Assembly: GCF_001580915.1 (NCBI RefSeq)
Contig: NZ_LHZQ01000192.1
Location: 1-33,644, forward strand
Length of the DNA: 33,644 nucleotides
Direction of reading: 5' to 3'
Source of the DNA: Acetobacter tropicalis
Lineage (GTDB): Bacteria; Pseudomonadota; Alphaproteobacteria; Acetobacterales; Acetobacteraceae
Below, in pieces: positions 1-33,644 of this stretch. The notes beneath the pieces are model-generated. The model did not search any database and was not told where the DNA came from. It saw only the letters and a program-made list of their open reading frames with translations. Numbering within the stretch: the stretch's first letter is position 1; each line of letters starts with the position of its first letter. A program made the translations under genes and the position numbers.

Positions 1-39
1 ACCTGAAGGCCGCAGGTTCAAATCCTGCCCCCGCAACCA
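1..39 (+). tRNA. tRNA-fMet (initiator), 3' part only
   Basis: The window opens inside a tRNA. Visible are the 3' half of the anticodon stem, the variable loop, a complete T arm (stem GCAGG/CCTGC around TTCAAAT), the 3' acceptor strand CCCCGCA, the discriminator A and an encoded CCA ending at 39. The CCCCCGCAACCA end and the AAGG variable region match bacterial initiator tRNA-Met, whose 5' acceptor base is characteristically unpaired; the 5' half lies outside the window, so the identity is recognised from the 3' half only. It is probably the integration target of the element that follows. Confidence 0.85.
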
Positions 40-1675
40 TCTGAACTTGCGATGCCAACGCATCACGAACCCCAGCCCCGAAACGGGCTGGGGTTTTCGT
101 TTGGCCGCCCGCTGCCATCATCAGGATGCCGGCGAGATCGCCCCGGACGTCAATCTGGAGGCCCTTGTCGGATGGCGTCAGGATGATCGCCTCGATCAGA
201 GAGCGGATCACCTCGGCCGCCTCCTGGCGCTTTTCGTCCAGCTCCGAATGCAGCATATCGTGCAGGCGCGCGAGTTGTCGGTGGTAGAATTCCGCCATCT
301 GAGGATGGAGCAGGGGCGGGGGTGCCTCGGCGGTTGCAAGGAAGTCTTTAAGTTCGGTCTTGCGGGCTTCGAGTTTGGATCCGCGTTCCTTGACCGTCTC
401 GATCGAGATGGCTTCAGAAAGGTAGAGATCCATCAGGCGTTGGATGTCGCGTTCCACCCGCTTTAGTTCTGATTCCGCTGCGCCGATGTCGGCCGACGCC
501 TCCATGCGCAGCCGGTTCATCTCGGTGGTGAACGCGGCGCAGAATTCGGCGAACAGGTCCGGGTCCATGAGATGGTGGCGCAGGGCGTCGAGGACGCGGC
601 GTTCCAACTCCTCGCGACGCATGTTGGTCCGGTTGTCGCAGGTGCCCTTATTGCGGGCCGTCGAGCAGCCCAGCAGTGCCCCGGAGATCATCGAATAGCC
701 GCCACCGCAGCAGCCACATTTGCTCAGGCCGGAGAACAGGTAGCGGGGACGGCGTTTCTCGCGGAAATGGTCGGGCGATGATGTGTCGCTTGTGTTCCGG
801 CTGGCGCTGACGCTGGCCTGCCGCGCCTTGACCGCGTCCCACAACTCCTGATCGACGATCCGCAGCTCCGGCACCTCCTGGATGACCCACTCGGAGTTCG
901 GATTGGGACGCGCCTGGCGCTTGCCGGTGTCGGGATCCTTGATGAAACGCTGGCGGTTCCAGACCAGCTTCCCCACGTACATCTCGTTGTTGAGGATACC
1001 GGTGCCGCGCGCCCGGTTGCCGTTGATCGTCGAGAAGCCCCAGGCACCGCTGCCAGGGGCAGGGATGCCTTCGTCATTGAGGCGGAAGGCGATGGCGCGC
1101 GGTCCCAGCCCAGCCGCGAAGTCGCGGAAGATTCGACGGACCACATCCGCCTCGTGCGGGTTGATGGTCCGGTCGCCCCGGATCGGCTCGCCATTGGTGT
1201 CGAGCTTACGCACGACATCATAACCATAGGCGTTGCCGCCGCCGGACTTGCCTAGTTCCACGCGCCCCCGCAGGCCGCGATGCGTCTTCTCGGCCAGGTC
1301 TTTCAGGAACAGGGCGTTCATCGTGCCCTTGAGGCCGACATGCAGATGAGACACCTCTCCCTCGGAAAGGGTGACGATCCGCACGCCGGCATAGTTCATG
1401 CGCTTGAAGACGCCGGCGATGTCCTCCTGGTCTCGGGACAAACGGTCCATCGCCTCGGCCAGCACGATCTGGAACCGTCCGCGCTGTGCATCCGCGATCA
1501 GCGCCTGGATGCCGGGCCGCATCAGGGATGCGCCCGAGATGGCGTGGTCGGTATATTCCTCTACGACGGTCCAGCCCTGTTTTTCCACGTGGGTACGGCA
1601 AACGCGAAGCTGGTCGGCGATCGAGGCGTCGCGCTGGTTGTCGGAGGAATAGCGGGCGTAGAGCGCGACCTTCAT
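1..1675 (-). CDS. Large serine recombinase (integrase), 3' end beyond window
   Basis: Site-specific recombinase expected to catalyse integration and excision of the element. The 558 codons visible have no stop. Residues 1-150 are the resolvase catalytic domain (start MKVALYARYSSDNQRD; likely nucleophile Ser10, with Arg8 next to it); about 160-265 are the 'recombinase' domain; a zinc-ribbon with a CGCC cluster at 320-323 and later cysteines follows, then a charged coiled-coil (about 375-470). The last visible residues, MVAGAGFEPAAFR, are the antisense translation of the tRNA 3' end, so the frame crosses the tRNA terminator and the tRNA. The ATG at 1675 lies 13 bp after the stop of a small gene on the same strand. 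The true C-terminus lies left of the window. Family assignment is secure; the integration site is inferred from position. Confidence 0.93.
   Translation of the reverse strand, partial: MKVALYARYSSDNQRDASIADQLRVCRTHVEKQGWTVVEEYTDHAISGASLMRPGIQALIADAQRGRFQIVLAEAMDRLSRDQEDIAGVFKRMNYAGVRIVTLSEGEVSHLHVGLKGTMNALFLKDLAEKTHRGLRGRVELGKSGGGNAYGYDVVRKLDTNGEPIRGDRTINPHEADVVRRIFRDFAAGLGPRAIAFRLNDEGIPAPGSGAWGFSTINGNRARGTGILNNEMYVGKLVWNRQRFIKDPDTGKRQARPNPNSEWVIQEVPELRIVDQELWDAVKARQASVSASRNTSDTSSPDHFREKRRPRYLFSGLSKCGCCGGGYSMISGALLGCSTARNKGTCDNRTNMRREELERRVLDALRHHLMDPDLFAEFCAAFTTEMNRLRMEASADIGAAESELKRVERDIQRLMDLYLSEAISIETVKERGSKLEARKTELKDFLATAEAPPPLLHPQMAEFYHRQLARLHDMLHSELDEKRQEAAEVIRSLIEAIILTPSDKGLQIDVRGDLAGILMMAAGGQTKTPARFGAGVRDALASQVQMVAGAGFEPAAFR
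70..97 (+). terminator. Rho-independent terminator of tRNA-fMet
   Basis: A 9-bp stem CCCCAGCCC (70-78) / GGGCTGGGG (85-93) with a six-base loop is followed by TTTT and CGTTT. It stands 30 bp after the tRNA CCA end on the same strand. The same bases code, on the other strand, for the C-terminal region of the serine recombinase, so the terminator is probably carried by the element and restores termination of the tRNA after integration. Confidence 0.8.
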
Positions 1676-1688
1676 GACGAGGCATCCC

Positions 1689-1877
1689 TTACGGTCCGGA
1701 GCGGCGGCGCTGCTCCTGTTGCTGCGACCGGAACCAGTCCCGTGCCGCACGGCGTGCCATGAGGCGGACGAGCGCCACAAGACGTGGGTCGGGGGCATTG
1801 GGCCGCAGGACGAGCCGTAATTCGGGCTCGGGCAGCCGATACGCCGGGGCACTGGACTGGCTGCGTCTGTTCGTCAT
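1689..1877 (-). CDS. Small basic protein upstream of recombinase
   Basis: Predicted 62-aa product starting MTNRRSQSSAPAYRLPEPEL and rich in arginine (about 12 residues), ending RSQQQEQRRRSGP. No domain is recognised. I chose the ATG at 1877; an ATG 14 codons upstream at 1919 would add a less plausible leader. Its stop is 13 bp before the recombinase ATG, so the two genes probably form one transcript. A small arginine-rich protein beside a recombinase could be a DNA-binding accessory or directionality factor, but nothing in the sequence proves this. Confidence 0.55.
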   Translation of the reverse strand: MTNRRSQSSAPAYRLPEPELRLVLRPNAPDPRLVALVRLMARRAARDWFRSQQQEQRRRSGP

Positions 1878-2080
1878 CGTTGCTCTCTTCCGACCGCATG
1901 ACAAGGAAAACAGACACACGATCCGGACAGATGACTGTTATTTCAATGGAAATACGCAATATGGAAAGTCGCGCTTGTGCGTGCTCCAGCGTATAGAATC
2001 GTAGTTATGGGTAGTCCCGGATACAGGCGCGTCGTACAAATACTGGCATACGACGGCGGCACGGGAGGGGAGGGCGAGTC
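1878..2080. promoter_or_regulatory. Divergent intergenic region, recombinase operon / recD2
   Basis: About 200 bp separate the leftward recombinase operon from the rightward helicase gene, so both promoters must lie here. Visible are two related short blocks (CAATGGAAA near 1947 and CAATATGGAAA near 1958) and a 7-bp inverted repeat CGTCGTA (2030-2036) / TACGACG (2049-2055) lying just before the ribosome binding site of the recD2 leader. No convincing -35/-10 pair stands out. The inverted repeat is an operator candidate only. Confidence 0.35.
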
Positions 2081-2122
2081 ATGAACGATACGGAAGTGCC
2101 GATCCTCCGGCAGGCCGGATGA
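2081..2122 (+). CDS. 13-aa leader peptide overlapping recD2 start
   Basis: A short frame MNDTEVPILRQAG begins at ATG 2081 behind a very purine-rich stretch (GGGAGGGGAGGG, 2063-2074) that is the best Shine-Dalgarno in the area. It stops at TGA 2120-2122, overlapping the recD2 ATG (2119) in an ATGA arrangement. The helicase ATG has no comparable SD of its own (only CTCCGG nearby), so translation of the helicase is likely coupled to this leader. Alternatively it is the tail remnant of a lost upstream gene. Confidence 0.4.
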   Translation: MNDTEVPILRQAG

Positions 2123-4305
2123 GCGGACGCGCCACCGACTCCTCGCCCACGGAAGCGCTGGCTGCCCTCGTGGAGCGGGTGACGTTCCACAACGCCGAGA
2201 ACGGCTTCTGCGTCCTGCGGGTGAAGGTGCGCGGACAGCGCGATCTGGTCACTGTTGTCGGCCATGCCGCCATGATCTCGGCAGGCGAGTTCGTGCAGAT
2301 GTCGGGGCGCTGGTTCAACGACCACACCCACGGGCTCCAGTTCAAGGCCGAGTTCCTCAAGGCCAGCCCGCCGACCACGGTCGAGGGCATCGAACGCTAT
2401 TTGGGCTCAGGCATGATCCGGGGCATTGGTCCGGTCTACGCCAAGAAACTGGTGAAAGCGTTCGGCGAGGCGGTGTTCGACCTGATCGAGCAGGAGCCGC
2501 ATCGCCTGCGGGAGGTGACGGGCATCGGTCCCAAGCGCGCCGAGCGGATTGTCGGTGGCTGGGCGGACCAGAAGGTGATCCGGGAGATCATGCTGTTCCT
2601 GCACAGTAACGGCGTCGGCACGTCGCGGGCGGTGCGGATATTCAAGACCTATGGGCAGGACGCGGTTCAACTGATCAGCGAGAACCCCTACCGGCTGGCG
2701 AAGGACATCCGGGGGATCGGCTTCAAAACCGCCGACCAGATTGCCCGGAAGATGGGCATCGCACCCGACGCCATGATCCGGGTGAGGGCAGGGATCTCCT
2801 ACGCGCTCGGCGAGGCGATGGATGAAGGGCATTGCGGTCTGCCGGTCGGGGAGTTGATGACCAGCACCGCCGAACTGCTGGAGGTAGCTGCCCCTCTGAT
2901 CGAGCCAGCCCTCGCGCTGGAGCTCGAGGCGGGCGACGTTATTGCCGATAGTGTTGGCGAGACGGGGTGTATCTTCCTGACCGGCCTATATCGCGCCGAG
3001 CAGAGCATCGCCGAGCGATTGCGTGCCTGTGCCGTCGGTCGTCCGCCCTGGCCGGACATCGACGCTGCAAAAGCCATGACCTGGGTCGAAGGCAAGACCG
3101 GGCTTGCGCTCGCGCCCAGCCAGCAGGAGGCGGTGCGCCTTGCCCTGCGCAGCAAGGTTCTGGTGATCACGGGTGGTCCCGGTGTTGGCAAGACCACGCT
3201 GGTCAACGCCATCCTGAAGATCGTGACGGCCAAGGGCACAGACGTGCAACTTTGCGCGCCGACCGGCCGGGCGGCGAAGCGCCTGTCGGAAAGCACGGGA
3301 CTGGAAGGCAAGACCATCCACCGCCTGCTGGAGACGGATCCGGCGAATGGCAGTTTCAAACGGGACGACACCAACCCGTTGACCTGCGATCTGCTGGTCG
3401 TGGACGAGGCCAGCATGGTCGATGTGCTGCTGATGCGATCTCTGCTGCGCGCCTTGCCCGACAGCGCGGCCCTGCTGATCGTGGGGGACGTGGACCAGCT
3501 GCCGTCCGTCGGACCGGGACAGGTGCTGGCCGATATCATCGGTTCCAATGCTGTGCCCGTGGTACGGCTGACCGAGGTGTTCCGTCAGGCGGCGCAGAGC
3601 CGGATTATCACAAACGCGCATCGGATCAACGAAGGCAGGATGCCGGAGCTGAGCGCGGAAGAGGGATCGGATTTCTACTTCGTGGAGGCAGCCGAGCCCG
3701 AGGTCGGGTTGCGCCGGTTGCTGGCGGTAGTAAAGGACCGCATCCCGGCGCGGTTCGGACTGGACCCGGTCCGCGATGTGCAGGTGCTGTGTCCGATGAA
3801 CCGGGGCGGGCTTGGGACGCGGTCGCTGAATATAGAATTGCAGCAGGCGCTTAACCCGCCGGGCGAGGTGAAGGTCGAGCGGTTCGGCTGGACCTACGGG
3901 CCGGGCGACAAGGTGATGCAGATCGCCAACGATTATGACCGGGACGTTTTCAACGGGGATCTTGGCGTTATCGACAGGATCGATGTGGAAGAGGGCGAAC
4001 TGACGGTCTTATTCGATGGACGGGAGGTCGTTTATGGCTTCGGCGAGCTGGACGAACTGGTGCTTGCCTATGCGACCACCATTCACAAGAGCCAGGGCTC
4101 GGAATACCCGGCAGTAGTGATCCCGCTGGTGACCCAGCATTACGCCATGCTGGCGCGGAACCTGCTCTACACGGGCGTGACACGGGGGCGGAAGCTCGTC
4201 GTGCTCGTGGGGCAGAAGAAGGCGCTGGGCATTGCCGTACGAAACCAGGGCGGAAGGCGACGGTGGTCGAAGCTCAGGGAGTGGCTGGCCGGTAGCGTCG
4301 CATGA
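2119..4305 (+). CDS. recD2: RecD2-type ATP-dependent DNA helicase
   Basis: A 728-aa superfamily 1B helicase, about the usual length of RecD2 proteins. The N-terminal OB-like region (to about 80) is followed by helix-hairpin-helix repeats (about 85-215, including GSGMIRGIGPVYAKKLV and VTGIGPKRAERIV), then the motor: Walker A GGPGVGKTT at 352-360, Walker B DEAS at 429-432, GDVDQLPSVGPG motif III, and the C-terminal IHKSQG motif at 655-660. RecD2 enzymes unwind DNA 5'-3' and act without RecBC. Its ATG overlaps the stop of a 13-aa leader. In mobile elements such helicases may help process the transferred or replicating strand; that role here is inference. The frame is intact and its GC matches the ICE backbone. 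Confidence 0.93.
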   Translation: MSGRATDSSPTEALAALVERVTFHNAENGFCVLRVKVRGQRDLVTVVGHAAMISAGEFVQMSGRWFNDHTHGLQFKAEFLKASPPTTVEGIERYLGSGMIRGIGPVYAKKLVKAFGEAVFDLIEQEPHRLREVTGIGPKRAERIVGGWADQKVIREIMLFLHSNGVGTSRAVRIFKTYGQDAVQLISENPYRLAKDIRGIGFKTADQIARKMGIAPDAMIRVRAGISYALGEAMDEGHCGLPVGELMTSTAELLEVAAPLIEPALALELEAGDVIADSVGETGCIFLTGLYRAEQSIAERLRACAVGRPPWPDIDAAKAMTWVEGKTGLALAPSQQEAVRLALRSKVLVITGGPGVGKTTLVNAILKIVTAKGTDVQLCAPTGRAAKRLSESTGLEGKTIHRLLETDPANGSFKRDDTNPLTCDLLVVDEASMVDVLLMRSLLRALPDSAALLIVGDVDQLPSVGPGQVLADIIGSNAVPVVRLTEVFRQAAQSRIITNAHRINEGRMPELSAEEGSDFYFVEAAEPEVGLRRLLAVVKDRIPARFGLDPVRDVQVLCPMNRGGLGTRSLNIELQQALNPPGEVKVERFGWTYGPGDKVMQIANDYDRDVFNGDLGVIDRIDVEEGELTVLFDGREVVYGFGELDELVLAYATTIHKSQGSEYPAVVIPLVTQHYAMLARNLLYTGVTRGRKLVVLVGQKKALGIAVRNQGGRRRWSKLREWLAGSVA

Positions 4306-4528
4306 TGGAGTGGCGGGGGGGGGGAAGGGTGTGTCCCCATGTGGGCTTTCGCCGTCATGTCAGACGTCCAAGCGGTTATGCTGGTTGCCTGAAAGCTGAC
4401 ATTGTTAGGAGGAACAAAACAGACGCCTTCACGACATTCAGGCCAGTCCCGTCGGCGCAAATATTCTCACTCGCACTCTTCGCTTCCTCTCTCCTATAAT
4501 GTCAATCGGGGATTGATTCGGGGGTGGG
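4306..4528 (+). promoter_or_regulatory. Intergenic promoter region of the DUF4297-HerA operon
   Basis: The 223 bp between recD2 and the defence genes hold a G10 run (4315-4324) directly after the recD2 stop, an unused SD-like AGGAGG near 4410 with no ATG behind it, and a perfect -10 hexamer TATAAT at 4495-4500, 28 bp before the DUF4297 ATG. No good -35 hexamer is seen at 17 bp (around 4472), so activator dependence or low basal strength is possible. GC content falls across this stretch, marking the left border of the cargo. Confidence 0.5.
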
Positions 4529-5779
4529 ATGCTGGAAGTCGACAAAAAACGCGAAGCAACAGCTTCAATTAGGGGCTATTTCTACCAGCTCGATGCAGCG
4601 TTACTCGAAATCCTGAACGCGGGCCTAGACGAGAGCGTTGTCATCGAGGGCATTGAAGATTTCGACCGCTATACCGATGAAGGCGTCATTTACGGCCAGG
4701 TAAAATACTACGCGGAGCAGAACCTGACAGACTCGGTACTGCGTGATCCCCTGCATAAGCTCTTTGTTCACTTCCATGGGCTCGAAGAAGCACAACGGGC
4801 AGGCCGAAAATACCTGCTGTACGGGCACTTTTCAGAAGTTAAGATCGATATTGGTGAGCTTTCCGTCGATCGCTTCAAATCGGTGATGGAATACCGAAAG
4901 GAAGTGAAGGCCGCTGACGGTACAAAATCCTACGAAAAGAAATCTTTGCTCGACGGCATAGCCGCGCCAGATGGGCTAATTGAGGCGTTCTGCAAGAGCT
5001 TCAGCATACAAATCTCGACGGAATTCTCTGAACATCGCAATCTCGTCATCGAGGCAATAAGGAAAAACCAAAACGTCTCCGGGTTTGAGGCCGAAGGTTT
5101 TCACTATCCAATGGTCTTCGACTACATCGCCACACTCGCCACGAAAAAAGATCACAACGACCGCAAGGTCACCCGTCGTGATCTGCAGGAACTGCTCAAA
5201 GGTACTCAAGCTATCCATAATCGTTGGCTTCTCCGGGAGAAGGATGCAAGCGAGTACGCGAAGCATATGAAACGCCTGTACTTCTCGCCCACGAACGGCG
5301 CAGGAATCGTCCGTGCTTTCATCATTGAATGCAGTGCAGCAACCGACGGTTCGGTTGTCTGTGACCAACTCAGAGCAATCGGCAACAACTGGAGTTCGGC
5401 GAAGAAGCGCCGCATCCAGAATTCCGAGCGCTACGCGCCATTCATTCTGTTACGCGGCGCGGATGAAAAACTAATCATGCATGTGAAGAACATTCTTTTC
5501 GATTCCGGAACGGGTTTCGTGGACGGTTTCCCATATCGCGGATCGCCATTCCGCATTGATCACGTTCGTAGCCAGCAGACCCAAGAGCACCAGATCGAAA
5601 TTCGTTTTGTTGACGACGTTGACCAGTTGCTGGAGGTCCTCGATGGGGTGGGGCGGAAGTTATGCCATATATACGACTTCTTCCTTGAACGCCCTGCAAC
5701 CATGGCGCTGCCGGGTCCAAAGAGTCGGATGTATTCGATCCCTATCAGTAGCATCTCCACAATCACGAAAATTATCTGA
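4529..5779 (+). CDS. DUF4297-type nuclease of a HerA-linked defence system
   Basis: A 416-aa protein whose N-terminus carries the DUF4297 pattern, the nuclease fold also used by Cap4 effectors: an aromatic helix IRGYFYQLDAALLEIL (14-29), VVIEGIEDFD (37-46) with acidic residues E40, E43, D44 and D46, and QVKYY (57-61) with K59, together resembling a PD-(D/E)xK core. The C-terminal two thirds are not recognised. The partner HerA gene starts 9 bp downstream. In described HerA-DUF4297 systems the nuclease assembles on a HerA hexamer and degrades DNA during phage infection; that function is transferred here from the family. Base composition is lower in GC than the ICE backbone, in keeping with recent acquisition. 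The family call is from motif pattern and context, not a profile search. Confidence 0.75.
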   Translation: MLEVDKKREATASIRGYFYQLDAALLEILNAGLDESVVIEGIEDFDRYTDEGVIYGQVKYYAEQNLTDSVLRDPLHKLFVHFHGLEEAQRAGRKYLLYGHFSEVKIDIGELSVDRFKSVMEYRKEVKAADGTKSYEKKSLLDGIAAPDGLIEAFCKSFSIQISTEFSEHRNLVIEAIRKNQNVSGFEAEGFHYPMVFDYIATLATKKDHNDRKVTRRDLQELLKGTQAIHNRWLLREKDASEYAKHMKRLYFSPTNGAGIVRAFIIECSAATDGSVVCDQLRAIGNNWSSAKKRRIQNSERYAPFILLRGADEKLIMHVKNILFDSGTGFVDGFPYRGSPFRIDHVRSQQTQEHQIEIRFVDDVDQLLEVLDGVGRKLCHIYDFFLERPATMALPGPKSRMYSIPISSISTITKII

Positions 5780-5788
5780 GGACGAACA

Positions 5789-7528
5789 ATGACTGAGGAA
5801 ATCGCCAATGCTGAGGTTGTCGCCGTTTACCCCAACAAAGTCCGAGTGGCCGTCGATGATCTTTTGAACTTCCAGGCGGCTGGAGAGTCTCTTCGTGTTG
5901 GGTCCTTTCTCAAGGTGTCCGACAACGACAACGTTTCTCTTATCTGCATCATCGAAAGCTTTTCAATCGAGATGAAAGAGGTGAAAGGCGACGGCAGCAG
6001 TGACTACAAGCGCGTCTATATGATTGATGCGTATCCTCTCGGGACCCTTAAAGACGGAAAGTTCAATCGCGGCGGTGACGAACTCGCCATTCCGCCAAAG
6101 AAGGTCGTCCCGGCGACGAAAGCGGAAATCGCAGCCATCTATGCAGACTGCTATGCGGCTGAAGACCGCTTTTGCTTTTCGTCATTGACCAGACAACGTG
6201 ATATCGTTGTACCTGTTCATGGCGACAGGTTTTTCAATAAACATATTGCTGTTGTCGGTGCTTCAGGATCAGGAAAATCGTCGAGTGTGTCGTCTGTTCT
6301 GCAAAGGGCCATATCATCCAAAACCGGCGAATACCAGGGCCTCAACAACTCCCATATCCTGATATTTGATCTTCATTCCGAATATGCCGCAGCGTTTCCG
6401 AAAGCAAATGTCATCACCGTCGATGATCTCGTCCTGCCATATTGGTTGCTAAACGAAGACGAGATGGAGGACATGTTTCTGGAGTCAGGGGACAACAATA
6501 ATTACAATCAGGAGGCATTGCTGCGGCAGATTGTTACCATCGCAAAAAAGATCAGTAATCCTGATGTAGAGAAGGTCAATTTTGACAGCCCACTTCCATA
6601 CGAGATCAATCATGTCGTGAATGCGTTCAGAAATCTCACCAGAGAGACAAAGAACGCTGACAATTCTTTGCTGATCAAGTTCAAGGACAACATGGAAATC
6701 GATTTCCCTGACGTCGATGCCCAGATCGAACACTATTGTATGGAATTGCGCGAATTTGCGCCGACAGAACGTAGTAAGATTAATAAAGGGCCGTATGCCG
6801 ACGGGACAATCGACAAGTTCGAACGACGGGTCAGATCAAAAATCGCGAACACGCGCCTAGGGTTTATTTTCGGTGAAAAGGCTAAGAAGGCGTCTTTGGA
6901 GGATGTGCTTAGACAGTTCACTGGCTACAACGCCGGAGGTGAGTCGAATGTCACCATCATCGACCTTAGCGGCATCCCTTTTGAACTGCTCAGCATCACC
7001 GTTTCGCTTATCTCCCGTCTAATGTTCGATTTTTGCTACTATGCCCGGCGCGTTGAAACCAAAACCGAACAGCCATTCCTGATGGTCTATGAGGAAGCGC
7101 ACAAATATGCGCCGAAGAGCGGTCTTGCCCGCTATAAGGCTTCACTGGCTGCTATCGAACGCATAGCCAAAGAAGGCCGAAAATACGGCATCAGCCTACT
7201 GATTTCGAGCCAGCGACCGTCTGAAATTTCAGAAACTATTTTTTCGCAATGCTCCAACTTCTTGGCGATGCGTCTTACTAATCCCGATGATCAAAGTTAT
7301 GTCCGCCGACTACTGCCGGATACGCTTGGCAATTTGACCGAGGGAATGCCCGCGCTTGAGCAAGGGGAGGCGCTTCTGATCGGGGACGCCGTCATCATGC
7401 CGTGTGTCGTGTATGTGGAGAAATGCGACCCCGAACCCTCGTCCTGTGACGTGAAATATCTCACGCTCTGGAAAGCGGAGTGGAAGAATATCGACTTCAA
7501 AAAGCGTGCCGATAACTGGCGAGGGTGA
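5789..7528 (+). CDS. HerA-family ATPase (defence partner of DUF4297 nuclease)
   Basis: A 579-aa FtsK/HerA-type hexameric ATPase. Residues 1-105 resemble the HAS-barrel found at the N-terminus of HerA; Walker A is GASGSGKSS at 157-165; the HerA-type Walker B region LIFDLHSEY is at 191-199 (D194, E198); a second acidic motif lies in MVYEEAHKYAP, and SSQRPSEIS is the C-terminal sensor-like segment. Cellular archaeal HerA works with NurA in end resection; bacterial HerA next to DUF4297, SIR2 or similar effectors belongs to anti-phage modules, which is the likely role here. It follows the nuclease gene by 9 bp with GAGGAC overlapping that gene's stop as the ribosome binding site, so expression is probably coupled. 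Lower GC than the flanks. Confidence 0.88.
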   Translation: MTEEIANAEVVAVYPNKVRVAVDDLLNFQAAGESLRVGSFLKVSDNDNVSLICIIESFSIEMKEVKGDGSSDYKRVYMIDAYPLGTLKDGKFNRGGDELAIPPKKVVPATKAEIAAIYADCYAAEDRFCFSSLTRQRDIVVPVHGDRFFNKHIAVVGASGSGKSSSVSSVLQRAISSKTGEYQGLNNSHILIFDLHSEYAAAFPKANVITVDDLVLPYWLLNEDEMEDMFLESGDNNNYNQEALLRQIVTIAKKISNPDVEKVNFDSPLPYEINHVVNAFRNLTRETKNADNSLLIKFKDNMEIDFPDVDAQIEHYCMELREFAPTERSKINKGPYADGTIDKFERRVRSKIANTRLGFIFGEKAKKASLEDVLRQFTGYNAGGESNVTIIDLSGIPFELLSITVSLISRLMFDFCYYARRVETKTEQPFLMVYEEAHKYAPKSGLARYKASLAAIERIAKEGRKYGISLLISSQRPSEISETIFSQCSNFLAMRLTNPDDQSYVRRLLPDTLGNLTEGMPALEQGEALLIGDAVIMPCVVYVEKCDPEPSSCDVKYLTLWKAEWKNIDFKKRADNWRG

Positions 7529-7787
7529 CGGGTGCTGATCAAGGATCACAGGTCCAGATTGTCGATATGGATAAATGATCCGAACCGAATGAAACCGGGC
7601 TGACCCGGGGTTCCGTGAACCCCAAACCCGCCAGACCGCCGTCAGCTCCGGATGTGACGTTTCGCCCGAAGCTCGGTGAGTGGCAGCTTTCCCGCACTCA
7701 TAGATCAAGACCTGCCAGTCCGCCAACGGCCAAGGGCTGCTCATTCCGGGGGCGGTTGCGGCAAAACTCCAACGTCGGCTTTAACCG

Positions 7788-7826
7788 AAACCTGCCGCTC
7801 CCCATATGATCGCGAACGGCAGGTTT
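7788..7826. repeat. Perfect 10-bp inverted repeat
   Basis: AAACCTGCCG (7788-7797) pairs perfectly with CGGCAGGTTT (7817-7826) across a 19-base loop. It lies 260 bp after the HerA stop. There is no T-run right after the right arm, only TGTCCCC, so an intrinsic terminator is doubtful. It may be a structured relic of a repeat family or a factor-dependent 3' end. Confidence 0.5.
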
Positions 7827-7944
7827 GTCCCCAAGGTCGGGCCATATTTACAACTTCTACCTTTAGTCGTGGCGAGTCGTTGTTGGACGGCAATAGGGAG
7901 CGTCTCTGGGTCGTTAGATCAAAGTATCGTATCGACCATGGCAT

Positions 7945-8030
7945 TATTGATTCATGTTCTTATAATATATTAATAAATATTTATTTTATGATACTTTAAA
8001 ATATTGAGTTTTAATAAATAAAAACCACCA
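7945..8030. other. AT-rich patch with repeats
   Basis: Roughly 85 bp made almost only of A and T in a GC-rich element. It includes a 14-bp perfect palindrome AATAAATATTTATT (7972-7985) and the decamer TTAATAAATA twice (7970-7979 and 8011-8020). It may be an easily melted site, a target of a nucleoid protein such as the HU encoded nearby, or a left-over edge of the cargo insertion. No open frame is supported. Confidence 0.45.
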
Positions 8031-8110
8031 AGCTGACAGTTGGGTAGCTAAATTTTTACAGGCCTTGTTTCCCCTGGTAACAGTCGAAAGCTGCTGGCAG
8101 CCCGAATAGA

Positions 8111-8153
8111 TGTCCGGTATTTTGAGTTCTGGGCCGGAACCGGACAGACCGGA
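8111..8153. promoter_or_regulatory. Repeated ACCGGA motifs upstream of parB
   Basis: TGTCCGGT (8111-8118) and ACCGGACA (8139-8146) form a perfect 8-bp inverted repeat with a 20-base spacer, and a third ACCGGA follows at 8148-8153. They lie 150-200 bp before the parB start. Clustered copies in both orientations beside a ParB gene suggest an operator or partition site; this is inference from position only. Confidence 0.3.
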
Positions 8154-8305
8154 ATCCCCCCCATTGCCGTCGTTTCCTGCCGGGAAAAGGCCGCGGATTT
8201 TGGGTGCGTCTGGGGCCTTCAGAGTCAGAGGGCTGCGCGGATTTTCGTGACGGGTTGAGAGGGTAGGGGAGAGTCTCCTGTCCGCCCGTCATGGAGTGTT
8301 TCGCC

Positions 8306-10387
8306 ATGGCGACCGCTATTCCCAAAATCAGCCTGAGTTCGTCCCGTGACATCCCGTTCAACCGGCTCGTGCTGTCCCAGTTCAACGTGCGGCGTGTGAA
8401 ATCCGGCCTGTCGATTGAGGAACTGGCCCGCGACATCGAGCGTCGCGGGCTGCTGCAGAGCCTGAACGTCCGTCCTGTCCTTGATGATACCGGGACCGAG
8501 ACCGGTACCTATGAAGTGCCCGCCGGTGGGCGTCGTTTCCGTGCCCTCGAACTGCTGGTGAAGCAGAAAAAACTGGCGAAGACGGCCCCGGTGCCGTGCG
8601 TGGTCCGCGAGGCCGGATCGGCCATTCTCGCCGAGGATGACTCCCTGGCCGAGAACGTCCAGCGTCTGGCCCTGCATCCGCTGGACCAGTTCCGCGCCTT
8701 CCGTGACATGCTGGAGAAGGGCATGTCCGAGGAGGAAATCGCCGCAGCGTTCTTTGTGGCACCGACCGTGGTCAAACAGCGGTTGCGGCTGATGACCGTG
8801 TCCGACAAACTGCTCGATATCTACGAGCAGGATGGCATGAAGCTGGAACAGCTGATGGCTTTTTCCATCAGCGATGACCATGCCCGTCAGGAACAGGTCT
8901 GGGACATCGTGTCCCAGAGCCATAACCGCGAACCCTATGTCATCCGCCGCATGCTGACGGAGAAAACCGTGCGGGCCTCGGACCGTCGCGTGCGCTTCGT
9001 CGGACTGGACGCTTATCTTGCGGCCGGTGGTCCTATCATGCGCGACCTGTTCGAAGTCGATGATGGTGGCTGGCTGCAAGATCCAGCCGTTCTGGACCGG
9101 CTGGTTATGGAAAAGCTGCACGCAGCCGCAGAAGATATCCGTGCAGAGGGCTGGAAATGGGTCGAGGCGGCCCTGTCGTTCCCATGGGGACATACCCGGC
9201 AGTTCGCGGAAATCGACGGCACGGAAGTGCCCCTGACCGAGGACGAAACTGCTCGCCTCGAAGCCCTGCGCGCCGAGCAGGAAACCATCGAGGCTGAATA
9301 CGCCCAGGCCGATGAATATCCGGATGAGGTCGATGCACGGCTGGGCGAGATTGAGAGTGCCATTCTTGCTCTGGAGGAACGACCTCTGGCGTTCGATCCC
9401 GCCGACATGGCGCGAGCCGGGGCTTTTATCAGTCTCGACAGTGATGGCACACTGCAGGTGGAGCGGGGTTTTGTCCTGCCCGAGGATATGCCGGCTGAGC
9501 CGGAAGAGATCGATAACGCCGATAATTCAGATGAATACGAGCACTCCGCGTATGATGGGCGGGATGAACGTATTGCTGATGATGGCGGCGATGCGGGCGG
9601 GGAGGGCAACACCATCTCTCCCGATGTCGACCCCGAGGAAGAAGACGGGATCAAACCGCTGCCTGACCGGCTGCTCACCGAACTGACGGCCTGGCGCACG
9701 CTGGCCCTGCGGGACGCCTTTGCCAGCAACCCGCACATCGCCCTGACGGAACTGCTACACACGCTGGTGCGCGATGTTTACTGGCAGACACCCGGCGCGG
9801 ATTGCCTGGAAGCCTATGTCCGGGAAATCCCGTTGCCGGTCCATTCGCCCGACATGCCGGGCAGTGTGCCAGCTCACGCGCTGCGCCAGCGCAACGAGGG
9901 CTGGAAGCATGATCTGCCGGAAGACGAAGACGCGCTGTGGCGCTGGATCGACGGGCTGGACGACACCAGCCGCATGGCATTGCTGGCGCACTGCCTGTCC
10001 TTCGGGATCAACGCGCTCTATGAGCGCATGCCCTCGTATGGGGCGGTGTCCCAGCGCAGCGTCATCGAGCGGCTTAAGCGTGCAGACCGTCTGGCCACAG
10101 CCCTCAGTCTCGATCTGGGCGAGGCGGGCTGGCAGCCCACGGTCGAGAACTATCTCGGCCGGGTGACCAAGGCGCGTATACTGCAGGCTGTGCGTGAAGC
10201 ACGCGGTGACGAGGTGGCTGGCCGCATCGCCCATCTGAAGAAGCCTGACATGGCGCGCGAGGCCGAGCGGCTGCTCGATGGTTCGGGGTGGTTGCCCGAG
10301 GTATTGCGGACCGTAGGGCTGGCCGATCAGGCACAGGTTGAAACAGTGAGGTCAGGCGGGGATATGGAGGCCATCGCTGCCGAATAG
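8306..10387 (+). CDS. Large ParB-family DNA-binding protein
   Basis: A 693-aa protein with an N-terminal ParB/Srx domain: NVRR at 27-30, GGRRFRA at 74-80 (equivalent of the CTP-binding GERRxRA) and AENVQRLALHPLDQF at 115-129, followed by a helix-turn-helix (about 141-165). The rest, more than 500 residues, is element-specific, with a very acidic stretch at about 395-450. Classical ParB proteins are 280-350 aa, so this is about twice normal length. It is expected to bind DNA in the cytoplasm for partition or gene control. No ParA gene is in the window. I chose ATG 8306 because GGAG at 8293-8296 lies 9 bp upstream; the ATG at 8291 has no SD. A strong terminator follows 28 bp after the stop. Confidence 0.88.
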   Translation: MATAIPKISLSSSRDIPFNRLVLSQFNVRRVKSGLSIEELARDIERRGLLQSLNVRPVLDDTGTETGTYEVPAGGRRFRALELLVKQKKLAKTAPVPCVVREAGSAILAEDDSLAENVQRLALHPLDQFRAFRDMLEKGMSEEEIAAAFFVAPTVVKQRLRLMTVSDKLLDIYEQDGMKLEQLMAFSISDDHARQEQVWDIVSQSHNREPYVIRRMLTEKTVRASDRRVRFVGLDAYLAAGGPIMRDLFEVDDGGWLQDPAVLDRLVMEKLHAAAEDIRAEGWKWVEAALSFPWGHTRQFAEIDGTEVPLTEDETARLEALRAEQETIEAEYAQADEYPDEVDARLGEIESAILALEERPLAFDPADMARAGAFISLDSDGTLQVERGFVLPEDMPAEPEEIDNADNSDEYEHSAYDGRDERIADDGGDAGGEGNTISPDVDPEEEDGIKPLPDRLLTELTAWRTLALRDAFASNPHIALTELLHTLVRDVYWQTPGADCLEAYVREIPLPVHSPDMPGSVPAHALRQRNEGWKHDLPEDEDALWRWIDGLDDTSRMALLAHCLSFGINALYERMPSYGAVSQRSVIERLKRADRLATALSLDLGEAGWQPTVENYLGRVTKARILQAVREARGDEVAGRIAHLKKPDMAREAERLLDGSGWLPEVLRTVGLADQAQVETVRSGGDMEAIAAE

Positions 10388-10415
10388 TGCAATGGATTTT
10401 TGGAATAGTGAGACA

Positions 10416-10446
10416 GCGGCTTCCGGTGCCCGGAAGCCGCTTTTTT
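10416..10446 (+). terminator. Rho-independent terminator after parB
   Basis: A perfect 10-bp stem GCGGCTTCCG (10416-10425) / CGGAAGCCGC (10431-10440), extendable by one pair, is followed directly by TTTTTT. It isolates the parB transcript from the DUF932 gene. Confidence 0.9.
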
Positions 10447-10525
10447 CATGTCCGGCGCCCCGGAAAGAGGGAGAGGTCGGCTTCGCCTCTGGTGCCGAAT
10501 AACCGGCATCAGAGGAGAGTTTTCC

Positions 10526-11728
10526 ATGACCACAACCACCATTCTTCCCCCTGCGTCCCGTGGCGCCGCGTCTGGCGGCTTTCGGATCGATCCTTCCTGC
10601 GGCGAACGCAGCGCCCGCGTTTCGTCCGAGTGGTTTTCCCGCCCCGATGACGAGCGATATCTCTCGCTGTCCGATCTGCATGCCGCCACACTTGCCCGTG
10701 CCGAGCGCGCTACGGCCCGCACGGTGGAGAGCCGAGCCATTCGCGTGGAGGCGTCGCGCGACAATGCCGAGCGCCTGATCCTGAGCGTACCGGGGCAGAA
10801 TGACCCGATTGCCCCCACCCACTGGTCCTTCGGTCAGATGTGCAGCCTGGTCGGCGCGCCCTCCTCCTATCTGCGCAATCTTCCGGCTCCCCTGGCGGCG
10901 ATCAACCTGCAGCACGGGCTGCTGTCGCACCGGGCCGAACTGCTCAAAACGCTGGAAACCGAAGACGGTCGGGTAGAACTGCGCGCGGTCACGGGGCCAG
11001 ATTACGGTCGCATCTGGGACCATGAACTGGTCGGGGCGGTGCGCAAGATCGCTGGCGATGGCACGGGCGATACCAACTGGAAGGTGCCGGGTGTGATCGA
11101 CTGGGCCAACATGACCCATAATCCCTATGTCGACATCACCAGGGAGACCACCACGCTCTATGCATCAGACAGGGATGTGTTCCTGTTCCTTGTGGACGAC
11201 ACGCACCCCATTGAAGCGGGACGCCTGCCCAACGGCGACCCCGATCTCTATTTCCGGGGCTTCTATGCCTGGAATTCGGAGGTTGGCAGCAAGAGTCTTG
11301 GTATTGCGTCGTTTTATCTGCGCGGAGTGTGTCAAAATCGTATGTTGTGGGGCGTCGAAAATTTCGAACAGATCACGATCCGGCATAGCAAGTTTGCTGC
11401 TTCCCGTTTCGTGCATCAGGCTACACCGGCGCTGCGGAATTTCGCCACGGCCAGCCCGGCCTCATTCGTCTCTGGCATTCAGGCCTCTCGCAAGGCGCTG
11501 GTGGCCAGAATAGATGACGATCGGGAAAGTTTCCTGCGTCGTCGTGGGTTCTCCAAACCGGAAACTACAAAGATCATTGAAACGGTCTTGCATGAGGAAG
11601 GGCGCAAGCCTGAGAGCGTGTTCGATTTTGTGCAGGGGATCACCGCACTGGCGCGGACGAAGACCAACCAGGACACGCGGCTTGATCTTGAGGGCAGGGC
11701 ACGCAAGCTGATGGAAAAGGTCGGATGA
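10526..11728 (+). CDS. DUF932 domain protein
   Basis: A 400-aa protein of the DUF932 family (phage/plasmid-like proteins with no settled function) found in large plasmids and ICEs. Typical segments are WSFGQMCSLVGAPSSYLRNLPA (about 118-140), ELRAVTGPDYGRIWDHELV (about 180), the DRDVFLFLVDD core, and FYAWNSEVGSKSLGIASFYLRGVCQNRMLWG in the middle. The start is ATG 10526, placed by AGAGGAGAG at 10511-10519; longer frames to 10448 lack an SD and overlap the parB terminator side. It stands as its own transcription unit between two terminators. Its abundance in mobile elements suggests a role in element maintenance or host interaction, which is unproven. Confidence 0.88.
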   Translation: MTTTTILPPASRGAASGGFRIDPSCGERSARVSSEWFSRPDDERYLSLSDLHAATLARAERATARTVESRAIRVEASRDNAERLILSVPGQNDPIAPTHWSFGQMCSLVGAPSSYLRNLPAPLAAINLQHGLLSHRAELLKTLETEDGRVELRAVTGPDYGRIWDHELVGAVRKIAGDGTGDTNWKVPGVIDWANMTHNPYVDITRETTTLYASDRDVFLFLVDDTHPIEAGRLPNGDPDLYFRGFYAWNSEVGSKSLGIASFYLRGVCQNRMLWGVENFEQITIRHSKFAASRFVHQATPALRNFATASPASFVSGIQASRKALVARIDDDRESFLRRRGFSKPETTKIIETVLHEEGRKPESVFDFVQGITALARTKTNQDTRLDLEGRARKLMEKVG

Positions 11729-11765
11729 ACGCGCCCATCATCATAAACCGGCATGATGGGGAAGG

Positions 11766-11792
11766 GGCGGCGGACAAGGTCCGCCGCCTTTT
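11766..11792 (+). terminator. Rho-independent terminator after DUF932 gene
   Basis: GGCGGCGGA (11766-11774) pairs with TCCGCCGCC (11780-11788), with one more C-G pair inside and a tiny loop, followed by TTTTGT. It lies 37 bp after the DUF932 stop and just before the convergent HU gene. The opposite strand lacks a T-run, so it mainly serves the rightward transcript. Confidence 0.85.
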
Positions 11793-11805
11793 GTCTGTCG
11801 GCAGG

Positions 11806-12081
11806 TCAGTCGTTCAGGCTGTCCTTGAGCGCCTTGGCAGGCGTGAAGGCCAGCTTGCGCGAGGCTGCGATCTGGATGGTCGCACCCGTGGCCGGGTTGC
11901 GGCCTTCGCGGGCGGCGACTTCCCTGACCTTGAACTTGCCGAAGTTCGGCAGGGTGATTTCATCACCGGCCTTGGCGGCAGTGGTCATCGCCTCGACCAA
12001 GGCGTCCAGCACCTTGCGGGTATCGGTTTTGCTCGTGTCGGTGGTGGTGGCGATATGATCGACCAGATCGGCAATCTTCAT
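11806..12081 (-). CDS. HU-family DNA-binding protein
   Basis: A 91-aa histone-like protein of standard HU length. It begins MKIADLVDHIATTTDTSK, has the dimerisation helices, the LPNFGKFKVREVAAREGRNP segment (about residues 44-63) and the NPATGATIQI beta-arm (with the conserved Pro that kinks DNA), and ends in a basic helix (FTPAKALKDSLND). HU bends and compacts DNA and assists replication initiation and recombination. The start at 12081 is supported by AAAGGA 7-8 bases upstream; an in-frame ATG six codons earlier is less well placed. It is transcribed against its neighbours, divergently from the Toprim gene. Confidence 0.95.
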   Translation of the reverse strand: MKIADLVDHIATTTDTSKTDTRKVLDALVEAMTTAAKAGDEITLPNFGKFKVREVAAREGRNPATGATIQIAASRKLAFTPAKALKDSLND

Positions 12082-12170
12082 GAAACTATCCTTTTGCATT
12101 CGGGCCTGTGCCCGTTGTCTCTGCCGTTACGGGGGAATCATGGCGGCATCAAGCCTGCAGGGAGGGTGAG

Positions 12171-13250
12171 ATGACCAATGCGCAGTCATGGGATGCTGGC
12201 GATCTGGCCCGCAGGCTGGCTGAAAATGCCGAGGCGGTGTGTCGCCATTACCTTTCAGCCGGGCGACGGCACGGCAATTACTGGCTGGTCGGGGATGTTC
12301 ATAACACCCCGGGGCGGTCGCTCTATGTCCGCCTGCATGGTGGTCTGGACGGGCGTGATCGCGCGGGTAAATGGACGGATGGCGCGACGGGGCAGCATGG
12401 CGATCTGCTCGACATCATCCGAGAAAGCCTCGGGCTGCTGGATTTTCGCGCTGTCGCCGACGAGGCCCGGCGCTTTCTCTGCCTGCCGCAGTCCGAGCCA
12501 CGATCGGCCCCTGATCGCGGCCGTTCCCATGCGTTCAGCCACGATACTTCGGGGCAGGCATCTGGCACCTCAGACGCCGCACGTCGGCTCTGGGCCATGT
12601 CACGCCCGATCGCCGGCACGCTGGCGGAAACCTGGCTGCGGCATCGTGACCTGACCCGCCTGGCGGACCTGTCATCCCTGTGTTTCCACCCCGACTGCTA
12701 CTATCGCGCCGACACTGACAGTCCGACCGAGACATGGCCCGCGCTGATTTCCGCCGTGACCGACCTGGATGGCCGTGTTGCCGGCATCCATCGCACCTGG
12801 CTGGCGCGCAACGGAAAGGGCAAGGCGCCAGTCGAAATGCCGCGTCGGGCCATGGGCGACCTGCTTGGCAATGCCGTGCGCTTTGGCGCGGTGTCCGACG
12901 TTCTGGCGGCGGGCGAGGGGATCGAGACGGTGCTCTCGCTCCATGAGATCATGCCCGCTCTGCCACTGGCCGCCTGCCTGTCCTCGGCGCATCTCGCCGC
13001 CATGGCGTTTCCGCCTACGCTGCGCCGCCTCTATGTGCTGCGCGATGACGATCCGGCCGGGGATCATGCGGTAGCGACCCTGCAGGCCCGCACGCAGGAG
13101 GCCGGGATCGAGTGCCTCGTGCTGTCACCGCGTCTGGCGGATTTCAACGATGATCTCCGCTATCTCGGGCGTGGCGCGATGCGGGCGATCCTGCATTCCC
13201 AGCTTGCCCCGCAGGACGTGGCGCGGTTCCTGCATCCGGTCATGCACTGA
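12171..13250 (+). CDS. Toprim/DUF7146 primase-like protein
   Basis: A 359-aa plasmid-type primase or Toprim protein. The N-terminal half (about 1-110) carries a zinc-finger-less primase-like region (GKWTDGATGQHGDLLDIIR, 67-85) and the C-terminal half the Toprim fold: AGEGIET at 247-253 (catalytic Glu249) and LRDDDPAGD at 290-298 (metal-binding Asp292-Asp294). Toprim proteins use these acids to bind Mg2+ in primases and nicking enzymes. In conjugative elements such enzymes can prime the incoming strand; that is inferred. ATG 12171 has GGAGGG five bases upstream (12161-12166). It is divergent from HU. Confidence 0.87.
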   Translation: MTNAQSWDAGDLARRLAENAEAVCRHYLSAGRRHGNYWLVGDVHNTPGRSLYVRLHGGLDGRDRAGKWTDGATGQHGDLLDIIRESLGLLDFRAVADEARRFLCLPQSEPRSAPDRGRSHAFSHDTSGQASGTSDAARRLWAMSRPIAGTLAETWLRHRDLTRLADLSSLCFHPDCYYRADTDSPTETWPALISAVTDLDGRVAGIHRTWLARNGKGKAPVEMPRRAMGDLLGNAVRFGAVSDVLAAGEGIETVLSLHEIMPALPLAACLSSAHLAAMAFPPTLRRLYVLRDDDPAGDHAVATLQARTQEAGIECLVLSPRLADFNDDLRYLGRGAMRAILHSQLAPQDVARFLHPVMH

Positions 13251-13560
13251 GGCGGGCCGGGAAGGGGGTGTGAGGGTCTTCTTTTTTCCAGTGTGACGCG
13301 GGGGGTGTCCCGTTTCCGGATGGGGCGCGCCCGCGGCCTTTCTGGAAGGGGAGCGGGCGTCAGCCAGACCGGGCCTGCAATGGCGGAGACGGCTATTTTC
13401 CGCCGCGCGTGCCGCGCTTTGCATCGCGAAGCAAAATAGCCGTCTCCCTGCCATCCTCCACTGCGTTTCGGCCGCGCGCGGTTCCGGCCCGGCCTTCGTC
13501 TGCCGCTATCCGCCCCCGGAAAGGCCGCGAGGGGCGCGGCCAGAACCGGAGGACAGACCC
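13251..13560. other. Gene-free region with long inverted repeat (element A)
   Basis: This 310-bp gap carries a perfect 15-bp inverted repeat, GGAGACGGCTATTTT (13385-13399) and AAAATAGCCGTCTCC (13433-13447), with a 33-base loop that itself holds an inner stem (GCTTTGC, ATC, GCGAAGC with one G-T pair). Directly after the right arm lies a 28-nt segment (13446-13473) shared, with about five differences, with the region before the first DUF736 gene. No T-run follows, so it is not a simple terminator. The DUF2493 ribosome binding site GGAGG ends the region. Confidence 0.7.
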
Positions 13561-14496
13561 ATGACCCGCACACAGGACGATTTCGAACCCGCACACGCCA
13601 CCTCTTCCACCGCCCACGTGCTGGCCGAACTCCAGCTTTATGGCCATCGTCCCTTCGAGGACGAACCGGACCCGAGGCCGCTGCCCGACGCCAGCCAGAT
13701 CGAGGGCGCGGTTGCCGATATCTTCGACGCCCTGTCAGCCACGCTGACCGAAACCCGGCTGGAGCCCGATCTCGAACCGCTGCTCTGGTCCACGGTCAAC
13801 GTCTTCCACCGCATGGTCGGGCAGGTCGAGCGCGATCTTGACCGCAACGAGGTGGCGCAGAAACGCAGCCAGCAGGAACAGGATGGCAGCGAGATCCGCT
13901 CGGTGGAACTGGAACGCCTCATTGCTGAAGGGCTGACCCTGCTGGAGCGACGCAACGCGTACGAGATCTTCCGCGACCTCGCCTGCGACCAGTTCGAACG
14001 TCTGACGATGTCGCCCTGGCGGCCACGCTCCGGCTCGCTGGTCAGTCGCAGCACCCTGACGGCCTCCATGATCGACAGCCGTGATTTCCTCAACGCCCGC
14101 AGGAAAGCTGAAACGGAACTGCTGGTGCCGACCGGCCCCAAGATCGCAGTCACGGGCGGTCCTGATTACGAGGACCATCTCCTGATCTGGAAGCGTCTGG
14201 ACAAGGTGCGCGAGAAGCATCCCGACATGGTGCTGCTGCACGGCGGCTCGCCGAAGGGGGCGGAATTCATCGCCTCCCGCTGGGCTGATCACCGGCAGGT
14301 TGCCCAGATCGCCTTCAAGCCGGACTGGAACCGGCACGGCAAGGCCGCCCCGTTCCGGCGCAACGACGCCCTGCTGAAAGTCCTGCCCATCGGGGTCATG
14401 GTGTTTCCGGGATCGGGTATTCAGGACAATCTGGCCGACAAGGCCAAACAGATGGGCATCCCGGTCTGGAGGTTCTACAGGGAGGCTGGCGCATGA
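13561..14496 (+). CDS. DUF2493 (SLOG-fold) protein
   Basis: A 311-aa protein. Residues about 190-305 form the DUF2493 domain, a SLOG/YpsA-like Rossmann fold: KIAVTGGPDYEDH near 193, VLLHGGSPKGAEFIASRWA near 225, and VMVFPGSGIQDNLADKAKQMGIPVWR near 280, the glycine-rich loops that bind a nucleotide-derived ligand in this superfamily. The N-terminal 190 residues are helical, charged and specific to ICE versions. SLOG proteins are proposed sensors or processors of nucleotide ligands; no reaction is known for DUF2493. The start is supported by CCGGAGGAC 8 bases upstream. It follows palindromic element A. Confidence 0.88.
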   Translation: MTRTQDDFEPAHATSSTAHVLAELQLYGHRPFEDEPDPRPLPDASQIEGAVADIFDALSATLTETRLEPDLEPLLWSTVNVFHRMVGQVERDLDRNEVAQKRSQQEQDGSEIRSVELERLIAEGLTLLERRNAYEIFRDLACDQFERLTMSPWRPRSGSLVSRSTLTASMIDSRDFLNARRKAETELLVPTGPKIAVTGGPDYEDHLLIWKRLDKVREKHPDMVLLHGGSPKGAEFIASRWADHRQVAQIAFKPDWNRHGKAAPFRRNDALLKVLPIGVMVFPGSGIQDNLADKAKQMGIPVWRFYREAGA

Positions 14497-15223
14497 GCGC
14501 CAGTATCCGGTCTGTTTATGGATGCGAGCTGCAGCATAACGTGGGGCTCCCTGTTTCCAGCGGGCCTACCTGACCGAAGCACGTCTACCTGCGCCCGGAA
14601 GGCTCCGCCGGGAAAGACCGACGGGATGGATCAGGGGCTGTTCCCATTCCTGTTGCGGGCATGGTCCATGGGGGAAAGGCCCTGTTTTTGTCATCGGTGA
14701 CATGGTCAGGACAGCAGTGGCGAAAGAGGGATCGTCCAGACTGCTTCGATGGAGCGCGCTGTGTTGGGGGCAGGGCCATGCGACGCGACGCGAACGTGCC
14801 CATAAACAGCCGCTGATGATGGGCATAATGCCGGATTGGCTGTGGAAACGACCACCAGCTTTTGCAGAGCCTTTTAACGGGCAGAGTCAATTTCGCTCCA
14901 GACAGCATGGCCCCACCTTTGTGGGCCGGTCATGCCGGCATCGTATCTCCTGGGGGCTGTCGGGTCCGCACACCATGGCCTCTGTCGGATGGCTGATCTA
15001 GCCGAAGACCGGCTACGCCTCGATCGGCTGGCCGCAACGGCGTTCCAGAACTTTCTTCCCCTGACGGCTGCGCCGTCATTCCTCGCGAGCCAAGAAAGTT
15101 CCGGCCCTGCCGTCCTCCGCTGCGCTGCGGCCCCTGCGGGGTGCTCTGCCGCTCGCCTCCGGCTGGTCGATCGCCATCGAGGCCACGGTGGTCGCGGCCC
15201 GATAACAGCATGGAGATACGACA
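14497..15223. other. Gene-free region, 727 bp, with nested palindrome (element B)
   Basis: I find no convincing gene here: the frames present lack ribosome binding sites, domains and typical codon use. Structures seen are a GGCCCCACCTTTGTGGGCC hairpin near 14910 and, at 15048-15101, an inverted repeat GAACTTTCTT / AAGAAAGTTC (15048-15057, 15092-15101) whose loop holds a second perfect hairpin GACGGC-tgc-GCCGTC (15064-15078). After its right arm comes a 28-nt segment (about 15105-15132) related to the one in element A. The end of the region is the 5' untranslated part of the first DUF736 gene, with GGAG at about 15212. Confidence 0.55.
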
Positions 15224-15547
15224 ATGGCTAACATCGGTTCCTTCAAGAAGGTGGGCGAAGGCTTCGAAGGCGAAATCGTCACCCTGGCCCTGCAGGCCCG
15301 CAACGTCCGTCTGGTGGCCGAAACCAACCGCGCCAACGACAACGCCCCCAACTACCGCGTCTATCTCGGGCGCGTGGAACTGGGCGCCGCATGGACCCGC
15401 CGTTCCAGCGAAGGCCGCACCTATCTGAGCCTGAAGCTGGACGATCCTTCTTTCGCCGCCCCGATCTTCGCCAACCTGTTCACCGACGAGGAAGGCGAGG
15501 GCTACTCCCTTATCTGGACCCGGCCCCGCAGCCGGAACGGGGACTGA
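15224..15547 (+). CDS. DUF736 protein, copy 1
   Basis: A 107-aa protein of the DUF736 family, small beta-rich proteins of unknown function common on alphaproteobacterial plasmids and ICEs. Typical segments: N-terminal MANIGSFKK, TLALQARNVRLVAE (about 20-33), APNYRVYLGRVELGAAW (about 41-57), LKLDDPSFAAPIFANLF (about 70-86) and a C-terminal YSLIWTRP. A second, diverged copy is encoded at 19987-20328. The start has GGAG about 8 bases upstream, and a GC-rich hairpin follows the stop by 15 bp. Confidence 0.92.
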   Translation: MANIGSFKKVGEGFEGEIVTLALQARNVRLVAETNRANDNAPNYRVYLGRVELGAAWTRRSSEGRTYLSLKLDDPSFAAPIFANLFTDEEGEGYSLIWTRPRSRNGD

Positions 15548-15562
15548 ACCTCCCACGACCAA

Positions 15563-15587
15563 CCCCGCCCGGTCTCTCCGGGCGGGG
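15563..15587 (+). terminator. Stem-loop after DUF736 copy 1, probable terminator
   Basis: A perfect 10-bp stem CCCCGCCCGG (15563-15572) / CCGGGCGGGG (15578-15587) with loop TCTCT stands 15 bp after the stop codon. The downstream sequence CCTTCCGGGTTTTCT is only weakly T-rich, so termination may be partial. Confidence 0.6.
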
Positions 15588-15884
15588 CCTTCCGGGTTTT
15601 CTGGCGGGCTCTTCCAGGGCGCGGGCGATCGTGCTGGTCGCCCGACGTGAGACGCAGGAAGAACAAGAGGCTTTCCCTCAGCCTTCCCATTGTACCATGC
15701 GCGAGGGCAAACCGCGTCAAGGACGCGCGGTGCCCCCAATTTTGCCCGACGCACCCTTCGGGCACGCCAGACAAAATCGGCTCCCCCACGCGCCGGCAAG
15801 CCGGTCGCCTGCGGCGATCCCTGACCCAGTCTGCCCCGGCATGAGCCGTCCGTCCTGTCTTCGAGAAACGAAAGAAGCAGGACG
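15588..15884. other. Gene-free region with stacked hairpins (element C)
   Basis: About 300 bp without a gene. It holds a hairpin at 15706-15734 (GGCA..CCGCGTC / GACGCG..GG..TGCC, small loop) and, right after it, a nested palindrome: outer arms CCAATTTTG (15736-15744) / CAAAATCGG (15772-15780, one G-T pair), inner arms GCCCGA / TCGGGC (15744-15749 and 15759-15764). This is the same outer-AT, inner-GC design as elements A and B, though with unrelated bases. It leads into the 51-aa gene at 15885. Confidence 0.5.
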
Positions 15885-16040
15885 ATGACCACGCTACACG
15901 ACCATATCCAGATGCTGCGCGCCGAACTGAGCAGCTTTCATCTCAGCCGTCGCGAGCGCCGGCAGATCGAGCGAGAACTGAAAGAGGCGCTTGCACAACA
16001 GACCCGTATCGAATCACACAGGCCGCCACCGCCCCATTGA
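15885..16040 (+). CDS. Small conserved-looking helical protein (51 aa)
   Basis: A 51-residue frame starting MTTLHDHIQMLRAELSSFHL and continuing SRRERRQIERELKEALAQQ before a proline-rich tail RPPPPH. The spacing of hydrophobic residues and the charged heptads predict two antiparallel helices, a pattern usual for small helper proteins of these elements. A weak SD (GCAGGACG) precedes the ATG. No function is recognised. It ends 27 bp before the stop of the convergent xre gene. Confidence 0.6.
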   Translation: MTTLHDHIQMLRAELSSFHLSRRERRQIERELKEALAQQTRIESHRPPPPH

Positions 16041-16066
16041 GGGCGGATACGGCAGGGTGAGGAAGC

Positions 16067-16300
16067 CTATTTCTGATCGTCCGTCGGGAAATGGCTTTCG
16101 TCCAGTAGCGCGGCCGGCCGCACGCCCAGCGCCTGCGACGCATGCCACAGCGAAAGCAGCGTTGCGTTCTGGCGTCCTGTCTCGATCCAGCTGATATAGG
16201 CGCGGTCCACGCCCATCCGTTCCGCCAGAGCCTCCTGGCTGAGACCGGCGGCGCGTCGCAGGCGCCTCACGTTCGCGCCGAAAAGTCCTCGGATGTCCAT
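16067..16300 (-). CDS. XRE-family HTH repressor
   Basis: A 77-aa Cro/CI-type regulator. The helix-turn-helix is at about 18-45 (LSQEALAERMGVDRAYISWIETGRQNATL), with the usual hydrophobic core, and the protein ends in a short acidic tail. Length is that of a bare DNA-binding domain, so it likely works as a dimer without a ligand domain. It is transcribed against the main gene direction from a promoter about 40 bp upstream that overlaps palindromic repeats, so autoregulation and control of the divergent rightward genes are likely. Close relatives in other ICEs repress transfer; for this protein that is inferred. Confidence 0.92.
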   Translation of the reverse strand: MDIRGLFGANVRRLRRAAGLSQEALAERMGVDRAYISWIETGRQNATLLSLWHASQALGVRPAALLDESHFPTDDQK

Positions 16301-16320
16301 CCGCAGGATAGGAACGATTT

Positions 16321-16351
16321 GTGTATTATCGCGCTACGTATTATAATACAC
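16321..16351. promoter_or_regulatory. Overlapping divergent promoters and operator of xre
   Basis: A perfect 12-bp palindrome GTATTATAATAC (16338-16349) contains a consensus TATAAT on both strands (16342-16347 plus strand; 16340-16345 minus strand). A further GTATTAT half-site lies at 16323-16329, so GTGTATTAT / ATAATACAC (16321-16329, 16343-16351) also form a 9-bp inverted repeat. The minus-strand -10 is 40 bp before the xre ATG. A repressor bound here would block both promoters. Confidence 0.65.
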
Positions 16352-16387
16352 GGGCGGCTTTTCTTCCGCCGGAGTGATGTGCCGCAC

Positions 16388-16401
16388 GCATCACGTGATG
16401 C
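16388..16401. promoter_or_regulatory. 14-bp perfect palindrome, operator candidate
   Basis: GCATCACGTGATGC is fully palindromic and lies between the divergent xre promoter and the DUF6499 gene, about 40 bp downstream of the rightward -10. Its position suits binding by a dimeric regulator acting on the rightward transcript; the binder is unknown. It differs in sequence from the AT-rich xre palindrome, so a second regulator is possible. Confidence 0.45.
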
Positions 16402-16570
16402 CGTAAAAACCGACATTTCACACCCATGTGGCCTGAATCCTCCATCTCCTTCCAAATGATCCCGATCAGGCCGGAGATTTTCGGGATCACCTTCCTGATT
16501 TTTGCGGACTACCCGTTTCGGTTTCGCACCGGATACTGGGTCGAATCCATGACATATCGGGGAGGGGAGC

Positions 16571-16777
16571 GTGCCGACAATCCGGCCGTGGGATGCCGCA
16601 CCCCTTTGTCGCGCCTTCGCCGGGCTCGACCCTGCCGGTCTCGCCCAGGAATGGTTGCGACACAACCCGGCCTACCGGCGCGATCATGCAGCAACCATGA
16701 CGACGGGCAAGATTGACGCCGAGGCATGGCGCGCCTTCGCCCGTCGCTGGGGGTTGCGTTTTCCCTGTCGACCCTGA
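16571..16777 (+). CDS. DUF6499-like N-terminal regulator module
   Basis: A 68-aa frame starting with GTG behind GGGGAGGGGAGC. It reads MPTIRPWDAAPLCRAF, then LDPAGLAQEWLRHNPAYRRDH (about 19-39), the mark of the short 'transcriptional regulator' domain DUF6499 that precedes DUF2285 in these elements. It ends FARRWGLRFPCRP. The next frame, shifted by +1, resumes with FPVDPELPAW, which is the expected continuation of RRWGLRF. The two therefore look like one protein interrupted at TTTTCCC (16759-16765), either by mutation, sequencing error or programmed +1 frameshifting. Confidence 0.65.
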   Translation: MPTIRPWDAAPLCRAFAGLDPAGLAQEWLRHNPAYRRDHAATMTTGKIDAEAWRAFARRWGLRFPCRP

Positions 16778-17357
16778 ACTCCCCGCCTGGCTTGCCCCCG
16801 CTCTCTGGGATCCTGATGTTGCGCCGGAGGTCGTCGTGCGTGGCGACGGGGGTGACATTCTGCTTCGGCTGGCACGCTATGTCCGGGTACGACACGACGG
16901 TCCCGATGGCATCCACCTCGTGCTGGAAGGCGATTCTGGCCCGCTGCGCATCGTCGTTGTTGTCGATCGGCAACCCGACGCGCCGGGAACCTGGTTTATC
17001 GTCGACGACGGGCATCTCACGACCCGTTTGGCCAGTGTTGCGCGCTTCGGCCGCCTGCTTTCCGGTCGTTCGCCGGGTTCAATTCCACCCAGCCTGCGCC
17101 TGAGTCCCCAGCAGAAACTCCGCCAGATCCGCATGCTCTGCATCGCGGAAGGCCGGCGCATGGGCATGGCGGTCCGACGGATCGCGGCGGGCATCTACGG
17201 CGAGCGCATCCTGTATCTGTCCCGCAATGAATGGCGTGCCAGCTCATGGCACCGGGCTTTCTATCGCGATCTCGAGGGTGCCGGGTTCTACCTGAATGGC
17301 GGTCACATCGCCCTCCTTCAGGGGCTGAAGCAGGGGGGTGACAGTCTGGTGGCCTGA
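16713..17357 (+). CDS. DUF2285 domain protein (overlaps previous frame)
   Basis: A frame of 214 codons from a TTG at 16713, overlapping the DUF6499 frame by 65 bp. The recognisable protein begins at FPVDPELPAWLAPALWDPDVAPEVV (about residue 17 on), and the C-terminal DUF2285 domain runs from LSPQQKLRQIRMLCIAEG (about 130) through RRIAAGIYGERI to GGHIALLQG. DUF2285 proteins are small regulators or DNA-binding proteins of ICEs, near transfer genes. No good start with an SD exists in this frame: the TTG is poor and a GTG at 16836 would cut conserved sequence. This supports expression as a fusion with the preceding frame. Confidence 0.7.
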   Translation: MTPRHGAPSPVAGGCVFPVDPELPAWLAPALWDPDVAPEVVVRGDGGDILLRLARYVRVRHDGPDGIHLVLEGDSGPLRIVVVVDRQPDAPGTWFIVDDGHLTTRLASVARFGRLLSGRSPGSIPPSLRLSPQQKLRQIRMLCIAEGRRMGMAVRRIAAGIYGERILYLSRNEWRASSWHRAFYRDLEGAGFYLNGGHIALLQGLKQGGDSLVA

Positions 17358-17453
17358 ACTTTGTCATCCCTCCCCAAGCCCCATTCTCCGGCAGCGTCCC
17401 CTCATGGGCCGCAGCATCCCGCCACTGGCCCGCTCCACCGGGAGGAACACCCC

Positions 17454-17750
17454 ATGCGTGTCCAGCCGACACTGCCACCGCGCTATCTGCGTACCCCGGA
17501 CGCGGCCAATTTCGTTGGCCTGTCCATCCGCACCCTCGAAAAACACCGGAGTTGCGGCACTGGTCCGCTCTACCGCCAGCTCGGCGGCCGGATCGTCTAC
17601 GCCGTGGAAGATCTCTGCGCGTGGGCCGATCTGAACGTCCGGCTCTCCACCGGGGACGGCGGCGGCATCCCGATGCCGTCCGATCCCCGCGCCTATATCA
17701 TCCGCCTGCAGGCCAGGGCTCGCAAGGCGCAGCGGAGTGCCGGACAATGA
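17454..17750 (+). CDS. Helix-turn-helix (excisionase/MerR-like) protein
   Basis: A 98-aa DNA-binding protein with a winged helix-turn-helix of the HTH_17/AlpA type: RYLRTPDAANFVGLSIRTLE (about 11-30), then GPLYRQLGGRIVYAVEDLCAWAD (about 37-59) as the wing and final helix. ATG 17454 has GGAGGAAC 8 bases upstream. Its TGA overlaps the repA ATG (ATGA at 17747-17750), so it is coupled to the replication initiator and probably controls it or the operon. AlpA-like proteins also act as excisionases; that alternative remains open. Confidence 0.85.
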   Translation: MRVQPTLPPRYLRTPDAANFVGLSIRTLEKHRSCGTGPLYRQLGGRIVYAVEDLCAWADLNVRLSTGDGGGIPMPSDPRAYIIRLQARARKAQRSAGQ

Positions 17751-18820
17751 TGCTGGCAGCTGACAACTGGCGTCAGCCCGACCGCCGGTTTGTGGTCACG
17801 GGGGCGGCACGGCCCCGCGACATCCGCGATCTGATGGGTCGCCCGTTCTTCTCGCTAGGGCACATGGCGCGCCTTGAGCCACTTCGCTACCGTTCGCGTC
17901 AGATGGAGATCGTTGTCGAAGCCTCGGCTCCTCTGGGCATGGCGACCATCCGGGACGCCGATGTCCTGCTCTGGCTGACCGGCCAGATCGTCGATGCCCT
18001 CAACCACGATTTGTGGGTGTCGCGCCATGTGCGCTTCACGCCTTGGCGGCTGTTCCAGGATCTGGGATGGGCTGACGGCACTCACCAGTATCGCCGGCTT
18101 CATGGCGCCCTTGCGCGTCTGGCGGAAACGCGCGTTACCACCAGCCTGCGGCAGGGGCCGGAGTGGCGCGAGAAGCCGTTCGCCTGGATCAGTGACGTCC
18201 GGATTTCCCGTGAGGACGGGGTGGCCCTGACCCTGCCGGACTGGCTCATGGAGATGGCCTGTGATCGCTCCCATGTCCTGAGCGTCGATCCCGCTTATTT
18301 CCGCCTTTATGGCGGTCTGGAGCGATGGCTTTACCGTCTGGCGCGCCGACATGCCGGTCGGCAGAAAGACGGGTGGCGTTTCGATCTTCGTGATCTCCAT
18401 GCGCGGTCAGGCACCCTCTCTCCCTGGCGGAATTTCGTGATCGACGTCGTCGGCATTGCCCGTCGTCAGGTCGTCCCAGGTTACGACTGCAAGGTCGTTT
18501 ATGGCGGAAAACAGCCAGTTCTGCGTATCTCCCCAACGGTATCATCCACCGGTTCTGTGGATAATCATGTGAATCCTACCGTTGGTCAGGATACGGAACA
18601 TACCATTGCTGACGGTGCGGAAATACCGTTGCTGAGGGTGCAGAAAACGTCGCAATCCATTGTTTTCAAAAGCGGAATCGGATCCGTAACTTATATAACT
18701 AATATAATAACTTATTATGTAGGGGATTCCGGTCTTTTGGTTCCCCTCCCGACAGCCCGGTCGGGGTATGGAAAAAAGGCTCGGGAAGCGGTCGCGGATC
18801 GCATGGTCGGTGTCCTATGA
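17747..18820 (+). CDS. repA: Replication initiator protein A (RepA)
   Basis: A 357-aa initiator of the RPA family (replication protein A of alphaproteobacterial plasmids). Diagnostic segments: IRDLMGRPFFSLGHMARLEPLRY (about 25-47), ATIRDADVLLWLTGQIVDALN (about 65-85), RFTPWRLFQDLGWADGTHQYRRLHGALARL (about 97-126) and YRLARRHAGRQKDGWRFDLRDLHARSG (about 198-224). It binds origin repeats and melts or loads replication proteins. ATG 17747 overlaps the HTH stop and its own stop overlaps the DUF2840 start (ATGA both times). The final 80 codons are lower in GC and contain a DnaA box, three direct repeats and an AT-rich stretch, so the gene seems to contain its own origin. Confidence 0.9.
   Translation: MMLAADNWRQPDRRFVVTGAARPRDIRDLMGRPFFSLGHMARLEPLRYRSRQMEIVVEASAPLGMATIRDADVLLWLTGQIVDALNHDLWVSRHVRFTPWRLFQDLGWADGTHQYRRLHGALARLAETRVTTSLRQGPEWREKPFAWISDVRISREDGVALTLPDWLMEMACDRSHVLSVDPAYFRLYGGLERWLYRLARRHAGRQKDGWRFDLRDLHARSGTLSPWRNFVIDVVGIARRQVVPGYDCKVVYGGKQPVLRISPTVSSTGSVDNHVNPTVGQDTEHTIADGAEIPLLRVQKTSQSIVFKSGIGSVTYITNIITYYVGDSGLLVPLPTARSGYGKKAREAVADRMVGVL
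18556..18722. other. Candidate origin of replication (oriV) inside repA
   Basis: In order: a consensus DnaA box TGTGGATAA at 18556-18564 (TTATCCACA on the minus strand); three 22-bp direct repeats starting at 18577, 18601 and 18624 (spacing 24 and 23 bp, close to two helix turns; repeats 2 and 3 agree at 19 of 22 bases, repeats 1 and 3 at 17 of 22; shared core TACCGTTG/TACCATTG); and an AT-rich stretch (about 18650-18722) with TAACTTAT at 18687-18694 and 18708-18715 and TAACTAAT at 18696-18703. Box, iterons and melting region form the standard iteron-origin layout. Repeats in the sequence are seen; function is inferred. Confidence 0.65.
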
Positions 18821-19305
18821 CCGCCCGCTCTTTCCGGCCGGACGACGCTGTCCTCACCACGGTCGAACTGACCTGGATCGAGAAGCGCATCGAGCACTGG
18901 ATCCGCTTCGGCCACCCCGTCGAGGATCGCATTCTCGATCGTCGGCGCAGGCTGATGAGTTTCACGCCGGACAGCGTGTTCGCGTTCATCCGCTGGGCCG
19001 CGAACGATTTCGGCACCGTGGTGTCCTGCATCGATATCGTGCGCGCCGTCGGGGTTCAGGAAGCCTGCCAGACGGTGCCGTTCGTGCGCCCCGGTGGTGA
19101 GAGTCTGCTGCGCCAGAGCGGCTGGCCGAAGGTAAGGCGCGTGCTGGAGGCGATCGACGGCGTGGAGGCGCTGGGGATCGATCCTGCCGGCGTCTGTCCC
19201 GATCACTGGCGCCACCTGCATCACCGGCTCACGGCGGCGCAGGAGCCACGTCCCTACACGTCAGAGCGCCATGAGGCATGGCTGCGCAGGAGGGCTATGT
19301 CATGA
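18817..19305 (+). CDS. DUF2840 protein
   Basis: A 162-aa protein of the DUF2840 family, found next to TraF-type peptidases in these conjugative elements. Recognisable are TTVELTWIEKRIEHWIRFG (about 14-32), FTPDSVFAFIRWAANDFGTVVSCIDIVRAV (about 49-78) and the C-terminal GIDPAGVCPDHWRHLHHRL (about 119-137). Function is unknown. It overlaps repA and the peptidase gene by ATGA, so it is part of one translationally coupled chain. Confidence 0.88.
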   Translation: MTARSFRPDDAVLTTVELTWIEKRIEHWIRFGHPVEDRILDRRRRLMSFTPDSVFAFIRWAANDFGTVVSCIDIVRAVGVQEACQTVPFVRPGGESLLRQSGWPKVRRVLEAIDGVEALGIDPAGVCPDHWRHLHHRLTAAQEPRPYTSERHEAWLRRRAMS

Positions 19306-19928
19306 CCCGGCGCGCCTGGTTCTTCGCCACGTATTTCGCCGTGCTCGGCGTGGGTGCCTCGCTGGCGTTTCATCCCACGCCGCGCTGGGTCTGGAACGAG
19401 ACGGCGAGTGTCCCGGTCGGGCTGTATCGCATCCAGCCCACCGTCTCGATCCGTGTTGGCGACATTGTCGCCATCCGTCTGCCGGAGCGCGAGGCAATGC
19501 TGCTGGCGACGCGCGGCTATCTGCCTTTCGGTGTGCCGCTGCTCAAGCCGGTGGCGGCACTCGCAGGGCAGAACGTCTGCCGTAATGGCGTGCATGTCAC
19601 CGTCGACGGAAAGGCCGTCGGTGATGCGAAGACTGTCGATCATCGGGGCCGAAAACTGCCGGTCTGGCAGGGCTGCCAACGTCTTGAACCGGGGCAGGTT
19701 TTCGTCATGAACGCCGCTGTGCCGACCAGTCTGGATGGGCGGTATTTCGGTGTCCTACCGATGGAAACAGTGATCGGTCGCGCGGTGCCGATGCATGTCC
19801 GCACGGGCGAGGCGGAGCCGCCGCCGCATTTCGATCCCCTCCCGGAACCGGATGATCCCGCGCGGAAGGGACTGCTTCTGGCTCCGCCCATGCTGCCCGC
19901 GAAAGAGAGCGAACCGCCCATCCAATGA
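19302..19928 (+). CDS. traF: S26-family signal peptidase (TraF-like)
   Basis: A 208-aa membrane serine protease of the S26 family, TraF/conjugal type. An N-terminal membrane segment (about 6-24) is followed by the catalytic serine in SVPVGLYRI (Ser36) and the general base lysine in PLLKPVAALAG (Lys82), with a beta-rich domain ending in GRYFGVLP / VIGRAVP. In RP4, TraF cleaves and cyclises the TrbC pilin; TrbC is encoded at 28595, so it is the likely substrate. ATG 19302 has AGGAGG 8 bases upstream and overlaps the DUF2840 stop; the ATG at 19278 lies inside that gene without SD. Confidence 0.9.
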   Translation: MTRRAWFFATYFAVLGVGASLAFHPTPRWVWNETASVPVGLYRIQPTVSIRVGDIVAIRLPEREAMLLATRGYLPFGVPLLKPVAALAGQNVCRNGVHVTVDGKAVGDAKTVDHRGRKLPVWQGCQRLEPGQVFVMNAAVPTSLDGRYFGVLPMETVIGRAVPMHVRTGEAEPPPHFDPLPEPDDPARKGLLLAPPMLPAKESEPPIQ

Positions 19929-19986
19929 CGGTGACGTGGTCGTCGGATTTTCCGTCATTCCCACTCTGTCTGAAAGGATTTTTCCC

Positions 19987-20328
19987 ATGAGCCAGGTCGG
20001 ATTTTTCACCCGCACCGCTGATGGTTTTGCCGGACGCGTGCGCACCCTGTCGCTGGATGCTGAACTGACCTTCGTGCCAGCGGAAAACAATGGCGCGGAG
20101 CATGCTCCGGATTATCGTATTCACCTGGGTGACGGGGATACTGGCCCCGAGCTGGGCGCGGGATGGAAACGCACCGGGGAACGTGCTGGGGAGTATGTGT
20201 CCGTGCTCCTGGACGATCCCACTTTCATGCAGCCGATCCGCGCCACACTGTTCCAGGCCGGACGTGGTGGCCGCGAGTGGCAACTGGTCTGGAACCGGCC
20301 TGCAAAACGCCCAGGAGGCCGGGAATGA
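19987..20328 (+). CDS. DUF736 protein, copy 2
   Basis: A 113-aa DUF736 protein beginning MSQVGFFTRTADGFAGRVRT, with APDYRIHLG (about 41-49), SVLLDDPTFMQPIRATLF (about 72-89) and the C-terminal WQLVWNRP. It is diverged from the copy at 15224, sharing the overall plan but few residues outside the core, so it is an old paralogue with perhaps a different partner. ATG 19987 follows AAAGGATTTTT. The stop overlaps the ATG of the transglycosylase gene (ATGA). Function unknown. Confidence 0.9.
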   Translation: MSQVGFFTRTADGFAGRVRTLSLDAELTFVPAENNGAEHAPDYRIHLGDGDTGPELGAGWKRTGERAGEYVSVLLDDPTFMQPIRATLFQAGRGGREWQLVWNRPAKRPGGRE

Positions 20329-21008
20329 GCGCCCGGTTTTTTATGTCCGCCGGCGTGCTGGCCGTGCTCGCGCTAACGCTCTCGCCGACCATCGCCCACG
20401 CGCAGGATTTCGACGATCTGGTGCGTCAGGCGGCGGAACGGAACGCGATCCCGCCAGCGTGGGTGCGGGCAGTCCTCCGTGCCGAAAGTGCTGGCGATCG
20501 GCACGCGGTCTCCGGCGCCGGTGCGATGGGTCTGATGCAGCTTATGCCCGGCACGTGGAGGGACGTCCGCCGCACGCTCAATCTGGGGGATGATCCCTTC
20601 GATCCACATGACAACATCGCGGCCGGGGCAGCCTATCTGCGATGGCTGCATGACCGCTACGGCGATGCAGGGTTTCTCGCCGCTTATAACGCCGGTCCCG
20701 GTCGCTATGACGATCATCTGGCGACTGGTCGGCCATTGCCTGCCGAGACGGTTTCCTACGTCGCATCTGTCGCCCGGCTGATCGATGACCCGTCGTTCAG
20801 CGCGTATTTCTCCATCCCGTTTTCCATTGCTCCGGCGGGTGGCTGGACTTCCGCGTCGCTCTTCATTTCCGGCAGCGAAAGTGCGCTTTCATCGTCATCT
20901 CAGGGCATTTTTTTAAGACGATCCGGGCAGACGATTTTTACTCCGTCCACGCTCTTCGCAGGTCATGTCCGTAGCGCGCCGGGAGTGGGTTCGGCGCAGG
21001 GGAAGTGA
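20325..21008 (+). CDS. Lytic transglycosylase (conjugation-associated)
   Basis: A 227-aa exported muramidase. A signal peptide covers 1-26 (cleavage after AHA), followed by an SLT domain: RAESAGD with catalytic Glu54, GAMGLMQLMPGT at 66-77, NIAAGAAYLRWL and AAYNAGPGRYD. It opens peptidoglycan locally for assembly of the type IV secretion channel, like VirB1/TrbN. The C-terminal 60 residues are low complexity. AGGAGG lies 8 bases before ATG 20325, which overlaps the DUF736 stop. It is the last gene before the candidate oriT. Confidence 0.92.
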   Translation: MSARFFMSAGVLAVLALTLSPTIAHAQDFDDLVRQAAERNAIPPAWVRAVLRAESAGDRHAVSGAGAMGLMQLMPGTWRDVRRTLNLGDDPFDPHDNIAAGAAYLRWLHDRYGDAGFLAAYNAGPGRYDDHLATGRPLPAETVSYVASVARLIDDPSFSAYFSIPFSIAPAGGWTSASLFISGSESALSSSSQGIFLRRSGQTIFTPSTLFAGHVRSAPGVGSAQGK

Positions 21009-21014
21009 ATCACG

Positions 21015-21192
21015 AAAACCCCGGAAAAGGACAGAAAAAGTGAGGGCTGGATAAAAGGCCGCACATCGCGGCTCGGTCGGGGTGGCTGTTTTCCGGGGTT
21101 TTTGAAGTCTTGTCGCGAGGTGCATGGATTTTCCGCACCTCGCGGCAAGGTATCATCTCTTTGATCCTGCGCGATCTTTCGCGCGGTGCAGG
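21015..21192 (+). other. Candidate origin of transfer (oriT)
   Basis: The 193 bp between the transglycosylase and relaxase genes hold: a perfect 14-bp inverted repeat AAAACCCCGGAAAA (21015-21028) / TTTTCCGGGGTTTT (21089-21102); a second, 15-bp with one mismatch, CTTGTCGCGAGGTGC (21109-21123) / GCACCTCGCGGCAAG (21135-21149); and 14 bp on, ATCCTGC at 21164-21170, which equals the core of the RP4-type nic site (ATCCTG/C). The nic-like bases are the start of a further hairpin CCTGC..GCGA..TCGC..GCAGG (21166-21192). Repeat-then-nic beside a relaxase gene is the usual oriT design. Predicted cut between 21169 and 21170. Confidence 0.65.
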
Positions 21193-21201
21193 ACATTTTT
21201 C

Positions 21202-22941
21202 ATGAACGGAGACGAAGAATTCCGGGTTCGGCCGGGGCGCATCCGCTCCACCCGCGCCCGGCAGGCGCGGCCTTTCGTGACGCAGGTGCTGGCGTCCGTG
21301 CAGCGGGCCGGTGGCCGGGTGTCCCGCGCGGGGAAAATCAGTGCCGGGCGTCGCTCCAGTTTCGGGCGGGGCCGGGCCGCCGCTCATGCCGCCAATCGCC
21401 TGCTGACCAGCCGTTCGCGGGGCGTCGTGATCAAGGCCCGTGTCGTACGGCACGCACCGCGCGCGACGCCGCTGGCAGCACACCTGCGGTATCTCCGTCG
21501 GGAGGGCGTGACGCGGGACGGGGAGGACGCGCGCCTGTTCGGCAAGGACAGCGACGATATCCGCGCCTCGGACTTCGCCGAACGCTGCGACGGCGATCGT
21601 CATCATTTCCGCTTCATCGTCTCGCCAGAGGATGCGCCGGAAATGTCGGACCTGCGGGCTTTTGCACGGGATCTGATGGGGCAGATGGAAACCGATCTTG
21701 ACACGAAACTGGACTGGGCCGCTGTCGATCACTGGAACACGGCGCACCCCCATCTGCATGTCATCGTCCGGGGTGTGGCAGAGGATGGTTCCGACCTGGT
21801 GATCGCGCGTGATTATATCCGTGAAGGCATGCGTGCCCGGGCCCAGGATCTGGTGACGCTGGAACTCGGACCGCGCACGGATCATGATATCCACCAGGCG
21901 GTCGAGCGGCAGGTGAACGCCGACCGCTGGACTCAATTGGACCGTCAGCTTCAGAAGGACGCGGGGCAGGATGGCGTCATCGCTCTCGGGCGCGCGCCGG
22001 GCGAAACACTGGACGCCTTCGCGACGGTGAAACTGGGTCGCCTGCGCCGCCTGGAAACGATGGGGCTGGCGCATCGGGTCGGACCGGATCGCTGGCGGAT
22101 GGACGAAAGTGCGGAGGCAACCCTGCGGGAGATCAGCGAGCGCAACGACATCATCAAACGGATCCACCGGGGGCTGGCGGAGCAGAAGATCGATCGTGCC
22201 GCGTCATCCTGGGTAATGGCCGCCGAGGATACCACCGATCCTGTCATCGGCCGACTGGTCGATCGTGGCCTCGACGATGAGCTGCGCGGCACAGCTTATG
22301 CGGTCATCGACGGAATTGACGGACGCACGCATCATGTCCGCCTGCCGAACATCGAAGCCGCAGGTGATGGGGCAGTCGGTTCCATCGTGGAACTGCGACA
22401 TTTCACCGACAAACGGGGACGTGACTGTGTCGCTCTGGCCGTGCGCTCGGACGTCACGCTGGAACGGCAGGTGATGGCGGATGGTGCCACCTGGCTCGAT
22501 CGGCAGGCGACCGCGCGGGAGCCTCTTGCCCTGGCGTCCACCGGGTTCGGCGCCGATGTCAGAGAGGCGATGGAAAAGCGCACGGATCATCTGATGGAGC
22601 AGGGGCTGGCCAGTCGCGACGGCGGAAGCGTCCATTATGCCCGGAACCTGATCGCTACGCTGCGCCAGCGGGAACTGGAGACGCTGGGCCGGAGCCTCGC
22701 CAGGAAATCGGGGATGCCGTTCCGGCGGAGCGGGGAAGGCGATCCCGTCACGGGCACCTACCGCCAGCGTTTCAATCTGGCGTCGGGCCGGTTCGCCATG
22801 ATCGACGACGGGCTGGGCTTCGAACTGGTGCCATGGTCGCCGTCGCTGGAAAAACAGCGCGGGCGGGAGGTGGCGGGCATCATGCGTGGCGATGGGGGGA
22901 TTGACTGGTCGTTCGCGCGCAAGCGAGGACTCGGATTGTGA
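21202..22941 (+). CDS. Relaxase, DUF3363 type (TraI/VirD2-like)
   Basis: A 579-aa DNA relaxase expected to nick oriT, stay bound to the 5' end and pilot the strand to the coupling protein. An N-terminal basic region (7-80) is followed by a two-histidine-type (HUH) core: HLRYLRREGV (94-103; Tyr98 a candidate nucleophile), HHFRFIVSPEDA (134-145) and DHWNTAHPHLHVIVRG (176-191) with metal-binding His182, His184 and His186. The C-terminal half is DUF3363. ATG 21202 gives the usual start MNGDEEFRVRPGRIRS; an upstream ATG (21124) would lie in the loop of an oriT hairpin. It ends 23 bp from the convergent Abi_C gene. Confidence 0.9.
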   Translation: MNGDEEFRVRPGRIRSTRARQARPFVTQVLASVQRAGGRVSRAGKISAGRRSSFGRGRAAAHAANRLLTSRSRGVVIKARVVRHAPRATPLAAHLRYLRREGVTRDGEDARLFGKDSDDIRASDFAERCDGDRHHFRFIVSPEDAPEMSDLRAFARDLMGQMETDLDTKLDWAAVDHWNTAHPHLHVIVRGVAEDGSDLVIARDYIREGMRARAQDLVTLELGPRTDHDIHQAVERQVNADRWTQLDRQLQKDAGQDGVIALGRAPGETLDAFATVKLGRLRRLETMGLAHRVGPDRWRMDESAEATLREISERNDIIKRIHRGLAEQKIDRAASSWVMAAEDTTDPVIGRLVDRGLDDELRGTAYAVIDGIDGRTHHVRLPNIEAAGDGAVGSIVELRHFTDKRGRDCVALAVRSDVTLERQVMADGATWLDRQATAREPLALASTGFGADVREAMEKRTDHLMEQGLASRDGGSVHYARNLIATLRQRELETLGRSLARKSGMPFRRSGEGDPVTGTYRQRFNLASGRFAMIDDGLGFELVPWSPSLEKQRGREVAGIMRGDGGIDWSFARKRGLGL

Positions 22942-22944
22942 TGG

Positions 22945-22974
22945 GCAAATCGGATGACTGATCTTCAGATTTGC
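22945..22974. repeat. Inverted repeat between convergent relaxase and Abi_C genes
   Basis: GCAAATC (22945-22951) and GATTTGC (22968-22974) form a perfect 7-bp inverted repeat in the tail-to-tail junction, overlapping the end of the Abi_C frame. No T-run follows on either strand. It may slow both transcripts, or be coincidental. Confidence 0.35.
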
Positions 22975-23861
22975 TCAGCATGTTGGGGCAGGGCACGATG
23001 TTCCTGGCGTTCCCAGGTTTCGATCAGGAACAGTGCCAACGAACTCGCCGCATTGATGGCAAGCCGAGCAATCCGCGCGTCAATGCGCCGGAAACCTTTT
23101 TCGCGACCATGCGCATCTCCACCGTGCGTTCGTAATGCGCCAATGCCTTTGGCAACGGAAGTGAGACCACTGAGCGTCTGACGGATGTCCGCTTCTATTT
23201 CCGATGGAAAATCTGTACGCCCTGGAGACAGGCCAAGGGGTATCTGCACAGCGCGGATCAGCCCATCGATATCCTTTTTAGGCGGCAGTGGCAGGGCAAG
23301 TTCCACGAGGATCGAACGGCATACTGCCTCAATCAGGGAACAGGCCGCTGTCACCGCATCTTCTGGATCGCTTTCCAGATTTGGGAGAGCCCGTGCGATT
23401 TCCATCTGAACCGTGTCGAAATCCAGCGTGGCCACTTTCATGATAAATGGTTCGACAATTCCACCGGCTCCCTGACGCTCTGTCAGAACAGCCTTCCCGC
23501 CGACGATAACGACGGCCAGCTGGTCGGCTCCAAGAGCCTTGTTGAGATGCTCGCGTACAGCGGTCGCTCTGTCAGGGTGCTCCAGATAGGTGCGGGGGTC
23601 ACAGACCTGTTCGATAATCCGGGTGAGATAGACCTCAGCATTACCATCAGGGTGGTTAGCGACCTTGCGGATGAAGTCAGTTGTGGCCGGGACGCGCGAA
23701 CTCGCGCCGATACGCATATCGAGGCCACAGTTGAGAAAGAACTGCTCGATTTTGGGGCCTGAGCGATAGATACCAATTGGTGGTGTATTATCGTTTCCAG
23801 CACCACCCGTGATCGTATCGACCAAAGCTTTGATAACAAACGGAGAGAACTTGCCGGTCAT
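22965..23861 (-). CDS. Abortive-infection protein with Abi_C domain
   Basis: A 298-aa protein with a C-terminal Abi_C domain (about 155-285): paired helices around ESDPEDAVTAACSLIEAVCRSIL, a spacer, then GIGALRTHGGDAHGREKG (240-256), the family's RxxxGxxHG signature, and a final hydrophobic helix. The N-terminal part (about 30-150) is unrecognised. Abi_C proteins belong to phage-exclusion systems; their fold resembles HEPN helices. The ATG at 23861 overlaps the stop of the upstream Abi_2-like frame (ATGA), so the two are coupled. A start 24 codons further upstream would lie fully inside that gene. It is encoded against all transfer genes, in a cargo site between relaxase and traG. Confidence 0.78.
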   Translation of the reverse strand: MTGKFSPFVIKALVDTITGGAGNDNTPPIGIYRSGPKIEQFFLNCGLDMRIGASSRVPATTDFIRKVANHPDGNAEVYLTRIIEQVCDPRTYLEHPDRATAVREHLNKALGADQLAVVIVGGKAVLTERQGAGGIVEPFIMKVATLDFDTVQMEIARALPNLESDPEDAVTAACSLIEAVCRSILVELALPLPPKKDIDGLIRAVQIPLGLSPGRTDFPSEIEADIRQTLSGLTSVAKGIGALRTHGGDAHGREKGFRRIDARIARLAINAASSLALFLIETWERQEHRALPQHAEQI

Positions 23862-24519
23862 GGCTTCATCGTGAGCAGGGTGAGAACGGTCTGCTTTCGA
23901 TCCATCCAGGCGGCGGCCACCTGACTGCGCCATGCGATCATGTCATGGATCCGTTGATAATCATCGGCGATATTCCGAGTGAAGATTGGTTCGTGATGCG
24001 CGATCCGGTTCCTCAGACGTCGAATGATCTGGAGGTCCGCGTAGGCTGCTGCCCGCAATTGCGAGATCGTTGGTCCTGATGGTGCTCCGGGAAATAGGTA
24101 CGCAAATGCGTGTTCCAGATGCGGCTGTCCTGACCGGCAGTGAAAATATTCTCCCAGAATGCAAACTTTAATTCAGCTATGATCTTGCCGGTTGTGGGCA
24201 GCGTCGAGGCGCGAGACTGAAGATCGATCGCCGGGTTATATCGCGCCCGACCTTTCGGGCGAGGCAGGCTTCGGATGAAGCCATTGTTCCATGGCCAGTT
24301 GGCACCATGGACGTGCTCAATCGCTTCAGCGATGCCATTGCGGACAGCAACCTCGCAGACCTGAAGCGGGATGATCAGCGCCGATGAAACGTCGAGATTC
24401 CACTCATAAAGTGCGAGAGCCTTTTCCCGGTCGTTGCCCATGGCTTGCAGGTATGTTGCAAAGCGTGGTGCGGAAATGACGACGGGCAGATCCTGTATCT
24501 CGGCCGGGGAGAAAGGCAA
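23858..24519 (-). pseudogene. Abi_2-like (AbiD/AbiF) HEPN gene, frameshifted
   Basis: Two frames together make one Abi-family protein. The first, from TTG 24519, reads to RTYFP with typical blocks RFATYLQAMGNDREKALALYEWN and LQVCEVAVRNGIAEA; the second resumes as GAPSGPTISQLRAAAYADLQ and contains RNRIAHHEP, the RNxxxH motif of HEPN ribonucleases (about 23993-24013), ending TMKP at 23858. They join at ATTTCCCGGAG near 24090, where one base seems to be missing. No better start is seen; AGGA lies 8 bases before the TTG. If the shift is real the HEPN part is not made in frame; a sequencing error or slippage in the CCC run would restore it. The stop overlaps the Abi_C start. Confidence 0.75.
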
Positions 24520-24708
24520 TGAGGAGTTCCTGTAGGCACGATATTGACGGTGGCATCAGAGCCACGATATAAGAACGCAGCGGCTTTGAGAACGCGGGCT
24601 TATGCCCCCCCTCATCGTCCAAGGATATATTAAGGCCCGCCGAAAGGCGGGCCTTTTTCTTTATATTGCCCGTCAAGCGCCTTGGCCAGAGTGACTATGG
24701 CGGGCAGT
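24520..24708 (-). promoter_or_regulatory. Upstream region of the Abi pair
   Basis: Apart from the terminator at 24632-24658, the region should contain the leftward promoter of the Abi genes. A possible -10 (TTATAT read leftward, around 24568-24573) is seen without a clear -35. The AGGA of the Abi ribosome binding site ends it. Confidence 0.25.
24632..24658 (+). terminator. Rho-independent terminator between Abi cargo and traG
   Basis: AAGGCCCGCC / GGCGGGCCTT with loop GAAA, stem 24632-24655, followed by a T-rich tail (TTTTTCTTT). Orientation fits rightward transcripts, for example read-through from the relaxase operon across the reverse-strand Abi genes. The other strand has only TTAATATAT after the stem, so it could also act weakly leftward for the 50-aa gene. 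Confidence 0.8.
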
Positions 24709-24861
24709 TCAAAGCGTTGGAAATTCATCGCTCAGGAAGCCGTGCCCTGTGTGCAATGCGTTCACCGCATCAATCACATGGTCGAGCTTCCGCTGTTCCT
24801 CCGTGCATTGCTGATCGACGGTATCGTCAGACGGGGGGAAGAGGGGCGATGATCCGGTCAT
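24709..24861 (-). CDS. Small protein (50 aa) divergent from traG
   Basis: A 50-aa acidic frame starting MTGSSPLFPPSDDTVDQQC and ending GHGFLSDEFPTL. It has a near-ideal ribosome binding site, GGAAGGAG, 7 bases before the ATG, which makes it likelier to be real than its length suggests. No domain is recognised; the middle (EEQRKLDHVIDAVNALH) should be helical. It is divergent from traG by 172 bp and followed by a strong stem-loop. It could be a remnant of a longer regulator. Confidence 0.5.
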   Translation of the reverse strand: MTGSSPLFPPSDDTVDQQCTEEQRKLDHVIDAVNALHTGHGFLSDEFPTL

Positions 24862-25033
24862 GGCTCGACTCCTTCCGGGGTTATTCTGCGCATGATGTGC
24901 GGGTTTGGCTGTAGTCCGCAACGTGCAAGTATTTCTTCGCTCCTGCCCGCTCCTGTACGACGGCCTCCAGTTCGCGCTTGCTTCCCGGAAAATCCCGGTT
25001 CTTCGCTGTCTCCCATGACAAGGGGAGGGATCG

Positions 25034-27034
25034 ATGGACCAGCCGGGAACACGTATCCAGTGGGGACAGGCGCTCGTGGTCCTGTCCATGATCGTGCTGT
25101 CCTGGTGGACGGCCACTCAATGGACGGCCTGGGAACTGGCGTTCCAACCGGAACTCGGTCAACCGTGGTTCACGGTTCTGCATCGTTGGCCGCTCTACGC
25201 TCCGCCGCTTTTTTTCTGGTGGTGGTACGAGTTCGACGCCTACGCGCCGGCGGTCTTCGCGCGCGGCGCTTGGATCGCGGGCTCGGGCGGGGTGCTGGCT
25301 TTTGCGGCGGCGGTGGCGCTGTCCGTCCACCGCGCCCGCGAGGCGAAGCGCGCCGCGACCTATGGCTCCGCCCGCTGGGCCGAGGACGAGGAAATCCGCG
25401 CGGCCGGGTTGCTGGGCGAGGACGGCGTGGTGCTGGGGAAATACCGCCGGGCCTATCTCCGACACGATGGTCCCGAGCACGTCCTGACTTTCGCGCCGAC
25501 GCGCACCGGCAAGGGTGTGGGCATGGTGATCCCCACGCTCCTGACCTGGCCGGGTTCGGCCATCATCCATGACATCAAGGGCGAGAACTGGCAGATTACC
25601 GCCGGTTTCCGTGCAACCTTCGGGCGGGTGCTGCTGTTCGACCCCACCAATCCGGTGTCCTCGGTCTACAACCCGCTGCTGGAGGTCCGGCGCGGGGCGT
25701 CGGAGGTTCGCGACGTGCAGAACATCGCCGACATCCTGGTCGATCCCGAAGGCTCGCTGGAGCGGCGCAACCATTGGGAAAAGACCTCCCACGCCCTGCT
25801 GGTCGGCGCGATCCTGCATGTGCTCTATGCCGAGGACGACAAGACGCTCGCCGGGGTGGCGAAATTCCTCTCCGACCCGAAGCGGTCGATCGAGGCGACC
25901 CTGTCCGCCATGATGCGGACATCGCATCTTGGGGAGGCGGGGCCACACCCCGTCGTGGCGTCGGCGGCGCGGGAATTGCTGAACAAGTCGGACAATGAGC
26001 GCTCCGGCGTGCTCTCGACCGCCATGTCGTTTCTCGGCCTCTACCGCGATCCGGTGGTGGCCACCGTGACCAGTCGTTGCGAATGGCGGATCGGCGATCT
26101 GCTGGAGGGCGACCAGCCTGTCTCCCTGTATTTCGTCATCCCGCCCTCGGATATCAGCCGCACCAAGCCACTGATCCGCCTGATCCTCAACCAGATTGGG
26201 CGGCGGTTGACGGAGGATCTGTCCGGTCGGGAGGGGCGGCGTCGCCTGCTGCTGATGCTCGACGAGTTTCCCGCCCTTGGACGTCTGGATTTCTTCGAGA
26301 GCGCGCTGGCCTTTATGGCGGGCTACGGGATTAAGGCATTCCTGATCGCGCAATCCCTCAACCAGATCGATAAGGCGTACGGTCAGAACAACAGCATTCT
26401 GGACAATTGTCATGTCCGGGTCAGTTTCGCCACCAACGATGAGCGCACCGCGAAACGCGTGTCCGACGGTCTGGGTGTGGCCACCGAGATCCGGTCGCAG
26501 AAGAACTATGCCGGCCATCGGTTATCGCCCTGGCTTGGGCATCTCATGGTCTCGCGCCAGGAGAGCGCTCGCCCCCTGATGACGGTGGGCGAAGTCATGC
26601 AGATCCCGGCACGGGAGGAAGTGGTCATGGTGGCGGGCTGTCCGCCCATCCGGGCGCGGAAGGCGCGGTATTTCCGGGATCGTCGCTTCGTCGAGCGCGT
26701 GCTGCCGCCGCCCGATCCGGCGCAACTGCCACGGCCTGTCCGGCCCGATGACTGGAGTGGTCGTCCGTCTCCTGTCACCCCGCCACCGGAGCAGACGGGG
26801 TCGCCGGCAGCACCGGATAAACCCGACGACGCCGATAGTGATGAATCCCTCGGCACGGGACGGAAATGGTCGCGCGAGCATGACCCGGCGGATGCCGGCC
26901 AGCGCAGGGCGCGTAACGCACCTGACCTGTTTGGCGAGGAACTGCCACTGGATCCGGAAGCACGGGATCGTGCCGACCTGACGTGGATTGCCCGGCAGGC
27001 CGGGCTCGACCGTGGCAACGATCTCGGGTTGTGA
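25034..27034 (+). CDS. traG: Conjugative coupling protein TraG/VirD4
   Basis: A 666-aa type IV coupling ATPase that brings the relaxase-DNA complex to the secretion channel at the inner membrane. Two or three N-terminal membrane segments (about 12-28, 55-68 and 80-98) precede the motor. Walker A is PTRTGKGVG at 155-163 (Lys160), Walker B LLLMLDEFPALG with Asp410-Glu411, and the all-alpha-domain region lies between. The C-terminal 100 residues are proline- and charge-rich. ATG 25034 follows AGGGGAGGGA. It heads the rightward run traG - copG - trb, with a 7-bp gap to the next gene. Confidence 0.95.
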   Translation: MDQPGTRIQWGQALVVLSMIVLSWWTATQWTAWELAFQPELGQPWFTVLHRWPLYAPPLFFWWWYEFDAYAPAVFARGAWIAGSGGVLAFAAAVALSVHRAREAKRAATYGSARWAEDEEIRAAGLLGEDGVVLGKYRRAYLRHDGPEHVLTFAPTRTGKGVGMVIPTLLTWPGSAIIHDIKGENWQITAGFRATFGRVLLFDPTNPVSSVYNPLLEVRRGASEVRDVQNIADILVDPEGSLERRNHWEKTSHALLVGAILHVLYAEDDKTLAGVAKFLSDPKRSIEATLSAMMRTSHLGEAGPHPVVASAARELLNKSDNERSGVLSTAMSFLGLYRDPVVATVTSRCEWRIGDLLEGDQPVSLYFVIPPSDISRTKPLIRLILNQIGRRLTEDLSGREGRRRLLLMLDEFPALGRLDFFESALAFMAGYGIKAFLIAQSLNQIDKAYGQNNSILDNCHVRVSFATNDERTAKRVSDGLGVATEIRSQKNYAGHRLSPWLGHLMVSRQESARPLMTVGEVMQIPAREEVVMVAGCPPIRARKARYFRDRRFVERVLPPPDPAQLPRPVRPDDWSGRPSPVTPPPEQTGSPAAPDKPDDADSDESLGTGRKWSREHDPADAGQRRARNAPDLFGEELPLDPEARDRADLTWIARQAGLDRGNDLGL

Positions 27035-27041
27035 GGGCGTG

Positions 27042-27473
27042 ATGAGAACATTCCCGAAGAAGGCGCGCCTGTCGGTCTATCTGGCACCGAAGCTACTGGA
27101 CGCCCTGACCGCCCATGCGGCGCGGCGTGATCTGTCCCTTTCCCTGGTGGCGGAGGCCGCCATCGCATCCTTCCTGTCGCCCGATGCTGATGAACGGCGG
27201 GAGGCGGCGATGAGCCGCAGGCTGGACCGCCTTGACCGGCAGGTCGCCCGCATGGAGCGCGATCTCGGGATCAGCCTTGAGACGCTGGCCCTGTTTATCC
27301 GCTACTGGATGACGGTCAGCCCGTCCTTGCCGGAACCGGCCGCAGCGGCGGCGCGGGCGCAGGGGGCGGAACGTTACGAGGCGTTCGTGGCTGCCCTTGG
27401 CCGACGACTCAGCCGGGGGCCGTTCTTTCGGCAGGAGATCCCGGAAGATGTGCCACCCGTGGCGGAATCCTGA
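27042..27473 (+). CDS. CopG/ribbon-helix-helix-like protein
   Basis: A 143-aa protein. The N-terminal MRTFPKKARLSVYLAPKLLDALTAHAARRDLSLSLVAEAAI has the strand-helix-helix plan of a CopG/RHH DNA-binding domain (about 7-45), followed by a charged helix (RREAAMSRRLDRLDRQVARMERDL). It sits between traG and trbB, the usual place of a CopG-like gene in Trb-type ICEs, and presumably regulates that operon. ATG 27042 has GAGGG upstream. The 147-bp gap before trbB may contain its target. Confidence 0.83.
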   Translation: MRTFPKKARLSVYLAPKLLDALTAHAARRDLSLSLVAEAAIASFLSPDADERREAAMSRRLDRLDRQVARMERDLGISLETLALFIRYWMTVSPSLPEPAAAAARAQGAERYEAFVAALGRRLSRGPFFRQEIPEDVPPVAES

Positions 27474-27620
27474 TTCCGCAGTCCGCAAGTAAAAACCGCA
27501 ACGGATACGATCCTGTACGATCATGGAAAAATGCTGTTGAATTCGGTCAGAAACAGCACTCTCTAATTGTCCCCGTCGTCGTCCGGAGAGGCCGGATGAC
27601 CTGAACGGACGGGGATTTCT
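27474..27620 (+). promoter_or_regulatory. Intergenic region before trbB with direct repeats
   Basis: The gap holds TACGATC twice, 10 bp apart (about 27506-27522), which puts both copies on one DNA face and suits a RHH-type regulator such as the upstream CopG-like protein. Closer to trbB, TCCGG..CCGGA and CCCCGTC..GACGGGG can pair. No clear -10/-35 is seen and the trbB SD is weak (GGGGATTTCT). Confidence 0.35.
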
Positions 27621-28598
27621 ATGGCGGTTACATCGATTGAGAGTGGCGCCCGACAACGTGGGATTTCCATGCTGCGCACGGCGATGGGACCAGCGATTGC
27701 GGGGCACCTTGCTGATCCGGCCGTGGTCGAGGTCATGCTCAATCCCGACGGGCGGCTCTGGATCGACCGCCTGTCCGAGGGGCTGTCCGACACGGGGGAA
27801 ACCATCACACCTGCCGATGCCGAGCGCATCGTGCGTCTGGTCGCCCACCATGTCGGAGCCGAGGTGCATGACGGTGCGCCGCGTGTCTCGGCCGAACTCC
27901 CGACCGGTGAGCGGTTTGAGGGACTGCTGCCACCTGTGGTGACGGCTCCGTGCTTCGCGATCCGCAAGCCCGCCGTCGCGGTGTTCACCCTCGACGACTA
28001 TGTCGAGGCCGGGATCATGACTGAGGGGCAAGCACATTTCCTGCGCCAGGCCGTTGCCGAGAGAAAGAACATCCTGGTCGCTGGCGGCACGTCCACCGGC
28101 AAGACCACGCTGGTCAACGCCCTGCTGGCCGAGGTCGCGAAAACCGACGACCGGGTCGTGCTGATCGAAGATACGCGCGAACTGCAATGTGCTGCGCCCA
28201 ACCTTGTCTCGCTCCGTACGCGCGACGGCATCGTGACCCTGTCCGAACTGGTGCGCTCGGCCCTGCGCCTGCGGCCTGATCGTATCCCGATTGGTGAGGT
28301 GCGCGGTCCCGAGGCACTGGATCTGCTCAAGGCATGGGGCACAGGCCATCCCGGCGGCATCGGCACGCTGCATGCGGGCACCGCCATAGGTGCCCTGCAC
28401 CGCATGGAGCAACTGATCCAGGAGATCGTCGTCACCGTGCCCCGCGCGCTGATTGCAGAGACGATCGACGTGATCGCCGTCCTGTCCGGACGGGGCGTGC
28501 AGCGCCGGTTGTCCGAACTCGCCACGGTGGATGGGCTTGATCCCGCCACAGGCGCCTATCGCATCCATCCCTTCCAGCATCCGGGAGAACCTCAATGA
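27621..28598 (+). CDS. trbB: TrbB, VirB11-type secretion ATPase
   Basis: A 325-aa hexameric ATPase powering pilus and channel assembly. The N-terminal domain (about 15-140) is followed by Walker [10 protein letters not shown] at 155-163, the Asp box VLIEDTREL at 180-188, Walker B and His box ([30 protein letters not shown]). Length agrees with other TrbB. Its TGA overlaps the trbC ATG (ATGA). Intact, high-GC backbone gene. Confidence 0.96.
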
Positions 28599-28927
28599 CC
28601 CATGCCATAATCCGCGTGCGTCGACACGCGCCTGTCCTTTCCGCCATGCTGCTGTTGTCCGTGGTGTGGTGTTCCTCGGCCCTGGCGTCCGGGTCGGACA
28701 TGCCGTGGGAGGAACCGCTCAACCAGATTCTGGAATCGGTGCAGGGACCGGTGGCGCGCATCGTGTCGGTGATCATCATCACCGTGACCGGCCTGACCCT
28801 GGCCTTTGGCGAAACATCCGGCGGCTTCCGTCGCCTGATCCAGATCGTCTTCGGCCTGTCCATCGCTTTTGCGGCCAGCTCGTTCTTTCTGTCGTTCTTC
28901 TCCTTCTCGGGTGGAGCACTGATCTGA
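28595..28927 (+). CDS. trbC: TrbC, conjugative pilin precursor
   Basis: A 110-aa VirB2/TrbC-type prepilin. A basic N-terminus and hydrophobic stretch (about 14-31, ending SSALA) form the signal peptide; the mature part has two membrane helices (about 57-72 and 84-104). In RP4 the product is trimmed and made circular by TraF, for which a homologue is encoded at 19302. Overlaps trbB and trbD by ATGA and TGATG. Confidence 0.93.
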   Translation: MTHAIIRVRRHAPVLSAMLLLSVVWCSSALASGSDMPWEEPLNQILESVQGPVARIVSVIIITVTGLTLAFGETSGGFRRLIQIVFGLSIAFAASSFFLSFFSFSGGALI

Positions 28928-29205
28928 TGGCCGCCGGATATGACGATGACGCGGTGCCGGGTTTTCATGTCCCGGTGCATCGCTCCCTGACCGATCCGAT
29001 CCTGCTGGGTGGCGCACCCCGTACGCTGGCGATCGCCAACGGTACGCTGGGGGCTGCGATCTCGCTGGGGCTGCGGCTCTGGCTGGTTGGAGCCGTGTTC
29101 TGGATCGTCGGGCACGGGCTCGCGGTCTGGGGTGCCAAACGCGATCCGCAGTTCGTCGAGGTGGGACGGCGACATCTCCGTTACCCCGCCTGGCTGCGGT
29201 CATAG
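28927..29205 (+). CDS. trbD: TrbD, VirB3-like membrane protein
   Basis: A 92-aa inner-membrane protein starting MAAGYDDDAVPGFHVPVHRSL, with the PILLGGAPR motif of VirB3/TrbD proteins (about 24-32) and one or two membrane segments (about 37-68). It assists TrbE in the secretion complex. ATG 28927 overlaps the trbC stop (TGATG). Confidence 0.92.
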   Translation: MAAGYDDDAVPGFHVPVHRSLTDPILLGGAPRTLAIANGTLGAAISLGLRLWLVGAVFWIVGHGLAVWGAKRDPQFVEVGRRHLRYPAWLRS

Positions 29206-29218
29206 GGAGGGCAGGGCG

Positions 29219-31660
29219 ATGATGTCCCTTGGCGAATATCGCAACCGTGCTGCCCTCCTGTCGGATTTTCTCCCATGGGCCGCGCTCATGGAACAGGGTG
29301 TGGTCCTGAACAAGGACGGTTCATTCCAGCGCACGGCAAAAATTCGTGGTCCCGATCTGGACAGTGCCACACCAGCGGAACTGGTTGGAGTCACTGGCAG
29401 GCTGAACAATGCCCTGCGCCGTCTGGGCTCGGGCTGGGCGATGTTCGTCGAGGCGCAGCGCGTGCCCGCGACAGTATATCCCGACAGCGATTTCCCCGAT
29501 GCGGCCAGCCAGATGGTCGATCTCGAACGTCATGAGCAGTTCGAGGATGAGGGCGTGCATTTCGAGAGCCAGTATTTCCTGACGCTGGTCTGGTTGCCGC
29601 CTGCGGAATCATCAGGCCGTGCCGAACGGTTTCTCTATGAGGGCCGGGAGCGGGAGGGACCGGATCCGCATGGCATGCTCCATACGTTCGTGGACCGCAC
29701 GGATCGGATGCTTGCCCTGCTGGACGGGTTCATGCCTGAAGCGGCATGGCTCAATGACGGCGAAACGCTAACGTATCTCCATTCCACCATTTCGACACGG
29801 AACCAGCGCGTCAGGGTGCCGGAAATTCCCATGCATCTGGATGCGCTGCTGGTGGACCAGCCGCTGTCGGGTGGTCTGGAGCCGAAGCTCGGCGATGCTT
29901 ATCTGAAAACCCTGACCATTACCGGTTTCCCGTCACGGACCTTCCCCGGAATCCTGGATGACCTGAACCGGCTGGCGATGCCGTATCGCTGGTCCACTCG
30001 TGCCATCCTGCTCGACAAGACCGACGCCACGAAGGTGCTGACGAAAATCCGTCGCCAGTGGTTCGCAAAGCGCAAGAGCATTACGGCGATTGTTCGGGAG
30101 GTGATGACCAACGAGGCGTCGGTTCTCGTGGATAACGACGCCGCCAACAAGGCGGCGGATGCGGACCTTGCCTTGCAGTCCCTCGGTGCTGATGACGTCG
30201 GGCAGGCCTACATCACCGCCACGGTAACAGTCTGGGATGGTTCCGCTTCCATCGCTACAGAAAAGCTCCGTTTGGTCGAAAAGATCATCCAGGGCCGCGA
30301 TTTCACCTGCATGGCGGAAAGCCTCAATGCGGTGGAAGCGTGGCTGGGTTCTTTGCCCGGTCATGTCTACGCCAATGTGCGCCAGCCACCTGTCTCGACG
30401 TTGAATCTTGCGCATATGATCCCGCTTTCCGCCGTGTGGGCGGGACCGGAGCAGGATGGGCATTTCAAGGCGGCACCTCTGTTCTACGGCAAAACGGCCG
30501 GTGCCACACCGTTTCGTTTCAGCCTCCACGTTGGTGATGTGGGTCACACGCTGATTGCAGGCCCGACAGGGGCCGGAAAGTCGGTGCTGCTGGCGCTGAT
30601 GGCGCTCCAGTTCCGCCGCTATACAGGATCGCAGGTGTTCGCTTTCGATTTCGGTGGTTCGATGCGGGCCGCGACGCTGGCGATGGGCGGGGACTGGCAC
30701 GATCTCGGCGGTGGCCTGACGGATGATGACGGCCACCCCGCCGTTTCGCTCCAGCCGCTGGCAGGGATTGATGATCCCGATGAACGCAAATGGGCTACCG
30801 AATGGCTGGGGCAGATCCTTGTCGGCGAGGGGGTGACGCTGACGCCGGACGTCAAAGCCCATCTCTGGTCGGCCCTGAATTCCCTCGCGTCATCGCCCGA
30901 CCATGAACGCACGATCTCCGGTCTGGTGGCACTCCTCCAGTCCAACGTCCTGAAGCAGGCCCTGGCGCCCTACTGCCTTGGTGGTCCCTATGGCCGCCTG
31001 CTCGATGCAGACGCCGAGCGGCTGGGTGAAGCCGACGTGGTGGTGTTCGAGACCGAAGGTCTGATCGGTTCTGGCGCAGCCTCTTCCGTGTTGTCCTACC
31101 TGTTCCATCGCATCGAAGGCCGTCTGGATGGTCGCCCAACGCTGCTGGTCATCGACGAGGGCTGGCTGGTGCTGGATGACGGGGATTTCGCCGGCCAGCT
31201 ACGGGAGTGGCTGAAAACCCTGCGCAAGAAGAATGCGTCGGTGATTTTCGCGACCCAATCCCTGTCCGACATCGCCAACAGTCCGATCGCGCCAGCAGTG
31301 GTGGAAAGCTGCCCGACGCGGATCTTCCTGCCGAACGAGCGGGCGATCGAGCCGCAGATCGCCACGATCTATCGGGATTTCGGGCTGAACGAGCGGCAGA
31401 TCGCCATCATCGCCCGTGCGGCCTCGAAGCGGGAGTATTACTGTCAGGCCCAGCGTGGCAACCGTCTGTTCGAACTGGGGCTCGGGCCGGTAGCACTCGC
31501 CCTGTGCGCGGCATCCGGCAAGGACGACCACAAGCTGATCGACGCGGTGCTGGCGGAGCATGGACGGAATGGTTTTCTCCCCGCGTGGTTCGAGGCGCGT
31601 GGCGTCATGTGGGCGGCAGATCTGTTGCGCGATGATCGTGGACCAGAGGGCGTGCCATGA
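29219..31660 (+). CDS. trbE: TrbE, VirB4-type ATPase
   Basis: An 813-aa motor ATPase of the type IV secretion system, normal for TrbE. The N-terminal CagE/TrbE/VirB domain (about 20-400) is followed by the RecA-like domain with Walker A GPTGAGKS at 448-455 and Walker B LLVIDEGW with Asp646-Glu647, then the ATQSLSDI motif. Two ATGs stand in tandem (29219 and 29222); the first has AGGGAGG 8 bases upstream and is preferred. The stop overlaps the trbJ start (ATGA). A longer frame to 29009 only shadows trbD. Confidence 0.95.
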   Translation: MMSLGEYRNRAALLSDFLPWAALMEQGVVLNKDGSFQRTAKIRGPDLDSATPAELVGVTGRLNNALRRLGSGWAMFVEAQRVPATVYPDSDFPDAASQMVDLERHEQFEDEGVHFESQYFLTLVWLPPAESSGRAERFLYEGREREGPDPHGMLHTFVDRTDRMLALLDGFMPEAAWLNDGETLTYLHSTISTRNQRVRVPEIPMHLDALLVDQPLSGGLEPKLGDAYLKTLTITGFPSRTFPGILDDLNRLAMPYRWSTRAILLDKTDATKVLTKIRRQWFAKRKSITAIVREVMTNEASVLVDNDAANKAADADLALQSLGADDVGQAYITATVTVWDGSASIATEKLRLVEKIIQGRDFTCMAESLNAVEAWLGSLPGHVYANVRQPPVSTLNLAHMIPLSAVWAGPEQDGHFKAAPLFYGKTAGATPFRFSLHVGDVGHTLIAGPTGAGKSVLLALMALQFRRYTGSQVFAFDFGGSMRAATLAMGGDWHDLGGGLTDDDGHPAVSLQPLAGIDDPDERKWATEWLGQILVGEGVTLTPDVKAHLWSALNSLASSPDHERTISGLVALLQSNVLKQALAPYCLGGPYGRLLDADAERLGEADVVVFETEGLIGSGAASSVLSYLFHRIEGRLDGRPTLLVIDEGWLVLDDGDFAGQLREWLKTLRKKNASVIFATQSLSDIANSPIAPAVVESCPTRIFLPNERAIEPQIATIYRDFGLNERQIAIIARAASKREYYCQAQRGNRLFELGLGPVALALCAASGKDDHKLIDAVLAEHGRNGFLPAWFEARGVMWAADLLRDDRGPEGVP

Positions 31661-32460
31661 TTGAAAAATCTTTCCGGCTTTGGGCTGAATTTTTCGGTCG
31701 TGCGAGCGAAAAACATTTCCGACGAGGTGTCCTTTTTACCTCTGCAATGCTGGCGGTTGGCGGGACATTCTCTCCCTTGCATCCGGCCCATGCCCAGTGG
31801 GCGGTGTATGACGGTGCAAACCACGTCGAGAACGTGCTGATCGCGGCCCGGACCCTCCAGCAGATCGACAACCAGATCACGTCCCTCGCCAATCAGGCGC
31901 AGATGCTGGTCAACCAGGGGCGCAATCTCGCGAGCCTGCCACTTTCGACATTGTCGACCCTGCAATCAACGATTTCGCAGACGACGGCACTGCTCGCGCA
32001 GGCGCAGAACATCGCCTACAGCGTGCAGTCGGTCGAGCAGCAGTATCAGCAGGCGTACACGTCCGTCTCGGCCGGCATGTCTGACGGCGCCCTGTTCAGC
32101 CAGGCACAGACGCGGTGGCAGAATTCCGTCGGCGGGTTTGAGGACGCCCTGAAATTGCAGGCGCGGGTGGTAGGAAACATCCCGAGCGATAGTTCGGCCA
32201 TGACGCAACTGGTTTCCGCCAGCCAGACTTCCACCGGGGCGTTACAGGCCGCGCAGGCGGGCAATCAGCTTCTGGCCCTGCAATCCCGGCAACTGTCCGA
32301 CATCCAGGCGGAACTGGCCGCGAACGGGCGTGCCATGGCCCTGCAACAGTCGCGCGATGCCGCGACAGAAGCAGAAAGTGACGCGCAGTATCAGCATTTC
32401 TCGCAGCATGACGCCTACGTGCCGGGCACGGTGTCCATGTTCGGCGGCAGTGGGAACTGA
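31657..32460 (+). CDS. trbJ: TrbJ, VirB5-like secreted protein
   Basis: A 267-aa protein with a signal peptide of about 46 residues (hydrophobic core 25-38, cleavage after HPAHA) and a glutamine/serine-rich helical body with TrbJ/VirB5 features (NHVENVLIAARTLQQIDNQITSLANQAQML, about 55-84). VirB5-type proteins sit at the pilus tip and contact the recipient. It overlaps trbE and is followed directly by trbL, with no trbK lipoprotein gene between. Confidence 0.92.
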   Translation: MIEKSFRLWAEFFGRASEKHFRRGVLFTSAMLAVGGTFSPLHPAHAQWAVYDGANHVENVLIAARTLQQIDNQITSLANQAQMLVNQGRNLASLPLSTLSTLQSTISQTTALLAQAQNIAYSVQSVEQQYQQAYTSVSAGMSDGALFSQAQTRWQNSVGGFEDALKLQARVVGNIPSDSSAMTQLVSASQTSTGALQAAQAGNQLLALQSRQLSDIQAELAANGRAMALQQSRDAATEAESDAQYQHFSQHDAYVPGTVSMFGGSGN

Positions 32461-32465
32461 CGGTC

Positions 32466-33644
32466 ATGGCCACGAACGATGTCGGTGTTATCGACACTTT
32501 CCTCAATACCTTCACGACCACGATCGACAGTGGCTTCGGCCTTCTGAAAGGAAATGTCATCTCACTGGCGGGGTCATTATCCGTGCTGGACGTCGCCCTT
32601 GCCGGACTGTTCTGGGCCTGGGCGGCTGATGAGGACATCATCCAGCGTCTGGTGAAGAAGACGCTGTATATCGGGTTCTTCGCGTTCCTGATCAACAATT
32701 TCGACCATCTTGCGAAGGTGGTGTTCGACAGTTTCGCCGCCATGGGTCTCAGGGCCGGTGACGGAAGTCTGCCACTTTCGGATTTCCTCCATCCCGGCCG
32801 ACTGGCCGCGACGGGGTTCGATGCGGCCCAGCCGCTGCTGGAGTCCGTTCATAATCTTCTCGGCCCTGTCGCATTTTTCAAAAACTTCATCCAGATTTTT
32901 GTGCTGTGCCTGTCCTGGTTGATCGTGCTGGCAGCGTTCTTCATCCTGGCCGTGCAGCTTTTCGTGGCCCTGATCGAGTTCAAGTTGACCAGCCTCGCTG
33001 GTTTCGTGCTGATCCCGTTCGCCCTGTTCAACCGGACGGCGTTTCTGGCCGAGAAGGTGCTGGGCAATGTTGTGTCGTCGGGCGTGAAGGTGATGGTGCT
33101 GGCGGTGATCTCCGCCATCGCGTCCGTCCTGTTCCGGCAGTTCAACACCTCCTATGGCGACGCGGTTCCCACGATTGGCCAGGCGGTCTCGGTCGTGCTG
33201 GCGTCGGTGTCGATCGTCGGTCTGTCCATCTATGGCGGCAGCATCGCCAACGGGCTGATCTCCGGTGCCCCCCAGCTTGGGGCTGGCGCGGCCGTAGGGA
33301 CCGGCATGGCCGTCGGTGCCATGGGCGCTGCGGCTGTTGCGGGTGTCGGGGCTGTCGCATCCGGTGGCGCCGCAGCCCTCGGCGCCACGGCTGCCGCCGC
33401 ACGGGGAGGGGCCGCGATCGCCGGGGCCGCCACGTCCGCCTATTCGGCGGGAGCCGCAGGCGCGTCTGGCGGCGCGGGCAGCATGGCCGCCGGGATCGGA
33501 GGCATGGGCCGGGCCGTCGGCGGGAACGTCGCGAATGCCGTCAAAGGGGCGGCATCACGTGCCGGTTCATCCCTCAAAGAAAGCTACGCCGCCGGTGGAC
33601 GCTGGGCCGCGCGCGGGATGGGCGGTGGAGAGGGTGACGAAACC
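32466..33644 (+). CDS. trbL: TrbL, VirB6-like channel protein, 3' end beyond window
   Basis: 393 codons are visible from ATG 32466 (MATNDVGVIDTFLNTF) to the window end with no stop. About six membrane helices lie between residues 30 and 265 (for example ALAGLFWAWAA, FVLCLSWLIVLAAFFILAV, VMVLAVISAIASVLF), followed by the glycine/alanine-rich cytoplasmic tail characteristic of TrbL. It forms part of the inner-membrane channel. It begins 5 bp after the trbJ stop, and the SD is poor, so coupling to trbJ is likely. trbF, trbG and trbI would be expected downstream. Confidence 0.93.
   Translation, partial: MATNDVGVIDTFLNTFTTTIDSGFGLLKGNVISLAGSLSVLDVALAGLFWAWAADEDIIQRLVKKTLYIGFFAFLINNFDHLAKVVFDSFAAMGLRAGDGSLPLSDFLHPGRLAATGFDAAQPLLESVHNLLGPVAFFKNFIQIFVLCLSWLIVLAAFFILAVQLFVALIEFKLTSLAGFVLIPFALFNRTAFLAEKVLGNVVSSGVKVMVLAVISAIASVLFRQFNTSYGDAVPTIGQAVSVVLASVSIVGLSIYGGSIANGLISGAPQLGAGAAVGTGMAVGAMGAAAVAGVGAVASGGAAALGATAAAARGGAAIAGAATSAYSAGAAGASGGAGSMAAGIGGMGRAVGGNVANAVKGAASRAGSSLKESYAAGGRWAARGMGGGEGDET

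Follow-up and report, generated by a model that had tools for sequence, protein, structure and literature searches.

The 3' part of repA in the window (the whole 33,644-bp stretch of Acetobacter tropicalis DNA analysed here) carries a module that most likely serves an integrative and conjugative element (ICE) as its vegetative replication origin (oriV), located inside the element's own initiator gene; on the sequence evidence we put the probability of this reading at about 0.86. That origins can lie inside rep genes is already known. What is new, as far as comparative sequence analysis can tell, is an iteron origin of the RPA branch that is engulfed by the initiator gene in part of the branch and is exchanged together with it. 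Open-licence PMC papers yielded no printed origin for this RPA branch, and we found neither the 24/23 module nor its embedding in repA described in that literature. The gene and the parts of the module are as follows.

17747–18820 (+): repA, coding for an initiator of 357 aa (PF10134 RPA domain, residues 24–247; predicted folded part, residues 20–267)
18534–18541 (−): inverted partial repeat TACCGTTG (inverted repeat I1), an exact minus-strand match to the left of the DnaA boxes
18542–18550 (+): degenerate left DnaA-box partner TCATCCACC, with two mismatches to TTATCCACA; intact in some distant relatives
18556–18564 (−): consensus DnaA box, TGTGGATAA (= TTATCCACA on the minus strand), exact in 17 of 23 genes including that of the window
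18577–18598 (+): iteron 1, 22 bp, located by repeat scoring and alignment
18601–18622 (+): iteron 2, 24 bp after iteron 1, in the same reading frame
18624–18645 (+): iteron 3, 23 bp after iteron 2, in another reading frame
18686–18721 (+): AT-rich block, the predicted strand-opening element, with octamers at 18687–18694, 18696–18703 and 18708–18715
18722–18820 (+): last 32 repA codons and stop, which go with the shared backbone and not with the exchanged cassette; ATGA overlap with the next start

An earlier note on this DNA had described a DnaA box, three 22-bp repeats at 23–24 bp spacing and an AT block with octamers, and all of these are present inside repA where it had placed them; the three TAACT(T/A)AT octamers start at 18687, 18696 and 18708. 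The DnaA box is the sole TTATNCACA match on both strands of the whole window. The three repeats are imperfect (52 of 66 pairwise matches), and their score of 52 compares with a maximum of 43 in 552 other 180-bp windows. When the codons of repA were resampled synonymously, none of 1000 trials reached this score (maximum 40); TGTGGATAA arose by chance in 38 of 1000 such resamplings. A degenerate 22-mer (up to 3 mismatches) found exactly the three repeat sites and nothing in 100 shuffles, a search that measures rarity only since the pattern was written from the repeats themselves. The core of the repeats, TACCGTTG, has its further inverted copy at 18534–18541. The 38-mer at 18681 has a GC content of 0.184, the second lowest among the separate 38-mers listed, the lowest being at 7960 (0.053). 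The second spacing of 23 bp is not a multiple of three, so that the third repeat is read in another frame, which argues for a function at the DNA level. The order of the parts is like that of iteron plasmid origins, as the note had said; its mention of helical phasing is too loose, as 23–24 bp correspond to about 2.2–2.3 turns at 10.5 bp per turn.

The encoded protein matches the PF10134 profile with 199.3 bits (curated cut-off 27). In fold comparison, the model of residues 20–267 has the same fold as RctB, RepE and Pi; it is confident over most of this part and poor beyond residue ~270, and the tail is predicted to be disordered. The modelled fold thus stops at the start of the origin module. 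A search of the RepA profile against PDB sequences found no relative, and the phage relatives of RepA amounted to eight records, all below 33% identity. The traits of an iteron-type theta replicon are present, namely a winged-helix initiator of the Rep class (modelled), direct repeats at rep, an AT-rich neighbour and a DnaA box. A repABC replicon would have RepC without iterons, whereas here an RPA initiator and iterons are found.

The following features place this gene in its element.

1–39 (+): 3' end of tRNA-Met(CAT), probable attachment site, 39 nt common to contig C177
2–1852 (−): large serine recombinase at the left end of the element (Resolvase, Recombinase and Zn_ribbon_recom domains)
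17454–17750 (+): small helix-turn-helix gene before repA (HTH_17, 21.6 bits, below the cut-off of 27)
18817–19305 (+): DUF2840 gene (Pfam PF11000, E 6e-76), its start overlapping the repA stop (ATGA)

ARAGORN found no tRNA within the window. Contig C177 of the same assembly ends in a complete tRNA-Met(CAT) that carries the same 39 nt, which very probably places the left end of the element inside that gene, and the two contigs presumably adjoin. Of the tRNA gene mentioned in the earlier note the window holds only the 39-nt 3' end, the complete gene being on C177. The gene set comprises RepA, DUF2840, a TraF-like peptidase, TraG and TrbE/TrbB-like genes, with DUF2840, not parA, directly after repA; the RlxS-like relaxase scores 591.6 bits against a cut-off of 850. 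The element also encodes a long ParB-like protein far from repA (8291–10387, +; PF02195, with PRTRC ParB-like below cut-off), an HU/IHF-like DNA-binding protein that could assist origin bending (11806–12099, −; PF00216, E 1e-29) and a primase-like protein with DUF7146 and Toprim_3 domains (12108–13250, +). At 4529–7528 (+), a 416-aa protein without Pfam match is followed by a HerA/DUF87 ATPase, with AT-rich stretches in and behind them, and this two-gene insert looks like a defence pair. A gene with an abortive-infection C-terminal domain (PF14355; 22965–23933, −) lies between the relaxase and TraG genes.

The module was compared in a set of 23 genes from acetic acid bacteria, the window included, in which repA is always exactly 1074 bp. 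Types were defined from the first 770 nt: A (7 genes with the window, all above 85% nucleotide identity to it), B (9), C (5) and D (2). Removed before the counts were L001 (window), L002 and L003 (distant), L019 (partial), L021 (frame broken) and eight duplicates, and L029, L037 and L041–L045 stand outside the set used for the main spacing, pN/pS, frame and tree analyses. The 23 genes, like the 89 loci of the survey below, contain close relatives, and counts are of non-independent events; the repA of G215, a genome of the same family as that of the window, equals that of Gluconacetobacter diazotrophicus NC_011365. RepA of types B–D is 61–70% identical to that of the window.

The best three repeats stand at 24/23 spacing in the same place in all 23 equal-length genes, also where RepA identity has dropped to about 67% and the letters of the repeats differ. 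Their triplet scores are 46–57, whereas 92 control slices from the same genes reach at most 39. It had been asked whether relatives keep the amino acids and lose the repeats and DnaA box; the reverse was seen, since the amino acids in the bins of codons 253–312 are only 35–64% identical between types. At equal positions, the repeats of A and B are 0.50 identical, and those within one element 0.73–0.81; A and C repeats are 0.79 identical, so that this pair gives no contrast between types and within elements. The DnaA box is kept less regularly: it is exact in 17 of the 23 genes (A 7/7, B 8/9, D 2/2) and missing from all five of type C, three of which have a box with one mismatch 12 bp further on. 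The CCAACG of the inverted partial iteron site (18534–18541) is present in every one of the 23 aligned genes. In L029, a type A copy outside the set, exactly 24 bp, one repeat unit, are missing in frame; its genome (G362:C1) also has truncated repA copies of types A and B (L085, L086). Another repA type, seen in L041, L081 and L082, retains the repeats and has a different tail after the first half of the AT block (the half block in L041 only).

Selective constraint passes from protein to DNA between the RepA domain and the origin. Across 185 between-type pairs, codons for the same amino acid are identical at a fraction of 0.35–0.71 in the bins of codons 1–252, and in the AT block (codons 313–324) 1940 of 1945 such comparisons, which are non-independent, have the identical codon. 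The ratio pN/pS rises from the domain to the origin part in each type (A 0.10 to 1.11, B 0.19 to 1.22, C 0.15 to 1.32, D 0.22 to 1.52), synonymous diversity being lowered in the origin part within types A, B and C; in type A, pS falls from 0.160 to 0.044. In the last 31 codons after the AT block, pS is 0.137 against 0.160 in the domain for A, 0.265 against 0.308 for C and 0.166 against 0.311 for B. In A and C the value is near that of the domain, and the low pS is therefore local to the origin there.

The types differ by an exchanged segment with an edge at the AT block:

17852–18655 (+): cassette exchanged between types A and B, with most of the repA domain, the DnaA box and the iterons, delimited by identity profile and trees

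Per 100 bp, type B rows are mostly 84–97% identical to the window at 17500–17799, 53–86% at 17800–18699 and 79–96% at 18700–19299, while type C rows diverge from 17000 on and rejoin at ~18680. The bin 18700–18719 is 100% identical in 15 of 17 rows (L018 80, L020 95). From 19300 on, identity to the window drops to 29–51% in L007, L017 and L009. In quick trees with SH-aLRT support only, as was also the RepA-domain tree below, the four type labels need four changes on the cassette (17852–18655; minimum possible three), nine on 17457–17846 (shuffled mean 11.7, as low in 8 of 200) and 12 on 18722–19281 (shuffled mean 11.8, as low in 141 of 200). A pattern derived from the AT block of the window has 16 matches in 14 of the 397 genomes of the family, the reversed pattern having none; each match is 939 nt away from the start of a repA gene, or 915 in the copy with the lost repeat. 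RepA and its own repeats travel together and have recombined between types at the conserved AT block.

These patterns bear on the possibility that the origin functioned in a plasmid ancestor and is a silent relic in the ICE. The element adjoins tRNA-Met and carries a recombinase, and types A–D have no plasmid form in PLSDB, where 1123 RepA matches (E 1e-5; the window's own genome maybe excluded) were each below 60% identity and the 186-bp origin DNA had no match. A relic would hardly be expected to show depressed synonymous diversity within types A, B and C or to move as a cassette with its own repeats, and we consider this explanation unlikely. A little less probable is that the AT block is the promoter of the DUF2840–traF transfer genes, conserved for transcription. 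The block is nearly invariant and lies ~100–130 bp before the DUF2840 start; however, a search of 17200–19400 for promoters of the sigma-70 type found none, the block forms the junction of the RepA–iteron cassette, and a similar one recurs where the next gene is parA.

That last point comes from a survey of 89 RPA loci from acetic acid bacteria, further members of the same class and bacteria of other classes in the phylum, in which the triplet was scored against the best of 40 single-letter shuffles per locus and the AT block against a TAAC criterion. The module was found in 64 of the 89, embedded in the repA frame through the AT block in 50 and untranslated behind repA in 14. The spacing is 24/23 throughout the surveyed triplets except for one locus at 23/24. 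Sixty-two cases are firm; the two weak ones, both among the 50, are L042 (31 vs 30) and L029 with its lost repeat. A fifteenth locus with the triplet outside the frame, L037, is a gene with a premature stop. No 24/23 triplet above shuffles was present in the embedded loci L043, L044, L045 and L055, nor a triplet in five loci scored as outside (L064 and L116, which are one place, L068, L058 and L115). Of the 15 loci without a module call, those other than L063, L065 and L078 belong mostly to other RPA branches, and no such module was seen there in the stretches inspected. In L063 the repeats and AT block are visible by eye and the TAAC criterion failed; L065 has repeats after its stop by eye, and L078 has an IS5-family transposase gene beside repA. 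The distant relatives L049 and L052 have two perfect DnaA boxes in facing orientation (TTATCCACA...TGTGGATAA), and these encode the protein motif LSTGPVD.

In the Rhodopseudomonas plasmids pBAL398.1 and pBAL398.2, the stop codon of repA falls at the DnaA-box region or shortly after it, leaving the repeats and AT block untranslated before parA; they do so also in records of Delftia acidovorans and Pseudomonas sp. BYT-5. Seven genomes of other classes of the phylum have the untranslated version too (L101–L104, L106, L108, L110). The embedded version occurs on pGDIPal5II, a circular 16.6-kb plasmid of G. diazotrophicus with no other initiator among its listed genes, whose gene order is that of the window (HTH, repA, DUF2840, S26 peptidase, DUF736, transglycosylase, relaxase) plus parA. 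pGDIPal5II and the Delftia and Pseudomonas records each have an annotated HTH gene in the corresponding position, and the latter two have a ParB-family gene of similar length several kb before repA. The variable part of the Delftia element (L138 1–5947) holds an annotated Qat anti-phage system and an AbiEii-type gene. GC skew was tried as an origin locator on four small plasmids and gave no consistent minimum at repA. In a quick tree of 48 RepA domains, the embedded (30, L063 by eye) and outside (14) states require three changes. The module is not peculiar to the element of the window, and its presence in untranslated form in 14 loci and the two named records indicates that it is not there for the sake of the protein. 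The earlier note's proposal of an iteron-type origin within repA is supported by the fixed spacing, these untranslated copies and the initiator fold of the RepA model. Points that speak against it are the lack of a plasmid form of types A–D in PLSDB, the inexact DnaA box in six of the 23 genes, the four embedded loci without the triplet, the repeat lost from L029, the missing contrast between A and C repeats, the GC skew result and the want of an incompatibility signal.

The repeats might instead be a RepA operator or an incompatibility or partition site, with replication starting elsewhere or driven by the relaxase at oriT. There are just three of them, the element carries the ParB-like gene at 8291–10387, and transient relaxase-driven replication of ICEs has been described in the text available of PMC4489591. 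We nevertheless hold this to be very unlikely, given that a DnaA box, repeats and an AT block in fixed order are the usual set of an iteron origin and that the same set is found in small plasmids with such an initiator.

No stop interrupts the repA frame along the tail in any of the 22 relatives in the 1074-bp set, nor in any of four copies outside it, two of them broken further upstream; the other two frames of those four copies contain 6–7 and 2–3 stops. Under random placement of the same changes the tail would stay open with a mean probability of 0.215 per sequence, a figure that ignores phylogeny and applies to a set picked by full length. The stop overlaps a possible next start in the 54 embedded loci (ATGA 48, GTGA 3, TAATGA 2, TTGA 1), which suggests translational coupling. 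The open frame would also suit repeats that are a protein feature, a repetitive functional RepA tail with the DNA pattern as by-product, a reading made highly improbable by the other frame of repeat 3, an origin-part pN/pS of about one or more at low pS, the predicted disorder of the tail and the untranslated modules.

A replication origin within repA could work as follows. After excision, RepA, with a tandem winged-helix structure like that of RepE and RctB, would bind the three iterons, and host DnaA the box beside them. Both would act in melting the AT block, so that helicase could be loaded and the circular form copied by theta replication. On this view some 90 residues at the C-terminal end of RepA would be the translation of the origin and the stretch behind it. 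What has kept the frame across the origin open may be the overlap between the repA stop and the next start codon (ATGA), through which ribosomes would cross the origin to translate the downstream gene. More speculatively, and with considerable doubt on our part, the arrangement might be a one-gene swappable replicon that switches specificity at a shared melting block and has a built-in switch between copying and transfer through ribosome passage. If so, the origin would be the untethered tail of repA, and an initiator and its cognate iterons would always move together; ICEs would change replicon specificity by recombination at the shared invariant melting block, and transfer genes, DUF2840 included, could be expressed only while the origin is free of RepA and DnaA.

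RPA-type initiators occur in very many proteobacterial plasmids and ICEs. Origins in RepA–ParA elements of this backbone and in their alphaproteobacterial relatives could be located by one signature, three repeats at 24/23 flanked by a DnaA-box region and an AT block, and the question whether such ICEs replicate as plasmids becomes testable with a mini-replicon of ~1 kb. The loci form a natural series, with the same origin untranslated in some and engulfed by the initiator gene in others, and they offer natural swaps of initiator and iterons with breakpoints at the melting block.

The element apparently has in common with Tn4371-family ICEs and other RepA–ParA elements of this backbone an RPA RepA, DUF2840, an S26 peptidase, a DUF3363-type relaxase, TraG and Trb genes. 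For Tn4371-like ICEs, the accessible part of one report describes repA only as possibly involved in replication, with no mention there of an oriV or iterons (PMC2789088), and Mesorhizobium ICEs are described, in the portion available, as having a Rep_3-superfamily initiator and DUF2840 (PMC8627217). In the Delftia and Pseudomonas records, which share this gene order, the same repeat and AT module follows repA: in elements of their type repA stops before the iterons, whereas in the window the frame runs through them. They and the seven elements from other classes are probably Tn4371-like, as judged from gene order and not from comparison with the Tn4371 sequence. In contrast to the Tn4371-type backbone, the element of the window carries a serine recombinase at its left end, and the gene that follows repA directly is not parA; the right end of the element lies outside the window. 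The intTn4371 product is a tyrosine-type integrase.

Among origins within initiator genes, phage lambda O has iterons inside the coding sequence. Iteron origins within the rep coding sequence are likewise listed for pAMbeta1, pLS32, pSK1 and pSK41 in excerpts of PMC3155836. All of these involve other initiators and hosts, and the origin of the window lies in a tail without protein constraint. In the repABC replicon of Rhizobium etli p42d, according to the same excerpts, the origin is AT-rich, lies inside the initiator gene repC and is sensitive to silent changes (PMC3155836). The likeness is an origin inside the initiator gene of an alphaproteobacterial replicon; RepC is a different initiator, and neither iterons nor DnaA boxes were found there, as the excerpts state (PMC3155836). 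In pPDL2/pUT1 of Sphingobium, as far as the available sections go, an RPA/Rep_3 RepA is accompanied by iterons, an AT-rich sequence and a DnaA box, a mini-replicon of repA and oriV replicated, and the element also has an integrase; the oriV is reported upstream of repA (PMC3516476). The island SGI1 is, in the part of the report at hand, an integrated element with its own rep and an iteron oriV next to it, yet with a RepA_C-domain initiator, a downstream and intergenic oriV and replication triggered by a helper IncC plasmid (PMC7433901). Replicon parts were swapped by recombination in Pseudomonas plasmids with the exchangeable replicon modules REx-C/REx-R; in the available text of that paper a control module was swapped without specificity for the initiator (PMC5304414), whereas here initiator and repeats move jointly.

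Seven genomes with two full copies of repA were examined; several RepA matches also occur in others such as G388. The two copies are of different types in five and of the same type in two, which as a plain count gives no incompatibility signal among these seven. On one 50.6-kb contig of Komagataeibacter saccharivorans, repA genes of types B and C (L010, L014) lie ~39 kb apart.
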